A DNA stretch of 64,000 nt from an uncultured Lacinutrix sp. (GTDB lineage: Bacteria; Bacteroidota; Bacteroidia; Flavobacteriales; Flavobacteriaceae): assembly GCF_947500325.1 (NCBI RefSeq), contig NZ_CANMRQ010000001.1, positions 312,001 through 376,000 on the forward strand, written 5' to 3'. The translations under genes and the position numbers were made by a program. Shown here piece after piece: positions 1 to 64,000 of the stretch; positions within the stretch are counted from its first letter, which is position 1, and each line of letters starts with the position of its first letter. The notes beneath the pieces were generated by a model, which worked only from the letters and a program-made list of their open reading frames with translations, was not told where the DNA came from and did no database searches.

Positions 1-248
1 CCAGCGCGTAAAATTGAACAGAGTACAATGTCGTTCTCATAGGTTTCTAATTCAATTTCTGCCAGTGGAGTTTCTATTTTCTTAGTCTGATAGTTAAAAG
101 ATTTACTCATTTCATAACCTAAAACTTCTCCAATACGTTCTATGTTTCTTCTAAAACGCATACTGTCTTTTTGTATGTCGACATCCCGAATTTCAGAAAT
201 AAAAGTATTTAAAATTGAATTTTGCTCGTTTATATTATGAATATGCAT
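1..248 (-). CDS. upp: Uracil phosphoribosyltransferase, N-terminal part (cut by window edge)
   Basis: The first 82 residues of a protein that continues beyond the left edge can be read. The start MHIHNINEQNSIL and the following stretch with RDVDIQKDSMRFRRNIERIG, a TPLAEIELE segment and VLCSILRAG match the N-terminal half of the flavobacterial uracil phosphoribosyltransferase. The enzyme makes UMP from uracil and PRPP in pyrimidine salvage, in the cytoplasm. The PRPP-binding loop lies outside the window. The gene is divergent from the DUF4254 gene, with about 70 bp between the start codons. The assignment rests on N-terminal similarity only. Confidence 0.75.
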   Translation of the reverse strand, partial: MHIHNINEQNSILNTFISEIRDVDIQKDSMRFRRNIERIGEVLGYEMSKSFNYQTKKIETPLAEIELETYENDIVLCSILRA

Positions 249-317
249 TTATAGGTAATCTTAGGTGTTAAATGGTAAAGTTAAATATTTATACGTAGTT
301 TTACAGTCTTAAAATAA

Positions 318-932
318 ATGAATATGTTTTCAAGTAAAGCCAATGCTATTTTTCAAGATGTAATAGCAAAATATCACGAGATTAATACTGTAGATCAACC
401 TTTCACTAACAAATATGATGAGAAGTCAAACTTATTAGAGCATTTGTTATATAGAAAATGTTGGATAGATACTGTACAATGGCACTATGAAGACATTATT
501 CGTGACCCGCAAATTGATCCTGTAGCTGCTTTAACATTAAAACGACAAATCGATGCTTCTAACCAAGACAGAACAGATATGGTAGAATATATAGATAGTT
601 ATTTTCTTGAAAAATATAATGATGTTAATGCAAAAAGTGATGCCACTATTAATACAGAGAGCCCAGCTTGGGGTGTAGATAGACTGTCTATTTTAGCATT
701 AAAAGTATATCATATGGAAGAAGAAGCAACTCGTAAAGATGCTTCAGATTCGCATAGAGCGGCTTGCCAAAAAAAATTAGATATTTTACTAGAACAGCGT
801 GTAGACTTATCTACTGCAATAGATACACTTTTAGATGATATTAGTAAAGGTGATAAGTATATGAAAGTGTATAAGCAAATGAAAATGTATAATGACGATG
901 AATTAAACCCTGTTTTACGAGGGCAGAAATAA
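318..932 (+). CDS. DUF4254 domain-containing protein
   Basis: This 204-residue soluble protein has no signal peptide and no membrane segment. It is rich in charged helices and carries the WxxxxxxWHYED and LKRQIDxSNQDRTDMVEYID blocks that I associate with DUF4254, whose function is unknown. In Flavobacteriia a DUF4254 gene commonly sits directly before a heptosyltransferase-like gene, and that is the order here, with a 72-bp gap. A role in lipopolysaccharide core or glycan assembly is therefore an inference from position only. Confidence 0.75.
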   Translation: MNMFSSKANAIFQDVIAKYHEINTVDQPFTNKYDEKSNLLEHLLYRKCWIDTVQWHYEDIIRDPQIDPVAALTLKRQIDASNQDRTDMVEYIDSYFLEKYNDVNAKSDATINTESPAWGVDRLSILALKVYHMEEEATRKDASDSHRAACQKKLDILLEQRVDLSTAIDTLLDDISKGDKYMKVYKQMKMYNDDELNPVLRGQK

Positions 933-1004
933 CATAACTAGTTATACTAAATACAGGTGTTAAGCAGTGTTTAAGTGTAATTTAGATCTCATTTAAAAAT
1001 TAAG

Positions 1005-2024
1005 ATGTCTATAAAATCAAAACACATCTTAGTCATTCGTCTTTCAGCAATGGGAGATGTCGCAATGTCTATTCCTGTTTTACGTGCTTTTTCTAAGCAA
1101 TATCCACAAGTTAAGCTAACGGTTTTAACGCGTGCTTTTTTTATTCCTTTTTTTAGAGATATACCAAATGTTGAAGTGTTTGATGCAGATTTAAAAGGAA
1201 AATATCAAGGAGTTATTGGTCTTTATAAATTATCTAAAACATTAAAGAGACAAAATATAGATGTTATTGCAGACTTGCACAATGTATTAAGAACTAAAAT
1301 TCTTAAACTGTTTTTTATAGGAAAACCATTTAAGCAGGTTAATAAAGGTAGAGCAGAAAAGAAAGCACTAACTAAAGGTAAATTATTTAATCAACTAAAA
1401 ACAACTCATGAACGATATGCAGATGTTTTTAGAGCTTTAGGTTTTGATCTTGATTTATCAAACCCAACATTTCCTAAAAGAGTTGTAATAGAATCCAAAA
1501 CACAAGAATTTATTGGTAAAGACAATAAAAATTGGATAGGTATTGCCCCTTTTGCTCAATACGAATCTAAAATGTATCCATTAGATTTAATGGAGAATGT
1601 AATTAAAGCGCTTTCTAAAAAAAATAAAATTTTGCTATTTGGCGGTGGTAAGAAAGAAGTCGATATTTTAAATAAATACGAGAAGACTTACGATAATACT
1701 ATTAATATAGCCGGGAAATATGATTTAAACCAAGAGCTCGATATTATTTCAAATTTAGATGTTATGTTATCTATGGATTCTGGCAATGCGCATATTGCCG
1801 CTATGCTAGGAAAAAAAGTAGTTACTATTTGGAATGTTACACATCCTTTTGCAGGCTTTTCTCCATTTAACCAACCCAAAGATTATGCTATTACCGCTAG
1901 TAGAGATCAGTTTCCATTAATTCCTACATCTATTTATGGAAATAAATATCCTGATGATTATAAAGAAGCAGCTAGAACTATTACTCCAGAAACAATTATA
2001 AATAAAATTGAGTCTATCTTATAA
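1005..2024 (+). CDS. Glycosyltransferase family 9 (ADP-heptose:LPS heptosyltransferase-like)
   Basis: The protein has 339 residues and a GT-B fold signature. The N-terminal Rossmann strand ILVIRLSAMGDVAMSIPVL is followed by a long acceptor-side domain. The C-terminal half carries the GIAPFA block, the LLFGGGKKE loop and the SMDSGNAHIAAMLGKKVV donor-binding segment typical of family 9. Members transfer heptose or a related sugar from a nucleotide donor to the lipopolysaccharide inner core on the cytoplasmic face of the inner membrane. The exact sugar cannot be told from sequence. It probably shares a transcript with the DUF4254 gene, and a perfect hairpin follows the stop codon. Confidence 0.85.
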   Translation: MSIKSKHILVIRLSAMGDVAMSIPVLRAFSKQYPQVKLTVLTRAFFIPFFRDIPNVEVFDADLKGKYQGVIGLYKLSKTLKRQNIDVIADLHNVLRTKILKLFFIGKPFKQVNKGRAEKKALTKGKLFNQLKTTHERYADVFRALGFDLDLSNPTFPKRVVIESKTQEFIGKDNKNWIGIAPFAQYESKMYPLDLMENVIKALSKKNKILLFGGGKKEVDILNKYEKTYDNTINIAGKYDLNQELDIISNLDVMLSMDSGNAHIAAMLGKKVVTIWNVTHPFAGFSPFNQPKDYAITASRDQFPLIPTSIYGNKYPDDYKEAARTITPETIINKIESIL

Positions 2025-2057
2025 TAGAAATAAAAAGATGTACTTATATAAAAGTAA

Positions 2058-2082
2058 ATGCCTCACTGGTTAAGTGAGGCAT
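2058..2082 (+). terminator. Perfect hairpin after the family 9 glycosyltransferase
   Basis: A 10-bp perfect stem (ATGCCTCACT / AGTGAGGCAT) encloses a GGTTA loop 33 nt after the stop codon. It is followed by a mixed A/T run rather than a clean U tract. It probably ends the DUF4254-glycosyltransferase transcript. Confidence 0.6.
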
Positions 2083-2257
2083 TATATTTATAACAACCAT
2101 TCAAAATATTAATGTTATCCCTTAAACTAACAAATTATTGTGTTATAAACCGTTTCAAATATAGGTTTGTAGTTATGTTTTAGAGATATGTTAATTGTAA
2201 ATAATCTTATCAATTCGATAAAAAGCAATAAAAACCGATTAAATGCTTAAGAGGTTT

Positions 2258-3313
2258 TTAAACATCATCATAATCAACAGTAATGGATGCGCTTGTTGGT
2301 TGGGCTTGGCAGGTTAATACTAAGCCTTCTGCAACCTCACTATCCGTTAAAATGTTATTTTGACGCATGGTAGCACTACCGTCAGTAATTCTAGCAATAC
2401 AACTACTACAAATGCCACCTTGACAAGAATAAGGAGCGTCTAAATCATTATCTAAAGCAGCTTCAAGTATGGTGTGTTTTTGAGACATAACAAAGTTTGC
2501 TTCTTCGTCATCTACTATAACTTTTATATTTGTTTCACCCGTTTGAGATGAACTAGCGATAGCTTGTTCTGCTTTTGCAGCTTTAAAAAGCTCAAAGAAA
2601 ATAGAGGTTTCAGCAATGTTATTTTCTATTAATACATCTTTTACAGTATAAATCATTGCTTCTGGGCCACAAAGGTAAAAAGCATCTATAGTTGTGTGTT
2701 TGTATTTGTTTTTAACAATAAGGTTTACAGTGCTTTTTTCTATACGTCCAAATAAAGCATCAGGTTCTTGAGATTGACTAAATATAAACTGAATATCAAA
2801 ACGTTCTTTGTATTGATGATGCAGCTCTAATAATTCATTTAAAAAAATCGTGTCTTTAGTGGTTTTATTTCCGTAAACTAATACAAAAGTACTATTAGGT
2901 TCTTGTTCTAATACAGCTTTTGCAATACTCAAAACAGGTGTAATTCCACTTCCAGCAGCAAAAGCTGCAATGGTTCTAGATTTGTTTGCTTCAGGGCTAA
3001 AAACAAAACGTCCTTGCGGTTCTGCAACATCTAATGTGTCTCCTTCTTTTAAGTCATTATTTGCAAATTTAGAAAATGTACCATTTTCAACCTCTTTAAC
3101 AGCAACAGTAATATTTCCACTTTTTGGTGAAGAACATAAAGAGTAATCTCTACGTATTTCTTCCCCATTAATAGTAGTTTTAAGAGTGATATATTGTCCA
3201 GCTGTAAAGTTAAAATTAGCAGTTAAATTTTCTGGAATAGAAAAATTTAGCGTTACACATTTATCGGTTTGACGCGATATATTATTTATAGATAGTTTAT
3301 GAAAGTGAGCCAT
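2258..3313 (-). CDS. PaaE-like ferredoxin reductase with C-terminal 2Fe-2S domain
   Basis: Read from the internal ATG (MAHFHKL), the protein has 351 residues. A longer reading frame runs 28 codons upstream, but that stretch is AT-rich and not protein-like. Order of domains: an FAD-binding barrel with RRDYSLCSSP near residue 55, an NAD(P)H-binding Rossmann domain with AAGSGITPVLS and YGNKTTKDTIFL, and a plant-type ferredoxin domain. That domain has the cluster ligands C297-X4-C302-X2-C305-X29-C335. Relatives pass electrons from NADPH to oxygenases (phenylacetyl-CoA epoxidase reductase PaaE) or other acceptors. No oxygenase genes are nearby, so the partner is unknown. A generic flavodoxin/ferredoxin reductase role is equally possible. 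Confidence 0.8.
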   Translation of the reverse strand: MAHFHKLSINNISRQTDKCVTLNFSIPENLTANFNFTAGQYITLKTTINGEEIRRDYSLCSSPKSGNITVAVKEVENGTFSKFANNDLKEGDTLDVAEPQGRFVFSPEANKSRTIAAFAAGSGITPVLSIAKAVLEQEPNSTFVLVYGNKTTKDTIFLNELLELHHQYKERFDIQFIFSQSQEPDALFGRIEKSTVNLIVKNKYKHTTIDAFYLCGPEAMIYTVKDVLIENNIAETSIFFELFKAAKAEQAIASSSQTGETNIKVIVDDEEANFVMSQKHTILEAALDNDLDAPYSCQGGICSSCIARITDGSATMRQNNILTDSEVAEGLVLTCQAQPTSASITVDYDDV

Positions 3314-3376
3314 AATTTTATTTTTTGTAAAAATAGTGAAGCTGTAAACGAATAAAAATCTATTATGAAAAAAATA

Positions 3377-3419
3377 ATACATAAGAATCTTATACATAAG
3401 AATTTTATGTATATATTTG
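3377..3419 (+). promoter_or_regulatory. Probable PadR operator overlapping a TAnnTTTG promoter
   Basis: The palindrome ATACATAA-GAATT-TTATGTAT spans 3392-3412. A third half-site ATACATAAGAAT lies just upstream at 3377-3388. A Bacteroidota -7 box, TATATTTG, sits at 3412-3419, only a few bases before the padR ATG. PadR regulators typically bind ATGT/ACAT-type inverted repeats, so the position suggests autorepression. The site also lies in the promoter region of the divergent reductase gene. Confidence 0.5.
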
Positions 3420-3423
3420 AACT

Positions 3424-3762
3424 ATGAGTAATTCAAAATTATATAAAGGAAGTTTAACCACTATTATTTTAAAGCTTTTAAATGAAAGCGATAAAATGTA
3501 TGGTTATGAGATTACACAAAAAGTAAAAGAATTAACTAAAGGCGAATTAAAAATTACAGAAGGCGCATTGTATCCTGCTTTGCATAAGTTAGAGGCAGAA
3601 GGTTTATTAGAAGTTGAGGTAAAAAAGGTAGATAATCGCTTGCGTAAATATTATAGGTTAACAGAAAATGGTGAAAAAGAAACGGTTAATAAATTAAATG
3701 AATTGGCTAATTATATTAGTACAATGCAAAATTTGGTAAGCCCTAAATTGAGTTTGGAATAA
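3424..3762 (+). CDS. PadR family transcriptional regulator
   Basis: This is a 112-residue winged-helix protein of the short PadR-s1 type. YKGSLTTIILKLLNESDKMYGYEI is the family N-terminus. ITEGALYPALHKLEAEGLLE is the recognition helix and wing, and DNRLRKYYRLTENG completes the wing. It is a DNA-binding repressor, usually of adjacent membrane-protein or transporter genes. Its stop overlaps the start of the next gene by one base. The downstream three membrane proteins and ABC transporter are therefore probably its regulon, and a palindromic operator candidate lies in front of it. Confidence 0.92.
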   Translation: MSNSKLYKGSLTTIILKLLNESDKMYGYEITQKVKELTKGELKITEGALYPALHKLEAEGLLEVEVKKVDNRLRKYYRLTENGEKETVNKLNELANYISTMQNLVSPKLSLE

Positions 3763-4403
3763 TGGAAAAATTAAATAAGGAAGAAATACAGTTTATAGAT
3801 AATTATTTAGATAATTCAGATATAGTATATGGTGATGTTAGATTAGAAATAGTAGACCATATAGCTACAGATATAGAATGCCAAATAAATGCAGGTGACA
3901 ATAGGTCTTTTTACGATATATTTAAAGCATACATGATAGACAATAAATCTTTAATATTAAATAATCATAAAGCGTTTAAAAAAGCAACAGATAAGAAGAT
4001 AATAAAAACACTTTTTAATCAATTATTGTCTTTTAAAGGAATACTGTTTTTCATATCAATGGGATTTATATTATATATAGGGATAAATTATTTAGAGGTA
4101 AAAACCTTTAATCGTATTTTAATTAGCAGTGAACTTCTTATACAAATAGGAGTGTTAGTTCTAATTCTAATTACTTATAAAAAAAATAAAATAAGATATT
4201 CTGCTTTAGAAAGAGCATTAGTACTTTATGTTATATACATATTTGGAGTTTTTAACCTAAAGTATAATGCAAGTTTTTGGGGAGAATTTGTTTATGTTTT
4301 TTTGCTTGTGAAAGCATTTTTAGTAATGCTTCCAATTCTATTTTTAATGACAGCAATTAAATTTAAAAACGATTATGAAATAAAGTTTAAATCAATTCTA
4401 TAA
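3762..4403 (+). CDS. Membrane protein with N-terminal DH-motif domain, paralog 1 of 3
   Basis: The protein has 213 residues. It starts with a soluble helical segment (IQFIDNYL, DVRLEIVDHIATDIE, residues 9-39), followed by about four predicted transmembrane segments from residue 91 onward. I do not recognise a named family. The first 40 residues recur in the next two genes with the core D-V/L-x-x-E-L/I-V/L-D-H-I/L-A, so the three form a paralogous set. It starts on the last base of padR and ends two bases before the next start, showing tight translational coupling. A role as a membrane partner of the downstream ABC transporter, or as a sensor, is possible but unproven. Confidence 0.7.
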   Translation: MEKLNKEEIQFIDNYLDNSDIVYGDVRLEIVDHIATDIECQINAGDNRSFYDIFKAYMIDNKSLILNNHKAFKKATDKKIIKTLFNQLLSFKGILFFISMGFILYIGINYLEVKTFNRILISSELLIQIGVLVLILITYKKNKIRYSALERALVLYVIYIFGVFNLKYNASFWGEFVYVFLLVKAFLVMLPILFLMTAIKFKNDYEIKFKSIL

Positions 4404-4404
4404 A

Positions 4405-5127
4405 ATGAAACTAATTAAAGAAGAAATAGAGTTTATAGAGCATTACCTCATTAAAAATGGAGTAAAATATTGGGATGTACGTATAGAATTATTAGATCAT
4501 ATTGTGTCTGCAGTTGAAGATAAAATAGAGCAAGAAGGTGTTTCATTTAATGAAGCTTTGTTAGATGTTCATCAAAGTTTTGGAAACAGAACTAAAACCT
4601 TTGGAATTTATAATGATAAATTAATGAAAACCGGTTTATATGCAGATAATAACGGCTTCAAAAAATTCACTAGAAAAAAGCAAAAAGAATTAGGTCGAAA
4701 ATATAGAAATCTAACGCTTAAAGAGCTTAAAAAAATGCTTGTTAGTCCTGCATTTTTATTAGAATATACAAGTATTATATTGTTGTTTGTTATCGTTTTT
4801 CAATATTGGCCAAAAACAACTGGTTTTATTGGATTAGTTGTTTTAATGCTGCCCTATTTTTTTAGTGCTTTTCATTCATTAAAAGATAAATCGACCCGTA
4901 AATCTTTGAATATTATGATTGTGGGTAATATGGGATTTCTTTTTTTTTCACTCTATAATTTAGGAATACAGATATTCAATTCTTACTATGAAGCAGAAAT
5001 ACACAAACCATTTATAATATTTGCAATAATGACGTGTTTGTTATACCCAATAATGAGAACAAATATTAACGTCTATTTTCTGGCTTACAAAGAGCATAAA
5101 AACATGTATGAACTAATGTTGACTTAA
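4405..5127 (+). CDS. Membrane protein with N-terminal DH-motif domain, paralog 2 of 3
   Basis: The protein has 240 residues. The N-terminus (IEFIEHYL, DVRIELLDHIVSAVED) matches its two neighbours. A basic linker (residues about 80-110, many Lys and Arg) leads into four or five predicted transmembrane helices. The function is unknown. It abuts the neighbouring genes with one or no intervening base. The basic stretch before the first helix would face the cytoplasm by the positive-inside rule, which would place the DH-motif domain in the cytoplasm. Confidence 0.7.
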   Translation: MKLIKEEIEFIEHYLIKNGVKYWDVRIELLDHIVSAVEDKIEQEGVSFNEALLDVHQSFGNRTKTFGIYNDKLMKTGLYADNNGFKKFTRKKQKELGRKYRNLTLKELKKMLVSPAFLLEYTSIILLFVIVFQYWPKTTGFIGLVVLMLPYFFSAFHSLKDKSTRKSLNIMIVGNMGFLFFSLYNLGIQIFNSYYEAEIHKPFIIFAIMTCLLYPIMRTNINVYFLAYKEHKNMYELMLT

Positions 5128-5817
5128 ATGAAAATAAACGAAACCCAAGTACAACAACTCTATAATTTTACACAGGCCCATTATGTAGAGCATTATGATT
5201 TGCAAACAGAATTAGTGGATCATTTAGCTAATGCTATAGAAGACATATGGCAAGAGAAACCATTGTTATCGTTTGAAGAGGCAAGAGATCAATCTTTTAA
5301 AAAATTTGGAATTACAGGTTTTTCAGATGTGATTACGCAAAGAAGAAAAGCAATGAATAAACGTTATTATAAATATCTATGGAGAGAATTAAAACAATGG
5401 TTTTCAATTCCTAAAGTTGTTATTACATTGTCTTTGTTTTTTATGTTTTATTATGCTTTTACTTCGGTTATTTCAGGTTATTTATTTTTGGTGTCTTATG
5501 TGCTTTTGTTTATACATATCGCTTATATGAGTATACAATTAAATAAGCAATTTCGTAGACGTAAAGAAATATCTAATAAAAAATGGCTTTTAGAAGAAAT
5601 GATATATAAGCAAGCTGGTGGAATAGCAATAATTTTAATCTCCCAGTTTTTTAATGTTATAGGTTATAAAGACTTTATATTTAGTAATTTGTACTATGTT
5701 ATAGGGCTTTCGTTAGTATTTACGCTTCTGTTTCTTATTAACTATATCGGGTTTAATTTACTTCCAAATAAAGCAGAAATACTCTTAAAGGAAACATACC
5801 CAGAATATAATTTGTAA
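5128..5817 (+). CDS. Membrane protein with N-terminal DH-motif domain, paralog 3 of 3
   Basis: The protein has 229 residues. Its N-terminus is the most diverged of the three (VEHYDLQTELVDHLANAIED), but it keeps the E-L-V-D-H-L-A core and the following SFEEARDQSFKKFG motif, which resembles the VSFNEALLDVHQSFGN block of paralog 2. About four transmembrane segments follow. The start codon follows the previous stop immediately. The next gene is 53 bp away, so the transporter may be slightly less coupled. No catalytic residues can be suggested. Confidence 0.7.
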   Translation: MKINETQVQQLYNFTQAHYVEHYDLQTELVDHLANAIEDIWQEKPLLSFEEARDQSFKKFGITGFSDVITQRRKAMNKRYYKYLWRELKQWFSIPKVVITLSLFFMFYYAFTSVISGYLFLVSYVLLFIHIAYMSIQLNKQFRRRKEISNKKWLLEEMIYKQAGGIAIILISQFFNVIGYKDFIFSNLYYVIGLSLVFTLLFLINYIGFNLLPNKAEILLKETYPEYNL

Positions 5818-5870
5818 CAAATTAATTATTTTAGATACTTACTATATAAACCAAACCAAAATATTTTTCT

Positions 5871-7337
5871 ATGATTAGTAAGTTTATAAACTTAGAATGG
5901 AAATCTTTTATTCGTTCAGCTAGTATGGGTAAAAGCATAGCTATTAAAATATTAATAGGCTTTTTTGTGCTTTATTTCATTGTAATTTTCTTGTCAATTG
6001 GTATTGGAGGTTATTATCTTTTAAAGAAAGAATATCCAGATTCAGACCCATTACAAATTGTAAATTCTTATTTGTTATTTGCAATTCTTGGCGATTTAAT
6101 TTTTAGATATTTAATGCAAAAGTTACCAGTAATGAATATAAAACCATTACTAACATTGCCAATAAATAGAAGTAAGTTAGTTCACTATGTACTAGGTAAA
6201 TCAGCATTTTCTGGGTTTAACTTTTTAAGTTTGTTTTTTTACATTCCTTTCTCTCTTGTACTCATTAAAGAAGGCTACGATACAGTAGGCGTTTTAGGCT
6301 GGTTATTTACCATGTTTTTAATTATTCAATCTGCAAATTTTTTAAATTTTTTAATTAATAAAAAGAATACAGTATTAGTATGTGTTGCAGCTCTTTTAGT
6401 TGGTTTAATAAGTCTCCAAAAATTTGAAATATTCGACGTAGTAGGATATGGAGGTAAAATATTTGATGCTATTTATTCAAACCCAATATTTTCTTTAATT
6501 GGAGTTTTTGTTTTAGGAGCACTATATTATTTAAACTACAAACAATTACGAAGTCTTGTATACTTAGACGAAGCTGTATCAACCAAAGTAAAAGAAGCTA
6601 CTTCTGTAGATTTATCTTGGGCAGATAAATTTGGTGATGTTGCGCCATTTATAAAAAATGACATTCGATTAATTTGGAGAAATAAAAGGACAAAAACAGT
6701 ATTCCTAATGTCCTTTCTGTTCCTTTTTTATGGATTAATATTTTTTACAATGGATGCCTATAAAGACAAAACTGCTATGTTAATGTTCGCCTCTTTATTT
6801 GTTACAGGTGGTTTTACTTTAAACTACGGACAATTTATTCCTGCATGGGATAGTGAGCATTATAAAATGTTAATGAGTCAGAGTTTTAGGTATAGAAAGT
6901 TTTTAGAATCTAAATGGGTTTTAATGGTCGCTATGACAGCAATTTTGTACTTATTAAGTTTTCCATATTTATATTTTGGAACTAAAATTTTTTTAATGAT
7001 TACTGCAGGCGCAATATTTAACATAGGTTTTAATTCTCTATTTCTATTATTTGCTGGTTCTTTTAATAGAAAGAAAATAGATTTAACAAAAAGTGGTTTT
7101 GGTAATACACAAGGAACAAGCATTACACAGTTTATTATTATAATTCCTTTAATGTTATTTCCAATGCTTTTATTCTGGCTTTTCGACAAATTTGTTGGCT
7201 ATAATTCAGGTTTTATAGCAGTAGCTGCATTTGGCGTTTTAGGATTAGTTTTTAAAAATTATTTTATGAATTTAATTGAAAAGAAATACATAAGAGAAAA
7301 GCACGACATGATTAGCGCTTTTGGAAAAGAAGCATAA
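5871..7337 (+). CDS. DUF5687 family ABC-type permease
   Basis: This is a 488-residue polytopic membrane protein with roughly ten to twelve hydrophobic segments. The opening MISKFINLEWKSFIRSAS and the central APFIKNDIRLIWRNKRTK are features I associate with DUF5687, the membrane subunit of a Bacteroidota exporter-type ABC system. The ATPase gene follows directly, and its likely start lies 22 bp after this stop. The substrate is unknown. PadR control suggests induction by a toxic or membrane-active compound, by analogy with other PadR-regulated exporters. Confidence 0.8.
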   Translation: MISKFINLEWKSFIRSASMGKSIAIKILIGFFVLYFIVIFLSIGIGGYYLLKKEYPDSDPLQIVNSYLLFAILGDLIFRYLMQKLPVMNIKPLLTLPINRSKLVHYVLGKSAFSGFNFLSLFFYIPFSLVLIKEGYDTVGVLGWLFTMFLIIQSANFLNFLINKKNTVLVCVAALLVGLISLQKFEIFDVVGYGGKIFDAIYSNPIFSLIGVFVLGALYYLNYKQLRSLVYLDEAVSTKVKEATSVDLSWADKFGDVAPFIKNDIRLIWRNKRTKTVFLMSFLFLFYGLIFFTMDAYKDKTAMLMFASLFVTGGFTLNYGQFIPAWDSEHYKMLMSQSFRYRKFLESKWVLMVAMTAILYLLSFPYLYFGTKIFLMITAGAIFNIGFNSLFLLFAGSFNRKKIDLTKSGFGNTQGTSITQFIIIIPLMLFPMLLFWLFDKFVGYNSGFIAVAAFGVLGLVFKNYFMNLIEKKYIREKHDMISAFGKEA

Positions 7338-7359
7338 ACCACCAAAACTTAAAAACAAC

Positions 7360-8067
7360 ATGATTACAATAGATAATATTTCAAAAAAATACGGAAAAGC
7401 ACAGGTTTTAAATGTGCCAAATATTAATATTCCTACTGGGCAAAGTTTTGGGTTAGTAGGAAATAATGGTGCGGGTAAAACAACACTATTTAATATTTTA
7501 TTAGATTTAATAAGACCAACAACAGGAAAAATTACAAATAACAATATTACTGTAAATGAAAGTGAAGATTGGAAAAATTTTACGGGTTCTTTTATAGATG
7601 AATCGTTTTTAATTGGTTACCTAACACCAGAAGAATATTTCGATTTTGTAGGGAGTTTAAGAGGTCTTAATAAGGCAGATGTAAAGTCATATATAACTCA
7701 GTTTGAAGAGTTTTTTAATGATGAAATTATAGGAAAGAAAAAATACCTTCGTGATTTAAGTAAAGGAAATCAAAAAAAGGCAGGGATTGTTGCAGCATTA
7801 ATGGGTAACCCGGAAGTTATTATTTTAGACGAGCCTTTTGCTAATTTAGATCCTACAACGCAAATAAGATTAAAACAAATTATTAAAGATCTAGCAGAAA
7901 AACAGGGTGTTACAGTATTAATTTCTAGTCACGATTTAATGCATGTAACAGAGGTTTGCGAGCGCATTGTAGTATTAGAAAAAGGTGAAGTTATAAAAGA
8001 TTTAGAAACAAGTGCTGCCACTTTAAAAGAGCTAGAAGCTCATTTTTCTGGTGTGGCTGAGGTGTAG
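7360..8067 (+). CDS. ABC transporter ATP-binding protein
   Basis: The chosen start, MITIDNISKKYGK, is 13 codons inside the longest frame, because the upstream residues overlap the permease gene and lie outside the conserved fold. This gives 235 residues. Walker A is GNNGAGKTT, the signature is DLSKGNQKK, Walker B is VIILDEPFANLD, and the switch histidine is in ISSHDL. The signature LSKGN variant is common in single-domain export ATPases. It powers the DUF5687 permease encoded just upstream and is the last gene of the PadR operon. Confidence 0.9.
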   Translation: MITIDNISKKYGKAQVLNVPNINIPTGQSFGLVGNNGAGKTTLFNILLDLIRPTTGKITNNNITVNESEDWKNFTGSFIDESFLIGYLTPEEYFDFVGSLRGLNKADVKSYITQFEEFFNDEIIGKKKYLRDLSKGNQKKAGIVAALMGNPEVIILDEPFANLDPTTQIRLKQIIKDLAEKQGVTVLISSHDLMHVTEVCERIVVLEKGEVIKDLETSAATLKELEAHFSGVAEV

Positions 8068-8179
8068 TTTTAATAAAAGAAAATTTTGTCTATTGCCAGT
8101 ACTTTCTATGTTTGCGATAATCTATAACGATTGACATTCCTAACCTACGAAAACAACTATATTATTTTACTCTTTTCTT

Positions 8180-8671
8180 ATGGAGTTTGAAAAATTTGAA
8201 CACATACTTGGAAAAGCTATTTCTGTAGTAAAAAAAGCTATTGGAAAAGAATTTGTAAATGAACTTTTCGGGAGTGATTTTTATTATACATATGATTTTG
8301 TTAGTAGAGACCTTTATGGAACGAAATATAATTCTCTTACAATACTAACTGATGAAAAAGATGCTATTCAATCTGTTACAATTCATTTTCAAAATATTAT
8401 AAATCGTAAATTTTACGAATCATTTGTCAAAGAATACGGAGAGCCAAACATAATTCAAGTAATCGATAAAAGGGAAATTATAAGTGAGAGTAAATTAGAA
8501 GATAATAATTTTTCACAGCACTTAACAAAAAGTAATATTACATTAAGAGAAGGGAGTTTTGAAGAAAATCCTTTATTTATTATTTGGAGAAAAGAAACTT
8601 TTCAGATTAAAGCTTTTTTAAGGCATAAGCAAAATATTAGTGAAATAACATTTAGTATTTCTAAAGATTAA
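8180..8671 (+). CDS. Hypothetical protein, 163 residues
   Basis: I do not recognise this protein. It has no signal peptide, membrane segment or cysteine cluster. It mixes helices and strands and has aromatic-rich stretches such as FYYTYDFVSRDLYGTKYN and a C-terminal IIWRKETFQIKAFLRHKQN. It stands alone, 112 bp after the transporter operon, with its own upstream gap. It is supported by its clean reading frame and by amino-acid composition like that of its neighbours. Confidence 0.6.
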   Translation: MEFEKFEHILGKAISVVKKAIGKEFVNELFGSDFYYTYDFVSRDLYGTKYNSLTILTDEKDAIQSVTIHFQNIINRKFYESFVKEYGEPNIIQVIDKREIISESKLEDNNFSQHLTKSNITLREGSFEENPLFIIWRKETFQIKAFLRHKQNISEITFSISKD

Positions 8672-8919
8672 ATATTTGCTCTTTTACTCCTGCTTTTAAT
8701 ATTACATGATAAAATTTATTTCTTTACTCTCGTCGAAAGGGAATACTCTTTTTAGTTATTTGTACCATGATTAATTATGGTAAAGCGTATACTAATAATC
8801 AATTTCCCTTGATATTTTGGCATAAACTCAAAAAGATGCTTATTTTTACGTGCTTATCTAAGTAAACACATAATATTAAAGTAATTTAATAGTTATGTAT
8901 TAGACTAAAAATCATAACG
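8672..8919. other. Intergenic region before porW with one near-palindrome
   Basis: No coding frame of note is seen in these 248 bp. A near-perfect palindrome with TACCAT / ATGGTA outer arms lies at 8763-8782 and could be an operator for the downstream secretion gene. No clear -33/-7 promoter was found. Confidence 0.3.
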
Positions 8920-11475
8920 TTGAAAATAACATCAAAATTAATAGTATTTACTGCGATTTCTGTATTAATATTAGCGAGCTGTTCTAGAAAGAACGATAGT
9001 TTTATTAATAGAAGTTGGCATGCTGTTGGAACTAAATATAATATTCTATACAATGGTTATAACGCCTTAGAGCAAGGGCGTAGTAGTCTTAATGATAGCT
9101 ATCAAGATAACTATTGGGATATTTTACCAGTAGAGCGCATGCAGATTAAAGAAGAGATTATACTTCCAGGGCAATCTAAAAACGCAAACTTTACTAATGC
9201 CGAAGAAAAAGCGGTAAAAGCCATACAAAAACATGGCATGAATATTCAAGGTAAAGAAAGAAATCCACAAATAGACGAAGCATATTTATTATTAGGTAAA
9301 GCACGTTATTTCGATCAACGTTTTATACCAGCTTTAGAAGCGTTTAATTATATTTTATATAAATATCCAGCAAGTAGTAATATTAATCAAGCCAAAGTTT
9401 GGCGTGAGAAAACTAATATGCGTCTAGAAAATGATGAGTTGGCCATAGAGAATTTAAATCGTTTACTTGAACAAGAAGAAATAGAAGGGCAAGATTTAGC
9501 AGATATTACATCTACATTGGCTCAAGCATATATAAACACAAAAGCTTTAGACAGCGCATTAACGCAAATTAAAATTGCAGCAGAGTCTACAAAAAAGAAA
9601 AACGAAGAAGGACGCTATTTCTTTATACAAGGGCAATTACATAATGCTTTGCAAGATAAAGATAGTGCCAACATAGCTTTTGATAGAGTTATAGATTTAA
9701 ACAGAAAAATTCCACGTAAATATTTAATTAATGCACATGTTGAAAAAGCAAAAAATTTCGATTTTGAAAACGGTGATAAATTAGCATTTATAGAACATCT
9801 TACTAAGTTAGAGGAAGACAGAGAAAACAGACCTTTTTTAGATAAAATATACCACCAGATTGCGCAGTATTATCTAACAAATAAGAATGATTCTTTAGCA
9901 ACAGCTTATTATAATAAATCACTTCGTACTAATTCTCAAGATAAAATATTAGTTGCTAGAAATTACGAAACGCTTGGTGACATGAACTTCGATAAAAACA
10001 ACTATAAAATGGCTGGTGCTTATTTTGATAGCACAATGACCAAAATGGTTGAGAACAGTAAGCCTTATAGAGTTTTAAAACGAAAGAGAGAGAACCTAGA
10101 TGATGTAATTTATTACGAAGGTGTAGCAGAAACAAATGATAGTATTTTAAATTTAGTTGCTATGTCTAAAGTAGATAGGTTAGACTACTTTGAAAAACAC
10201 GTCGCTAAATTAAAAGCCGAGGCCGAAGCTGAAAAAGAACGTCAAGAAATTGCTGCACAAAAGCAAGGTTTAGTTACTAATAATGCAGGTAATACAAGTA
10301 ATAGTAATTTTATTAAGCCAGCAGGTTCTACGCCTAATGCATCAGCATTTTATTTTTATAATGACCAAACGGTAGCTTATGGAAAAAATGAGTTTTTACG
10401 TATTTGGGGAGAAAGAGAACTAAAAGATAATTGGAGATGGTCTTCTAATGGTAAAACAGGAATTGCGATTGCTAATTCAGCTGATGGTAGTGAAGAACCA
10501 ATATCAGAAAGTGAATTATTTGATGTTAAATACTATTTAGATAAAATTCCTAAAGAAGAAGATAAAATTAACGAATTGGTTAGAGATCGTAATTACGCAT
10601 ACTATCAATTAGGATTAATTTATAAGGAAAAATTTAAGGAATATGAATTGTCTAAAGACAAGTTTCAAGCGCTTTTAAATAACCAACCAGAAGAACGATT
10701 GGTTTTACCTTCTAAATATAATTTGTTAAAAATATATGAGGTTTTAGGACGTGAAGCAGAAGCTAATATTTTAAAAAGCGAAATTATATCTAATTATCCA
10801 GAATCTAGATATGCTAGTATTTTAAGTAATCCAGAATTGGCTCTTGAAAAAGATGAAAATAGTGTAGAAAGTATCTATGAAGGTGTTTATAAGTTATTTG
10901 AAAAACAAGAGTTTGCACAAGTTATTAAAGACTGTGAGAAACACATTACTAATTTCGAAGGCGATGACATTGTTCCAAAATTCGAACTATTAAAAACCTT
11001 TGCAATAGGGAGACTTTATGGTTTTAATGAATACGAGAAATCACTTAATAAACTTGCTGTTGCTTATGCTAATACAACAGAAGGTCTTCAAGCACAAATG
11101 ATTTTAGACAAGTCTTTAAAAAACATTAAAAGTCCAGAATTTGTAGATGATACAACTCTAACAAGCTGCAAAGTTGTTTTTAGTTTTGTAAATGCGACAG
11201 AATCAGAATTAAAAGATTATAAAGACATTCTAGATAAGGCCATAAAAAAAATGGGATATAATAGAATGTCAACATCTATAGATGTATATAGTCCAGAAAC
11301 AACATTTGTAGTTGTACATGGATTAAGGAGTATTGAAAGTTCTAAAGGATTTACAGATTTATTCGAACCTATTGAACGTTCACAAATTACTAAACCATCT
11401 TTTGGTATTGCTACCGAAAATTATAGAATACTACAAATTCATAAAAACCTCGAATCTTATATAACCAATCAATAA
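8920..11475 (+). CDS. porW: T9SS periplasmic lipoprotein PorW/SprE
   Basis: The start codon is TTG; the protein has 851 residues. A lipoprotein signal ends in LILASC (Cys21), and the mature start is SRKNDSFINRSWHAVGTKYNILYNGY. This is the hallmark of PorW of Porphyromonas and SprE of Flavobacterium. Most of the chain is TPR-like helical repeats, and a linker around residues 420-470 is rich in Glu, Lys, Asn and Ser. PorW/SprE is an outer-membrane-associated periplasmic component that connects the T9SS translocon to its motor, and it is needed for secretion and gliding. The T9SS cargo genes elsewhere in this window are its expected clients. It stands apart from other T9SS core genes, as is usual. 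Confidence 0.9.
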   Translation: MKITSKLIVFTAISVLILASCSRKNDSFINRSWHAVGTKYNILYNGYNALEQGRSSLNDSYQDNYWDILPVERMQIKEEIILPGQSKNANFTNAEEKAVKAIQKHGMNIQGKERNPQIDEAYLLLGKARYFDQRFIPALEAFNYILYKYPASSNINQAKVWREKTNMRLENDELAIENLNRLLEQEEIEGQDLADITSTLAQAYINTKALDSALTQIKIAAESTKKKNEEGRYFFIQGQLHNALQDKDSANIAFDRVIDLNRKIPRKYLINAHVEKAKNFDFENGDKLAFIEHLTKLEEDRENRPFLDKIYHQIAQYYLTNKNDSLATAYYNKSLRTNSQDKILVARNYETLGDMNFDKNNYKMAGAYFDSTMTKMVENSKPYRVLKRKRENLDDVIYYEGVAETNDSILNLVAMSKVDRLDYFEKHVAKLKAEAEAEKERQEIAAQKQGLVTNNAGNTSNSNFIKPAGSTPNASAFYFYNDQTVAYGKNEFLRIWGERELKDNWRWSSNGKTGIAIANSADGSEEPISESELFDVKYYLDKIPKEEDKINELVRDRNYAYYQLGLIYKEKFKEYELSKDKFQALLNNQPEERLVLPSKYNLLKIYEVLGREAEANILKSEIISNYPESRYASILSNPELALEKDENSVESIYEGVYKLFEKQEFAQVIKDCEKHITNFEGDDIVPKFELLKTFAIGRLYGFNEYEKSLNKLAVAYANTTEGLQAQMILDKSLKNIKSPEFVDDTTLTSCKVVFSFVNATESELKDYKDILDKAIKKMGYNRMSTSIDVYSPETTFVVVHGLRSIESSKGFTDLFEPIERSQITKPSFGIATENYRILQIHKNLESYITNQ

Positions 11476-11488
11476 AATTAATAGCGCC

Positions 11489-11893
11489 ATGTTTTCTGAG
11501 AATAAAAAAACCAAAGTAGACCAAAGTAAAACGAGTAGTACTTCAGTTCAAAACCTTATTGCCAAAGGCACTAAAATTGTTGGCTCTTTTATAAGTGAAG
11601 GTGATATAAGGATAGATGGTTATGTTGAAGGCGATGTTAAAACACCAGGAAAAGTAGTCGTTGGAAAAACAGGAGAAATTAATGGTTCGTTACAAAGTGG
11701 TAATGCTTATGTAGAAGGTAAGTTTTCTGGAAAATTAAATTTAACAGGAACTTTAACTTTAAAAGCATCTGCAGTTATTGAAGGAGAAGTTGTTACTGAA
11801 AAACTGGCCGTAGATCCAGGAGCAACCTTTAATGTGTCATGTGTTATGAAATCAACAACAAAAAGTGACTCAAAACCCAAACAACTTAAATAG
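11489..11893 (+). CDS. Bactofilin family cytoskeletal protein
   Basis: The protein has 134 residues. After a disordered start, the segment from about residue 25 to 115 is a right-handed beta-helix of short repeats (GTKIVGSFISEGDIRIDGYVEGDV, GKVVVGKTGEINGSL, GKLNLTGTLTLKASAVIEGEVV). This is the bactofilin pattern. Bactofilins polymerise without nucleotide on the inner face of the membrane and scaffold envelope proteins. The gene lies 13 bp after porW, and its 3' end overlaps the next gene by 29 bp. Confidence 0.88.
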   Translation: MFSENKKTKVDQSKTSSTSVQNLIAKGTKIVGSFISEGDIRIDGYVEGDVKTPGKVVVGKTGEINGSLQSGNAYVEGKFSGKLNLTGTLTLKASAVIEGEVVTEKLAVDPGATFNVSCVMKSTTKSDSKPKQLK

Positions 11894-12089
11894 TTACGCT
11901 AAGTACTCAGGCTTAGTTATCCAAATGATTGCTATTATAGCTATTGGCACTTTTATAGGTGTAAAGTTAGATGACAAGTATCCTAATGAAAATAATCTTT
12001 TCACATTAGTACTAACATTACTATCTGTAATCATTTCAATATATTATGTTATAAGACGTATCATTTTAGTTTCTAAAGACGATAAATAA
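11865..12089 (+). CDS. AtpZ/AtpI family ATP synthase-associated protein
   Basis: The protein has 74 residues and two transmembrane hairpin helices (YAKYSGLVIQMIAIIAIGTFIGV and LFTLVLTLLSVIISIYYVIRRI). GVKLDDKYP lies in the loop between the helices. This matches the AtpZ/AtpI type of small membrane protein encoded at the head of F-type ATP synthase operons, thought to help c-ring assembly or divalent ion transport. The start is GTG and overlaps the end of the bactofilin gene. An ATG 19 bases upstream is in the bactofilin frame and is not usable. Confidence 0.82.
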   Translation: MTQNPNNLNSYAKYSGLVIQMIAIIAIGTFIGVKLDDKYPNENNLFTLVLTLLSVIISIYYVIRRIILVSKDDK

Positions 12090-12488
12090 ATGAATGACCT
12101 TTTTAAAAAAAGAGAAGCAAACTTCCTTATTCAGCTTATAGTTATAAGTGCATTATTATTTGGTATTCATAGTTACTTAAATTATCATTTTGCAAAAGAA
12201 GTACTGTTGTTTTTTCCTTTATGGCATATTTATTTATTCCATATTATTACAATTGCTATTATTTACTCCTTAATTAATTATAGAGATTCTATTGGCAAGA
12301 AAGAAGTGTTTAATACCTTTATATTAGGAATGCTTTTAAAAATGATATTAGTAATGGTGTTTTTGCTACCATGGATTTTATCTAAACCAGAGCAAAAGGG
12401 TTACGATCTTGCAAATTTCTTTATACCTTACTTTCTATTCTTGGCTTTCGAGGTGTATTCTGTAACAAGATTTCTTCAAAAAAAGTAA
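12090..12488 (+). CDS. Small four-helix membrane protein of the atp locus
   Basis: The protein has 132 residues and about four transmembrane segments (FLIQLIVISALLFGIHSYL, IYLFHIITIAIIYSLI, FILGMLLKMILVMVFLLPWIL, FFIPYFLFLAFEVYSV). It starts directly after the AtpZ stop. An unnamed protein of this size usually fills the AtpI-like position in flavobacterial atp loci. An assembly role is inferred from position. I cannot name a catalytic function. Confidence 0.7.
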   Translation: MNDLFKKREANFLIQLIVISALLFGIHSYLNYHFAKEVLLFFPLWHIYLFHIITIAIIYSLINYRDSIGKKEVFNTFILGMLLKMILVMVFLLPWILSKPEQKGYDLANFFIPYFLFLAFEVYSVTRFLQKK

Positions 12489-12626
12489 TTATTAAAATTA
12501 TTATTTTGAGTAATAATTGCAGTTAAATAGAATAATATCAACCGTTTTTAACTGTAGTAATTGGTTGAATATTTGGCCTAAGAAAACAAGACAAAAAAAG
12601 GCTGTAAATAATCATTTAAATATAGT

Positions 12627-12656
12627 TTGCCAATTCATTAAATGTGTGTACATTTG
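12627..12656 (+). promoter_or_regulatory. Bacteroidota-type promoter of the atp operon
   Basis: TTG at 12627-12629, part of TTTG, is followed by 19 bases and then TACATTTG at 12649-12656. This exactly fits the TTTG-N19-TAnnTTTG primary sigma consensus of Bacteroidota. The atpB start codon lies 38 bases downstream of the -7 box, giving a leader of about 30 nt. Confidence 0.7.
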
Positions 12657-12694
12657 CACAAAATTTAAAGCAAGGTATTTTTAATTAATACAGC

Positions 12695-13780
12695 ATGATA
12701 TTGAACACTTTTAGAACAGTATTATTTTCAACACTATTTTTAGCAGTCTCATTTGTAGGTTTTGCTTCTGAAGATAAACCAGTTAGCGACGATGCGCCAT
12801 TCGATGCTAAGTCAATGATTTTACATCACGTAAAAGATGCTCACGAGTTTCATTTGTGGGATTGGAAAGGAAAACCAGTATCATTATCTCTACCTATTAT
12901 ATTATGGACAGATAATGGATTAACTACTTTTTCTTCTAGCGAATTTCACCATGATGACGAAGGCCATACTATAGTTGAGAAAAACGGAGGTAAATTTGTA
13001 AAGCTGCATGAAAAAATATACCAATTAGATGCTGGAGCATCTTCAGTAGCTTTCGATGCAGAACATCACCCAACAAATGCTAAGAAGCCTTTAGATTTTT
13101 CAATTACAAGAAACGTATTCATGATGTGGGTTTCTGTAGCAGTATTATTGTTTATCTTTTTATCGGTAGCAAGAAGCTATAAAAAATCTAAAGATGGAGT
13201 GCCAACTGGATTAGCTGGATTTGTAGAGCCATTAGTAGTATTTGTTAGAGACGAAATTGGAAAGCCAATGATTGGAGAGCATAAGTATAAAAGATACATG
13301 CCTTACCTATTAACCATCTTTTTCTTTATTTGGATTAATAACATTTTTGGATTAATTCCAATATTAAATGGTGCTAACTTAAGTGGTAACATTGCGTTTA
13401 CTTTTACGCTAGCCATTTTTACATTTATCATTACAACATTAAGTGGTAATAAGAACTACTGGAAACATATCTTTTGGATGCCAGGCGTTCCTGTACCAAT
13501 GAAAATATTTTTAATGCCTATAGAAATTATCGGGATGTTTGTAAAACCTATCTCTTTAATGATTCGTTTGTTTGCTAACATTACAGCAGGACACGTAATT
13601 ATCTTAGCATTAATGTCATTAATATTCGTATTTAAGTCGGTTGCAATTGCACCAGTATCTGTAGCATTCTCATTGTTTATTACGGTTATTGAAATTATTG
13701 TAACGGCAATACAAGCATATATATTTACAATATTGTCTGCCCTTTATTTTGGTATGGCAACAGAAGAAGAACATCATTAA
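12695..13780 (+). CDS. atpB: F0F1 ATP synthase subunit a
   Basis: The protein has 361 residues. An N-terminal signal-like helix and a long His- and Asp-rich extension (residues about 25-145) precede the conserved five-helix core. The extension is typical of Bacteroidota subunit a, which is longer than the roughly 270 residues of E. coli. The essential arginine is R291 in MIRLFANITAGH, and ITVIEIIVTAIQAYIFTILSALY closes the proton half-channel. The protein works in the inner membrane next to the c-ring. It is the first gene of the atpB-E-F-H-A-G operon, with a clear promoter in front. Confidence 0.96.
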   Translation: MILNTFRTVLFSTLFLAVSFVGFASEDKPVSDDAPFDAKSMILHHVKDAHEFHLWDWKGKPVSLSLPIILWTDNGLTTFSSSEFHHDDEGHTIVEKNGGKFVKLHEKIYQLDAGASSVAFDAEHHPTNAKKPLDFSITRNVFMMWVSVAVLLFIFLSVARSYKKSKDGVPTGLAGFVEPLVVFVRDEIGKPMIGEHKYKRYMPYLLTIFFFIWINNIFGLIPILNGANLSGNIAFTFTLAIFTFIITTLSGNKNYWKHIFWMPGVPVPMKIFLMPIEIIGMFVKPISLMIRLFANITAGHVIILALMSLIFVFKSVAIAPVSVAFSLFITVIEIIVTAIQAYIFTILSALYFGMATEEEHH

Positions 13781-13800
13781 TTAATTTAAATTTTATAACT

Positions 13801-14010
13801 ATGACTATTACTGGAATTGCAGCTATTGGAGCTGGTTTAGCAGCTATTGGAGCTGGTGTTGGTATTGGTAAAATTGGTGGATCTGCTATGGAAGCTATGG
13901 CACGTCAACCTGAAATGCACGGAAAGATTCAATCTTCTGCGTTAATTTTAGCAGCCTTCGTAGAAGCGGTAGCACTATTTGGTGTTGTTGTTGCTTTCTT
14001 ACAAGGGTAA
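13801..14010 (+). CDS. atpE: F0F1 ATP synthase subunit c
   Basis: The protein has 69 residues and forms a two-helix hairpin. Helix 1 has the glycine packing motif (GAGVGIGKIGG), the polar loop is R35-Q36-P37, and the proton-binding carboxylate is E55 in AAFVEAVALF. The residue after E55 is Ala, and a full sodium-binding set is not evident, so a proton-coupled ring is likely. Many copies are needed per enzyme. A strong hairpin lies immediately downstream. Confidence 0.96.
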   Translation: MTITGIAAIGAGLAAIGAGVGIGKIGGSAMEAMARQPEMHGKIQSSALILAAFVEAVALFGVVVAFLQG

Positions 14011-14019
14011 AAACACAAA

Positions 14020-14054
14020 AAATACTGAAGTAACGGTTGGTTACTTCAGTATTT
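14020..14054 (+). terminator. Strong intra-operon hairpin between atpE and atpF
   Basis: A 15-bp perfect stem (AAATACTGAAGTAAC / GTTACTTCAGTATTT) encloses a GGTTG loop, and the T run continues past the stem. It lies 10 nt after atpE and 36 nt before atpF. It could act as a partial terminator or an RNA-stabilising 3' end that raises subunit c output relative to the other subunits. Confidence 0.75.
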
Positions 14055-14089
14055 TTTAAAATTTAAGTTATTTAAAAAAGAACAAAGAA

Positions 14090-14584
14090 ATGGATTTAAT
14101 TACACCTGGATTTGGATTAGTATTTTGGACGGCAGTAACGTTCATTTTCCTACTAGTGATTTTAAGAAAATTTGCTTGGAAACCAATTTTAGGCGCAGTA
14201 AGCGACCGTGAAGAAGGTATTAAAAATGCTTTAGCTTCAGCTGAAAATGCGCGTAAAGAAATGGAAAACCTTACGGCAGATAACGAACGTATTTTACAAG
14301 AAGCACGTGCAGAGCGTGAAGCAATGTTAAAAGATGCTCGTGAGATGAAAAATAAAATGATTTCAGACGCTAAAGATGAAGCGCAAGCACAAGCTAGCAA
14401 GATGATTGAGCAAGCGCAAGCAGCAATCGAAAGCGAAAAGAAAGCGGCTATGGCAGAATTAAAAAGTCATGTAGCAGGTTTATCTGTAGATATCGCAGAA
14501 AAAGTAGTACGTCAAGAATTATCTAATAAAGACAAGCAGCTTGCATTAGTTGAGTCTATGTTAGGTGATGCAAAACTTAACTAA
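14090..14584 (+). CDS. atpF: F0F1 ATP synthase subunit b
   Basis: The protein has 164 residues. One N-terminal transmembrane helix (FGLVFWTAVTFIFLLVILRKF) is followed by a long charged coiled coil (residues about 40-150, with heptad Ala, Glu and Lys), which forms the peripheral stalk. RKFAWKPILGAVSDREE is the family junction. It holds the F1 head against rotation together with the delta subunit encoded next. The start lies 10 bases before atpH's ATG region, in normal operon spacing. Confidence 0.95.
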   Translation: MDLITPGFGLVFWTAVTFIFLLVILRKFAWKPILGAVSDREEGIKNALASAENARKEMENLTADNERILQEARAEREAMLKDAREMKNKMISDAKDEAQAQASKMIEQAQAAIESEKKAAMAELKSHVAGLSVDIAEKVVRQELSNKDKQLALVESMLGDAKLN

Positions 14585-14593
14585 GACATAGAA

Positions 14594-15130
14594 ATGGCAG
14601 GAGCAAGAGCAGCAATACGTTACGCAAAAGCAGTATTAAGTATAGCAAACGATCAAAATTCAGCAGATGCTGTAAATAGCGATATGAAGCTAATAACGAA
14701 TACTATTGCCGAAAATAAAGACTTAAGCGATATGCTTCAAAGTCCTGTAATTAGTCCTTCAATTAAAAAATCATCTTTATTAGAGATTTTTAAAGGAACT
14801 AATGCATTAACTGGTAATTTAATAGATACACTTATTTCTAATAAGAGGATCGATATTATTGGTAATGTAGCATCAAAATTCAACGAATTATATGATGCTT
14901 CTAAAGGAATTGAAGTAGCAACAGTTACAACGGCTATACCTTTAACAGATGATTTAAAAGCTAAGGTTTTAGCTAAAGCAAAAGAATTAACTGGAAAAGA
15001 AGTAGCAGTAGAAAATATTGTAGATGAAGACATTTTAGGTGGTTTTATTCTACGAATTGGCGATTTACAATACAATGCTAGTATTTCAAATCAGCTAAAT
15101 AAAATTAAAAGAGAATTTACATTAAACTAA
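14594..15130 (+). CDS. atpH: F0F1 ATP synthase subunit delta
   Basis: The 178-residue protein has the delta/OSCP layout. An N-terminal helical bundle begins ARAAIRYAKAVLSIA, and the C-terminal KVLAKAKELTGKEVAVENIVDEDILGGFILRIGD block is diagnostic. It sits on top of the F1 head and binds the end of subunit b. Its gene follows atpF with a 9-bp gap and precedes atpA. Confidence 0.95.
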   Translation: MAGARAAIRYAKAVLSIANDQNSADAVNSDMKLITNTIAENKDLSDMLQSPVISPSIKKSSLLEIFKGTNALTGNLIDTLISNKRIDIIGNVASKFNELYDASKGIEVATVTTAIPLTDDLKAKVLAKAKELTGKEVAVENIVDEDILGGFILRIGDLQYNASISNQLNKIKREFTLN

Positions 15131-15157
15131 GATATTTATATCTAAATAAATAATAAG

Positions 15158-16738
15158 ATGGCAGAAGTAAAACCAGCTGAAGTATCAGCAATCTTAAAAC
15201 AACAACTTTCAGGTTTTGAAGCTAGTGCTTCTCTAGACGAAGTTGGAACAGTATTAACTGTAGGTGATGGAATTGTACGTGCTTACGGATTAGCTAACGC
15301 TCAATACGGAGAATTAGTAGAATTCGAAGGTGGATTAGAAGGTATTGTACTTAACCTTGAAGAAGATAATGTAGGTATTGTATTATTAGGAGGATCTACA
15401 GGAGTTAAAGAAGGTTCTACAGTAAAACGTACATCTCGTATCGCATCTATTAAAGTAGGTGAAGGTATTGTAGGTCGTGTAGTAGATACTTTAGGTAACC
15501 CAATTGATGGTAAAGGACCTATTTCTGGTGATACATATGAGATGCCTTTAGAGCGTAAAGCACCTGGAGTTATCTATAGAGAACCAGTAACAGAACCATT
15601 ACAAACAGGAATTAAAGCAATTGATGCAATGATTCCAGTAGGTAGAGGACAACGTGAGTTGGTTATTGGTGACCGTCAAACTGGTAAAACAACTGTTTGT
15701 ATTGATGCGATCTTAAATCAAAAAGAATTTTACGATGCAGGAGAACCTGTATATTGTATATATGTTGCCGTTGGACAGAAAGCTTCAACAGTAGCAAACA
15801 TTGCTAAAACTTTAGAAGAAAAAGGAGCTTTAGCTTACACAACAATAGTAGCTGCAAATGCATCAGATCCTGCTGCAATGCAAGTATATGCACCAATGAC
15901 TGGAGCATCTATTGGGGAATACTTTAGAGATACTGGTAGACCAGCTTTAATTGTATTTGATGATTTATCAAAACAAGCCGTTGCTTACCGTGAGGTATCT
16001 TTATTATTAAGAAGACCACCAGGACGTGAGGCATATCCAGGTGATGTATTCTACTTACACTCAAGATTATTAGAGCGTTCTGCAAAGGTGATTAATGATG
16101 ATGATATTGCTAAAGAAATGAATGACTTACCAGAGTCATTAAAACCAATCGTAAAAGGTGGTGGTTCTTTAACAGCTTTACCAATTATTGAAACACAAGC
16201 AGGAGACGTTTCAGCTTATATTCCAACTAACGTAATTTCTATTACAGATGGACAAATCTTCTTAGATGGAGATTTATTTAACTCTGGTGTTCGTCCGGCA
16301 ATTAATGTAGGTATTTCTGTATCTCGTGTTGGTGGTAACGCTCAGATTAAATCAATGAAAAAAGTATCTGGTACATTAAAATTAGATCAAGCACAGTTCC
16401 GTGAATTAGAAGCGTTTGCTAAGTTTGGTTCAGATTTAGATGCCGTTACTTTAAATGTAATTGAAAAAGGAAAGCGTAACGTAGAGATCTTAAAGCAAGG
16501 TCAAAACGATCCGTTTACAGTTGAAGATCAAGTAGCAATTATTTATGCTGGATCTAAAAACTTATTAAAAGACGTTCCTGTAAATAAAATTAAAGAATTC
16601 GAAAGAGATTTCATTGAATTCTTAAATGCTAAACACAGAGGTGTTTTAGATACCTTAAAAGCAGGAAAATTAACTGATGAGGTTACAGATACATTATTAA
16701 CTGTATGTAAAGACCTTTCAGCTAAATACAGAGCATAA
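15158..16738 (+). CDS. atpA: F0F1 ATP synthase subunit alpha
   Basis: The protein has 526 residues, slightly longer than E. coli alpha. The N-terminal beta-barrel contains [22 protein letters not shown]. Walker A is GDRQTGKT (residues 171-178), and [31 protein letters not shown] carries the alpha-specific features. The catalytic arginine lies in the later SRVGGNAQ block. It forms the non-catalytic nucleotide sites of the F1 ring. The partner atpD (beta) is not in this operon. Confidence 0.97.
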
Positions 16739-16743
16739 AAAAA

Positions 16744-16785
16744 TTAAAGTTATGAGTTAAGAATTTTTTTTGCTCATAACTTTAA
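16744..16785 (+). terminator. Hairpin between atpA and atpG
   Basis: A perfect 13-bp stem (TTAAAGTTATGAG / CTCATAACTTTAA) encloses a 16-nt loop that contains eight consecutive T. It directly follows the atpA stop codon. The T tract lies inside the loop rather than after the stem, so processing or partial attenuation is as likely as termination. Confidence 0.5.
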
Positions 16786-16803
16786 ATTAGAATTATTAAA
16801 CTA

Positions 16804-16831
16804 ATGTCACTCTAAGCTTGTCGAAGAGTCT
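16804..16831 (+). repeat. Dispersed REP-like repeat (GTCACTCT...AGAGTC type)
   Basis: The sequence GTCACTCTAAGCTTGTCGAAGAGTC is a close variant of the GTCA-YYCTGAGC-TTGTCGAAGRGTC repeat scattered through intergenic DNA of many Bacteroidota. ACTCT and AGAGT form a short stem. A second member of the family lies after the dut gene. Confidence 0.6.
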
Positions 16832-16845
16832 TTATAATATAAAGA

Positions 16846-17706
16846 ATGGCTAATTTAAAAGAAATACGTAATAGAATATCTTCAGTATCTTCAACGATGC
16901 AGATTACTAGTGCCATGAAAATGGTATCTGCTGCAAAGCTAAAGAAGGCACAAGATGCTATTACAGCAATGCGTCCTTATGCAGATAAGTTAACTGAGCT
17001 TTTACAGAGTTTAAGTGCAACTTTAGATGCAGATTCTGGAAGTAAGTTTTCTACTCAACGTGAAGTAAATAATGTGTTAATTGTAGCAATCACATCTAAC
17101 AGAGGTTTATGTGGTGCTTTTAATTCTAACATTATTAAACAAACACAAAACTTAATTAGCAATGTTTATGCTAGTAAAAAAGTGTCTGTTCTTGCTATTG
17201 GAAAAAAATCTAATGATGCTTTCGAAAAGCAAGGTGTTGTTATTGCTAATAAAAGTGAAGTTTTTGATGATTTAACGTTCGATAACGTAGCTGCAATAGC
17301 AGAGATGTTAATGGATAAATTTGTTGAAGGAGATTTCGATAAAATTGAAATTGTATACAATAAGTTTAAAAATGCTGCTACTCAAGAAGTAATGACTGAA
17401 CAGTTTTTACCAATTGTACCTATAGAAGGAGAAGCAGATGCAAATTCAGATTATATTTTTGAACCATCTAAATTAGAAATTGTAGAACAATTAATCCCTA
17501 AGTCTTTAAAGACTCAATTATATAAAGGTATTAGAGATAGTTTTGCAAGTGAGCATGGTGCACGAATGACTGCGATGCATAAAGCAACAGATAATGCCAC
17601 AGAATTGAGAGATCAATTAAAATTAACTTATAACAAAGCACGTCAAGCAGCAATTACTAATGAGATTTTAGAAATTGTTGGAGGTGCAGAAGCTCTTAAT
17701 AATTAG
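16846..17706 (+). CDS. atpG: F0F1 ATP synthase subunit gamma
   Basis: The protein has 286 residues. MANLKEIRNRISSVSSTMQITSAMKMVSAAKLKKAQ is the conserved N-terminal rotor helix. SNRGLCGAFNSNI is the central signature, and the C-terminal helix ends NKARQAAITNEILEIVGGAEALNN. It is the rotating shaft between the c-ring and F1. The last six codons and the stop belong to the first unit of a 54-bp tandem array that continues past the gene and repeats the ending AEALNN-stop three more times. Beta and epsilon genes do not follow. Confidence 0.96.
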   Translation: MANLKEIRNRISSVSSTMQITSAMKMVSAAKLKKAQDAITAMRPYADKLTELLQSLSATLDADSGSKFSTQREVNNVLIVAITSNRGLCGAFNSNIIKQTQNLISNVYASKKVSVLAIGKKSNDAFEKQGVVIANKSEVFDDLTFDNVAAIAEMLMDKFVEGDFDKIEIVYNKFKNAATQEVMTEQFLPIVPIEGEADANSDYIFEPSKLEIVEQLIPKSLKTQLYKGIRDSFASEHGARMTAMHKATDNATELRDQLKLTYNKARQAAITNEILEIVGGAEALNN

Positions 17707-17868
17707 ACGAAGCATCGAGAAGTCAAATTATTAAAAAGTGCAGAAGCTCTTAATAATTAGACGAAGCATCGAGAAGTCAAATTATTAAAAAGCGCAGAAG
17801 CTCTTAATAATTAGACATAGCATCGAGAAGTCAAATTATTAAAAAGTGCAGAAGCTTTAAATAACTAA
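17686..17868 (+). repeat. 54-bp tandem array overlapping the atpG 3' end
   Basis: Three 54-bp units plus a 21-bp partial fourth start at 17686, 17740, 17794 and 17848. Each begins GCAGAAGCT and encodes AEALNN plus a stop. As 54 is a multiple of three, each copy keeps the atpG frame. The spacer between copies contains ACGAAGCATCGAGAAGTC, which resembles one arm of the REP-like repeats nearby. The last copy ends in synonymous codons (TTA AAT AAC TAA instead of CTT AAT AAT TAG). Confidence 0.9.
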
Positions 17869-17908
17869 TATCAGTTATTCTGTATTTATTACAGAATGAT
17901 AATAATAT

Positions 17909-17943
17909 AAAAGCCTTATTCATTTTGAATGAGGCTTTTTTAT
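17909..17943 (+). terminator. Terminator of the atp operon
   Basis: A stem formed by AAAAGCCTTATT and AATGAGGCTTTT, with one G-T pair and a short loop, ends in a run of T. It follows the tandem array and precedes the lipoprotein genes. Confidence 0.85.
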
Positions 17944-17991
17944 GGAATAGATTTTGATTTTCTATCTTTATAAATCTAATATATAATTTAC

Positions 17992-18510
17992 ATGAAAACA
18001 TATATAATACTAGTACTAGCATGTTTTAGCTTGATATTATTAATGCAATGTTCAAGTTCTAAGAAAGGTGTTAAAATGGAAGAAAAAAAAATAGAATTTC
18101 AATCAGATATTGTAGTTAAAGCTCCTTATTATACAAAATGGGCAGCTGGAGAAAAATCCGGAGGCACAGGTTTTAACGTATATTTCCCAAACCTTATCAA
18201 TAAAAGTAATTACCCTGTTGAAACGGTATATTTTAGAAACCTCACAGGAAGGATATTAGTTGGTAAAGGTGCATATTTTGTAACTCTTAAAGATAAAACT
18301 AAAGATATAATAATGAGTAATGAACCAAATGCAGAGTATGGCAATACATTACCAAATAACCAAGATACGTTTCCATTTCAATTAAAAGATAATGAGTGCG
18401 TAATAAGTTATATCGTTAATGGAGAAACTAAATATTATAAAATGAACAATTTAGTCGAAAAACCTGGCGAGTATTTGCCAAGTCAAGCACCTAGACAAAA
18501 TAAAGACTAA
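17992..18510 (+). CDS. Hypothetical lipoprotein, paralog 1 of 2
   Basis: The protein has 172 residues. A lipoprotein signal peptide ends in ILLMQC (Cys20), followed by SSSKKG. The mature part shares with the next gene the blocks PYxxxWxAxxxxGxxGxNxYxPNL, VYFR and NECVxSYIxxGxTKYxxxxxLxExxGxYxP. No named family is recognised. The beta-rich pattern with conserved Tyr and Cys suggests a small secreted envelope domain. It is probably in an operon with the following paralog (26-bp gap). Confidence 0.75.
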   Translation: MKTYIILVLACFSLILLMQCSSSKKGVKMEEKKIEFQSDIVVKAPYYTKWAAGEKSGGTGFNVYFPNLINKSNYPVETVYFRNLTGRILVGKGAYFVTLKDKTKDIIMSNEPNAEYGNTLPNNQDTFPFQLKDNECVISYIVNGETKYYKMNNLVEKPGEYLPSQAPRQNKD

Positions 18511-18536
18511 AAGAGACCCCGAAAAAGTTACTAAAC

Positions 18537-19022
18537 ATGAAATTTTTAAAACCAATTACAATACTATTATTATTGGCTTTTATAACTATAAATTTTCAAT
18601 GCACTGCTGCAAAAAGAGCCCATAAATTGCCAGTTGAAGTTGAAACGAGTTTAAAATTTACAAAACCTTATTTTCAAATATGGAATGCAGCTATTAAATA
18701 TGGTAGTAGTGGAGCCAATTTGTATTTGCCTAATTTAGAAAGTAATACAAATGCAGAGATAAAGAAAGTATACTTTAGAGGTATGTCTGCTAATTTAGAA
18801 AAAGGAAGAGCAATACATACAGCGCTACTTACTAAACCAAAATTAAATGATGGTTCACTAAACCCTAATGTACCTCAAGAAGATTTCCCTTTCGACTTAA
18901 GACCCAATGAATGTGTTGTAAGCTATATTGAAAGTGGCTATACAAAGTATTTTCTTATTGAAAAACTTATTGAAAAAGAAGGAGTGTATTATCCAGATGG
19001 GCCACCGAAAAAGATAAACTAA
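18537..19022 (+). CDS. Hypothetical lipoprotein, paralog 2 of 2
   Basis: The protein has 161 residues. The signal peptide ends in TINFQC (Cys22), followed by TAAKRAH. It is a tandem paralog of the preceding gene, with the same length and the same block order (KPYFQIWNAAIKYGSSGANLYLPNL, KKVYFRGM, FPFDLRPNECVVSYIESGYTKYF). Divergence is considerable, so the duplication is old. The function is unknown, and an outer-membrane or periplasmic location is likely. Confidence 0.75.
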   Translation: MKFLKPITILLLLAFITINFQCTAAKRAHKLPVEVETSLKFTKPYFQIWNAAIKYGSSGANLYLPNLESNTNAEIKKVYFRGMSANLEKGRAIHTALLTKPKLNDGSLNPNVPQEDFPFDLRPNECVVSYIESGYTKYFLIEKLIEKEGVYYPDGPPKKIN

Positions 19023-19083
19023 GTTTAAACTTTTTTAGGTCTTACAAAATCAATACATTTAGAGAAAATATTTACAAATACTA

Positions 19084-20541
19084 TTGAGCGGATTAAAATC
19101 TCTTTTTAAGCAAACATTTATTTATGGTTTAGCGACTGTGCTGCCTAGAATGTTGAGTTTTATTTTAGTGCCGTTATATACAGATCCATCTGTGCTTTCA
19201 AGAGCAGAGTATGGACGCGTATCATTCATCTTTGCTTATTTTGTTCTTTTTAATGTTGTTTTAGCTTATGGAATGGAAACAGCCTTTTTCAGGTTTTTCA
19301 ATAAGGAAGAAGGCCAACAAAAAACAACCAGTACATCTGCTATTTCTTTAATTATTAGTTCATTTACTTTACTAGGATTTGCATTTCTATTTCGTGATCA
19401 AATTTCATCATTAATAGATATAGAACTTAAATATTTAAACTTAGTTTTTATTATTCTATTGTTAGACGCTTTAGTGATTATACCTTTTGCTTGGCTACGA
19501 GCCACAGCAAAGCCTATGCGTTATGCAATTTTAAAGATTACAAACGTAGCTATTAATTTAGGCTTAAATGTTTTTTTACTATTGTATTTAAAAGATTTAG
19601 CAAAAGAGAGTTCTGTTTTTGAGAGTATTTACAAACCTGATTTTGAAATTAGTTACATTTTCATTTCTAATGTTATAGCAAGTGCAGTTACATTATTACT
19701 TTTACTTCCATTTTATACTAAAATCAAATTTAAATTTGATTCAGTATTATGGAAAAAAATGATGCGTTATGCATTGCCAGTATTGATTGCTGGAGTAGCT
19801 TATTCTATAAATGAGACTTTTGACCGTATTCTTTTAAAAGAATTGCTGCCTGCGAATATTGCAGACGATCAAATAGGTATGTATTCTGCATGTTATAAAC
19901 TAGCTTTATTCATGACGCTGTTTGCTACGGCTTTTCGTTTGGGTATTGAACCATACTTTTTTAGCCATTCTAAATCCGAAAACCCACAAAAAAATTATGC
20001 AAAAATTTTAGAGTTTTTTGTGGCTTTTGGCTCTGTGATTCTTTTAGGCGTTGTTGTGTTTGCAGATGTTTTAAAACCATATATTATTAGAAGCGAAGCT
20101 TATTATGAAGCAATGTGGATTGTGCCATTAATTTTATTAGCAAATTTTTGTTTGGGAATTTACCATAACCTATCCGTTTGGTATAAAATTACAGACCGTA
20201 CAAAGTTTGGTGCTTATATTTCAGTCTTAGGTGCAATAATAACATTAGTTTTAAATTATATTTTGATTCCTAAAATTGGTTTCAAAGGCTCAGCGGTAGC
20301 AACTCTTGCAGCTTATGCAGTTATGATGTTTTTATCTTTTTATTTTGGAAGAAAGTATTATCCTGTTCCATACAATTTGAAAAAGATAAGTTTATATCTA
20401 GGACTTTCAACAGTATTCTCAATACTATATTTCTACTATTTTAGAGGGAATTATTTCGTGGGAATTGCATCATTAATCGTATTTTTAGGCCTTGTTTTTC
20501 AGTTTGAAAAAAAAGAATTAAAACAGTTGTTAAAAAGATAG
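19084..20541 (+). CDS. Polysaccharide flippase (Wzx/MATE-like oligosaccharide exporter)
   Basis: The protein has 485 residues and starts at TTG. The opening [32 protein letters not shown] is the usual N-terminus of the flavobacterial polysaccharide biosynthesis protein, and no in-frame ATG comes before it. About fourteen hydrophobic helices are seen, with charged loops such as [29 protein letters not shown]. Members flip lipid-linked sugars across the inner membrane. The gene abuts dut with one intervening base and begins a conserved envelope cluster. Confidence 0.87.
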
Positions 20542-20542
20542 T

Positions 20543-20977
20543 ATGCAAATAAAAATAATTAACAAATCTAATCACGCATTACCGCATTACGAAACCATAG
20601 CGTCTGCTGGAATGGATTTAAGAGCAAATATTCAAGATAGTATAATATTAGAACCAATGGCGCGTAAAATAGTGCCTACAGGACTGTTTTTAGAGCTTCC
20701 TATTGGTATAGAAGCACAAGTGCGACCAAGAAGTGGTTTAGCTGCTAAAAAAGGAATTACAGTGCTTAATGCGCCTGGAACTGTAGATGCCGACTACCGA
20801 GGAGAAATAGGAGTGATATTAATTAACTTATCTTCTGAAAATTTCATAATAGAAAATGGTGAGCGAATTGCGCAGTTAGTTATAGCAAAACATGAAAGAG
20901 CAGAATGGAAAGAAGTAGAAATATTGTCTGAAACAGCTCGTGGAGAAGGAGGTTTTGGAAGTACTGGAGTTAAATAA
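20543..20977 (+). CDS. dut: dUTP diphosphatase
   Basis: The protein has 144 residues and carries all five motifs of trimeric dUTPase in order: [43 protein letters not shown] and the C-terminal [11 protein letters not shown] arm. It hydrolyses dUTP to dUMP and pyrophosphate, keeping uracil out of DNA and supplying dTMP synthesis. The arrangement flippase-dut-nucleotidyltransferase is a conserved flavobacterial neighbourhood rather than a functional pathway. Confidence 0.96.
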
Positions 20978-20984
20978 ATAGAGT

Positions 20985-21011
20985 TGTCATTCTGAGCATA
21001 GCGAAGAATCT
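20985..21011 (+). repeat. Dispersed REP-like repeat (GTCATTCTGAGC type)
   Basis: GTCATTCTGAGCATAGCGAAGAATC is a member of the interspersed Bacteroidota repeat with consensus near GTCATTCTGAGCGnAGnCGAAGAATC. ATTCT and AGAAT can pair. It lies in the short gap between dut and the nucleotidyltransferase gene. Confidence 0.65.
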
Positions 21012-21061
21012 AAAAAAATAGAGTTTAATTAAAAATATACCTGACAAAACAGGCATTAAAT

Positions 21062-22081
21062 ATGAAGATTATTGTACCAATGGCAGGACGAGGTTCTCGA
21101 CTGCGCCCACATAGTTTAACAGTACCAAAACCATTAATTCCTGTAGCAGGGCAACCAATAGTGCATCGTTTAGTAAAAGATATTGCAAAGGTTTTAAATG
21201 AGCCTATAGACGAAATAGCTTTTGTTTTAGGAGATCCAGCATGGTTTGGTGATGATGTAGTAACAAGTTTAGAAAATTTAGCAAAAGGTTTAGGAGCTAA
21301 GGCCTCTATTTATCGTCAAGATCAACCTTTAGGTACTGGTCATGCCATTATGTGTGCTAAAGACTCTTTATCAGGACCTGCTGTTATTGCTTATGCAGAC
21401 ACTTTAATTCGTGCCGATTTTAATTTGGACCCTGAAGCAGATGCAGTAATTTGGGTAAAACAAGTAGATAAACCAGAAGCTTACGGTGTTGTTAAACTTA
21501 ATAATAATCAAGAGATTATTGAATTGGTTGAAAAGCCAGAACAATTTGTAAGTGATTTAGCAGTAATTGGAATCTATTACTTTAAAGATGTTTCTGTATT
21601 AAAAGGAGAGTTACAAAAAGTACTAGATAATAATATTATTAATGGTGGCGAATACCAAATTAATGATGGTATTAAAGGCATGATGGCAAATGGTAAAGTA
21701 TTCAAAACAGGCGAAGTTAGCGAATGGATGGATTGTGGTAATAAAGCAGTTACTCTAGAGACAAATCAACGTATGTTAGGCTTTTTAAAAGCTGATGGAG
21801 AGGAACAATTGCTTTCAGATTCTATTAGAAATATTGATTCAAATATTATAGAACCATGTTATATTGGTAAGAATGTAGTGATAAAAAATAGTTCTATCGG
21901 CCCTAATGTTTCTATTGGAAACAATTGTGTTATTGAAGACTCATCAGTTAAAAATAGCTTAATTCAGAATGAAACTACAATAAAAAACGCTAATTTAGAG
22001 GACGCTATGATTGGCAATCATGTTAGATACGATGGGAAATTCACCAAAATAAGTATTGGAGATTATTCTGTTTTAGAATAA
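21062..22081 (+). CDS. Sugar-phosphate nucleotidyltransferase (glucose-1-phosphate type)
   Basis: The protein has 339 residues. The N-terminal nucleotidyltransferase domain starts MKIIVPMAGRGSRLRPHSLTVPKPLIPVAG, which includes the GxGxRLxP nucleotide loop and the catalytic KP lysine. LGTGHAI, YADTLIRADF and EKPEQFVSDLAVIGIYYF follow. From about residue 255 a left-handed beta-helix of hexapeptide repeats (NVVIKNSSIGPNVSIGNNCVI) forms the C-terminus. It activates a hexose 1-phosphate with an NTP for envelope polysaccharides. The exact sugar and base cannot be fixed from sequence. Confidence 0.85.
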   Translation: MKIIVPMAGRGSRLRPHSLTVPKPLIPVAGQPIVHRLVKDIAKVLNEPIDEIAFVLGDPAWFGDDVVTSLENLAKGLGAKASIYRQDQPLGTGHAIMCAKDSLSGPAVIAYADTLIRADFNLDPEADAVIWVKQVDKPEAYGVVKLNNNQEIIELVEKPEQFVSDLAVIGIYYFKDVSVLKGELQKVLDNNIINGGEYQINDGIKGMMANGKVFKTGEVSEWMDCGNKAVTLETNQRMLGFLKADGEEQLLSDSIRNIDSNIIEPCYIGKNVVIKNSSIGPNVSIGNNCVIEDSSVKNSLIQNETTIKNANLEDAMIGNHVRYDGKFTKISIGDYSVLE

Positions 22082-22086
22082 CCAAG

Positions 22087-22104
22087 TTCTTGCAAAGGCA
22101 AGAA
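22087..22104 (+). repeat. Short dispersed hairpin after the nucleotidyltransferase
   Basis: TTCTTGC-AAAG-GCAAGAA is a perfect 7-bp inverted repeat, 5 bases after the stop codon. It resembles the family of short palindromic repeats that also precedes three start codons in this window. Confidence 0.4.
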
Positions 22105-22167
22105 TCTTATGAATTTATTTGAACTAATTTGGTATAAATATTGCTTTATCTTGATAATACATTAAGA

Positions 22168-22185
22168 TTCCCTTTTTCAAGGGAA
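22168..22185 (+). repeat. Hairpin directly in front of the TPR gene start
   Basis: TTCCCTT-TTTC-AAGGGAA lies 6 bases before the ATG at 22192. It would place a stem-loop in the ribosome landing region. Similar hairpins precede the thioesterase and trpS genes. Confidence 0.45.
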
Positions 22186-22191
22186 ATAGAT

Positions 22192-23556
22192 ATGAAAAAA
22201 AAACTATACATATTAACTTTTACTATAGGAACATTTCTTTTCCCACAACTAAACTTTGCGCAAGTAGATTTTAATGATGTGCCTCAAGATGATTTGGGAA
22301 ATGTATCAGACGAATACCAAGAGTTATTTTATGAAGCATTAAAACAGAAAGGCATAGAAAACTATGACAAGGCAGTAATTGCACTTCAAAAATGTATAGA
22401 TATTGATGATTCTGAAGCGATTTTATATTTCGAATTAGGAAAGAATTATAATAAGTTAAAAAACTTTGGTGCTGCTGAAGATGTATTAAAACAAGCGGTA
22501 AAAAAAGAACCAGATAATGAATGGTTTTTAGACGAATTGTATGAGGCTTATGCGCAACAAAAAAATTACGATAAAGCAATAAAAACAGTGAAGCAATTAG
22601 TTAAATTCCATCCAGATTATAAAGAGGATTTAGCTTCAATTTATGTACGAACTAAAAATTATAAAGGCGCTTTAAAAGTTTTAGATGAATTAGATGAAGA
22701 GTTTGGAATTACAGATGCAAGAGACCGATTAAGAAATCAAATTTATAATGCTACAGGACGTAAAAAAGCTCAGATAAGAAACTTAGAAGATCGAGTAGAT
22801 AAAAATCCAGATGCCGAAAAAAATTATTTAGCTCTTATTTTTAGATATAGTGAGAATAATGATAAAGACAAGGCTTTTGAGACTGCAAAAAAGCTTTTAG
22901 AAATAAACCCAGAATCGCAATTAGTCCATTTGGCACTCTATAAATTTTACTTAGACGATAATCAAGCAGAGAATGCTATTAAGTCTATGAAAGTAGTATT
23001 AAATAGTCGTAAAATTAAAGCAGAACCTAAACTTAAAGTATTAGCAGATTTTATTCAGTTTGTTGGAAAAAACCCTCAATACGAAAAAGATTTAGTAGCT
23101 ATAACTTCAGAAATTACAGATAACACTGCAGATGTAAAAACATTAGCAGAAATTGCACAATACTATTTACTTAAAAAAGATAATGCAAAAGCATTAGAAT
23201 ACTATATAAAAGCGCAAGATGTAGAGCCTGATAATTTTTCTGTATTGCGTAATATTTTACTACTACGTATAGATTTAAAGCAATATAAAATAGCAGAAGA
23301 GAAAAGTGATGAGGCATTAGAAAAATATCCATCTCAACCTGTTTTATATCTTATAAATGGTGTTGCATTAAATAATTTAAATCGTGGACAAGAAGCTGTC
23401 GATAGTTTAGAAGCTGGTTTAGATTACATTATTGATAATACTAAAATGGAGTTAGATTTTTATAAACAACTTAGTAAAGCCTATAAATCTGTAAACAATT
23501 TAACAAAGGCAAAAACGTTTAGTGATAAAGCTAAAAAGTTAGAACTCTCAAATTAA
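22192..23556 (+). CDS. Tetratricopeptide repeat protein, exported
   Basis: Starting at the ATG of MKKKLYILTFTIGTFLFPQLNFAQ, a clean signal peptide, the protein has 454 residues. A longer in-frame reading from TTG exists, but its first residues cover an inverted repeat and are not protein-like. The mature chain is built of TPR helices throughout (AILYFELGKNYNKLKNFGAAEDVLKQAVK; ALEYYIKAQDVEPDNFSVL). It is a periplasmic interaction scaffold whose partner is unknown. The stop overlaps no base of the next gene, and the two are adjacent, so transcription with DUF4292 and the EnvC-like gene is likely. Confidence 0.82.
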   Translation: MKKKLYILTFTIGTFLFPQLNFAQVDFNDVPQDDLGNVSDEYQELFYEALKQKGIENYDKAVIALQKCIDIDDSEAILYFELGKNYNKLKNFGAAEDVLKQAVKKEPDNEWFLDELYEAYAQQKNYDKAIKTVKQLVKFHPDYKEDLASIYVRTKNYKGALKVLDELDEEFGITDARDRLRNQIYNATGRKKAQIRNLEDRVDKNPDAEKNYLALIFRYSENNDKDKAFETAKKLLEINPESQLVHLALYKFYLDDNQAENAIKSMKVVLNSRKIKAEPKLKVLADFIQFVGKNPQYEKDLVAITSEITDNTADVKTLAEIAQYYLLKKDNAKALEYYIKAQDVEPDNFSVLRNILLLRIDLKQYKIAEEKSDEALEKYPSQPVLYLINGVALNNLNRGQEAVDSLEAGLDYIIDNTKMELDFYKQLSKAYKSVNNLTKAKTFSDKAKKLELSN

Positions 23557-24333
23557 ATGAATTACTTCAATAAGTCCTTTTTCTTTTTTTCGATATTTAT
23601 ATTTTCTTTTGTTGGCTGTAAATCGACTAAAACGGTAACATCAAATGGCGAATTAAATACTAATGCTTCGGCAAAAAGTATTGTTAAGAATATAGATAAA
23701 AACGTATCCAAATTTAAAACAATGGCTTCGCGTTTAAAAATAGAAACCATTCAAGGCCAAAAATCGCAATCATTTTCTGTGTCTATGCGTATGGAAAAAG
23801 ATAAAACCATATGGATTAGTAAGTTAGGAATTGTAAGAGCCATTATTACACCAGATAGAGTAGCATTCTACAATAAATTAGACGGTAGTTATTTTGATGG
23901 TGACTTTAGTTATTTAAGTAATATGTTAGGAACAGAGTTAGATTTTAAAAAAGTGCAAAACATGATTCTGGGAGAACCAGTTTATAATGTAAATGCAAAA
24001 GATTATATCGCATCAACTTTTGAAAAATCGTATTTATTGCAGCCTAAACAACAACAAGAATTATTCGAATTATTTTTATTAATAAATCCATCACATTTTA
24101 AAATGGATTCGCAACAAATTTCTCAAGAAAAAGAGGTACGCCATTTAGAAGTAAATTACGAAGCATACCAAACAGTAGATAGCGAAATTTTACCAGAAAA
24201 AATAAGAGTTATTGCTGTAGAGAAAGAAGAGCAATTGCTTATAAACTTAGATTTAAAAAACATATCATTAAATGGAGATTTACGTTTTCCATTTACTATC
24301 CCATCTGGATATAAAGAAATAGAACTTAAATAA
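23557..24333 (+). CDS. DUF4292 family lipoprotein
   Basis: The protein has 258 residues. The signal peptide ends in FSFVGC (Cys21), followed by KSTKTV. The conserved core, FKTMASRLKIETIQGQKSQSFSVSMRMEKDKTIWISKLGIVRAIITPDRVAFYNK, identifies DUF4292. The fold resembles LolA/LolB-like lipoprotein carriers, which suggests handling of lipids or lipoproteins at the outer membrane. That function is an inference. It overlaps the next start codon by one base (TAATG), so the two are translationally coupled. Confidence 0.85.
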   Translation: MNYFNKSFFFFSIFIFSFVGCKSTKTVTSNGELNTNASAKSIVKNIDKNVSKFKTMASRLKIETIQGQKSQSFSVSMRMEKDKTIWISKLGIVRAIITPDRVAFYNKLDGSYFDGDFSYLSNMLGTELDFKKVQNMILGEPVYNVNAKDYIASTFEKSYLLQPKQQQELFELFLLINPSHFKMDSQQISQEKEVRHLEVNYEAYQTVDSEILPEKIRVIAVEKEEQLLINLDLKNISLNGDLRFPFTIPSGYKEIELK

Positions 24334-25562
24334 TGCTTAGTAAAAAAACATATACTATTTTATGTTTATGCTTGTTAAACATTTTCTTTTCTTTTGCCCA
24401 AAACGGAAAGCAAAAAGAGCTTGAAACAAGACGTTTAGAATTAACACGTGAGATTAATAAAATTAATTCGTTATTAAATTCTAATAAATCTAAACAGAAA
24501 TCTCAAATAACTTTAATTGAAGATTTAAATTATAAGGTTCGTGTTAGGCAAAACTTGATAAAAGTTACAAATCAACAAGCTAATTTATTGACACGTGAGA
24601 TTAATAATAATCAAAAAAAAATCTCTGCAAATAGAGAAGAATTAAAACTTTTAAAAGATAATTACGCGAGTATGATTAGGAAATCATACAAAAATAAGAA
24701 CAAGCAAAGCCGTGTGATGTTTTTATTATCTTCAAGTAACTTTAAACAAGCATATAAACGTATCCAGTATCTTAATCAATATGCAGATTACCAAAAAAAG
24801 CAAGGTGATAATATAAGAGAAAAAACAAAGGCCTTGCAAAAAAGTAATCAAGAATTATTGGTTAAACAAGAGGCTAAGAAAAAACTTATTGCTGAAAATA
24901 AAATAGCAAAAAAGGCTTTAGAAAAAGAGCGTAAGCAACATGAGAAAATCATGAGCGCTATTAAAAAAGATTTAAGTAAGTATTCGGCTCAAATAAAGAA
25001 GAAACAAAACGAAGCTAGAAAAATTGACCGTCAAATTGATAAAATCATTAAAGAGGCTATTGCAAAGTCTAATAAAAAATCTGGAGTAAAGAAAACGAAA
25101 ACAGCTTCAAGAAGTTTTGCGTTAACAGCAGAAGCTAAGGCGCTTGCTAAAGACTTTTTAAGTAATAAAGGTAAATTACCTTGGCCGGTAGAAAAAGGCA
25201 TTGTTAAAATGCGTTACGGGAAGCAACCATCACCTATAGACAGAACTGTGAAAATTAATAGTAACGGTGTTAGAATTTCTACTGAGAAAAATGCTAAAGT
25301 ACGCGCTGTTTTTGCAGGAAAAGTTATGAAAATTATTAAGCAAAAACGTAGTAATCCTACAATTCTAATAAAACACGGAAATTATATTACCGTATATAAA
25401 AACTTAGGAAAAATCTATGTTAAGGAAGGTGATAAAGTAACTACTAAACAAGACATTGGTGAAGTATTCACTAACCCTGCAACAGGAGAAAGTTTATTGC
25501 GTTTTAGTATTTATAAAGACAATGGAACGCAAAACCCTGCGAGTTGGATCTATAAAATGTAA
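24333..25562 (+). CDS. EnvC-like murein hydrolase activator with degenerate M23 domain
   Basis: The protein has 409 residues. A signal peptide (MLSKKTYTILCLCLLNIFFSFAQ) is followed by two long coiled-coil stretches rich in Lys, Glu and Gln (residues about 22-110 and 145-255), then a LytM/M23 domain (about 280-409). The metal-binding HxxxD is replaced (SNGVRIS), and the final HxH is replaced by LRFSIY, so catalytic zinc ligands are missing. This is the EnvC pattern: a non-catalytic activator of amidases at the division septum. It is coupled to DUF4292 upstream. Confidence 0.83.
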   Translation: MLSKKTYTILCLCLLNIFFSFAQNGKQKELETRRLELTREINKINSLLNSNKSKQKSQITLIEDLNYKVRVRQNLIKVTNQQANLLTREINNNQKKISANREELKLLKDNYASMIRKSYKNKNKQSRVMFLLSSSNFKQAYKRIQYLNQYADYQKKQGDNIREKTKALQKSNQELLVKQEAKKKLIAENKIAKKALEKERKQHEKIMSAIKKDLSKYSAQIKKKQNEARKIDRQIDKIIKEAIAKSNKKSGVKKTKTASRSFALTAEAKALAKDFLSNKGKLPWPVEKGIVKMRYGKQPSPIDRTVKINSNGVRISTEKNAKVRAVFAGKVMKIIKQKRSNPTILIKHGNYITVYKNLGKIYVKEGDKVTTKQDIGEVFTNPATGESLLRFSIYKDNGTQNPASWIYKM

Positions 25563-25592
25563 TAAATAAGTTTCATTATTTTATGTAATTCA

Positions 25593-26393
25593 ATGAAAAA
25601 AGCAACACTATTATCAATAGTCATTACTTGTATTCTTTTTTTTGGTTGTAAAAATGAAACCCAAAAAATTGAGAATATAGAAGAATTAAATCAAATACCT
25701 CAAAAAGAAAAAGATCCTTTAGATAGTATTACAGAGATTCAAGAAAAAGACTTAGCAAATGCCTATTTCTATGTTTTAGCACCTAATGGCTTATTACTTC
25801 GAAAATCTGATAATTTAAATAGCGAAAAAATTTTAACGATACCTTTTGGAGAAAAAGTAAAACAAAAATCTCTTATTTACACAGCAAATTTAACTGTCGA
25901 AAATATTCATGGTAGTATGATGGAGGTTATATACAATGGTGTGACTGGTTATGTATTTAGTGGGTTTCTTTCTCCATTTGCTATGCCAATAAAAGAAGAA
26001 CCAATAAAAGATTATATTAACAGGTTAAAAGAAGTACATTCTAATATATCGTTTAAAGAAAACCCTACAGACCCTGATTTTCATGAAGGTACAGAAGAAA
26101 CGATTACATTGCCCACTAAGAATTGGCATGAAGCATTTTATATTGCTAAAGCCAGCTATAATATTCCTCTATCTTTAATATTTCCAGGTCATAATGGGCT
26201 TAAAAAAGAAACAATAAACCAAGAAGATAAAGAAGATTATATTTGGTCTAGCGTACTTATGGTTAGTAGGAACGAAAAAAAATTAGATACTATTCAATAC
26301 AATTGGCGCACAGAAGGTGGTGGTTATTGGGTAACAATTACAAAACCAGTAGCGAATCAATTTAAAATTGAGTATACTGGTTTTGCAGATTAA
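25593..26393 (+). CDS. SH3-domain lipoprotein
   Basis: The protein has 266 residues. The lipoprotein signal ends in CILFFGC (Cys19), followed by KNETQK. A bacterial SH3-like segment occupies about residues 55-130 (YFYVLAPNGLLLRKSDNLNSEKILTIPFGEKV and YNGVTGYVFSGFLSPF). The C-terminal 130 residues are unrecognised and include WRTEGGGYWVTI. SH3b domains often bind peptidoglycan or protein ligands, which fits the neighbouring EnvC-like gene. Confidence 0.75.
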   Translation: MKKATLLSIVITCILFFGCKNETQKIENIEELNQIPQKEKDPLDSITEIQEKDLANAYFYVLAPNGLLLRKSDNLNSEKILTIPFGEKVKQKSLIYTANLTVENIHGSMMEVIYNGVTGYVFSGFLSPFAMPIKEEPIKDYINRLKEVHSNISFKENPTDPDFHEGTEETITLPTKNWHEAFYIAKASYNIPLSLIFPGHNGLKKETINQEDKEDYIWSSVLMVSRNEKKLDTIQYNWRTEGGGYWVTITKPVANQFKIEYTGFAD

Positions 26394-26413
26394 AAATTTT
26401 ATAACGACTAGTT

Positions 26414-26626
26414 TTATACTCTTACTACAATATAGCCTTTACGTGTTTTTCTATAATGCTTCCCATTCCAAAAATAATAACGTTTACCTTTTACTTTAAC
26501 TATTTTATAATGCCTAGGTGGTGTTTTAACAACAATAGTTTTTGCTGGTCTCTCTACAACACGAGTAGCACACGATGTAAGATTTATAATTAAAAATAAC
26601 GATAGTAGTGTTAAAAAAGCTCTCAT
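26414..26626 (-). CDS. Small lipoprotein, very basic
   Basis: The protein has 70 residues. The signal peptide ends in INLTSC (Cys19), followed by ATRVVERP. The mature 50 residues are rich in Lys, Arg and Tyr (HYKIVKVKGKRYYFWNGKHYRKTRKGYIVV), a two-strand pattern seen in small YxxxxWxGxxY-type surface proteins. The function is unknown. It is convergent with the SH3 gene and stands 65 bp downstream of the thioesterase on the same strand. Confidence 0.7.
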   Translation of the reverse strand: MRAFLTLLSLFLIINLTSCATRVVERPAKTIVVKTPPRHYKIVKVKGKRYYFWNGKHYRKTRKGYIVVRV

Positions 26627-26691
26627 AATATTAAGGGTTTAGTATACTACTAAGACTACTTAAAATTAGAAACGTTTAAAACAGTATAATT

Positions 26692-27201
26692 TTACTCAAA
26701 TAGAGCTTTTAATTCAGAGGCGTCATTAGGTTTCATTTTACCAGCTAAGACTAAACTTAATTGTTTGCGCCTTAAAGCACCTTCAAAACGTTCTATTTCT
26801 AAATCTGTTTCAGGTTTTAATTCAGGAACACGCACAGGTCTTCCGGTTTCATCTACAGCAACAAAAGTATAAATAGCTTCATTTGCCTTAGCTTTAATGC
26901 CAGATTCTCTATCTTCTGTCCAAACATCAATATAAACCTCCATAGAGCTTTTAAAAGCTCTGGAAACCTTAGCATCTACAGTAACAACGCTACCTAAAGG
27001 TATGGCCCGATTAAAAGCAACGTGGTTTACCGAAGCAGTCACTACAATACGTCTTGAATGGCGTCGTGCACTAATACCTGCAGCACGGTCCATTCTTGCT
27101 AGTAATTCACCACCAAATAAATTATTAATAGGATTGGTTTCACCTGGTAAAACCATATCTGTCATTATTGTTCTTGAGTCTTTAGCAGTTTTTGCTTCCA
27201 T
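26692..27201 (-). CDS. Acyl-CoA thioesterase, hotdog fold
   Basis: The protein has 169 residues. The order TDMVLPGETNPINNLFGGELLARMDRAAGISARRHS, then VVTASVNHVAFNRAIPLGSVVTVDAKVSRAFKSSMEVYIDVW, is that of the YciA/BACH-type single-hotdog acyl-CoA thioesterases. The catalytic Asn and Gly-Gly sit in the N-terminal helix. It hydrolyses acyl-CoA to free acid and CoA in the cytoplasm. A perfect 7-bp hairpin with ATTTCCG / CGGAAAT arms lies 19 bases before the start codon. Confidence 0.88.
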   Translation of the reverse strand: MEAKTAKDSRTIMTDMVLPGETNPINNLFGGELLARMDRAAGISARRHSRRIVVTASVNHVAFNRAIPLGSVVTVDAKVSRAFKSSMEVYIDVWTEDRESGIKAKANEAIYTFVAVDETGRPVRVPELKPETDLEIERFEGALRRKQLSLVLAGKMKPNDASELKALFE

Positions 27202-27220
27202 AAAAAAACTATTATTTTTT

Positions 27221-27240
27221 ATTTCCGAGAAAGCGGAAAT
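27221..27240 (-). repeat. Hairpin upstream of the thioesterase start
   Basis: ATTTCCG-AGAAAG-CGGAAAT is a perfect inverted repeat in the leader. In the coding direction it reads ATTTCCGCTTTCTCGGAAAT, nearly the same as the hairpin before trpS. Confidence 0.5.
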
Positions 27241-27361
27241 CGTATCTTTTTAACATGAAATACTGAAAATAAATTCAGAATATCACAATCATATCACATT
27301 TAAAAATGCAAAGGTAATCCGATTTAGATTTTCAGCCTTAATTTTTAAGAAATATTAAGAA

Positions 27362-27664
27362 TTAAAACGAAAAAACTCCAATGATCATCAGTATCATTAA
27401 GTAACATAAAATGCCTAATAAAGCATAAAAGCGACGTTCTTTTTCCTTTTTAGCGGATCCTAGTGATGAAAAGGATTTTCTTTGATTTTTTTCATATTCG
27501 TTAGAAACGAAACCTGTAGTTTTTCCAAAAGGAAAAAAGAAGTAAAAAATTTTGTCTTCTAGTGCTAAAGTAGTAGCTAATCTTGTAAAGGCAAAATCTA
27601 TTTTTTGATTGATATTTTTTTGCTCTTCAGAATTAAAAGAGTTTAAATCAATTGTCTTTAACAA
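27362..27664 (-). CDS. Hypothetical membrane protein, probably 5'-frameshifted
   Basis: The intact frame gives 100 residues from a TTG codon. It has a soluble helical part (FNSEEQKNINQKIDFAFTRLATTLALEDKIFYFFFPFG) and one or two C-terminal transmembrane segments (YALLGILCYLMILMIIGVFSF). The frame stays open upstream for 22 more codons that read as normal protein, but no start codon is in phase. An ATG in the adjacent frame, 22 bp after the preceding gene, would fit if one base were added. The function is unknown, and the family is likely specific to flavobacteria. Confidence 0.6.
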   Translation of the reverse strand: MLKTIDLNSFNSEEQKNINQKIDFAFTRLATTLALEDKIFYFFFPFGKTTGFVSNEYEKNQRKSFSSLGSAKKEKERRFYALLGILCYLMILMIIGVFSF

Positions 27665-27729
27665 TGCGTCTTTAGAATAGTTATTTTCAATAATTAATTT
27701 AGAAAAATATTCTGCCGAGATTTTTCCAT
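27665..27729 (-). other. Out-of-frame 5' end of the preceding gene
   Basis: From the ATG at 27729 the first codons are ATG GAA AAA, then the frame runs out after nine more codons. Adding one A to the five-A run gives MEKISAEYFSKLII followed by ENNYSKDALLKTIDL, which joins the downstream frame without a break. This points to a one-base deletion or a sequencing error in a homopolymer. Confidence 0.6.
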
Positions 27730-27751
27730 TTTATTAAAAAAAGATTAAGAA

Positions 27752-28690
27752 TTAGTTTAGCTTTTTTACCAATAACCAAGCATCGCGGTTACCATTCTGT
27801 CTAACTGTATTAAGTGCTTGAAGTGCTTCGCTTCTATTGGTATAGCTATCGTAAGCAACTTGATGTAAACCAAATCTATTAGTACCTATTTTTCTGGCCT
27901 TATAACCTTGTGCTTGTAATTGCTCTACTTTTTTATCAGAGTTTTCTTCAACTCTAAAAGCACCAGCAACAACATGGTAATTACCTGTGTTTTTAGTCAC
28001 ATTTAATGTTATAGCAGGTAAAGGATTACTAATAATAAAAGTAGCTTCTTGAACTTTAGAATCTAATTGCGCATTTGCTTCTTCTTGAGCTATTTGGTTA
28101 TGCGCTTCAACATCATTTAAGTAATATTTAGAACCTCCTAAACCACCAATAGTTAAAGCTATTAAAGCAATAGCGGCATATTTTAAGTATGGTCTAGCGT
28201 TACGTTTTTCTGGTGTAACAGCAATAGGAACAATCTTTTCAATTGCTTCAACTTCTTCTTTGTATACTTCGCGACTTACAGCTGGAGATGTAAATTGTGC
28301 TAAGCCAAAAGCATCAGTTAAATAATTTAAATGATAGCTTGGATTAAATTCAATTTTATGTTCGTTGTTAAGTTTTAATTCACCAATATTTTCAAAAATA
28401 AGTGTTTCACCTTCGGTTAAATTAGACTTTAACGACTTTACACGTTTTTCAATTTTATTAGAGGCTGCTTCAAAAGGAATTTTCTCTACATCTGCAATAT
28501 ATCTTACTAAGATCCCGTCATTTGTTTGTATCTGCTCGTTAAAAGTTAAACTTTTTTTAGGCGGATAAAACGCATTAGTAGACTCATGAACTGTAGCCGA
28601 AACACGTTGCGATAAAAAGGCACCAAAGTTAGGCACAGTAACACATTCGTAACGGTATAATAAATCGCTTATGTATTGTTCTAATTGCAT
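27752..28690 (-). CDS. HU-CCDC81 and SPOR domain protein
   Basis: The protein has 312 residues. Two N-terminal HU/CCDC81-like domains (YISDLLYRYECVTVPNFGAFLSQ, then LTEGETLIFENIGELKL) are followed by a transmembrane helix near residues 170-185 (YAAIALIALTIGGLGGSKYYL) and a C-terminal SPOR domain (YHVVAGAFRVEENSDKKVEQLQAQGYKARKIG). SPOR domains bind denuded glycan strands at division septa. The HU-like part would be cytoplasmic, so the protein could link DNA or other partners to the septal wall. It is divergent from dprA, and the pairing is a conserved feature in this family. Confidence 0.88.
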   Translation of the reverse strand: MQLEQYISDLLYRYECVTVPNFGAFLSQRVSATVHESTNAFYPPKKSLTFNEQIQTNDGILVRYIADVEKIPFEAASNKIEKRVKSLKSNLTEGETLIFENIGELKLNNEHKIEFNPSYHLNYLTDAFGLAQFTSPAVSREVYKEEVEAIEKIVPIAVTPEKRNARPYLKYAAIALIALTIGGLGGSKYYLNDVEAHNQIAQEEANAQLDSKVQEATFIISNPLPAITLNVTKNTGNYHVVAGAFRVEENSDKKVEQLQAQGYKARKIGTNRFGLHQVAYDSYTNRSEALQALNTVRQNGNRDAWLLVKKLN

Positions 28691-28793
28691 AAAACAAAGT
28701 TAAAAAATTTTATACCTGAATAAAATATAAGCCGTATTAGTTATTAACAGCGTTAAAATTCTTTTATTGTAGTCTCAAAATCAGAAACATAAA

Positions 28794-29897
28794 ATGACAG
28801 AAAATGAGCTGCTTTATACTTTAGCATTGCAAAACGTACCCAAAATTGGAGATGTTACTGCTAAAAAACTAATAGCACATTGCGGTTCTGCCGAAGCTGT
28901 ATTAAAAGAAAAAAAGCAAAACTTATTAAAAATTGATGGTATTGGTTATATTACTGTTTCCGATTTATTTGCTAGTAACCATTTAGAAGCGGCCGAAGCA
29001 GAGTTACGTTTTATTAAAACCGAAGGCATTAAAACACACTACTTTAATTCTGAAACCTATCCGGAACGTTTAAAACAATGTATAGATAGTCCTATTTTAT
29101 TATTTGAAAGCGGACACATAAACCTTAATAAAAAACACATTATTAGTATTGTTGGTGCCAGAAAAATAACAACTTCTGGTATCGCGTTTTGTGAAAAATT
29201 AGTTGAAGAACTCGCTATATATAATCCAATTATTATCTCTGGATTTGCTTATGGTACAGATATTACAGCACATAAAGCAGCCTTACAAAATAAATTACAA
29301 ACCGTAGCCTGTTTAGCACATGGCTTAAACCAAATTTACCCTAAAGTCCATAAAAAACATGTTGCTGAGGTTGAAAACAATGGTGGTTTTTATACCGATT
29401 TTTGGAGTAGCGACCCTTTTAATCGCAATAACTTTTTAAAGCGTAACCGTATTATTGCTGGTATTAGCGAAGCGACAATTGTTATTGAAAGTGCCGAAAA
29501 AGGAGGTAGTTTAGTTACAGCAGATATTGCTAATTCTTACAATCGCGATGTTTTTGCTGTTCCTGGTCGTACTACAGATTCGCAAAGTGTGGGTTGTAAT
29601 AATTTAATAAAACAGCAAAAAGCACATTTGTTGTCTACGCCATTAGATGTGCCTTATTTACTTAATTGGCAATTAGAATCCGAGCAACGTCCACTAGTAC
29701 AAAAACAATTATTTGTAGAGCTTGATGAGAATGAAAAAATGATTTATAATTATTTAAAGGCTAACAGTAAACAACTATTAGATGTTATTGCTCTAGAATG
29801 TAATATGCCTACCTATAAACTGGCCGGTTTACTTTTAAACATGGAATTAAAAGGTGTTGTTAAGCCTTTGCCAGGTAAGTTATTTGAGGTTATTTAA
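28794..29897 (+). CDS. dprA: DNA-processing protein DprA
   Basis: The protein has 367 residues. An N-terminal helix-hairpin-helix region (LALQNVPKIGDVTAKKLIAHCG and LLKIDGIGY) precedes the extended Rossmann fold with VGARKITTSGIAFCEKL, ISGFAYGTDITAHKAAL, FLKRNRIIAGISEATIVIESAEKGGSL and VFAVPGR. The C-terminal winged-helix-like DML1 domain is from about residue 305. DprA loads RecA on incoming single-stranded DNA during natural transformation. A transformation pathway is therefore possible in this organism, although no other competence gene is in the window. Confidence 0.95.
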   Translation: MTENELLYTLALQNVPKIGDVTAKKLIAHCGSAEAVLKEKKQNLLKIDGIGYITVSDLFASNHLEAAEAELRFIKTEGIKTHYFNSETYPERLKQCIDSPILLFESGHINLNKKHIISIVGARKITTSGIAFCEKLVEELAIYNPIIISGFAYGTDITAHKAALQNKLQTVACLAHGLNQIYPKVHKKHVAEVENNGGFYTDFWSSDPFNRNNFLKRNRIIAGISEATIVIESAEKGGSLVTADIANSYNRDVFAVPGRTTDSQSVGCNNLIKQQKAHLLSTPLDVPYLLNWQLESEQRPLVQKQLFVELDENEKMIYNYLKANSKQLLDVIALECNMPTYKLAGLLLNMELKGVVKPLPGKLFEVI

Positions 29898-29971
29898 ATT
29901 TTTTTTATAAACTGTGTTAACCTGACTATTAAAAATACATAAAGTATAGTTAATCATTAAAACTTAAAATC

Positions 29972-32056
29972 ATGAAACAACTATTCTTTAAACTTAAATG
30001 CGTATGTCTATTCATTACGCTATGTATTCAAACTAACAGTTACTCGCAATGCGATCCAAGTGCACCAAATATAGGAGTTCAAGCTGAAGCTATATCAAGT
30101 ATTACAATTATTAAAGGGACATCTACCACTTTGTCGTCACCAATTACTGGGTCGAGTTATCAATGGACAAAGGATGGAGCTAATATTTTAGGAGCTAACT
30201 CGGCAAATTTAGTCTTAAATAATTTTAACTCAGTAGATGTTGGAGAATATACTATTATTGTTGATGGTGTAACACTTGTTAACACAATAAGCTTAGCTAT
30301 TCTTGAAAACACTATTAGTGGATACGAAAGTGATCGTCAAGCCTTAATAGATTTGTATAATAGTACTAATGGACCAGCATGGACTAATAGTACAAATTGG
30401 TTAACCGGACCAATAGAAAATTGGGAAGGCGTTACAGTTACAAATTGCAGAGTAACAAGACTTAATTTACAAGCTAATAACTTGAATGGAACATTACCAG
30501 CTTCTTTTAGTAATTTAACAGGTCTTAAATATTTATATCTAAAAGAGAATGACATTTCGGGGGTTTTAGATATATCCTCAATGACATCTTTAACCATATT
30601 AAATGCTCAAAATAATAACTTTAATGATATTATATTTGGTTCTAACAACTCATTACAAAGAATAAATATATCTAGTAACCCAATAATTTCTGGTAAAACT
30701 ATAGACCTTTCTGCAATGCGCGAATTAATAGATTTTAGAGCTGTTGGATTAGGGTTAAATCAATTAACCCTGTCTGGAGATTATAATAATTTGAGATACT
30801 TATTAGTTCAAGATAACAATCTTACAGGTACATTAGACATGTCAAAAATGCCTAAGATCACTATTGTTTTTGCCCATAACAATCAATTCACAGATTTTAA
30901 TTTAGGAACAGGAGCAGAGCTTCAACGTTTTTATTTTTATAATAACCCAGTAATATCAGGCAAATCTATAGACATTTCTTCAATGCGAAATTTACTTGAT
31001 TTTAGAATTCAAAACTTAGGAATATCCAATATTACTCAGTCAGGAACTTATAATAAAATGCTATACTTTTTAATTCAAGATAACCAAATATCTGGAACGT
31101 TCGATATCTCTAATATGCCAAATTTGGTGTTAGCTTTTGCTCATAATAACCAATTTACAGATTTTAGTCTAGGAAATAATACTAAGTTAAGTCGTTTGTA
31201 TTTATATAACAACCCTATTATACCTGGAAAAACTATGGATATATCTTCTATGAGGGCGCTATTAGACTTTAGAGTTCAAAACTTAGGGCTTAGTGATTTA
31301 GTTATGTCTGGAACCTATAGTAATATGTATTATTTTATAGTTCAAGACAATAATATCACAGGAGATCTAGACTTATCTACAATGTTAAATTTGAGATTGT
31401 GTTATGCTAAAAGTAATTTTTATGAAAACTTAATCTTACCAACAAATTTTGCTGATGTAGATAGTGAATTAACACATATTAATGTTAGAGATAATAGCTT
31501 GCATTTTGATGATCTTATTCCATATAATAGCATTTTTAGTACTACAAATTTTTATTATGCACCGCAGCGTAATGTGATTACTCAGGTTTCTGGTAATACG
31601 CTTTCAGTTAATGTTGGAGGTGCTACAAATTATAATTGGACACCTTCTGGATCTGGAAACCCACTTGTTACAACGTCTAATGGAACTTATGCCTGCGCTA
31701 CAAGTAACCCATCTCAAGTGCCAGGTTTAGTTATACATAGTAATCCAGTAACAGTATCTCAGTCCGCAAGGTTTATAAATAAAACGAATAACGAAATAGG
31801 TAAATTAAAAATGTATCCTAATCCATTACCTCAAACAGAAGCAATACTAAATGTTGAACTAAAGACAGAGTCATCTAAATCGGTCCATTTCGTAGTGTAT
31901 TCTATTAATGGAAAAAAAATTAAAGACATTTTTAAAAAGGGCAAAACAGGGGTGTTTACTTATAAATTAGACTTAAACGGAATACCGCAAGGTATGTATA
32001 TTTTACAATCAGAATTTGATGATAAAATATTGAAACAAAAAATTATTATACAATAG
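29972..32056 (+). CDS. T9SS-secreted leucine-rich repeat protein
   Basis: The protein has 694 residues. A signal peptide (residues about 1-26) is followed by an Ig-like domain (about 30-110; SSYQWTKDGANILGANSANLVL) and an LRR region from about 115 to 525. The LRR region includes an 89-residue superrepeat whose copies start at nucleotides 30785, 31052 and 31319. The T9SS type A sorting domain (about 615-694) opens LKMYPNPLPQTEAI and ends ILKQKIIIQ. It is exported across the outer membrane and probably attached to the surface or released, as an adhesion or binding protein. It lacks the upstream module of the peptidase genes further on. Confidence 0.88.
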   Translation: MKQLFFKLKCVCLFITLCIQTNSYSQCDPSAPNIGVQAEAISSITIIKGTSTTLSSPITGSSYQWTKDGANILGANSANLVLNNFNSVDVGEYTIIVDGVTLVNTISLAILENTISGYESDRQALIDLYNSTNGPAWTNSTNWLTGPIENWEGVTVTNCRVTRLNLQANNLNGTLPASFSNLTGLKYLYLKENDISGVLDISSMTSLTILNAQNNNFNDIIFGSNNSLQRINISSNPIISGKTIDLSAMRELIDFRAVGLGLNQLTLSGDYNNLRYLLVQDNNLTGTLDMSKMPKITIVFAHNNQFTDFNLGTGAELQRFYFYNNPVISGKSIDISSMRNLLDFRIQNLGISNITQSGTYNKMLYFLIQDNQISGTFDISNMPNLVLAFAHNNQFTDFSLGNNTKLSRLYLYNNPIIPGKTMDISSMRALLDFRVQNLGLSDLVMSGTYSNMYYFIVQDNNITGDLDLSTMLNLRLCYAKSNFYENLILPTNFADVDSELTHINVRDNSLHFDDLIPYNSIFSTTNFYYAPQRNVITQVSGNTLSVNVGGATNYNWTPSGSGNPLVTTSNGTYACATSNPSQVPGLVIHSNPVTVSQSARFINKTNNEIGKLKMYPNPLPQTEAILNVELKTESSKSVHFVVYSINGKKIKDIFKKGKTGVFTYKLDLNGIPQGMYILQSEFDDKILKQKIIIQ
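30785..31438 (+). repeat. 267-bp tandem repeats in the LRR gene
   Basis: Two complete 89-codon units and a partial third, each made of about four LRR turns, recur with phase exactly kept. Conserved pieces include VQDNNLTG / IQDNQISG, FAHNNQFTDF, YNNPxIxGKxxDISSMRxLLDFR. The preceding stretch from about 30590 is an older, more diverged copy. Confidence 0.8.
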
Positions 32057-32078
32057 TAAGTATTTAAAAATAGGAATG

Positions 32079-32113
32079 AAAAAAGCTGAATTAAATTATA
32101 ATTCAGCTTTTTT
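32079..32113. terminator. Bidirectional terminator between LRR gene and peptide genes
   Basis: A perfect 14-bp stem (AAAAAAGCTGAATT / AATTCAGCTTTTTT) carries A and T runs at both ends, so it can serve transcripts from either side. It lies 23 bp after the LRR gene and 5 bp after the stop of the small peptide gene on the minus strand. Confidence 0.88.
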
Positions 32114-32117
32114 AAAT

Positions 32118-32219
32118 TTAAGGATAAATAGAACCTATGCGTTCAACTCTTGATATACCACTGCCACCATAAATAGTTTGCGGGTTTTCAATTTGATAAT
32201 CTTGAAAATGTTCTAACAC
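32118..32219 (-). CDS. Candidate secreted-peptide precursor, 33 residues, GG leader
   Basis: A GTG-started frame of 33 residues has a leader LEHFQDYQIENPQTIYGG followed by a short core SGISRVERIGSIYP. Leaders with a hydrophobic-acidic helix ending in Gly-Gly are typical of Bacteroidota ribosomally made peptides that are cut and exported by C39-type ABC transporters. The core has two or three Ser and no Cys. It follows the 54-residue candidate on the same strand by 48 bp and is ended by a strong hairpin. The start codon is uncertain, because no ATG is in phase after the upstream stop. Confidence 0.5.
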   Translation of the reverse strand: MLEHFQDYQIENPQTIYGGSGISRVERIGSIYP

Positions 32220-32267
32220 AATAAGATGATTTATAAGATTAAGAATAAAAATTACTAGTTAATTATA

Positions 32268-32432
32268 TTAGCATGCTTCAGTCCTTGGTTCTTTACAAGC
32301 ATACGGACATCCATGTTGAGGTGTGCCATAACTTGTGTTTGGAGGATTGCCACCACCAAATAAAGATTTACTGTTAAATGTAGAGACCACATTTTTGTTT
32401 AGAGCTAAGTTTTTTAATACTCTTTTTTTCAT
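32268..32432 (-). CDS. Candidate class I lanthipeptide-like precursor, 54 residues
   Basis: This ATG-started frame is below the length limit of ordinary gene callers. The leader MKKRVLKNLALNKNVVSTF resembles the MKKK-LKxLxLNKKxIxxL start of Bacteroidota lanthipeptide precursors. A Gly-Gly-Gly site at residues 26-28 is followed by a core with Thr, Ser, Tyr and three Cys (C42, C46, C54), and the last residue is Cys. Such cores can form thioether or disulfide rings. No dehydratase, cyclase or radical-SAM gene is in the window, so maturation would need enzymes encoded elsewhere. It is 139 bp from trpS, on the same strand. Confidence 0.65.
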   Translation of the reverse strand: MKKRVLKNLALNKNVVSTFNSKSLFGGGNPPNTSYGTPQHGCPYACKEPRTEAC

Positions 32433-32571
32433 GATTTAAATTTTAAAGATTAATAGTCTCCAAAATACTTAATCATAAAAATGAATCATAAAGAACTAAA
32501 CTTAAATTATCTAAAATAAGGAAGTAATCGGTTAGCAAATTTGTAACTAAGATACTTTTAGATAAGTAGCC

Positions 32572-33540
32572 TTAATATCCAACTTTATCACGTACACGTT
32601 TTAAAACGTCATTGGCTACAACCTTAGCTTTTTCAGCGCCTTTGGCTAGCGCCTCATCTATTTTGTCAAGGTTATTCATATAAAAATCGTAACGCTCACG
32701 TTGCATTTCAAAGGTTTTTATAATGAGTTCAAACAAGGCTTGTTTGGCGTGACCATAACCATAATTGCCGTTTTCGTAATTAGCTTTCATGATTTTTATC
32801 TCCTCATCTGAGGCTAATAATTTATATATAGCAAAACAGTTACATGTTTTCCAATCTTTTGGATCTTCTAGAGGAGTACTATCTGTTTCAATACTCATTA
32901 TTTGCTTTCGTAATTTCTTTTCTGGTAAAAAGATATCGATAATATTACCTTTGCTCTTACTCATTTTAGAACCATCTGTTCCAGGAATAAGCATCGTGTT
33001 TTCTTGTACTTTAGCTTCTGGCAATATAAAAGTATCTCCCATTTTTGCATGAAAACGAGAAGCCACATCGCGAGTCATTTCTATATGCTGTAATTGGTCT
33101 TTACCAACAGGAATAATATTAGCATCGTATAGTAAAATATCTGCAGCCATTAACATAGGATATGTAAATAATCCAGAGTTAACATCTTCTAATCTATCAG
33201 CTTTATCTTTAAAACTATGCGCTAATGTTAAACGTTGGTATGGAAAAAAACAACTTAAATACCAAGACAATTCTGTTACTTGTGGAATATCACTTTGTCT
33301 GTAAAACACTGTTTTTTCAATATCTAAGCCAAAAGCTAACCACGTAGCAGCTGTGGAATAGGTGTTATTTCTTAAGACATTACCTTCTTTAATTTGAGTT
33401 AGCGAATGCATATCTGCAATAAATAAGAATGAATCATTCTTTACATCGTTAGAAAGCGCTATTGCTGGCATTAATGCACCTAAAATGTTTCCTAAATGTG
33501 GTGTGCCAGTACTTTGTATTCCTGTAAGTATTCTTGCCAT
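32572..33540 (-). CDS. trpS: Tryptophanyl-tRNA synthetase
   Basis: The protein has 322 residues. It is a class I synthetase with the HIGH-like TPHLGN in ILTGIQSTGTPHLGNILGAL, the AADILLYDANIIPVGKDQLQHIEMTRD active-site block and the KMSKSKGN loop. It charges tRNA-Trp with tryptophan. The length is normal for the bacterial enzyme. A 7-bp hairpin abuts the start codon, leaving five bases between stem and ATG, which may lower translation initiation. Confidence 0.96.
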   Translation of the reverse strand: MARILTGIQSTGTPHLGNILGALMPAIALSNDVKNDSFLFIADMHSLTQIKEGNVLRNNTYSTAATWLAFGLDIEKTVFYRQSDIPQVTELSWYLSCFFPYQRLTLAHSFKDKADRLEDVNSGLFTYPMLMAADILLYDANIIPVGKDQLQHIEMTRDVASRFHAKMGDTFILPEAKVQENTMLIPGTDGSKMSKSKGNIIDIFLPEKKLRKQIMSIETDSTPLEDPKDWKTCNCFAIYKLLASDEEIKIMKANYENGNYGYGHAKQALFELIIKTFEMQRERYDFYMNNLDKIDEALAKGAEKAKVVANDVLKRVRDKVGY

Positions 33541-33545
33541 AGTAT

Positions 33546-33563
33546 TTTCCGCGTAGGCGGAAA
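33546..33563 (-). repeat. Hairpin abutting the trpS start codon
   Basis: TTTCCGC-GTAG-GCGGAAA on the plus strand is a perfect 7-bp inverted repeat that ends five bases from the trpS ATG. It matches the short palindromic repeat found before the thioesterase gene and, in a weaker form, before the TPR gene. Confidence 0.55.
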
Positions 33564-33696
33564 TTGTATTAAAAAACGCAAATTACAATTGCATTTTAGA
33601 GGAACAGCTAAAGCATTTTTTAGCGGGACACTCTTTTTTGTTAAACGAAAAAACAAAGGTATTTTTTTTCAATTAAAATAGCTCAAAACAATTATG

Positions 33697-33704
33697 TATT
33701 TTTG
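33697..33704 (+). promoter_or_regulatory. TAnnTTTG box in front of the acyltransferase
   Basis: TATTTTTG matches the -7 consensus. It lies six bases before the ATG at 33711, so the transcript would be nearly leaderless. No convincing -33 TTTG was found at the right distance. Confidence 0.35.
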
Positions 33705-33710
33705 GCGCTT

Positions 33711-34451
33711 ATGATTGTATTTAAATACATATTTTGGTTACTCTACCGTATTTGGTTTTATATTTTGGTTGCTTTGCCTATAGTTTTAATGTTTCCTTTT
33801 CTGTTACTATCTATTTTAAAAGAATCTTGGTATCCATATTTTTTTAAATTAGCTCGTATTTGGGCGCGATGTATTCTAATAGGTATGGGTTTTAAAACGA
33901 AAATTACTAGAATGCAAGAGACTAATAGAGGAGATAGTTATATGTTTATTGCAAATCATACTTCTATGGCAGATATTATGCTAATGTTGATTGCTACTAA
34001 AAACCCTTTTGTATTCGTAGGAAAAGCAGAACTAGCTAAGATTCCATTATTTGGATTTTTCTATAAACGCACCTGTATTTTGGTAGATAGAAGCAGTCCG
34101 GAAAGCCGAAAAAGAGTGTTTTTAAGAGCAAAAAGACGTTTAAAAGATGGTTTAAGTATCTGTATTTTTCCTGAAGGCTTAGTCCCTGAAGAAGATATTC
34201 TCTTAACAGATTTTAAAGATGGTGCTTTTCGTTTAGCAATTAACCATCAAATACCTATAGTACCTATTACTTTTGCCGATAATAAAAAACGATTCTCTTA
34301 CACTTTCTTTAGTGGTAGCCCTGGAAAAATGCGAGTTAAGATTCATAAATTTATTGAAACCAAAGGACTAACAGTTGAAGACACTAAGCTTATAAACGAA
34401 AAGTCCAGAACTATTATTTACAATCAATTACTTGCTTTTGGTATAAAATAA
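33711..34451 (+). CDS. Lysophospholipid acyltransferase (PlsC family)
   Basis: Starting at the ATG, nine bases inside the longest frame, the protein has 246 residues. Two N-terminal hydrophobic stretches anchor it. The catalytic HX4D motif is H83-TSMA-D88 in NHTSMADIMLM. GKAELAKIPLFGFFYKRTCILVDR forms the acceptor site, and FPEG in SICIFPEGLVPEED is the phosphate-binding motif. It adds an acyl chain to a lysophospholipid or related lipid at the inner membrane. Whether it is the main PlsC or an ornithine-lipid type enzyme cannot be told. Confidence 0.88.
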   Translation: MIVFKYIFWLLYRIWFYILVALPIVLMFPFLLLSILKESWYPYFFKLARIWARCILIGMGFKTKITRMQETNRGDSYMFIANHTSMADIMLMLIATKNPFVFVGKAELAKIPLFGFFYKRTCILVDRSSPESRKRVFLRAKRRLKDGLSICIFPEGLVPEEDILLTDFKDGAFRLAINHQIPIVPITFADNKKRFSYTFFSGSPGKMRVKIHKFIETKGLTVEDTKLINEKSRTIIYNQLLAFGIK

Positions 34452-34481
34452 AAAGCTACCCTTGGCACAGAGTAGCTTTTT
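34450..34481 (+). terminator. Terminator after the acyltransferase
   Basis: AAAAAGCTAC / GTAGCTTTTT form a perfect 10-bp stem around a 12-nt loop, starting at the stop codon. It lies between convergent genes and can act on both. Confidence 0.85.
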
Positions 34482-34549
34482 GTCATCATTGTCTTTCTCA
34501 ATTTAATGAGATACTAATTTAAAGTTTAACCAACTAAAAAACTTAAAAC

Positions 34550-36346
34550 TCAAAATTTATAACTAAAACCAGTATAAACACCAATGATGTATGGTCTAAA
34601 ATCTCCAGATGTTTCACTATAGGCATTCATTTGATATTTAAAAGTAGGTTCAAAATTAAATTGTAGCTTATCACTAAATTTATAATCTATTCCTAAACCA
34701 ATATTTGCACTATAGCTTATATCGTTAATATTATTTGCTTCACCAATTTTTTGTTTTCTATTATCTATTTCAGAAACAACTTCATTATCTCCTAAAAAGA
34801 ATGCGCTTGCACCAGCAATAACATCAATACCTAATTTATTGTCTACTAAAGCATATTCCATTTCTAAAGGCACTTCTACATAGCTTAAACGCTGACTTAA
34901 TGCTGCGTTTAAATTTTTATTTACTAAATTACTTACTTGTTGTACTCCAAAATTATCAGCGCTTAATACAGAAAATGTTTGCCCTTGATTATCAGGTACA
35001 AAATTTATATTTCTTAACGCTGCATTATTAGGAGCATTAGAAACGGCATCGTAAACTAAAACGTTTGCTGTATCATAACTTAAATCTAACATGTTAACAC
35101 CAGTACGAACTTTTAGTTTTTTATTAAGAGCATAACCCACTTTTACACCATAACTTGTGTTGACTTCGCCGCTTTTAGGGTTGTCAATAAATTGATCATG
35201 AATGTGAGAGCCTTTGCCAAGAGTATTGTAGTAAACAGGGGCAACGTTAGCATTAACGGTCCATTTGTTTGCTTCTTTTTCTTTTTCATCAAGATCTTCA
35301 ATCTTGGCAATGGCCTCTTCGATAGATTCAGACGAGTCTTCACTCTCTTTTTCTATCATTTTCTCTTCTTCTTTTTCACTATCTGTTGTTGCAACATCTG
35401 TATTAGAAATTGCAATATTGTTATCTAAAACAGGAACTGTTTTAGTATTAGTTTTATTCTTATTTATAGTATTAGAGCTAGCTACAGTGGTATTAGAGTA
35501 TGAAGGTCTAGCTTCTGTATTATTTTTTTCTTCTTCTTTTTTACTATCTGTTGTTGCAACATCTGTATTAGAAATTGCGATATTGTTATCTAAAACAGTT
35601 CCTGTTTTAGTATTAATTTTATTCTTATTTATAGTATTAGAACTAGATACAGTGGTATTAGAGTATGAAGAGTTGGTTATATCATTATTTTTCTCTTTAG
35701 AAATTGTTTTATTTTGAGAATTGTTAGCAACTGCATTTGCAGTATAATTACTATTTTCATTTGTAACAATACTATAGTCTTTTTTATTTTTATTAGAAAT
35801 AGAGCTTTTATTATTTGAATTTGAAACTACAGATGTGTTATAGTTGTTTTTACTTGATGATGTTACTAAATTATTAGCATTTTTCGTTTTGTCTTTAAGT
35901 GCTTTAGAAGCATTTTTGTTGCTTAATAAATTACTTTCAATAGATTTAGAATCAGTATTATTAGTATTAGAAATAGCAGTGTTATTTTCGGTGTTTTCAG
36001 TAACACCTTCAATATTTTCTTTTTCTTTAATGATATCATCTTTGTTTTCATCATTTGAAGTATTACGAATAATTTTATCTTCAGTTTTAGTATCAACAAT
36101 AGTAGTGTTGCTTTCAGTGTTGTTATTATTATTTAAAATGGAGTTACCTATTACTAAAAATAATAATAGTGTAGCAGCAATACCACTATAACGTAACCAT
36201 ACAGGGATTGTTTTTCTTTCTTTTTTAGGTTTGGTATTATTGTCTAATTGATCTTCAATATTAGCCCAAAGGTTTGGATTGGGCTTCATCTCGAAGTCTT
36301 TAAACTTTTCCTGGAAAAGTCTGTCTATGTTTTTTTTATCACTCAT
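34550..36346 (-). CDS. Anti-sigma-like protein with Ser/Asn/Thr linker and outer-membrane barrel
   Basis: The protein has 598 residues. The cytoplasmic N-terminus (MSDKKNIDRLFQEKFKDFEMKPNPNLWANIEDQL) looks like the anti-sigma segment of Bacteroidota. One transmembrane helix follows at about 48-68. A low-complexity linker of roughly 290 residues, rich in Asn, Ser, Thr, Lys and Glu, contains two 55-residue direct repeats (about 219-273 and 274-328). From about 362, a beta-barrel-like domain (WTVNANVAPVYYNTLG to FRPYIIGVYTGFSYKF) ends in Phe. The gene starts two bases after the sigma factor gene ends, so it is probably its membrane-tethered antagonist. Confidence 0.75.
   Translation of the reverse strand: MSDKKNIDRLFQEKFKDFEMKPNPNLWANIEDQLDNNTKPKKERKTIPVWLRYSGIAATLLLFLVIGNSILNNNNNTESNTTIVDTKTEDKIIRNTSNDENKDDIIKEKENIEGVTENTENNTAISNTNNTDSKSIESNLLSNKNASKALKDKTKNANNLVTSSSKNNYNTSVVSNSNNKSSISNKNKKDYSIVTNENSNYTANAVANNSQNKTISKEKNNDITNSSYSNTTVSSSNTINKNKINTKTGTVLDNNIAISNTDVATTDSKKEEEKNNTEARPSYSNTTVASSNTINKNKTNTKTVPVLDNNIAISNTDVATTDSEKEEEKMIEKESEDSSESIEEAIAKIEDLDEKEKEANKWTVNANVAPVYYNTLGKGSHIHDQFIDNPKSGEVNTSYGVKVGYALNKKLKVRTGVNMLDLSYDTANVLVYDAVSNAPNNAALRNINFVPDNQGQTFSVLSADNFGVQQVSNLVNKNLNAALSQRLSYVEVPLEMEYALVDNKLGIDVIAGASAFFLGDNEVVSEIDNRKQKIGEANNINDISYSANIGLGIDYKFSDKLQFNFEPTFKYQMNAYSETSGDFRPYIIGVYTGFSYKF
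35362..35691 (-). repeat. 165-bp direct repeat in the anti-sigma/barrel gene
   Basis: Two adjacent 165-bp units (55 codons) are nearly identical. They include YSNTTVxSSNTINKNKxNTK and VLDNNIAISNTDVATTDSxKEEEK. The phase is kept, so the linker length can change by whole units. Confidence 0.85.
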
Positions 36347-36348
36347 AT

Positions 36349-36894
36349 TTATAAAGATTGAGAACTAATTCCCATTTTATAGTCTGTAATTTTTGTTTTT
36401 AAAATCTGTCTAGCTCTAGCTAGATTAGATTTTGAAGTTCCAGAGGTTATTTTTAACAAATCCGCAATGTCATTATGCGAATAACCATCTAAAACATAAA
36501 GGTTAAAAACTAACCTATATCTATCAGGTAATTCTTGAATAATCTTTAAAAGATAATCTATTGAAATATCATCTTCATCTTCAACATTTACCGTTTCATC
36601 TTCAATGTTTTCATCATTAATAATTTCAAAAACACCTTGTTGCCTGTAACGTTGTAAAGCAGTGTTAATTGTTACACGCTTTAACCAGCCTTCAAAAGAG
36701 CCTTTGTTTTTATATTGATCTATTTTTTTAAAAATAGAAATAAAAGCATCTTGCAAATTATCTTCAGCTTCCGCATAATTACGCGAATACTTTAAACAAA
36801 GAGAAAACAATTTACTCGAAAAGAGCTTGTAAAGTTCACTTTGTGCTTTAGTATCATTGCTTTTACATTTATATATGAGTTGGTCTAAACTCAA
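36349..36894 (-). CDS. ECF RNA polymerase sigma factor
   Basis: The protein has 181 residues. Region 2 (YKLFSSKLFSLCLKYSRNYAEAEDNLQDAFISIFKKIDQYKNKGSFEGWLKRVTINTALQRYR) and region 4 (IIQELPDRYRLVFNLYVLDGYSHNDIADLLKITSGTSKSNLARARQILK) are linked by an acidic stretch. It directs RNA polymerase to stress or envelope genes. It is co-transcribed with the anti-sigma/barrel gene downstream, while a small lipoprotein gene precedes it by 26 bp. Confidence 0.93.
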   Translation of the reverse strand: MSLDQLIYKCKSNDTKAQSELYKLFSSKLFSLCLKYSRNYAEAEDNLQDAFISIFKKIDQYKNKGSFEGWLKRVTINTALQRYRQQGVFEIINDENIEDETVNVEDEDDISIDYLLKIIQELPDRYRLVFNLYVLDGYSHNDIADLLKITSGTSKSNLARARQILKTKITDYKMGISSQSL

Positions 36895-36919
36895 TTTATA
36901 ATCACGTATTAGTTAATAA

Positions 36920-37327
36920 TTATTCTACTGCAGGTATTTCCATTTCTAAATATGTGTCTTCTCCATTTTGATCTTCACCTTGCCAAAACTTGAAAATATA
37001 AGAACCTGTTTGAGTTGCTACGAAATTAAATGAAACATCAGTCTGTGCATCTATAGTCGTACAATTTTCATTTTGATATACAGTACTAATTACTGCAACA
37101 GTTCTTTCATTAAAATTTTTTAAATAATAAATGTTATAAAAAGAATGACAATTAGTAGGCTTTACATAAGTTAAATCGATTTGGTAACTTATCCCTACTT
37201 GAAATTCATCTGGGATTACAACACTTTCTATTGGTAATAATTCTTGGTGAGATGCTGGGCCAGCATCATCTACACTACAAGAAAATAGTGCTACTGTTAT
37301 TAAACAAAAAAGAAACTTTCTAATCAT
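36920..37327 (-). CDS. Hypothetical lipoprotein upstream of the ECF sigma gene
   Basis: The ATG of MIRKFLFCLITVALFSC is preferred over an in-frame TTG two codons earlier. It gives 135 residues with Cys17 as the lipidated residue. The mature part is a beta-sandwich-like domain with LPIESVVIPDEFQVGISYQIDLTYVKPTNCHSFYNIYYL and QTGSYIFKFWQGEDQNGEDTYLEMEIP. The family is not recognised. Its position directly before the sigma and anti-sigma genes suggests one operon and a role at the outer membrane in envelope stress sensing, which is an inference. Confidence 0.72.
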   Translation of the reverse strand: MIRKFLFCLITVALFSCSVDDAGPASHQELLPIESVVIPDEFQVGISYQIDLTYVKPTNCHSFYNIYYLKNFNERTVAVISTVYQNENCTTIDAQTDVSFNFVATQTGSYIFKFWQGEDQNGEDTYLEMEIPAVE

Positions 37328-37400
37328 TTTCAAATTAAAATATACGTGTATTATAAATAGTAGATGCAGAAATCTATAAATGGTTGCGTCTAAAAATAAA

Positions 37401-37424
37401 AAATCCCGAAATTTTTCGGGATTT
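37401..37424 (-). terminator. Terminator of recA
   Basis: AAATCCCGAAA / TTTCGGGATTT is a perfect 11-bp stem. In the recA direction it begins six bases after the stop and is followed by a U-rich run. Confidence 0.85.
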
Positions 37425-37429
37425 AATTA

Positions 37430-38434
37430 TTATTTATCTTCTTTAATGGCTTTTTTTATTTTTTCTTCAAGCTCTTCAAAAAGCTCGGGGTTGTCTTTTA
37501 TTATTGCCTTTACAGAATCTCGCCCTTGTCCTAACTTTGTTTCATCATAACTAAACCAAGATCCACTCTTTTTTATAATTTCTTTGTCTACTGCTACATC
37601 CAGAATTTCACCAACTTTACTTACACCTTCACCATACATGATATCAAATTCGGCTAACCTAAATGGAGGAGCAACTTTATTTTTAACCACTTTTACTCTG
37701 GTTTTGTTACCCATAACTTCACCATCTGTATTCTTTATTTGTGTAGAACGACGAATATCTAAACGTACAGAAGCATAAAATTTTAATGCATTACCTCCTG
37801 TTGTTGTTTCTGGGTTACCAAACATAACACCAATCTTTTCTCTTAATTGATTAATAAATATTACAGTACAATTCGTTTTACTAATTGATGCTGTTAATTT
37901 TCTTAATGCTTGAGACATTAAACGAGCATGTAAACCCATTTTACTATCGCCCATTTCTCCTTCAATTTCACTTTTAGGAGTTAATGCTGCTACAGAATCG
38001 ACAACAACTATATCAATAGCTCCAGAACGAATTAAATTATCTGCTATTTCTAAAGCTTGTTCTCCATTATCTGGTTGAGATATTATTAAATTATCTATAT
38101 CTACGCCAAGTTTTTCTGCATAAAAACGATCGAAAGCATGTTCTGCATCAATAAAAGCTGCAATACCTCCAGCTTTTTGAGCTTCAGCAATAGCGTGTAA
38201 TGTTAATGTTGTTTTACCAGAAGATTCTGGACCATATATCTCTATAACTCGACCTCTTGGATAACCACCAACGCCTAAAGCAATATCTAAACCTAATGAA
38301 CCAGAAGGAATAGACTCTACGTCTACTACAGCAGCATCACTCATTTTCATTACTGTTCCTTTACCGTAAGCTTTATCTAATTTATCTAAGGTTAGCTTTA
38401 ATGCCTTTAATTTTGCTTCTTTTTCACTGCTCAT
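37430..38434 (-). CDS. recA: Recombinase RecA
   Basis: The protein has 334 residues. Walker A is GPESSGKT (68-75), and [11 protein letters not shown] and [23 protein letters not shown] carry the catalytic Glu and Walker [38 protein letters not shown] includes DNA loop 2. It coats single-stranded DNA for strand exchange and triggers LexA cleavage where an SOS system exists. No intein and no unusual extension are seen. The upstream gap holds no obvious LexA box that I could recognise. Confidence 0.97.
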
Positions 38435-38620
38435 GTTATCTTATTTTTAGGTAATATTCGTGCTAAAATAATACTTTTTTTCACTTTTTTTTATTTTCTC
38501 ACGCAACCTTTTCACTCTTTTTGCATCTACTAATAAAAGCGGGAAAAATTTTGCTATGAAAAAGAATCATTAATCCCAATTTTTACAAATATTCATCATT
38601 AACTTTTAAGTGTTTTAACG

Positions 38621-38713
38621 ATGAGGTATATAAAAAAAACAATTAAATCAAAAGCATTAGGCGTTTCAGTAACTGTATTTATAAACAGTAGCTGTAAAGC
38701 CGATGGAGGTTAG
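38621..38713 (+). CDS. Tiny ORF of 30 residues ahead of a strong terminator
   Basis: The frame starts MRYIKKTIKSKALGVSVTVF and ends INSSCKADGG. A basic start, a hydrophobic stretch and a single Cys near the end resemble a very short lipoprotein or membrane peptide. A 12-bp terminator 51 bases after the stop shows that something is transcribed rightward here between the divergent recA and trhO genes. The coding reading is not proven, and a small RNA is the alternative. Confidence 0.35.
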   Translation: MRYIKKTIKSKALGVSVTVFINSSCKADGG

Positions 38714-38763
38714 CTCGTTTACTTTTTTTAGAAATAAAAAAATTAATAACGAGTTAGTCTATT

Positions 38764-38792
38764 AAAAGTCCGTTGAAAGTCAACGGACTTTT
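38764..38792 (+). terminator. Strong terminator ending a small unit before trhO
   Basis: AAAAGTCCGTTG-AAAGT-CAACGGACTTTT is a 12-bp perfect stem followed by more T. It lies upstream of the trhO promoter, so it must end a separate short rightward transcript. Confidence 0.9.
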
Positions 38793-38816
38793 TTTTATAC
38801 ATAACACTTTCTTTTG

Positions 38817-38846
38817 TTGCTAAAACTATTAAAAACAGTACTTTTG
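38817..38846 (+). promoter_or_regulatory. Bacteroidota-type promoter of trhO
   Basis: TTG at 38817-38819 is followed by 19 bases and then TACTTTTG at 38839-38846, the expected -33/-7 arrangement. The trhO ATG lies 34 bases after the -7 box. Confidence 0.7.
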
Positions 38847-38880
38847 CAAAAAAAATCTTTAACCTTAAAATTAGTATAGC

Positions 38881-39948
38881 ATGCAACTGTACAATAAACT
38901 AAGTGCCAAAGAAAGAGCAGAACTTATAGAAAACGCAGGAAAAGAGCGTTTAACTCTTTCATTCTATCAATATGCGAATATTGGCAATCCACAAATACTT
39001 AGAGATCATTTATTTTTAACATGGGACGCATTAGACGTTTTAGGTCGTATTTATGTTGCGACCGAAGGGATAAATGCACAATTGTCGTTACCAGCAGATC
39101 GTTTTAATGCATTTAAAACACATCTAGATACCATTGAATTTTTAAAAGATATTAGATTAAATATTGCTGTTGAACAAGACAATATGTCTTTTTTAAAACT
39201 TAAAGTAAAAGTTCGGAAAAAGATTGTTGCAGATGGTTTAAATGATGACTCATTCGATGTTACGAACAAAGGCGTACATGTTGCTGCAGAAACATTTAAT
39301 GAGCTTATTGAAGATGAAAATACGGTATTGGTAGATATGAGAAATCATTATGAAAGTGAAATAGGTCATTTTAAAAATGCAGTAACACCAGATGTAGATA
39401 CATTTAGAGAATCGTTAGATATTATTGAAGATGATTTAAAAGATCATAAAGAAGATAAAAATTTGGTGATGTATTGTACTGGCGGGATTCGATGTGAAAA
39501 AGCTAGTGCATATTTTAAACATAAAGGATTTAAAAATGTATACCAATTAGAAGGAGGTATAATTGAATATACTAGACAAGTAAAAGAAAACGAGTTAGAG
39601 AATAAGTTCTTAGGGAAAAACTTCGTGTTTGATGATCGCCGTGCAGAAAAAATTAGTGAAGATATTATTGCTAATTGCCACCAATGTGGAAAACCTTGTG
39701 ATACGCATGTTAATTGTGCAAATGAAGCTTGTCATTTATTATTTATTCAATGTGAGGACTGTAAAACAGAATTAGATAACTGTTGTTCTACAACTTGTAA
39801 AGATATAAATGCCCTGCCTTTTGAAGAACAAAAAGCATTACGAAAAGGTCAAGGCAATAGTAATGATATTTTTAAAAAAGGAAGAGCAGATCATTTGCCT
39901 TATAAAAAAGATTTAAGGAATATTTTTGAAACATTGAAAAAGAAATAA
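38881..39948 (+). CDS. trhO: tRNA uridine(34) hydroxylase, rhodanese family
   Basis: The protein has 355 residues. The N-terminal acylphosphatase-like domain contains LGRIYVATEGINAQLSLP. The rhodanese domain has DMRNHYESEIGHFKNA and the catalytic C199 in VMYCTGGIRCEKA. A C-terminal cysteine cluster (CHQCGKPCDTHVNC, CEDCKTELDNCC) probably binds metal. TrhO (YceA) makes 5-hydroxyuridine at the tRNA wobble position with oxygen. It is a single-gene unit with its own promoter and a hairpin after the stop. Confidence 0.9.
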   Translation: MQLYNKLSAKERAELIENAGKERLTLSFYQYANIGNPQILRDHLFLTWDALDVLGRIYVATEGINAQLSLPADRFNAFKTHLDTIEFLKDIRLNIAVEQDNMSFLKLKVKVRKKIVADGLNDDSFDVTNKGVHVAAETFNELIEDENTVLVDMRNHYESEIGHFKNAVTPDVDTFRESLDIIEDDLKDHKEDKNLVMYCTGGIRCEKASAYFKHKGFKNVYQLEGGIIEYTRQVKENELENKFLGKNFVFDDRRAEKISEDIIANCHQCGKPCDTHVNCANEACHLLFIQCEDCKTELDNCCSTTCKDINALPFEEQKALRKGQGNSNDIFKKGRADHLPYKKDLRNIFETLKKK

Positions 39949-39965
39949 AATTCTAAAATCATATA

Positions 39966-39998
39966 AAAAAAGCCTGAGTTTTAACCTCGGGTTTTTTT
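39966..39998 (+). terminator. Terminator after trhO
   Basis: AAAGCCTGAG and CTCGGGTTT form a stem of about 10 bp with two G-T pairs around a TTTTAAC loop, followed by T. Confidence 0.75.
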
Positions 39999-40139
39999 AT
40001 ATTTTTAAGTCATAAGAATAATCTTATCTTTACCAATAGATTTTGTTTTAAAACTGAAAGAAAAATAGTTTATAAAAAAACAAAAGAATATTAATCGTCT
40101 TCTGGTGCTAAAGCATTCAGAATCAATATATCTACATAT

Positions 40140-41339
40140 ATGGCTTGTGCAAGTTGCTCAACTAAAGATGGCCAACCTAAAGGCTGCAAAAATAATGGTA
40201 CTTGTGGTACAGATAGTTGTAATAAACTAACCGTTTTCGATTGGTTAGCAAATATGTCTGTTCCAAATGGAGAAAAACCTTTCGATTTTGTTGAAGTTCG
40301 TTTTAAAAATGGTAGAAAACAATACTATAAAAATGCAGAAAATTTATCGCTTTCTATTGGCGATATTGTAGCGACTCAAGCGCAATCTGGTCATGATATA
40401 GGAATGGTTACATTATCTGGTGAACTTGTTCGTGTTCAAATGAAACGAAAAAAAATAGACCCTAAACCAGATGAGGTTTTAAAAGTGTATCGTAAAGCTT
40501 CACAACGAGATATTGATATTTGGAGCGGAGCTCGTGATAAAGAAGAACCAATGAAGGTTAAGGCACGTCAATTTGCAATTGATTTAAAATTGCAAATGAA
40601 GATTTCAGATATTGAGTTTCAGGGTGATGCCAGCAAAGCAACATTTTATTACACAGCAGAAGAACGTGTAGATTTTAGAGAGTTAATAAAACTATTTGCG
40701 AGAGAATTTAGAACGCGAATAGAGATGAAACAAGTGGGTTTTAGACAAGAAGCTTCAAGATTAGGAGGAATAGGTTCTTGTGGACGAGAATTATGTTGCT
40801 CTACTTGGTTAACCGATTTTAGATCGGTAAGCACTAGTGCAGCTCGTTATCAACAGTTATCCTTAAATCCGCAAAAATTAGCAGGACAATGCGGTAAATT
40901 AAAATGTTGTTTAAATTATGAGTTAGATTCGTATTTAGATGCTTTAAAAGCATTTCCTAAAAACGATACCAAACTTTATACAGAAAAAGGTACAGCCGTA
41001 TGCCAAAAAACAGATATTTTCAAAGGACATATGTGGTATGCCTATGAGGGAGAATGGATGAATTGGCATAAAATTACTACAACACAAGCCAGAGAGATTA
41101 TTGAGCTTAATAAAAAGAAACAGAAAATTGCTAGTTTAGAAGAATATGCTGCAGATTTAATAGAAGATACTAAAGTAGAATTTGAAAACGTTGTTGGTCA
41201 AGACAGTTTAACACGTTTTGATAGTCCAAAAGGGAATAAGAAACGTAAAAATAATAGGAACAGAAATCGAAATAAGAATCGAAATCAAAAAAATAAGGCA
41301 CAAAGAAAACCACAAAACAAAACGAATAATGCAAAATAG
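40140..41339 (+). CDS. ricT: PSP1 domain protein RicT family
   Basis: The protein has 399 residues. A cysteine-rich N-terminus (ACASCSTKDGQPKGC, CGTDSC) is followed by the PSP1 domain (VEVRFKNGRKQYYKN to ELVRVQMKRKK), the CGRELCCSTW and CGKLKCCLNYE motifs, and a very basic Lys/Arg/Asn-rich tail (about 360-399). In Firmicutes, RicT works with an iron-sulfur RicAFT complex in RNA processing. The role in Bacteroidota is unclear. It overlaps the gldH start by 11 bases, a conserved neighbour pair in gliding flavobacteria. Confidence 0.85.
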   Translation: MACASCSTKDGQPKGCKNNGTCGTDSCNKLTVFDWLANMSVPNGEKPFDFVEVRFKNGRKQYYKNAENLSLSIGDIVATQAQSGHDIGMVTLSGELVRVQMKRKKIDPKPDEVLKVYRKASQRDIDIWSGARDKEEPMKVKARQFAIDLKLQMKISDIEFQGDASKATFYYTAEERVDFRELIKLFAREFRTRIEMKQVGFRQEASRLGGIGSCGRELCCSTWLTDFRSVSTSAARYQQLSLNPQKLAGQCGKLKCCLNYELDSYLDALKAFPKNDTKLYTEKGTAVCQKTDIFKGHMWYAYEGEWMNWHKITTTQAREIIELNKKKQKIASLEEYAADLIEDTKVEFENVVGQDSLTRFDSPKGNKKRKNNRNRNRNKNRNQKNKAQRKPQNKTNNAK

Positions 41340-41826
41340 AGTTGTTGTTTTTAGCTTTTTAATATCTTTATTATTATTGGCATGTGATGGTGGTAGTGTT
41401 TTTGATGAGTACCAATCTGTACCAGATAATTGGAATAAAAACAAGATAATTAGTTTTAATGTTAAAGTTCCAGATTCAACCAAACCATACAATTTATTTG
41501 TAAATCTTAGAAATACTGGTGATTATAAATACAGTAATTTATTTTTAATTGTTGAAATGAATTTTCCTAAAGGGAAAGTAGTCCGTGACACCTTAGAATA
41601 TAGAATGGCTAGACCAAATGGAGAGCTTTTAGGTACAGGTTTGTCAAGTATAAAAGAGAATAAATTGTGGTATAAAGAAGGTGTTATTTTTGATGAAGCA
41701 GGTGAGTATAAAGTTAATATTCAGCATGCCATGAGAATAAATGGAGAAGTAAACGGCATTACAAACTTAGAAGGGATTACAGATATAGGGTTTAGAATAG
41801 AAAATCCTTTAGAAAATAAAAATTAA
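41329..41826 (+). CDS. gldH: Gliding motility lipoprotein GldH
   Basis: Starting at the ATG of MQNRVVVFSFLISLLLLAC, the protein has 165 residues with Cys19 as the lipid site. A longer frame covers the basic tail of ricT and is not real. DGGSVFDEYQSVPDNWNKNKIISFNV and the later AMRINGEVNGITNLEGITDIGFRIE are the GldH pattern. GldH is required for gliding and for secretion in Flavobacterium johnsoniae, though its molecular role is unsettled. With PorW it supports a working T9SS and possibly gliding here. The stop overlaps the PBP1A start. Confidence 0.9.
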   Translation: MQNRVVVFSFLISLLLLACDGGSVFDEYQSVPDNWNKNKIISFNVKVPDSTKPYNLFVNLRNTGDYKYSNLFLIVEMNFPKGKVVRDTLEYRMARPNGELLGTGLSSIKENKLWYKEGVIFDEAGEYKVNIQHAMRINGEVNGITNLEGITDIGFRIENPLENKN

Positions 41827-44180
41827 TGGCAAAAACAGAAACAAAACAAACAGCAGAAGCTCAAAACTTCGACAAATATGTGCGATGGTTTTGGATGCTA
41901 TTTTTAGGCGGGATATTTTTAATCGTTTTATTGTTTTTATTAGCCTCTTGGGGAGCTTTTGGTGAATTGCCGGATCATACACAATTAGAAAACCCAAAAA
42001 CAAACTTAGCAACTGAGATTATTTCTTCTGATGGTAAAACTTTAGGTAAATTCTATTTCAATGATAACAGAACTCCCGTTAGTTATGAGGAGCTTCCAAA
42101 ACAATTGGTTGAGGCGTTAGTTGCTACAGAAGATGTACGTTATTATGACCATTCTGGGATTGATGCGCGGGGAACTTTAAGAGCTTTTTTAAAACCGGGA
42201 AGTGGTGGAGCCAGCACAATTTCACAACAATTAGCTAAGCAATTATTTACTAAAAGGGCATCTAGTAATAAAATTAAAAGATTGTTGCAAAAATTTAAAG
42301 AGTGGATTATAGCTATTCGTTTAGAAAGACAATATACTAAAGAAGAAATCATTGCTCAGTATTTTAATATTTACGATTTTGGAAACAATGGAGATGGCAT
42401 TCGTTCTGCTGCTAATATCTACTTTGATAAAGAAGCAAAAGATTTAAACCTTAAAGAGTCTGCAATGTTGGTGGGTATGTTTAAAAACTCATCATTATAT
42501 AACCCTAGAAGAAACCCTGTTGGTGTAAAAAACAGAAGAAATGTAGTGTTGTCTCAAATGCAGAAATATGAATATATTGAGAAAAAGGCAAAAGACTCTC
42601 TTCAAAAAACTGAGCTAGATTTAAGGTATTCTCCACAGTCTCATAGAGATGGAGTCGCAACATATTTTAGAGAATATCTAAGATCATGGATGAAAGATTG
42701 GACTAAGGATAAAGCAAATAGAAAACCTGATGGCTCTAAGTATAATATTAATAGTGATGGTTTAAAAGTATTTGTGACTTTAGATTCGCGTATGCAAAAA
42801 TATGCAGAAACAGCTGTTGCTAGACATATGCCAAAATTACAAGCAGAATTTTTCCATCAAAACACACCAAAAAGAAACCCTACAGCTCCTTTTTTAGAAT
42901 TAGATAAAGATGAAATTGAGAAATTAATGAATGATGGGATGAAACGAGGAGAGCGATGGCGAGTATTAAAAAAGGAAGGGAAAAATGAGAAGGAAATTAG
43001 AGCTTCTTTTCAAAAACCTACAAAAATGACAGTTTTTAAATGGGAAAACGGTAAGCCAAGCGAAGTGGACACTATTATGAAGCCAATAGATTCTATGCGT
43101 TACTATAAATCATTTCTACATCCTGGAATGATGAGTATGGATCCCAAAACAGGACATGTAAAAGCCTGGGTTGGAGGTATGAATTATAGACATTTTCAAT
43201 ACGATCATGTTAAGCAAGGGAAACGTCAAGTTGGGTCAACATTTAAACCGTTTGTTTATGCAACGGCAATAGATCAATTGCACATGTCGCCTTGCGATAA
43301 AATACCTATCTCTCAAATTACAATAGAAGCTAATAAATATGGTAATCCCGAGCCTTGGACGCCAAGTAATAGTGATGGGAAATATGGAGGAGAAAAAACA
43401 CTAAAGGATGCTTTGGCAGCTTCCGTAAATACTGGAACTGCAAGGTTAATGGATAAAGTTGGGCCGCAACCTGTTGCTAAACTAGCAAGGAATTTAGGTG
43501 TTACATCAGATATACCAGAGGTGCCTTCTATTGCGTTAGGTACTCCAGATATAAGTGTCTATGAAATGGTTGGAGCGTACTCTGCTTTTGCAAATAAAGG
43601 CGTGTATACTAAGCCGGTGATGATTGAGCGCATTGAGGATAAAAATGGTACTGTTTTATATCAATTTACACCAGAAACTAAAGATGTTTTAAGTGAAGAA
43701 TCTGCTTATGTAACAGTTAAATTAATGGAAGGTGTTGTGCAGTCTGGTTCTGGTAGTCGATTACGAGGTAAATGGAGAGCAAACCAAACATTATATAAAG
43801 AGATTATAACTGGTTATCCATATGAGTTAAGTAATCCTATAGCTGGAAAAACAGGAACAACACAAAATCAAAGTGATGGTTGGTTTATGGGTATGGTTCC
43901 CAATTTAGTAACAGGTGTTTGGGTTGGAGCAGAAGATCGAGCAGCGCATTTTAGTAGTATCTCATATGGGCAAGGAGCTTCAATGGCATTGCCAATTTGG
44001 GGCATGTATATGAAAAGTTGTTATGAAGATAAAACTTTAAACGTTTCTAAAGGGAATTTTGAAAAACCTAAAAATCTATCTATTGAAGTTGATTGCGAAA
44101 AATACCAACAAGATAATCCAGATGGTGATAACGATACACCAACTGAAGAAATTCCTGACGAATTGGATTTAATGCCGTAA
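41826..44180 (+). CDS. Penicillin-binding protein 1A, bifunctional, copy 1
   Basis: The protein has 784 residues. A single transmembrane helix (about 21-43) precedes the GT51 glycosyltransferase domain, with catalytic E102 in VATEDVRYYDHSGIDARG and the GGASTISQQLAKQLF block. The transpeptidase domain has S471-T-F-K474, SVN in ALAASVNTGTARL and KTGT in IAGKTGTTQNQSDGW. It polymerises and crosslinks peptidoglycan in the periplasm. Its ATG overlaps the gldH stop by one base. It is followed by a close tandem paralog. Confidence 0.93.
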   Translation: MAKTETKQTAEAQNFDKYVRWFWMLFLGGIFLIVLLFLLASWGAFGELPDHTQLENPKTNLATEIISSDGKTLGKFYFNDNRTPVSYEELPKQLVEALVATEDVRYYDHSGIDARGTLRAFLKPGSGGASTISQQLAKQLFTKRASSNKIKRLLQKFKEWIIAIRLERQYTKEEIIAQYFNIYDFGNNGDGIRSAANIYFDKEAKDLNLKESAMLVGMFKNSSLYNPRRNPVGVKNRRNVVLSQMQKYEYIEKKAKDSLQKTELDLRYSPQSHRDGVATYFREYLRSWMKDWTKDKANRKPDGSKYNINSDGLKVFVTLDSRMQKYAETAVARHMPKLQAEFFHQNTPKRNPTAPFLELDKDEIEKLMNDGMKRGERWRVLKKEGKNEKEIRASFQKPTKMTVFKWENGKPSEVDTIMKPIDSMRYYKSFLHPGMMSMDPKTGHVKAWVGGMNYRHFQYDHVKQGKRQVGSTFKPFVYATAIDQLHMSPCDKIPISQITIEANKYGNPEPWTPSNSDGKYGGEKTLKDALAASVNTGTARLMDKVGPQPVAKLARNLGVTSDIPEVPSIALGTPDISVYEMVGAYSAFANKGVYTKPVMIERIEDKNGTVLYQFTPETKDVLSEESAYVTVKLMEGVVQSGSGSRLRGKWRANQTLYKEIITGYPYELSNPIAGKTGTTQNQSDGWFMGMVPNLVTGVWVGAEDRAAHFSSISYGQGASMALPIWGMYMKSCYEDKTLNVSKGNFEKPKNLSIEVDCEKYQQDNPDGDNDTPTEEIPDELDLMP

Positions 44181-44200
44181 ATTAAAGAGACTTAATATCA

Positions 44201-46570
44201 TTGATAAAAATAGATTCAAAGCAAATAAGTAAAACTGAAAACTTCAAAAAGCATGTACGATGGTTTTGGGGATTATTTTTAGGAGGAATATTTTCTTTTT
44301 TTCTATTGTTTTTTATTGCATCATTAGGTGGTTTTGGTGAAATGCCAGACCACACACAGTTAGAAAACTTAAAAACAAATTTAGCTTCAGAAATTATTTC
44401 TAACGACGGTAAAACATTAGGAAAACTATATTATAAAGCCAATAGAACACCAGTAAGTTATGATGAGTTGCCAAAACACTTAGTCAATGCTTTAATAGCT
44501 ACAGAGGATGTTAGGTATTTAGAACATTCTGGTATTGATGCTCGAGGAACATTAAGAGCTATTTTAAAACCAGGAAGTGGTGGCGCTAGTACTATTACGC
44601 AACAATTAGCTAAGCTGTTATTTACTAAAAGAGCTTCTAGTAATAAAGTTAAAAGAGTTTTACAGAAATTTAAAGAATGGATTATAGCTATTCGTTTAGA
44701 ACGCCAGTATACTAAGCAAGAAATTATTGCACAATACTTAAACATTGCAAGTTTTGATAATAATGCCCATGGCATTCGATCAGCTTCAAGAATATATTTT
44801 GGAGGAAAAGAGCCAAATGAATTAGATCAAAAAGAATCTGCAATGATTGTTGGGATGTTAAAAAACCCATCTTTATTTAATCCGCTTAAAGACAAAGGAA
44901 AAAGAGCTGTTAAAACAAAGAAGAGAAGAAATGTTGTTCTTTCTCAAATGTATAAGTATGAATACATATCTAAAACTAAAAAAGATTCACTTCAAAAAAC
45001 AGATTTAGGTATTAAATATACCCCTGAAAGTCATAATACAGGGACAGCAACTTATTTTCGAGAATATATTAGAGCTTGGATGAAAGGTTGGGTTAAAAAG
45101 AAAATTAATAGAAAACCCAATGGTGAAAAATATAATATTACCAGTGATGGATTAAAAATATATGTAACTATAGATTCTCGTATGCAAAAATATGCTGAGA
45201 AAGCTGTTGCTAGACATATGCCAAGATTGCAAGCAGAGTTTTTTAAACAAAATACATCAAAACGAAACCCAACAGCACCCTTTTTAGGTTTAAATAAATC
45301 TGAAATAGAAAAATTAATGAATGATGGAATGAGTCGAGGAGAACGATGGAGAATTCTAAAAAGCCAAGGGAAAAGCAAAAAGGAAATTAGAGCCTCTTTT
45401 TACCAACCGACAAAAATGACCATTTTTAAATGGATTGATGGAAAAGTAGGTAAGGTAGATACTATAATGAAACCTATTGATTCGATGAGGTATTATAAAC
45501 ATATTCTTCGTACTGGTATGATGAGTATGGATCCACAAACTGGACATGTAAAAGCATGGGTTGGAGGTATAAGTAATAGACATTTTCAATTCGATATGGT
45601 AAATCAAGGAAAGCGTCAAGTAGGATCTACTTTTAAACCATTTGTATATGCTACTGCTATAGATCAATTACATATGTCTCCATGTGATGAAATTCCAATG
45701 TCTCAAATTACAATTGAAGCTAATAAATTTGGAAGCCATGAGTCATGGACACCAACTAATAGCAATGGAGAATATGGAGGAGAAAAGACATTAAAAGCAG
45801 CTTTAGCTGGATCTGTTAATACCGCTACAGCTCGTTTAATGAATAAAGTTGGACCTCGACCAGTAATAGATTTGGCTAAACGATTAGGAGTTACTTCTAA
45901 GATTCCTGAAGTGCCATCAATAGCATTGGGCACTACAGATATTAGTGTTTACGAAATGGTTGGTGCTTATTCTACTTTTGCTAACAAAGGCGTGTATACA
46001 AAACCCGTAATAATTGAACGTATTGAAGATAAAAACGGAACTGTTTTATATCAATTCGAGCCAGAAACTAAAGATGTTTTAAGTGCAGAATCGGCTTATG
46101 TTACTGTAAATTTAATGGAAGGCGTGGTACAATCTGGATCTGGAAGTAGACTAAGGCATAGTAGGTCTAAAAATGAATATGCATATAAAAAAATTATTAC
46201 TGGCTATCCTTATGAGCTTTTAAATCCTATAGCTGGAAAAACAGGAACCACTCAAAATCAAAGTGATGGTTGGTTTGTGGGAATGGTTCCTAATTTAGTA
46301 ACAGGTGTATGGGTTGGAGCTGAAGATAGAGCAGCTCATTTTTCGAGCGCTACTTATGGAGCTGGAGCAGCAATGTCATTACCAATATGGGGAATGTATA
46401 TGAAAAGCTGTTATGAAGATAAAACCTTAAATGTTTCTAAAAGTAATTTTGAAAAACCAAAAAACTTATCTGTTGAAGTAGATTGCAATAGACACCAACA
46501 AGATAATCTTGGTGAAGATAACGGTACGCCAATTGAAGAAACCACAGACGAATTAGACTTGTTACAGTAA
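44201..46570 (+). CDS. Penicillin-binding protein 1A, bifunctional, copy 2
   Basis: The protein has 789 residues and starts at TTG, and its N-terminus aligns with copy 1 along the whole length. All catalytic motifs are intact: E102, S476-T-F-K, SVNTATARL and GKTGTTQNQSDGW. Differences cluster in the membrane helix, the region before the transpeptidase (residues about 250-330) and the loop near SRLRHSRSKNEYAYKK, so subfunctionalisation rather than decay is likely. It lies 20 bp after copy 1, in one operon, and is followed by a terminator. Confidence 0.92.
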   Translation: MIKIDSKQISKTENFKKHVRWFWGLFLGGIFSFFLLFFIASLGGFGEMPDHTQLENLKTNLASEIISNDGKTLGKLYYKANRTPVSYDELPKHLVNALIATEDVRYLEHSGIDARGTLRAILKPGSGGASTITQQLAKLLFTKRASSNKVKRVLQKFKEWIIAIRLERQYTKQEIIAQYLNIASFDNNAHGIRSASRIYFGGKEPNELDQKESAMIVGMLKNPSLFNPLKDKGKRAVKTKKRRNVVLSQMYKYEYISKTKKDSLQKTDLGIKYTPESHNTGTATYFREYIRAWMKGWVKKKINRKPNGEKYNITSDGLKIYVTIDSRMQKYAEKAVARHMPRLQAEFFKQNTSKRNPTAPFLGLNKSEIEKLMNDGMSRGERWRILKSQGKSKKEIRASFYQPTKMTIFKWIDGKVGKVDTIMKPIDSMRYYKHILRTGMMSMDPQTGHVKAWVGGISNRHFQFDMVNQGKRQVGSTFKPFVYATAIDQLHMSPCDEIPMSQITIEANKFGSHESWTPTNSNGEYGGEKTLKAALAGSVNTATARLMNKVGPRPVIDLAKRLGVTSKIPEVPSIALGTTDISVYEMVGAYSTFANKGVYTKPVIIERIEDKNGTVLYQFEPETKDVLSAESAYVTVNLMEGVVQSGSGSRLRHSRSKNEYAYKKIITGYPYELLNPIAGKTGTTQNQSDGWFVGMVPNLVTGVWVGAEDRAAHFSSATYGAGAAMSLPIWGMYMKSCYEDKTLNVSKSNFEKPKNLSVEVDCNRHQQDNLGEDNGTPIEETTDELDLLQ

Positions 46571-46613
46571 ATAATTGTATTATTAATAGTATAGTTAAGA
46601 TCTCTAATAATAA

Positions 46614-46641
46614 AAAAGCCATTCATTGCCGAATGGTTTTT
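46614..46641 (+). terminator. Terminator of the ricT-gldH-PBP operon
   Basis: AAAAAGCCATTC and GAATGGTTTTTT pair, with one G-T, around an ATTGCC loop and run into T. Confidence 0.82.
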
Positions 46642-46679
46642 TTATTTCATAAATTTAAGCCACAAAAGAAAAGAGTATT

Positions 46680-47381
46680 ATGATTAATAAAAAGGTAGAT
46701 TCTGTTGAGGAAGCAGTAAAGGGTATTACAGATAATATGACTTTTATGCTTGGTGGTTTTGGCTTATCAGGGATTCCAGAAAATGCTATTGCTGCATTAG
46801 TAAAAAGTAAAGTAAAAGGTTTAACATGTATATCTAATAATGCAGGAGTTGATGATTTTGGTTTGGGTTTATTACTGCATCAGCATCAAATAAAAAAGAT
46901 GGTATCATCTTATGTAGGAGAGAATGATGAGTTTGAGCGTCAAATGCTCTCGGGAGAATTAGACGTAGAGTTAATTCCGCAAGGAACTTTAGCTGAACGT
47001 TGCCGTGCGGCGCAAGCAGGTTTTCCAGCTATATATACTCCAGCTGGATATGGGACTGAAGTTGCTGAAGGAAAAGAAACTAGAGAATTCGATGGAAAAA
47101 TGTACGTATTAGAACATGCTTTTAAGGCAGATTTTGCTTTTGTTAAAGCATGGAAAGGTGATGCTGCAGGTAATTTGATTTTTAAAGGTACAGCTAGAAA
47201 TTTTAATCCTTGTATGGCTGGTGCTGCTAAAATAACTGTCGCTGAGGTTGAAGAATTAGTTCCAGTAGGAACGTTAGATCCAAATCAAATTCATATACCT
47301 GGTATATTTGTGCAGCGGATTTTTAAAGGAGCTCATTACGAAAAAAGAATAGAACAAAGAACAGTTAGAACAAGAGAATAA
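46680..47381 (+). CDS. scoA: 3-oxoacid CoA-transferase subunit A
   Basis: The protein has 233 residues. [29 protein letters not shown] is the CoA-transferase family I start. [28 protein letters not shown] and [24 protein letters not shown] are typical of the alpha subunit of succinyl-CoA:3-ketoacid transferase. With subunit B it moves CoA from succinyl-CoA to acetoacetate in ketone-body or butanoate use. The gap to the next gene is two bases. Confidence 0.92.
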
Positions 47382-47383
47382 TT

Positions 47384-48037
47384 ATGTTAGATAAAACAGG
47401 AATTGCAAAACGAATTGCAAAAGAAGTACAAGATGGTTACTATGTGAACTTAGGTATCGGTATTCCTACATTAGTGGCTAATTATGTTAGAGAAGATATA
47501 GAAGTAGAATTTCAAAGTGAAAACGGTGTTTTGGGTATGGGGCCATTTCCGTTCGAAGGAGAGGAAGATGCAGATATTATTAATGCGGGTAAACAAACAA
47601 TAACAACATTGCCAGGTGCTAGTTTTTTTGATAGTGCTACAAGTTTTTCTATGATTAGAGGTCAGCATGTTGACTTAACTATCTTGGGAGCTATGGAGGT
47701 TGCTGAAAATGGTGATATTGCTAATTGGAAAATACCAGGAAAAATGGTAAAAGGAATGGGTGGAGCTATGGATTTAGTTGCCAGTGCTGAGAATATAATT
47801 GTTGCCATGATGCATACTAATAGAGCAGGAGCATCGAAATTACTTAAAAAATGCTCTTTACCATTAACGGGAGTTGGTTGTGTAAAGAAAATTGTAACAA
47901 ATTTAGCTGTTTTAGAAGTTACAGATAAAGGGTTCAAATTGTTGGAACGTGCTCCAGGAGTAACTGTTGAAGATATTCAAAAGGCCACAGAGGGAACTTT
48001 AATTATTGAAGGGGATATTCCAGAAATGAATTTGTAA
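47384..48037 (+). CDS. scoB: 3-oxoacid CoA-transferase subunit B
   Basis: The protein has 217 residues. The catalytic glutamate is E46 in [15 protein letters not shown], where the acyl-CoA thioester intermediate forms. [38 protein letters not shown] and [17 protein letters not shown] are conserved in beta subunits. It is co-translated with subunit A. Acetoacetate from fatty acid or amino acid breakdown could thus be fed to the TCA cycle. Confidence 0.92.
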
Positions 48038-48066
48038 GTTTTAAAAATAAACGACCTGTTTCACGC

Positions 48067-48690
48067 ATGCGCATTAAAACTTTAGCGAATACTTATATAA
48101 ATTATAATTATATAGAAAATAGAGATTATAATGTAATTGAAGACCGTTTTCTTAGAAATACAACCACTGCATTAGACTTTCTTGTAAAGAGTAGTGTGCT
48201 TACGATTTCTTTTATAGATAATAGTGTTTTAAAAACAATCGACATCATTGATGTTTTGGTTGCAGATACAGAAAATAACATTACAATTATACCTGGGCAA
48301 AAAAATGCTTATAGCCCATCTCATAATACAGTATTATTCTATGACACTCATGGTGTCGTTTTTCGTAAAAATCATAAAAAAAGTTGGTTCAGGAGAAACA
48401 AAGGCTATAATTCTCCAGTAGCATTATTATCTCATGAGTTAATTCATTGCTATAATGAATTATATGAAACAGAAGATTATCATGCTAGAAAAAAAGATCA
48501 TTCTTCAAAAGGAAAAAAAATTGATGCAGATGGCCATGACTTATCTTTTCCAAATGCAGAAGAGGTTTTTGTTATAAAAATGACGAATCAAGTAGCAAAG
48601 AGGCTAGGAGAAGACAAAAGAAGCAACTACGGTAGAAGTTATTATCCAACAATTTCAGTGCTATCTACCAAAAGAGCTAACAGGAGTTAG
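48067..48690 (+). CDS. M91-like zinc metallopeptidase (NleD/HopH-type effector family)
   Basis: The protein has 207 residues with no signal peptide or membrane helix. The motif H123-E124-L-I-H127 in SPVALLSHELIHCYNELYETEDY is a zincin site. The later FPNAEEVFVIKMTNQVAKRLGEDKRSNYGRSYY carries a candidate third ligand and the TNxxxxxLGxxxRxxY block that I associate with M91 effector-like peptidases. The N-terminal 60 residues are unrecognised. NleD and HopH cleave host proteins. Here the target and export route are unknown. The gene lies 29 bp after scoB but has no functional link to it. Confidence 0.7.
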   Translation: MRIKTLANTYINYNYIENRDYNVIEDRFLRNTTTALDFLVKSSVLTISFIDNSVLKTIDIIDVLVADTENNITIIPGQKNAYSPSHNTVLFYDTHGVVFRKNHKKSWFRRNKGYNSPVALLSHELIHCYNELYETEDYHARKKDHSSKGKKIDADGHDLSFPNAEEVFVIKMTNQVAKRLGEDKRSNYGRSYYPTISVLSTKRANRS

Positions 48691-49016
48691 TATGTTTTAA
48701 ATGTTAAAATTACATGCATTTCATCGAATAATATTGCTTTTTAACTGATTCAATCTAAATTAATCATATATTTACAATCCCAAACCTATCTAAATTATAA
48801 CTCAAATGTACCATAACTTTAACTACTTTGTTATTTTTTACGCACCAAGTTTACTAATTTAAAGATAATCCAGATTTATCATAAACATCCCTTATTATGA
48901 ATATTGCAACAAATCTACCTGAGCAACCTACTACATTAAATAGAATATCTAATACTGTAAAAAAAACGGCACGTTTTGCTAAAAGCGTTTTGTATTTAAC
49001 AAAAAAGGTGTTCATG
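48691..49016. other. Gap between the M91 gene and the double ABC ATPase
   Basis: About 326 bp hold a GTTAAAATT-N6-ATTTCATCGAA element at 48703-48728, similar to the elements before the downstream peptidases, and a 41-residue frame from 48897. No terminator was recognised. Confidence 0.5.
48703..48728 (+). promoter_or_regulatory. Partial copy of the peptidase upstream element
   Basis: GTTAAAATT is followed by ATTTCATCGAA, as before the M43 peptidase gene, but the trailing AAAA and GGATAA blocks are missing. It lies 167 bases from the nearest ATG-started frame, not 89-90, so it may be a relic. Confidence 0.3.
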
Positions 49017-49022
49017 CTATAA
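48897..49022 (+). CDS. Small ORF, 41 residues
   Basis: MNIATNLPEQPTTLNRISNT is followed by VKKTARFAKSVLYLTKKVFML. The second half is an amphipathic, Lys-rich helix. It is not a recognised family. It meets the convergent ABC ATPase gene and overlaps its last codons by a few bases. It could be a small membrane-active peptide or chance coding. Confidence 0.35.
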   Translation: MNIATNLPEQPTTLNRISNTVKKTARFAKSVLYLTKKVFML

Positions 49023-50702
49023 ACCTTTAGGTATAGCATTAATTAATTTTTTGGTATACTCTTTTTTGGGTGATGCATAAATAATATCGGCATCATCAAT
49101 TTCTTCAATTCTTCCTTTATTCATTACTAGTAATTGATCACTCATGTATTTTACAACAGCTAGGTCATGAGAAATGAAAATATAAGTAAATCCATACTTT
49201 TCTTTTAGTTCATTAAGCAAATTTAATACCTGAGCTTGTACAGATATGTCTAAAGCCGAAACAGATTCATCACAAACTATTAGTTTTGGTTGTAATGCAA
49301 CGGTTCTTGCTATCCCAATACGTTGTCTTTGACCACCTGAAAACTCATGCGGATAACGATTAAAATAACTTTCATTTAAACCTACTCGATTTAATATCTC
49401 TATTACTTTGTTTTTTCTTTCGGCTGTGTTTTTATACAATTTATGTACCTCCATAGGTTCCATTATTGCTTTTCCAATAGTTAGTCTAGGGTTTAAGGAA
49501 GAATATGGATCTTGAAAAATGATTTGAATATCTTTTCTTAGCATTTTTATTTCTGAAGGAGATAGCTTAGTTATATCTTTTCCTTTAAATAATACGCTTC
49601 CTGAACTTGGCTTGTCTAGTAATAATAGAGCGTTGCCTAATGTCGATTTGCCACAACCAGACTCTCCAACTAATCCTAAAGTCTCTCCTTCATATAGCTT
49701 AAAGCTAACATTGTCTACTGCTTTAAAATATTTAGGTTTTGTAAACCAACCAGATTTTGAAACATATGTCTTATCTAGGTTAATTATTTCTAGCAATGGT
49801 GCTTTGCTATATATTTTTTCATGTTCTTGTTTTCTCATTTCTAAAGTTATAATGTCTTTAGAAATACTATTATTCATAACGTCATCAATAGTGGGTAGTT
49901 TTTTTAGTCTAGTTTTTAATGAGGGTCTTGAAGTTATTAGCGCTTTAGTATAACTATGCTCAGGAGATTTGAAAATAGTATTTACTGTATTTTGCTCAAC
50001 AATTTCACCTTTGTACATTACAATTATGCGATTAGCTATTTGAGAAATTAAAGATAAATCGTGTGTTATAAAAATAACACTCATTTTGGTTTCTAATTGT
50101 AATTCTTTTAACAAAGAAATTATGTCATTTTGAACTGTAACATCTAATGCGGTTGTAGGTTCATCTGCTATTAAAATTTGAGGCTTACATGCAATAGCCA
50201 TAGCAATCATAACACGTTGTTTTTGGCCGCCAGAAATTTCATGAGGATAAGACTTGAAAACGCGTTCCGGTTCAGGAAGTTTCACCTTTTCAAAAAGACG
50301 TATTGTTTCTGTTTTAATTTCCTTTTTTGTTAAGGTTGTATGTTGTAATAATATTTCTTCAATCTGTTTACCGCATGTCATAGATGGGTTTAATGAGCTC
50401 ATTGGTTCTTGAAAAATCATTGCGATTTTTTTGCCTCTTATTTTCTGAAAAGATTTAGATGATAATTGAGTTAAATCTTTAGATTCAAAAACAATATTTC
50501 CAGAAGTAATTTTTGATATTTTTTTAGGTAGTAAACCTAATATGGCTAGTGACGAAACAGACTTTCCAGAACCAGATTCTCCCACAATACCTAGAATTTC
50601 ATTTTCCCCTAAATGATATGAAATGTTATGAATAACTTCATTTTCCTTTCCATTTGAAAAAAAAGAAACACAAAGGTTTTTTATTGATAATAAATGACTC
50701 AT
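49017..50702 (-). CDS. Dipeptide/oligopeptide ABC transporter, fused double ATPase
   Basis: The protein has 561 residues made of two ABC domains, like YejF or GsiA. Domain 1 (about 1-255) has GESGSGKS, SGGQKQRV and LIADEPTTALD. Domain 2 (about 300-561) has GESGCGKST, SGGQRQRI and VCDESVSALD. Both carry the C-terminal oligopeptide transporter element (SPEHSYTKALI; SPKKEYTKKLI). It energises uptake of peptides with permeases encoded elsewhere. Its position next to three secreted peptidases fits use of their products, though it is on the opposite strand. Confidence 0.9.
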   Translation of the reverse strand: MSHLLSIKNLCVSFFSNGKENEVIHNISYHLGENEILGIVGESGSGKSVSSLAILGLLPKKISKITSGNIVFESKDLTQLSSKSFQKIRGKKIAMIFQEPMSSLNPSMTCGKQIEEILLQHTTLTKKEIKTETIRLFEKVKLPEPERVFKSYPHEISGGQKQRVMIAMAIACKPQILIADEPTTALDVTVQNDIISLLKELQLETKMSVIFITHDLSLISQIANRIIVMYKGEIVEQNTVNTIFKSPEHSYTKALITSRPSLKTRLKKLPTIDDVMNNSISKDIITLEMRKQEHEKIYSKAPLLEIINLDKTYVSKSGWFTKPKYFKAVDNVSFKLYEGETLGLVGESGCGKSTLGNALLLLDKPSSGSVLFKGKDITKLSPSEIKMLRKDIQIIFQDPYSSLNPRLTIGKAIMEPMEVHKLYKNTAERKNKVIEILNRVGLNESYFNRYPHEFSGGQRQRIGIARTVALQPKLIVCDESVSALDISVQAQVLNLLNELKEKYGFTYIFISHDLAVVKYMSDQLLVMNKGRIEEIDDADIIYASPKKEYTKKLINAIPKGL

Positions 50703-50734
50703 AATTTTAAAATGTAGGAATAATAGATGTTAAA

Positions 50735-50883
50735 ATTACGGCAAAAACCGTAATCACATCGAACGTTATTATTTTGTTGGCATTTCATCGAAAAATCTAC
50801 AGGATAAATATGAATTAAACAAAATAACCTATTAATTATTATTAATTTTATTAAAATTTTATTAATCCATTAAACCCTTTCGT
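50735..50883 (+). promoter_or_regulatory. Shared upstream module before the M12B-like peptidase
   Basis: ATTACGG-CAAAAA-CCGTAAT is a perfect palindrome at 50735-50754. TTTCATCGAAAA follows at 50783-50794, its end 90 nt before the ATG. Then come a seven-base spacer and GGATAAATA, and the leader ends ATTAATCCATTAAACCC just before the start. The same order recurs before the next two peptidase genes. Confidence 0.6.
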
Positions 50884-53800
50884 ATGAAAAAAGTATTACT
50901 TTTTGCTTTTTTCCTAAGTACTATTTTTGCGTTTTCGCAAGATAAAGTATTATGGGAAAAACAATCACCGGCTAATTTTGCTAAAGTTAAAGAAAGCAAA
51001 AGAAATTTACCAACAAAACAAATTTATTCACTAAATCTTAGTAATCTAAAACAAACATTAGAAAATGCTCCCAAAAGAGGAGAATTTTATGGAGAATCTA
51101 ATGTAATTGTATCTTTTCCAAATGCAGATGGTAGTTTTGAGCGCTATCGTATAATGGAGGCTTCAGTTATGCATCCAGAATTAGAAGCTAAATACCCTGG
51201 TATTAAGTCTTATGCCGGACAGGGAGTAGACAATGCATCAGATCGTATCCGTTTTAGCGTATCTCCATTGGGACTACAAAGTATGCGTTTATCTGCTAAT
51301 AAAGAAGCGTCTTTTATTGAGCCTTATACTAATGATCTATCTCAATATACAATATATAAAAGAGCTGATAAAACAGCTGATTTAAGTGATTTTGAATGTG
51401 AAGTAACAGCAAAAGCAAATAATGTTTTATCTGGCAATAATACAGCTTTTAAGAACGCAGATGATAGTATTTTGCGTACCTATAGAATTGCAGTATCTAC
51501 AACTGGAGAGTATACAGCATATCATGGAGGGACTAAAGCTCAAGCTTTGGCAGCAATTAATACGACTATGACCAGAGTTAATGGTATTTTTGAAAATGAC
51601 TTCAATGTTACAATGGTATTAATTGCTAATACAGATGATGTAATTTATACCAATGGAAATAGTGATCCTTATTCTAATGGTAGTTTTAACGGTCAGTTAC
51701 AAACGACTCTTACAAATAATATAGGAGAGGCTAATTATGATATAGGGCATTTATTTGCTAGGGCTTCTAATAATGGAAATGCAGGCTGTATAGGCTGTGT
51801 TTGTGTAAACGGAAGTAAAGGTAGTGGATGGACATCACGTGATACTCCAGAAGGAGATCCTTTTGATGTTGATTTTGTAGCGCATGAAATTGGTCATCAA
51901 TTTGGTGGAAATCATACATGGACTCATGGAGGAAATGAAGGTAGAAACGTACAAATGGAACCAGGAAGTGGAACAACTATTATGGGATACGCAGGGATTA
52001 CAGGTGCTAATACAGATGTGCAACCAAATAGTGATCCATATTTTCATGCTATTTCTGTCCAACAAATTACAAATTATATAAAGACAACTAGTTGTCAAAC
52101 AAACACAAATACTAATAATGCAGTGCCAACTGCAAATGCTGGGTCGAATTATACAGTTCCAAAAGGAACAGCTTTTGTGTTAGAAGGAACAGGTGCTGAT
52201 GCTAATTCGCAAGACGTATTAACATATTGCTGGGAACAAATAGATGAAAACGATTCTGCAACATCTAAACCTAGTGTAACTGCAACTGCAGGACCAGCGT
52301 TTAGATCGTATAACCCAACAACAGATAATAAAAGATATTTTCCAAGATTATCAACAGTGAAAACCGGAGCTACAGCATGGGAATGGGAAGCTGTGCCAAA
52401 TGTTGCTAGAAATTTAAATTTTAGACTAACTGTTAGAGATAATCGAGCTGGTGGTGCTAATAATAATAGCGACGATATGCGTGTAACGGTAAATGGAACA
52501 GCAGGACCATTTGTTGTAAATGCTCCTAATACTAATGTAACATGGAATGGAGGAACAACCCAAACTGTAACATGGAATGTAGCCGGAACAACAGGAAATG
52601 GAGTGAATGCTGCAAACGTTGATATTTTCCTATCCACAGATGGTGGAGATACTTATCCAATAACATTAGCTTCTGGAGTAACAAATGATGGATCTCATGA
52701 TATAGTAGTTCCAAATAACCCAGGAAACCAAAATAGAATTATGGTTAGAGGATCTAATAATATCTTTTTTGATATTTCAAACTCTAACTTTACTATTGGA
52801 GCGCCTGTATCTTGTACGGCAAATGTACCTACTGGATTATCAGCTTCAAATATTGGTTCTTCTTCGGCTACTTTAAGTTGGACTGCTGTGCAAGCAGCTA
52901 CTTATGATTTGCGTTATAGAGTTGTAGGTACATCAACATGGACAACTAACGCTGTAACTAGTATTTCTTCAAACGTGTCTGGATTATCTGCATCTACTCA
53001 ATATGAAACTCAAGTAAGAAGTAAGTGTTCTGGTGGAAGTAACTCTTCTTATAGTGCGTCTGTTAATTTTACAACAACAGAAGTGCAGTTGAATTATTGC
53101 AGTTCGAATGGAAATAATACTAATGATGAATATATTAGTAGAGTTGAATTAGGATCTATTAATAATACATCAGGAGTTGGTACAACGAGTACAGGTTATT
53201 CGGATTTTACATCAATTTCAACAGGCTTATCAAAAGGAGCATCTGCAACAATAACAATAACACCAACTTGGACAGGAACTTTATATAATGAAGGTTATGG
53301 CGTGTTTATAGATTATAATAAAGATGGAGATTTTACAGATTCAGGAGAAACGGTTTGGACAAATGCAGCATCTCAAACCACACCAGTTAGCGGAACATTT
53401 ACGGTTCCAGCAAGTGCTGCAGATGGAGCAACAAGAATGCGTGTAGTAATGCGTTATAATGTAACACCAACATCTGCTTGTGGCTCATTTAATTATGGAG
53501 AAGTAGAAGATTACACAGTAAACATAGGTGGTACAGTAGCAGATACCACAAAACCTGTAATTACACTGGTAGGAAATGCGTCTATAAGTCTTACTGTTGG
53601 TGCTAGTTATACAGATCAAGGTGCAACAGCAACAGATAATGTGGATGGAAACTTAACATCAAGTATAGTTACAACAGGATCTGTAAATACGGCATTAGAA
53701 GGCGTTTATACAATTAGATACAATGTGAGTGATGCAGCAGGAAATGCGGCAACAGAAGTAACTAGAACTGTAACGGTAACTGCTCCAGTTTCAGTAACAT

Positions 53801-54498
53801 ATTGTTCTTCTAATGGAAATAATACAAATGACGAGTATATTTCACGAGTACAAGTAGGCTCTATAGATAACACATCGGGAGTTGGAACTACAAGTACTGG
53901 TTATTCAGATTTTACATCAACATCAACAAACTTGTCCAAAGGAGTATCAACGACAATAACTATAACTCCAACATGGACGGGAACAATCTACAGAGAAGGT
54001 TATGGTGTATTTATAGATTATAATCAAGATGGTGATTTCACAGATTCAGGAGAAACGGTTTGGACGCAATCAAGAACAAGAACAACGCCAGTTAGCGGTT
54101 CATTTACAGTACCAGCAGGAGCGACTAATGGAGCAACAAGAATGCGTATAGTGATGCGATATAATGTAACACCAAATTCGGCATGTGGATCATTCAATTA
54201 TGGTGAAGTGGAAGACTATACAGTAAATATTGTAAATTCAAGTATTGGTGAAGCATTAACTACTAGAGGAGATGAATTAATAGAATTAAGTATTTATCCA
54301 AATCCAGTAAAAGGAAATACATTATATGTAAAATCTAATAAAAGTTTACCTTATACAGTTGTTAATACGTTAGGTCAGCAAGTGGCTAGAGGTATTTCAA
54401 CAAATACAATAGATGTAAGTGATTTAGAAGCAGGTTTATATATAATACAATTTAATGTCAATAATAAAATAGAAACAAGAAAATTTATAAAGCGATAA
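50884..54498 (+). CDS. T9SS-secreted reprolysin-like (M12B) metallopeptidase
   Basis: The protein has 1204 residues. Signal peptide 1-19. Propeptide to about 190. Metzincin catalytic domain about 195-405 with H334-E335-IG-H338-QFGGN-H344 and Met-turn TTIMGYAG. Fibronectin type III about 650-735. GEVED domain 738-880. Ig-like DUF5011-type domain about 888-965. Second GEVED 973-1118. T9SS type A sorting domain 1136-1204 (LSIYPNPVKGN to ETRKFIKR). It is exported through the outer membrane, and the C-terminal domain is removed on export. It digests external proteins, and the GEVED and Ig domains probably bind substrate or surface. A terminator follows. Confidence 0.9.
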   Translation: MKKVLLFAFFLSTIFAFSQDKVLWEKQSPANFAKVKESKRNLPTKQIYSLNLSNLKQTLENAPKRGEFYGESNVIVSFPNADGSFERYRIMEASVMHPELEAKYPGIKSYAGQGVDNASDRIRFSVSPLGLQSMRLSANKEASFIEPYTNDLSQYTIYKRADKTADLSDFECEVTAKANNVLSGNNTAFKNADDSILRTYRIAVSTTGEYTAYHGGTKAQALAAINTTMTRVNGIFENDFNVTMVLIANTDDVIYTNGNSDPYSNGSFNGQLQTTLTNNIGEANYDIGHLFARASNNGNAGCIGCVCVNGSKGSGWTSRDTPEGDPFDVDFVAHEIGHQFGGNHTWTHGGNEGRNVQMEPGSGTTIMGYAGITGANTDVQPNSDPYFHAISVQQITNYIKTTSCQTNTNTNNAVPTANAGSNYTVPKGTAFVLEGTGADANSQDVLTYCWEQIDENDSATSKPSVTATAGPAFRSYNPTTDNKRYFPRLSTVKTGATAWEWEAVPNVARNLNFRLTVRDNRAGGANNNSDDMRVTVNGTAGPFVVNAPNTNVTWNGGTTQTVTWNVAGTTGNGVNAANVDIFLSTDGGDTYPITLASGVTNDGSHDIVVPNNPGNQNRIMVRGSNNIFFDISNSNFTIGAPVSCTANVPTGLSASNIGSSSATLSWTAVQAATYDLRYRVVGTSTWTTNAVTSISSNVSGLSASTQYETQVRSKCSGGSNSSYSASVNFTTTEVQLNYCSSNGNNTNDEYISRVELGSINNTSGVGTTSTGYSDFTSISTGLSKGASATITITPTWTGTLYNEGYGVFIDYNKDGDFTDSGETVWTNAASQTTPVSGTFTVPASAADGATRMRVVMRYNVTPTSACGSFNYGEVEDYTVNIGGTVADTTKPVITLVGNASISLTVGASYTDQGATATDNVDGNLTSSIVTTGSVNTALEGVYTIRYNVSDAAGNAATEVTRTVTVTAPVSVTYCSSNGNNTNDEYISRVQVGSIDNTSGVGTTSTGYSDFTSTSTNLSKGVSTTITITPTWTGTIYREGYGVFIDYNQDGDFTDSGETVWTQSRTRTTPVSGSFTVPAGATNGATRMRIVMRYNVTPNSACGSFNYGEVEDYTVNIVNSSIGEALTTRGDELIELSIYPNPVKGNTLYVKSNKSLPYTVVNTLGQQVARGISTNTIDVSDLEAGLYIIQFNVNNKIETRKFIKR

Positions 54499-54535
54499 GA
54501 ATCTAATATCCCTTAAACTAGGCTTTTATTGTTGG

Positions 54536-54560
54536 GCCCAGACGAAAGTCTGGGCTTTTT
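54536..54560 (+). terminator. Terminator after the M12B-like peptidase
   Basis: GCCCAGAC-GAAA-GTCTGGGC is a perfect GC-rich 8-bp stem with a stable tetraloop, followed by five T. Confidence 0.92.
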
Positions 54561-54604
54561 GTTTTTCTCAATAAAACAGCTTAATCGTAGAATAAAACTT
54601 AAAC

Positions 54605-54727
54605 CGAACGTTAAAATTTTAACAGTATTTCATCGAAAAGCCCATGGGATAACTAGGTATTAAATAAATAATTAATACTTTCGCTGCCGATCTAATAAAA
54701 AATTAATTAATTCATTAAATTATCCTC
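54605..54727 (+). promoter_or_regulatory. Shared upstream module before the M43 peptidase
   Basis: CGAACG is followed by the perfect palindrome GTTAAAATTTTAAC at 54610-54623. ATTTCATCGAAAA follows at 54627-54639, its end 89 nt before the ATG. Then come a seven-base spacer and GGATAACTA, and a leader ending TTAATTCATTAAATTATC. No TTACGG palindrome is seen at the expected place. TACTTTCG at about 54678 resembles a weak -7 box. Confidence 0.6.
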
Positions 54728-57160
54728 ATGAAAAAAACAATTACATTATCATTGTTGAGTTTTTTATTTGCGTTTACAACTTTTGCGCAAGACGCAAGAA
54801 ATTGTGCGTCTATGGAAAACTTAGAGTACAGAAAGCAGCAAGACCCAAATCTTGAGCAACGAATGGCACAAATTGAAGCTTTTTCAAAATCAAGAGAAGC
54901 TCAATTAGAAAATTCTCAGAATAAGATTGTAGGAAACATTATAACACTACCAGTTGTTGTTCACGTATTATATAGAAATGCCACTGAAAATATTAGTGTT
55001 GCACAAATTCAATCACAATTAGACGTTTTAAATGAAGATTTTAGACGTACTAACCCAGATGCAGATAACGTATGGTCTCAGGCAGCAGATACTCAAATTG
55101 AATTTTGCTTAGTAACTGTTGACCCTAATGGAAATGCTACTACGGGAATTACAAGAAAATCTACAACTAGAAGAGACTGGGGAACATCAGACGATATGAA
55201 AAGAGCTTCATCTGGTGGTATTGACCCATGGGATACTAGCGAATATTTAAATATGTGGGTTGTACCACAAATGTTAAATTCTCAAGGTGGAACAATTTTA
55301 GGTTACGCACAATTTCCTGGAGGAGCTGCATCTACAGATGGTGTAGTAATGGGTTATAACTATTTTGGTAGAACAGGAGCTGTATCTGCGCCTTTCGATG
55401 GTGGTAGAACAACTACTCATGAAGTGGGGCACTTTTTAAACTTACGTCATATTTGGGGAGATTCAAACTGTGGTAATGATTTTGTAAGTGATACACCAAC
55501 ACATCAAACTTCAAATGCTGGTTGTCCTGCAGGAAGAGTATCTTGTGGATCTACAGATATGTATCAAAACTATATGGATTATTCTAATGATGTGTGTATG
55601 AATTTATTTACTACAGGTCAAAAAAATAGAATGCGTGCGGTTTTAGATGTTGGAGGTTTTAGAAGAAGTTTAGCATTATCTGATAAGTGTGGTGCTGTAG
55701 CACAGCCAACATGTACTGATGGTATTCAAAATGGAAATGAAACAGGTGTAGATTGTGGTGGTTCATGTACTCCATGTCAAACAGGAACACAGTATTGCGA
55801 TTCTAATGGAAATAATACTAATGATGAATATATAAGCCGTGTAGAATTAGGCACTATAAATAATGCCTCTGGTGTAGGTACAACAAGTACAGGGTATTCT
55901 AACTTTACAAATATATCTACAGACTTATCTAAAGGAGCTTCTGCAACAATTAGAGTAACTCCAACTTGGACAGGTACTAAGTATAATGAAGGTTATGCAG
56001 TATATATTGATTATAATAACGATGGAGATTTTACTGATTCAGGAGAAACAGTATGGACAAATGCGCCATCTCAAACAACACCAGTAGTTGGAACATTTAC
56101 AGTCCCAGCTAGTGCAACTAATGGAGAAACAAGAATGCGTGTAGTAATGAGATATAATACAACACCAACTTCAGCTTGTGGCTCATTTGATTATGGAGAA
56201 GTGGAAGATTACACTGTAAATATTGAAACAGGTACTACAAACCCTCCAGCAGGTGGATGTACAGGAGGTATCACATCATTCCCTTATAGTGAAGGTTTCG
56301 AATCTAGTTTTGGAGCTTGGACTCAAGGTAGTGGAGATGACTTTAACTGGACAAGAAATTCTGGTACAACTGCTTCAAGTAACACAGGACCATCTAGTGC
56401 ATCTCAAGGATCTCAATATGTATATATGGAATCTTCATCTCCAAACAACTCTAATGATAGAGCAATTTTAGTGTCACCTTGTTTTAACTTAACAGGTCAA
56501 AACCAAGCAACATTTAGTTTCAAATATCATATGTATGGAGCTTCAACAATGGGTAACTTAAAATTAGCAATAAGCACAAATAACGGATCTTCGTGGACTA
56601 CAGTATGGAGTAAAGCTGGTAACCAAGGAAACTCATGGCAAGATGCAAGTGTAGACTTATCTTCATATGAAGGAGATACAGTTCAGTTAAGATTTGATGG
56701 AACGACAGGTACTACATGGCAAGGAGATATGGCTGTTGATGCTATTTCATTAGCAAATGGAGCTACTTCTGCAGATAAATGTGCAGGTGTTCAAGCTTAT
56801 GTTAGTGGTCAATCTTATTCTGTAGGAGAAAAAGTGACTTATCAAGGAACTTTATATCAAAGAACTGCTTCTGGTTGGACTAATTTAGGAGCTTGTGGTA
56901 CAGCAAGAACAGATGAAGGATTTGTAGAGCATTTAGGTGTGGATATAAAAGTATACCCTAATCCAGTAAAAGGAAACACATTATTTGTAAAGTCTAGTGT
57001 TGAAAACTTATCGTTTACTGTTGTAAACATGTTAGGTCAGCAAGTAGCAAGAGGTACATCTACTAACGGTGTAGATGTTAGTAATCTTCAAGCTGGAATG
57101 TATATGATACAATTTAATGTCAATGATAAATTAGAAACAAGAAAGTTTATCAAGCAATAA
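54728..57160 (+). CDS. T9SS-secreted M43 (cytophagalysin-type) metallopeptidase
   Basis: The protein has 810 residues. Signal peptide 1-20. Catalytic domain about 70-320 with H231-E232-VG-H235-FLNLR-H241, where Asn replaces the usual Gly of the metzincin motif, as in other flavobacterial members. A short Cys repeat at 331-352 (DGIQNGNETGVDCGGSCTPC). GEVED 355-500. MAM-like jelly-roll 518-678. CBM5/12-like chitin-binding segment about 683-725 (YVSGQSYSVGEKVTYQGTLYQ). T9SS type A sorting domain about 738-810. It degrades extracellular protein, possibly bound to chitin or other polymer surfaces. It has its own terminator. Confidence 0.9.
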   Translation: MKKTITLSLLSFLFAFTTFAQDARNCASMENLEYRKQQDPNLEQRMAQIEAFSKSREAQLENSQNKIVGNIITLPVVVHVLYRNATENISVAQIQSQLDVLNEDFRRTNPDADNVWSQAADTQIEFCLVTVDPNGNATTGITRKSTTRRDWGTSDDMKRASSGGIDPWDTSEYLNMWVVPQMLNSQGGTILGYAQFPGGAASTDGVVMGYNYFGRTGAVSAPFDGGRTTTHEVGHFLNLRHIWGDSNCGNDFVSDTPTHQTSNAGCPAGRVSCGSTDMYQNYMDYSNDVCMNLFTTGQKNRMRAVLDVGGFRRSLALSDKCGAVAQPTCTDGIQNGNETGVDCGGSCTPCQTGTQYCDSNGNNTNDEYISRVELGTINNASGVGTTSTGYSNFTNISTDLSKGASATIRVTPTWTGTKYNEGYAVYIDYNNDGDFTDSGETVWTNAPSQTTPVVGTFTVPASATNGETRMRVVMRYNTTPTSACGSFDYGEVEDYTVNIETGTTNPPAGGCTGGITSFPYSEGFESSFGAWTQGSGDDFNWTRNSGTTASSNTGPSSASQGSQYVYMESSSPNNSNDRAILVSPCFNLTGQNQATFSFKYHMYGASTMGNLKLAISTNNGSSWTTVWSKAGNQGNSWQDASVDLSSYEGDTVQLRFDGTTGTTWQGDMAVDAISLANGATSADKCAGVQAYVSGQSYSVGEKVTYQGTLYQRTASGWTNLGACGTARTDEGFVEHLGVDIKVYPNPVKGNTLFVKSSVENLSFTVVNMLGQQVARGTSTNGVDVSNLQAGMYMIQFNVNDKLETRKFIKQ

Positions 57161-57190
57161 AAGATATCCTTTAGACAACAAAATTATTTT

Positions 57191-57226
57191 AAAAAGCCTC
57201 AACATATTTGTTGAGGCTTTTTTTTG
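57191..57226 (+). terminator. Terminator after the M43 peptidase
   Basis: AAAAAGCCTCAACA-TATT-TGTTGAGGCTTTTT is a 14-bp perfect stem followed by T. Confidence 0.92.
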
Positions 57227-57243
57227 TTTTAATGCCTTAGCAG

Positions 57244-57391
57244 TTACGGGTTTAACCGTAAATTTTATAGAATAAAATTCTACTTAATGTTATTCGTCGA
57301 AAAGAACCGAATAAATATTCGGGTTTAATATGGTTTTAATAATTTAATTAAGAATTATTCAAACAATTAATTAATCCATTAAATTATCATT
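57244..57391 (+). promoter_or_regulatory. Shared upstream module before the M36 peptidase
   Basis: TTACGG-GTTTAA-CCGTAA lies at 57244-57261. ATTCGTCGAAAA ends at 57303, 89 nt before the ATG. It is followed by CCGAATAAATATTCGG, which is itself a palindrome (57307-57322). The leader ends TTAATCCATTAAATTATC. The spacing from the first palindrome to TCGAAAA is 35 bases, against 34 before the M12B-like gene. Confidence 0.6.
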
Positions 57392-60300
57392 ATGAAAAAC
57401 AGTTTTAAATTGTTTTTACTGCTAGTTTTTGCAGTACAAACGTCATTTTCCCAAAAACAAATGAATGGTGTCGTCCAGAACTACTTTAATAGTATCTCTG
57501 AAGCGTCAGAATCTAAAGCAGCAGATTTGTCTGAATGGAAAATTACAGATATTGTCCCCTCATTGAACCCAGAAATTCAACATGTTTATGTTCAACAATA
57601 TCATAATAATATTCCAATTCAATTTGCTAGTTATAAGTTAACCGTTAAGAATAATCAAGTAACATGGAATATTAACCAGTTTGTTACAGATATAGCATCA
57701 AAAGCTAATGCTGCGATCCCTTCAATCACTCCAGAGAATGCTGTATTAAAAATAGTTAATAAACACCGTTTGATGAATCCTATACTAAAAAGGACTAAAA
57801 CTAAAAACGGAGTGTATGAGTATAAAAATTCAGGAATAAGTGAAGAGCCAATTAAAGTTAAACAATTATATCAAATGTATAATGGTAAATTAAGATTGGT
57901 TTGGAATGTTAGTCTATATCAAAAAGATGGACAACATTGGTGGAACATAAATATAGATGCGAATACAGGTAAAACACTCTATACTGAAGATTGGGTAATC
58001 TCTTGTAATTTCGATGATTCAAATCATGAAAATCATAAACATGACAACAAAACGTTACATGTAGAAGAAGAAATGGGACCCGTTTTATATGAAGCTAAAA
58101 AAGTAAATGAAGCTTTTGTTGGAGGCGGATCATATAATGTATACCCTTTAGGTATTGAAAGTCCTAGTCATGGTAACCGTACAATTGTAAGTGATCCTGC
58201 AACTGCAACAGCATCTCCATTTGGATGGCATGACACTAATGGCTCATCTGGAGCTGAATATACAATTACAAGAGGTAATAATGTTTGGGCACAAGACGAT
58301 ACAAATGGGAACAATGGAACTGGAACGTCTCCAAATGGAGGATCTAGTTTAAATTTCGATTTTGCATTAAATTTAAATAATAATCCTTCAACATTTTTAC
58401 CTGCTGCTACTACAAACTTATTTTATTGGAACAATATTATGCATGATGTATGGTATGAGTATGGGTTTAATGAAGCTTCTGGTAATTTCCAGGAGAACAA
58501 TTATGGAAAAGGAGGAATAGGAAGTGACTCTGTAAATGCAGATGCGCAAGATGGAAGTGGTACTAATAATGCAAATTTTGGTACACCTCCAGATGGAAGT
58601 AATCCTAGAATGCAAATGTTCTTATTTACTAATCCAACAAGAGATGGTGATTTAGATAATGTAATTATTGCTCATGAATATGGTCATGGAATTTCAACAA
58701 GACTTGTAGGTGGTCCAGGAACTAATGCTCTTGGTGGCTCTGAACAAATGGGAGAAGGATGGTCTGATTGGTTTGGACTTGTTATGACAATACGTCCAGG
58801 AGATGACCGAAACACTGCCCGTGGAGTTGGCACCTATGCAATAGGTCAACCAACAACTGGAGCTGGAATTCGTCCAACAAGATATTCTACTGATTTAGCT
58901 GTAAATGGAACCGATTACGGTGATATTTCAGGACTGTCTGTTCCACATGGTGTAGGTTATGGGTTTGCAACTATACTTTGGGATATGACTTGGGATCTTA
59001 TTGATTTAGAAGGCTACGATAGTAACCAATATACAGGTACTGGAGGTAATAATATTGCGATGGCTCTTGTTATAGAAGGTCTTAAGAATACAGCAAATAA
59101 TCCAGGATTCGTTTCTGGACGTGATGGAATTCTTCAAGCAGATCAAGATCTTTATGGAGGTCAATATAACTGTTTAATTTGGGATGCTTTTGCAAGAAGA
59201 GGTGTTGGTGTAGATGCTGTAGAAAATACTAATGGAGGAACAAATACTAACTCAGATCAAACGACTTCGTTTACTAGCGGTTGCTCTGCTCCACCACCAC
59301 CAGCTAGTTGTAATTCTACTTTGGATAACTTTCCTTATAGTGAAGGATTTGAAAATACATTAGGCGCATGGTCTCAAGGAGCTGGAGACGATTTTGATTG
59401 GACACTTAATACTGGAGGAACACCATCTAATAGTACTGGTCCAGCAGCTGCTTTTGAAGGAACACATTACATATATGTAGAAGCTTCAGATCCAAATTTT
59501 GGAGGGAAAAGTACGATATTAAATTCACCGTGTTTTAATCTTACAAGTGTTAATTCACCAACGGCTAATTTCCATTATCAGATGACAGGAAACTCAGTTG
59601 GTACCATTAGACTTGAGGTAAGATTAGATGGTGAAAATACATGGACAGAAATATGGTCTCAATCTGGTGATCAAGGAGCTGCATGGATAGAAGCGAATAT
59701 AGATTTAGCTGCTTATACGAATAATACTATTCAATTGCGTTTTAGAGGTACAACAAATACTTCATGGCAAGGAGATATAGCTATTGATGCCTTTGGAATT
59801 GAAGGAGCAACAACAGCAGACACTCAAGCTCCAAGTACACCAACAAACCTTGCGGTAACAGCTGTAACAACTAATACAGTGAGTCTATCCTGGAATGCTT
59901 CAACCGATAATGTAGGAGTAACTGGATACAATGTTTTTAGAGACGCAACAAATATAGGAACTGTAACAAGTACAACATATCAAGATACTGGTCTTGCCGA
60001 GGGAACAACATATCAATATACAGTAAGTGCTACTGATGCTGCCGGTAATATTTCAGCAGAAAGTAATACAGCTTCTGCGACTACAGATACTACACCACCA
60101 AATGGAGGATGTGTAAATGGACAAAATGCTCCATATACAGAAAGTTTTGAGGCTAGTCTTGGACTTTGGTCGCAAAGTGGCGGAGATGATATTAATTGGA
60201 CTCGTGATTCTGGAGGAACGCCTTCTAATAATACAGGACCATCTACTGGGTCTAATGGGTCATTCTATTTATATGTGGAAGCTTCAGGTAATGGAACAGG

Positions 60301-61351
60301 ATTTCCTAATAAACGTGCAATTATAAACTCTCCTTGTTTTGATTTAGCTGGTGAAACGGATGTGTCTTTTGTCTTTGATTATCATATGTTTGGATCTACA
60401 GATGGCGGCCGAGTAGATTTAGAAGTAAGTACAGATAGTGGCACTACTTGGACTAGTATATGGAATCAAACTGGTAACCAAGGTAATCAATGGAATACAG
60501 TTACTATTGACCTTGCTGCTTACTTAGGAGGAGCAATACAATTACGATTTAATCGTATTACCGGAGGTACTTGGCAATCCGATGTTGCTATTGATAATAC
60601 ACGCCTTGTATCTGGAGGAGTTGGAAACCCTAATCCACCAACAGGTTATTGTTCGTCTAACGGACAAAACAATAGTGAAGAATTTATTAGTAGAGTGCAA
60701 ATAGGAAGTATTAATAATGCTTCTGGCGCTGGTGCTGGAGGTTATCAAGATTTCACAAACCTTTCTACTGATTTAAGCGGAAGTACTTCTATTACAATTA
60801 CTCCTACATGGACAGGTACTGTTTATAGTGAAGCATATGCTGTATTTATAGATTGGAATAGAGATGGCGATTTCGCAGATGCTGGAGAAACAGCATTTAC
60901 GCAAGCTCCTACACAGGCAACTTCTATTAACGGAACAATTACAGTTCCTTCTGGAGCATCGCAAGGTCCAACAAGAATGCGAGTGTCTTTGAAATATAAT
61001 GCAGCGCAAACTGCTTGCGAAAGCTTCAACTTTGGAGAAGTGGAAGATTATATTGTAAATGTAACATCTAACATAAATGGCTTTGGTTTAGCAGATACTA
61101 ATGGTAGTATAAATGATACAGCTAATTTTGAGTTCTCAATTTTTCCTAATCCAGTTACTAGCGGAGAACTTAATGTTCGAGTTGCAGGAGGAAAAGCGCA
61201 AAAACTTATAATATATAATGCACTTGGACAAATAGTGCGTAAAGGTGCATTTATAGAAAAGGTAAATGTTTCAAACCTAGATGCTGGAGTTTATATTTTA
61301 GAAATAGAAATAGAAGGTAAAGTATTAAATAAGAGGTTTATTAAAAAATAG
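57392..61351 (+). CDS. T9SS-secreted M36 (fungalysin) metallopeptidase
   Basis: The protein has 1319 residues. Signal peptide 1-20. Fungalysin/thermolysin-type propeptide about 40-190. Catalytic domain about 230-625 with H428-E429-YG-H432 and the third ligand Glu in SEQMGEGWSDWFG. MAM-like domain about 645-800. Fibronectin type III 813-900. Second MAM-like domain 911-1080. GEVED 1083-1223. T9SS type A sorting domain about 1245-1319 (FSIFPNPVTSGEL to LNKRFIKK). It is a broad-specificity extracellular zinc protease of thermolysin fold. The accessory domains are mixed copies of those in its neighbours. Confidence 0.92.
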   Translation: MKNSFKLFLLLVFAVQTSFSQKQMNGVVQNYFNSISEASESKAADLSEWKITDIVPSLNPEIQHVYVQQYHNNIPIQFASYKLTVKNNQVTWNINQFVTDIASKANAAIPSITPENAVLKIVNKHRLMNPILKRTKTKNGVYEYKNSGISEEPIKVKQLYQMYNGKLRLVWNVSLYQKDGQHWWNINIDANTGKTLYTEDWVISCNFDDSNHENHKHDNKTLHVEEEMGPVLYEAKKVNEAFVGGGSYNVYPLGIESPSHGNRTIVSDPATATASPFGWHDTNGSSGAEYTITRGNNVWAQDDTNGNNGTGTSPNGGSSLNFDFALNLNNNPSTFLPAATTNLFYWNNIMHDVWYEYGFNEASGNFQENNYGKGGIGSDSVNADAQDGSGTNNANFGTPPDGSNPRMQMFLFTNPTRDGDLDNVIIAHEYGHGISTRLVGGPGTNALGGSEQMGEGWSDWFGLVMTIRPGDDRNTARGVGTYAIGQPTTGAGIRPTRYSTDLAVNGTDYGDISGLSVPHGVGYGFATILWDMTWDLIDLEGYDSNQYTGTGGNNIAMALVIEGLKNTANNPGFVSGRDGILQADQDLYGGQYNCLIWDAFARRGVGVDAVENTNGGTNTNSDQTTSFTSGCSAPPPPASCNSTLDNFPYSEGFENTLGAWSQGAGDDFDWTLNTGGTPSNSTGPAAAFEGTHYIYVEASDPNFGGKSTILNSPCFNLTSVNSPTANFHYQMTGNSVGTIRLEVRLDGENTWTEIWSQSGDQGAAWIEANIDLAAYTNNTIQLRFRGTTNTSWQGDIAIDAFGIEGATTADTQAPSTPTNLAVTAVTTNTVSLSWNASTDNVGVTGYNVFRDATNIGTVTSTTYQDTGLAEGTTYQYTVSATDAAGNISAESNTASATTDTTPPNGGCVNGQNAPYTESFEASLGLWSQSGGDDINWTRDSGGTPSNNTGPSTGSNGSFYLYVEASGNGTGFPNKRAIINSPCFDLAGETDVSFVFDYHMFGSTDGGRVDLEVSTDSGTTWTSIWNQTGNQGNQWNTVTIDLAAYLGGAIQLRFNRITGGTWQSDVAIDNTRLVSGGVGNPNPPTGYCSSNGQNNSEEFISRVQIGSINNASGAGAGGYQDFTNLSTDLSGSTSITITPTWTGTVYSEAYAVFIDWNRDGDFADAGETAFTQAPTQATSINGTITVPSGASQGPTRMRVSLKYNAAQTACESFNFGEVEDYIVNVTSNINGFGLADTNGSINDTANFEFSIFPNPVTSGELNVRVAGGKAQKLIIYNALGQIVRKGAFIEKVNVSNLDAGVYILEIEIEGKVLNKRFIKK

Positions 61352-61387
61352 AATTAGTAATTGACACTAACCATTCAATTATGATTA

Positions 61388-61420
61388 AAAACTCCAGCAA
61401 TTTTGCTGGGGTTTTTTGTT
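61388..61420. terminator. Terminator between the M36 gene and the TonB receptor
   Basis: AAAACTCCAGCAA / TTGCTGGGGTTTT form a 13-bp stem with one G-T pair, and T continues on the plus strand. It sits between convergent genes. Confidence 0.85.
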
Positions 61421-61430
61421 TAGAGGGCTG

Positions 61431-63791
61431 TTAAAAGTCTAATCTTAATGTTAAATTAGGTATTCTGCCTAAAGAAAATTTATTAATTTCTCTTAATTGA
61501 TAAGTTGCATTATCTGTGTTCAAGATAATTCTGTATGTTCTATTTAATATGCTTTTTCGATTATAAATGTTCAATAAGGAGAAACCTATAGTTGCTTTTA
61601 TATTTTTATTTTTAAAAGGAGCAACTTTATATTTTGTAGAAAAATCTAATCTATGGTAATCATTTAAATATTTACTATTAATTGCGTCATAATCTATAGC
61701 AATAGTATTAGCATTATTGCCAGTTAAGCCATTAGCCGGAGTATATGGTCTAGGCGATTTGTATTTCCAACCCAAAGAGAATTCTATGTTTCTTAATTTG
61801 AATGATTGTATTAGTGTTAGATAGTGTCTAATATCAAAATTTCCAGCAAAAGGCATGTTGTTATTTAAATTATTAAATGTAAAGTCATTTTTAGTTAAAG
61901 AATAACTAATTAAACTAGTAAAATTCTTTATGCGCTTTTTAATAAGCATGTCTATACCTTTAACTTCACTTTTTCCTATTGAAAATGTATTTATTTCTCT
62001 ATTAAACCCTTTAGTTACTGATGTAATATTTTTAATTTTTTTATAATAAGGTTCTATGTCTATGTTCCAATTATTTTTTTTGAAATTAATTCCAAAGCTA
62101 AACTGCTTACTCTCAATAACAGGAATTTCATTATTATCTGCTATGGTCCATACTTGATTTTCTAATCCAAATTTTCTTGTTTCAAACTCGATTATTTGAC
62201 TTATATATTGATATTGTTTTTCAATTGAAAGGTTCAACTTTATATTTCGATTTATTAGCCTTGTTAGGCTTATTGTTGGCTGAAAATATAATTTAGAAGT
62301 ATTATCATAGTAATCTGTTTTAATACCTGCATTTACATGCCATTTTTCGTTACTATAACTATATTCATTAAATAAAGAATGAATATTACTTTTTGAGTTT
62401 TGAGACTCTACAAGTATATCACTATCAAAAATAACTTTAGATTGGTCAATTAGTTTATAGCTTAAGTTATTATTTGTTAAATTATAACCATTTACTAAAG
62501 ATGTGTTTTTATTGATTTTATATTTTGTAAAAACATTTAAGGATAATTCTTTTATATCATTCTTTTTAATTGCTTTATACTTAAATAAATTAGAAAGGAG
62601 CTCGTCGCCTTCGTAATCATAATTATAATCGGTATAATTAATTTGTAGTTTAGAGTTGAATTTTGAATTCCATTGTTTTTCCCAATTAGAGGTAATGCCA
62701 ATATTTGTTATATCTAAATTGTCTTCAGTTTGTTGATTTATTTCTTCAAATTGAGACAAGAAATCTAATTTATTTTTAAAATAAATACCACTAATGTTAA
62801 GTGTGCTACTAGGGCTTAATTTTGTAATAAACTTTGCTGTGTAATCATTAAAATAATAATCGGTATTTGTTTTAGATAAGACATCACTAAAGATTTGATT
62901 ATTGTCTGTTATTTTAGTGTTTTGAAATACTTGTTCGGAAAACTTTTCAAAAGTGATAGTTCTAAAAACTTCAGTAAATGAGCGTCTGGCTGTTATAAAC
63001 AAAGCAGAATGTTTTGCTATTGGGGCTTTTAAGTAAGCATCAGAATAAATTAAATTAGAGCCAATACCGGCTTTAACTTTATTTGGTATTTTATAATTGG
63101 AATGTATATCGATAACTCCAGATAGATGGTTACCATATCTTGCTAATGAAGCGTTTTTATATAGTTTAACATCCTGAATACTATTTGGATTAAAAGAAGA
63201 AAAAGAACCAAAAAAGTGATCGTATTGGTACATTTTTATACCATCCCATAGTATTAAATTTTGATCAGGTGTACCGCCTCTTATATTTATTCCTGTTGCT
63301 GTTTCATCTGGGCTTTGAATACCTGGAATAAGCTGTAAGCTTTGCATGACATCTGGTTCGCTAAACCCTGGAAGCAATTGCATTTTATCAGGAATAGCGA
63401 GTATAGAGCCATCTTTTTGTTTATAAAAACCTGAAGTGAAATAACTGTTTAAAGTAATTGAGTTTAAATTTAAAACTTTGTCTCTTATAGGGATATGTTT
63501 TTTTGCAGCTCTTAAAACAAGATTTCGATTATTAATTTTAGTAAATATGGTTTGTGTTTGTTCCTCAATTAGAGCTAAAATGTCATCAAGTTTTAATGAT
63601 GATATTTTTATGTTAACAGATTTTTTTTCAGCAATTTTTGAATTATAGGAAATAACAATATCAAACTGTTTTTCTAATTTTAATAAAAAAACATCTAAGG
63701 GAGTATTTTGCTTTTCAGTATTGTTGTTCTCTTGAGAGCATAGAGTATTGTAAAAGAAAATTAAGATAATAACTACATATAATCTCCTCAT
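61431..63791 (-). CDS. STN-type TonB-dependent receptor
   Basis: The protein has 786 residues. Signal peptide about 1-19. STN domain 30-95 (LDVFLLKLEKQFDIVISYNSKIAEKKSVNIKI). Plug domain about 130-230 with GFSEPDVMQSLQLIPGIQSPDETATGINIRGGTPDQNLILWDGIKMYQ. A 22-strand barrel to the C-terminal Phe (LGRIPNLTLRLDF). It imports a large or scarce substrate such as a chelate or peptide across the outer membrane. The STN domain and a FecR gene seven bases upstream show cell-surface signalling of the FecAR type. The sigma gene is expected past the right edge. Confidence 0.88.
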   Translation of the reverse strand: MRRLYVVIILIFFYNTLCSQENNNTEKQNTPLDVFLLKLEKQFDIVISYNSKIAEKKSVNIKISSLKLDDILALIEEQTQTIFTKINNRNLVLRAAKKHIPIRDKVLNLNSITLNSYFTSGFYKQKDGSILAIPDKMQLLPGFSEPDVMQSLQLIPGIQSPDETATGINIRGGTPDQNLILWDGIKMYQYDHFFGSFSSFNPNSIQDVKLYKNASLARYGNHLSGVIDIHSNYKIPNKVKAGIGSNLIYSDAYLKAPIAKHSALFITARRSFTEVFRTITFEKFSEQVFQNTKITDNNQIFSDVLSKTNTDYYFNDYTAKFITKLSPSSTLNISGIYFKNKLDFLSQFEEINQQTEDNLDITNIGITSNWEKQWNSKFNSKLQINYTDYNYDYEGDELLSNLFKYKAIKKNDIKELSLNVFTKYKINKNTSLVNGYNLTNNNLSYKLIDQSKVIFDSDILVESQNSKSNIHSLFNEYSYSNEKWHVNAGIKTDYYDNTSKLYFQPTISLTRLINRNIKLNLSIEKQYQYISQIIEFETRKFGLENQVWTIADNNEIPVIESKQFSFGINFKKNNWNIDIEPYYKKIKNITSVTKGFNREINTFSIGKSEVKGIDMLIKKRIKNFTSLISYSLTKNDFTFNNLNNNMPFAGNFDIRHYLTLIQSFKLRNIEFSLGWKYKSPRPYTPANGLTGNNANTIAIDYDAINSKYLNDYHRLDFSTKYKVAPFKNKNIKATIGFSLLNIYNRKSILNRTYRIILNTDNATYQLREINKFSLGRIPNLTLRLDF

Positions 63792-63797
63792 TTATTA

Positions 63798-64000
63798 TTA
63801 ATTCTTAATAAGAACGATATCATTATTTATGGTATACTTGATACCCATTGCAGTAAAAACTGTTTTTAATGCATTCTCATAATCTTTATTAGAAAAGCTT
63901 CCTGTAAAGCGTTCTTGTTTGAAGTTATTACTGTTTTGTATTTTAATATTAAATTGATTTTCTAAAGCTAAAATTACTCTAGAAAAAGGAGCCTTATAAA
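63798..64000 (-). CDS. FecR-type anti-sigma factor, C-terminal part (cut by window edge)
   Basis: The last 67 residues can be read: YKAPFSRVILALENQFNIKI, then a middle ERFTGSFSNKDYENALKTVF, ending TAMGIKYTINNDIVLIKN. This is the DUF4974/STN-like C-terminal domain of Bacteroidota FecR proteins, which sits in the periplasm and receives the signal from the receptor's STN domain. It lies six bases before the receptor gene, in the same operon. The N-terminal part and membrane helix lie outside the window. Confidence 0.82.
   Translation of the reverse strand, partial: YKAPFSRVILALENQFNIKIQNSNNFKQERFTGSFSNKDYENALKTVFTAMGIKYTINNDIVLIKN

Follow-up and report, generated by a model that had tools for sequence, protein, structure and literature searches.

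A palindrome upstream of secreted peptidase genes of an uncultured Lacinutrix suggests an undescribed two-component circuit in Flavobacteriaceae

Why should three peptidase genes of different families carry similar sequences at an equal distance from their start codons? The question is raised by a window of 64,000 nucleotides (positions 312,001 to 376,000 of contig NZ_CANMRQ010000001.1, from an uncultured Lacinutrix sp.), in which the genes lie one behind the other (Table 1). The original prediction saw here one upstream module, consisting of a box, a GGATAA element and an A/T-rich leader, and proposed coordination by one regulator or an alternative promoter. The descriptive part of this proposal is correct: Pfam places the enzymes in three different families (M12B-like, M43 and M36), and TC(A/G)TCGAAAA ends 90, 89 and 89 nt before the ATGs at 50884, 54728 and 57392. 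A GEVED domain is present in each of the three peptidases, as is a T9SS type A sorting tail. Furthermore, a genome-wide search for TCRTCGAAAAN{3,10}GRATAA returns three matches in 4.57 Mb, all at the window peptidases, and none in the reversed control. Part of the promoter design is also found in related genera, next to genes for a sensor–regulator pair and a small RNA (sRNA); this points to an undescribed two-component circuit that would govern their secreted products.

Table 1. Genes and upstream elements in the analysed part of the window
Feature	Position	Strand	Basis or remark
Fused oligopeptide-type ABC transporter ATPase, divergent from gene 1	49017..50702	-	Domain matches
Palindrome TTACGGCAAAAACCGTAA, proposed response-regulator site of the M12B-like gene	50736..50753		One of 9 exact copies genome-wide
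Box TTCATCGAAAA of the M12B-like gene	50784..50794	+	Sequence match; similar boxes in some relatives
Gene 1, M12B reprolysin-like metallopeptidase with T9SS type A tail	50884..54498	+	Pfam PF13583, TIGR04183
Half-site-like element ACCGAACG upstream of the M43 gene	54603..54610	+	By eye, resembles elements that follow the palindrome in certain other promoters
Box TTCATCGAAAA of the M43 gene	54629..54639	+	Sequence match
Candidate -7 promoter element TACTTTCG, 36 nt after the gene 2 box	54676..54683	+	Sequence match
Gene 2, M43 metallopeptidase with T9SS type A tail	54728..57160	+	Pfam PF05572, TIGR04183
Palindrome TTACGGGTTTAACCGTAA upstream of the M36 gene	57244..57261		Exact copy in own genome
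Box TTCGTCGAAAA of the M36 gene	57293..57303	+	Sequence match
Weak -7-like element TAATTTAA, 36 nt after the gene 3 box	57340..57347	+	Sequence match
Gene 3, M36 fungalysin-type metallopeptidase with T9SS type A tail	57392..61351	+	Pfam PF02128; NF038113 match below cut-off

The components of the proposed module fare unequally. GGATAA and the leader TTAATYCATTAAA are common to all three window genes but, judged by eye, are not conserved in relatives, and both were discarded as regulatory parts. The box alone was rejected as a genome-wide motif, being enriched neither in the window nor in the genome: with at most one mismatch TTCATCGAAAA occurs at 244 places in the genome against 458 for the reversed control, and with at most two mismatches at 56 places in the window, where 44 are expected. 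A comparison of relatives' promoters took in 16 of 30 M43 loci and 22 of 30 M12B loci. With a pattern set after inspection of these same promoters, the box followed at 35–37 nt by TAnnTT[TC] is found upstream of 6/16 M43 loci (0.04 expected) and of only 2/22 M12B loci (0.05 expected), or 8 of the 38 promoters when pooled (0.09 expected); the distance is 36 nt in seven of these eight.

The strongest element shared by the window promoters is absent from the original prediction. It is an 18-bp palindrome, TTACGG-N6-CCGTAA, which precedes the box of genes 1 and 3 by ∼30 nt; upstream of gene 2 no palindrome is recognisable, the best match having five mismatches. Nine exact copies exist genome-wide, each with an N6 spacer (N3–9 allowed), compared with two in the reversed control. 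None of the nine lies inside an ORF of 100 codons, and permitting one mismatch adds only three palindromes. Approximately 0.5 exact copies are expected, as the reversed control gives 17 at one mismatch or fewer. The exact copies adjoin the window peptidases and genes for an M57 peptidase, a TonB-dependent receptor and a NarL/LuxR-type response regulator with its TPR kinase, as well as an sRNA-like array. The first palindrome of the window occupies the intergenic region common to gene 1 and the divergent ABC transporter ATPase, which is a possible co-target; ABC-like genes are likewise divergent to peptidases at palindromes in four loci (L151, L169, L172 and L180, Pfam-checked in L169 and L180).

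At some promoters, for example those of the regulator-adjacent sRNA, the TonB-dependent receptor and the M57 peptidase, 19–21 nt separate the end of the palindrome from a -7-like element. TAnnTTTG is given as the -7 element of Bacteroidetes sigma-A in the available text of PMC9723704. Measured against it, the sRNA and own M57 promoters have good elements, gene 2 a near one (TACTTTCG), and genes 1 and 3 poor or weak stretches, and the TonB-receptor promoters show TAnnTTGC/T. The alternative promoter thus lacks support at its best case, gene 2, whose element resembles that of sigma-A.

In other genera the palindrome stands at corresponding targets, among them peptidases of families M12B, M43, M57, M14 and S8. 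With at most three mismatches it is present upstream of 12/22 M12B loci and 6/16 M43 loci, where shuffles predict 2.1 and 1.8, respectively. Close M12B relatives have it in 11 of 15 cases (1.4 expected from shuffles). Orthologs and paralogs differ, at 6/9 versus 0/7 for M43 and 11/15 versus 1/7 for M12B, a split made after the upstream sequences were seen, of which the pooled figures are independent; for M43 it counts G138 (60% identity) as ortholog and G060, G143 and G010 (66, 67 and 60%) as paralogs. Genome G148 has a palindrome upstream of each of three adjacent peptidases of families S8, M12B and M14, the first being a subtilase, G141 before M12B and M14 peptidases, and G093 and G038 before M43; the M14 enzymes of G141 and G148 are carboxypeptidases. 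In a search open to N5 and N6 spacers, N6 is found throughout in G093 (9/9) and G098 (2/2) and N5 throughout in G107 (7/7), G014 (6/6), G141 (5/5), G148 (7/7), G038 (6/6), G097 (3/3) and G028 (3/3), and G091 is mixed, with six N6 and one N5. This uniformity within genomes fits one co-evolving protein. Coordination of the genes by one regulator is supported: the palindrome, and partly the box, precede related peptidases in other genera and gene orders, and also peptidases of other families. The central element, however, was unlisted, and GGATAA and the leader drop out.

A candidate for this protein is encoded next to a TPR-type sensor kinase on contig C22 of the Lacinutrix genome (positions 2497–3180 of locus L049). 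A receiver and a C-terminal LuxR/GerE helix-turn-helix make it a NarL/FixJ (LuxR-type) regulator, PF00072 scoring above its cut-off and PF00196 (E 2.5e-4, 21.0 bits) just under that of 23.5. Its nearest solved relatives are RcsB, VraR and DesR, the match to RcsB being near full-length. The kinase comprises TPR, HisKA_3 and HATPase_c domains. Genomes that encode a close regulator relative contain more palindromes, with a mean of 1.95 in 60 such genomes versus 0.63 in 89 without (reversed controls 0.90 versus 0.81); the Mann-Whitney p value of 2e-5 overstates independence, since the genomes are related. Single palindromes are not diagnostic, as an exact one is missing from 20 of the 60 regulator-positive genomes and occurs at least once in 35 of the 89 regulator-negative ones. 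Among 10 genomes selected because they have both regulator and palindromes, 8 carry an exact copy just downstream of the regulator gene. Eight columns of the regulator alignment, including 170, 184 and 185, separate the N6 from the N5 clades in a manner not distinguishable from shared descent.

Directly downstream of the regulator lies a conserved sRNA-like gene of ∼100 nt. A model of it matches at this place in 50 of the 60 regulator-positive genomes and weakly in 2 of the 89 others; as the model was built on regulator-adjacent loci, the adjacency is partly by construction, whereas the near-absence from regulator-negative genomes is not. Of 46 regulator loci, 38 were examined together with that of the Lacinutrix genome (39 in all; L087, L088, L090 and L092–L096 were set aside). 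A regular expression finds the sRNA in 31 of the 39, and 26 sequences were aligned. In 30 of 35 loci (L068, L070, L083 and L086 also set aside) the nearest CCGTA-type half-site ends 32–37 nt before the RNA start. Nine of the ten regulator-positive genomes with no model match, all but G015, were inspected by eye: G122, G013 and G068 have palindrome-like elements and an RNA of similar kind, two RNA-like units of a different kind are seen in G143 and one in G077, G096 and G087 show no more than a single degenerate element each, and G118 and G057 have none. Rfam has no match in the window, and at L049, L043, L059, L072 and L148 only tRNA reaches the gathering threshold, with six other matches below it, leaving the sRNA without an Rfam family. 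Base pairing of two kinds of sRNA with the leaders of the three peptidases and the M57 gene ranks 9th to 41st of 42 leaders in four comparisons, which lends no support to sRNA–leader pairing.

On this evidence the three peptidase promoters quite probably belong to a small conserved regulon of the TPR kinase and the NarL-type regulator, with the palindrome as the putative site and the regulator-adjacent sRNA as a further member. A signal would reach the kinase and the regulator, and the phosphorylated regulator would bind TTACGG-N6-CCGTAA, or the N5 form in other clades, and activate sRNAs and secreted peptidases, a mode of action like that of GacA at its N6 box. From the anatomy, conservation, co-occurrence and spacings observed, we infer the identity of the binder, activation over repression, the transcript starts and the action of the sRNA. 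At the sRNA, M57 and TonB-receptor promoters the palindrome would occupy a class II-like position. For window genes 1 and 3 its distance from the promoter is larger, and the TCGAAAA box, which a second factor probably reads, falls between the two; at gene 2 and several relatives the box stands 36 nt before a candidate -7 element of TACTTTC type. The fixed distance from box to ATG would follow from this promoter geometry and leaders of similar length. The regulator would also switch on the sRNA downstream of its own gene, which may place the peptidases under both direct and sRNA-mediated control. A bolder version seems evenly poised between right and wrong: an independently arisen Gac-like circuit of Flavobacteriaceae, in which the regulator would directly activate six or more families of secreted peptidases (M12B, M36, M43, M57, M14 and S8), a TonB-dependent receptor, small secreted proteins and undescribed sRNAs of two or more kinds that act without CsrA on the secreted-enzyme programme, the TCGAAAA box serving a second activator linking remote regulator sites with the promoter.

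Four rival explanations are less probable. The box, read by a second factor, may be the main regulator site at the peptidases, with the palindrome modulating it. Gene 2, which retains the box without a palindrome, and the excess of 35–37-nt distances from box to -7-like element among the 38 promoters speak for this, but the box lacks genome-wide enrichment, many M12B promoters that retain the palindrome have no box, and none stands between palindrome and -7 element at the sRNA, M57 and TonB-receptor promoters; box primacy is unlikely. Rather unlikely, too, is a genuine palindrome regulon bound by another protein, the regulator gene simply adjoining one target, the sRNA. Synteny by itself is no proof of binding, and 4 of the 89 genomes without a close regulator relative have three or more palindromes; the corresponding figure among regulator-positive genomes is 17 of 60, so palindrome number tracks the regulator, which moreover stays together with palindrome and sRNA in many genera. 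Short inverted repeats are, in general, the binding sites of NarL-type regulators.

The palindromes may instead be transcription terminators or a repetitive element and not regulator sites; they could form RNA hairpins, and several come soon after a gene end. This reading is very improbable in view of their fixed distance from -7-like elements and of copies between divergent genes (TonB receptor/lepA, peptidase/ABC), where no transcript end is expected. Least probable, and rejected, is that the shared upstream region is a mere by-product of recent tandem promoter duplication within the cluster. The three genes are adjacent and have GEVED and T9SS tail modules in common, and absence of the motifs from all relatives would have favoured duplication; yet they recur in other genera, gene orders and peptidase families, the palindromes before peptidases in G148, G141, G093 and G038 are embedded in differing sequence, and the A/T-rich alignment of the window genes' upstream regions has a per-column agreement of 68%.

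Marine Flavobacteriaceae have a large share in breaking down the protein and polysaccharide of the ocean and, to our knowledge, the switch for their secreted peptidases is hardly known. With its DNA site, regulator gene and conserved sRNA specified, the regulon proposed here makes peptidase control directly testable. In the fish pathogen Flavobacterium psychrophilum the control of metalloprotease expression is described as still to be elucidated (PMC9723704). Deletion of its sRNA Rfp18, which like the present one comes from Flavobacteriaceae, lowers the mRNA of the metalloproteases Fpp1 and THC0290_0300 in stationary phase; the available text names no regulator or palindrome for Rfp18 and contains LuxR nowhere (PMC9723704). 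PorXY–SigP also ties two-component control to T9SS-secreted peptidases in Bacteroidetes (PMC4800418). According to that abstract (PMC4800418), however, PorX/SigP concerns components of the secretion machine, whereas the sites described here precede cargo peptidases, and the DNA-binding domain of this regulator is LuxR-type.

Gac/Rsm proper, with CsrA titration, was rejected because no CsrA was found in this genome: PF02599 has no match, the control search being positive in 3 of 14 named genomes. GacA is of NarL/FixJ type, and secreted enzymes are one output of Gac. Rsm sRNAs carry repeated GGA loops, none of which is seen on inspection of the 26 aligned sRNAs here. Further differences from the gammaproteobacterial system are the lack of an Rfam match for the sRNA, palindromes directly before peptidase genes, and a kinase in which the Pfam scan finds no further phosphorelay domain. 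In contrast to the half-site TTACGG/CCGTAA, the Gac box is TGTAAGN6CTTACA (PMC11837529); the proposed circuit resembles GacS/GacA–Rsm(Csr) in the response regulator, the 6-N6-6 palindrome upstream of sRNA genes (N6 in this clade, N5 in others) and the presence of more than one sRNA. If the proposed circuit is real, Gac-type logic (sensor, palindrome, sRNA and exoenzymes) would operate in a bacterium whose genome gave no CsrA match. RcsB, VraR and DesR are distant (E 8e-11 at best), and their DNA motif and regulon differ from those of the palindrome regulon, but they are the closest solved relatives of the regulator, and RcsB also controls an sRNA, RprA.

The three window metallopeptidases starting at 50884 (gene 1, M12B-like), 54728 (gene 2, M43) and 57392 (gene 3, M36) indeed represent three families, as originally predicted, and all carry GEVED domains and T9SS type A tails. 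The box TC(A/G)TCGAAAA ends, as had been claimed, 90, 89 and 89 nt upstream of their ATGs. The pattern TCRTCGAAAAN{3,10}GRATAA has three matches in the 4.57-Mb genome, all at these peptidases, and none in the control with the motif reversed. The box alone, with up to one mismatch, is not enriched genome-wide (244 places versus 458 in the reversed control), so its meaning depends on context. The suggestion of common control stands in large part. The main signal is a palindrome that had gone unnoticed, TTACGG-N6-CCGTAA, located ∼30 nt upstream of the box at genes 1 and 3. The gene 2 promoter lacks the palindrome and harbours the box with TACTTTCG at 36 nt; an M43 relative in the same genus (G091, 86% identity) keeps the palindrome with one mismatch.

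The genome contains nine palindrome copies, every one with an N6 spacer in a search that allowed N3-9 (reversed control: two), and none lies in a run of 100 codons without a stop. With one mismatch permitted, only three sites join them, including another copy next to the palindrome on contig C22, and the reversed control then reaches 17: sites are either exact or missing, unlike chance occurrences.

Palindromes and associated features (G, Flavobacteriaceae genomes, G000 being the Lacinutrix genome; L, single loci; C, G000 contigs)
Feature	Location	Surroundings
Palindromes 1-2 of nine	G000, window	Upstream of peptidase genes 1 and 3
One of nine	G000	Upstream of M57 metallopeptidase (PF12388, E 1.5e-68)
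One of nine	G000	Between TonB-dependent receptor and lepA
One of nine	G000	Between tsaE (PF02367) and 180-aa protein without Pfam match
Three of nine	G000, C2 (L043 4340-5530, minus strand)	Array of three units
One of nine	G000, C22	Directly downstream of sensor kinase and NarL/LuxR-type response regulator; near-copy 23 bp off
Palindromes at peptidases beside ABC ATPase	G148	S8, M12B, M14
	G141	M12B, M14
	G093, G038	M43
Palindrome at M57 peptidase	G091, G093	
Palindrome at TonB receptor/lepA	G107, G141, G038	
Palindrome at tsaE/180-aa protein interval	L142, L150, L154, L166, L174, L176, L181	
Palindromes in C2-like region	G091 (two), G093 (one)	
Two more palindromes	G148	Upstream of M43 lipoprotein-like gene and another S8 subtilase
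Short ORF beginning MRTKKYVIALAIFG	L048 4819-5079	tsaE/∼180-aa protein interval
Fused oligopeptide-type ABC ATPase	Window 49017-50702	Divergent from peptidase cluster
Regulator paralog, 38% identity	G000:C21:13537-14202	

On inspection, each C2 array unit comprises the palindrome, 23 nt, TTTTCGAtgaa (TTTTCGATGAA, TTTTCGATAAA, TTTTCGACGAA), which is the box reversed, 20 nt and TACTTTTG. Unit 1 leads into a hydrophobic ORF of 72 aa. Units 2 and 3, which resemble sRNAs, have no clear gene and finish with GGTTAATAGCGG and a terminator.

The C22 sensor kinase displays TPR, HisKA_3 and HATPase_c domains. A scan with the adjacent regulator returned 46 loci, 38 of them close relatives (57–81% identity) in Lacinutrix, Bizionia, Xanthomarina, Formosa, Yeosuana, Tamlana and others, the closest coming from Lacinutrix sp. 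MedPE-SW (81%). Counting the C22 locus as well, 28 of 39 have a palindrome starting 50–114 nt past the regulator gene end, 27 of them exact TTACGG-N5/6-CCGTAA. Behind it comes a -7-like element, then an RNA-like gene of ∼100 nt, caught by a regular expression in 31/39 loci and laid out as an ATCAAC stem, a ATTAATTAATCCCTCA loop in many genera, GTTGATAATAGCA and a terminator. The nearest half-site ends 32–37 nt upstream of the RNA start in 30/35 loci; the remaining five show distances of 21, 28 and 41 nt or, in two cases, no assigned half-site. Of the pairs in the terminator helix, 8/11 are changed on both sides, and of those in the 5′ stem 0/6. Fold z-scores for five single sequences range from -3.6 to -6.4, for which the terminator accounts in large measure, and the sRNA has no Rfam match at gathering score. 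An AATAGC stretch that follows a GTT-containing segment is common to both sRNA kinds, C2 and regulator-adjacent.

Among 149 genomes sampled from the family at close to one per genus, a close regulator relative (E ≤ 1e-58) is present in 60, and any match at 1e-40 in 80. Palindromes average 1.95 per genome in these 60 and 0.63 in the remaining 89; genomes with one or more number 40/60 and 35/89. An RNA model matches 52 genomes, including 50 of the 60; in these, the RNA comes right behind the regulator, in the same orientation and 71–166 bp away. The 89 yield only two weak matches (E 0.006 and 0.008), and 6/58 matches do not adjoin the regulator. Since regulator-adjacent loci served to train the model, the adjacency is in part built in; that the model hardly matches in the 89 genomes is not.

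Ten genomes selected for regulator and palindromes contain 55 palindromes, 49 of which had their surroundings examined, the remaining six being regulator-adjacent by coordinates. Only one of the 49 falls within an ORF. The most recurrent target is the tsaE/180-aa protein interval (7/10 genomes); peptidase genes next to one for a fused oligopeptide-type ABC ATPase also recur. By eye, several more palindromes precede lipoprotein-like or small secreted-looking proteins, and some precede genes without evident link. L151, L169, L172 and L180 have ABC ATPase genes like that of the window beside their palindromes, suggesting joint control of peptide release and uptake. Small secreted-looking proteins, one cysteine-containing, lie downstream of palindromes in L147, L156 and L151 near what by eye looks like a penicillin-binding-protein gene, and could be bacteriocin-like or signal peptides.

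When all examined loci are pooled, the palindrome, with up to three mismatches, lies upstream of 12/22 M12B and 6/16 M43 genes (2.1 and 1.8 expected from dinucleotide shuffles). The box stands 35–37 nt before TAnnTT[TC] in 6/16 M43 and 2/22 M12B promoters (0.04 and 0.05 expected), the spacing being 36 nt in all but one of these eight, which has 37; this arrangement is therefore chiefly an M43 feature, the palindrome being wider. Judged by inspection, the palindrome and an 8-mer ending CGAAAA are 23–24 nt apart in G038, G141, G005, G045 and G107, and 33–35 nt apart in G093, G091 and G148 and at genes 1 and 3 of the window, two classes differing by about one helical turn. The sRNA, M57 and TonB-receptor promoters examined lack the box, and a -7-like element starts 19–21 nt past their palindrome. 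The spacer is uniform within genomes, N5 or N6, with one exception among 55 sites, a pattern best accounted for by a single protein that evolves together with the sites it binds. A two-component activator would occupy the palindrome, acting beside polymerase at some promoters; at peptidase promoters it would act from further upstream, aided by a factor at the box. Predicted sRNA pairing with peptidase leaders is no better than with other genes.

The window promoters lead on to a conserved regulator-sRNA-exoenzyme circuit that appears undescribed: among the openly licensed papers listed, titles and abstract openings offered no account of regulator, palindrome and sRNA together, which is not proof of absence. 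In Flavobacterium psychrophilum, the sRNA Rfp18 is required for full mRNA levels of two metalloproteases (PMC9723704). The -7-like element of palindrome-bearing TonB-receptor promoters (L046, L163, L167, L178), TAnnTTG(C/T), is nearer to the alternative SM5 element of that species, TAnnTTGY (PMC9723704), than to TAnnTTTG. A candidate for comparison with Rfp18 is L244 (G143): behind a regulator relative (49% identity) stand two RNA-like units in tandem, differing in kind from the others, and a palindrome or half palindrome precedes each. In Gac/Rsm, sRNAs and a TGTAAGN6CTTACA box accompany a response regulator (PMC11837529). The Lacinutrix circuit has the same layout, but its half-site and sRNA differ and no CsrA was found in this genome; it would therefore be Gac-like at the transcription step, rather than a member of Gac/Rsm.
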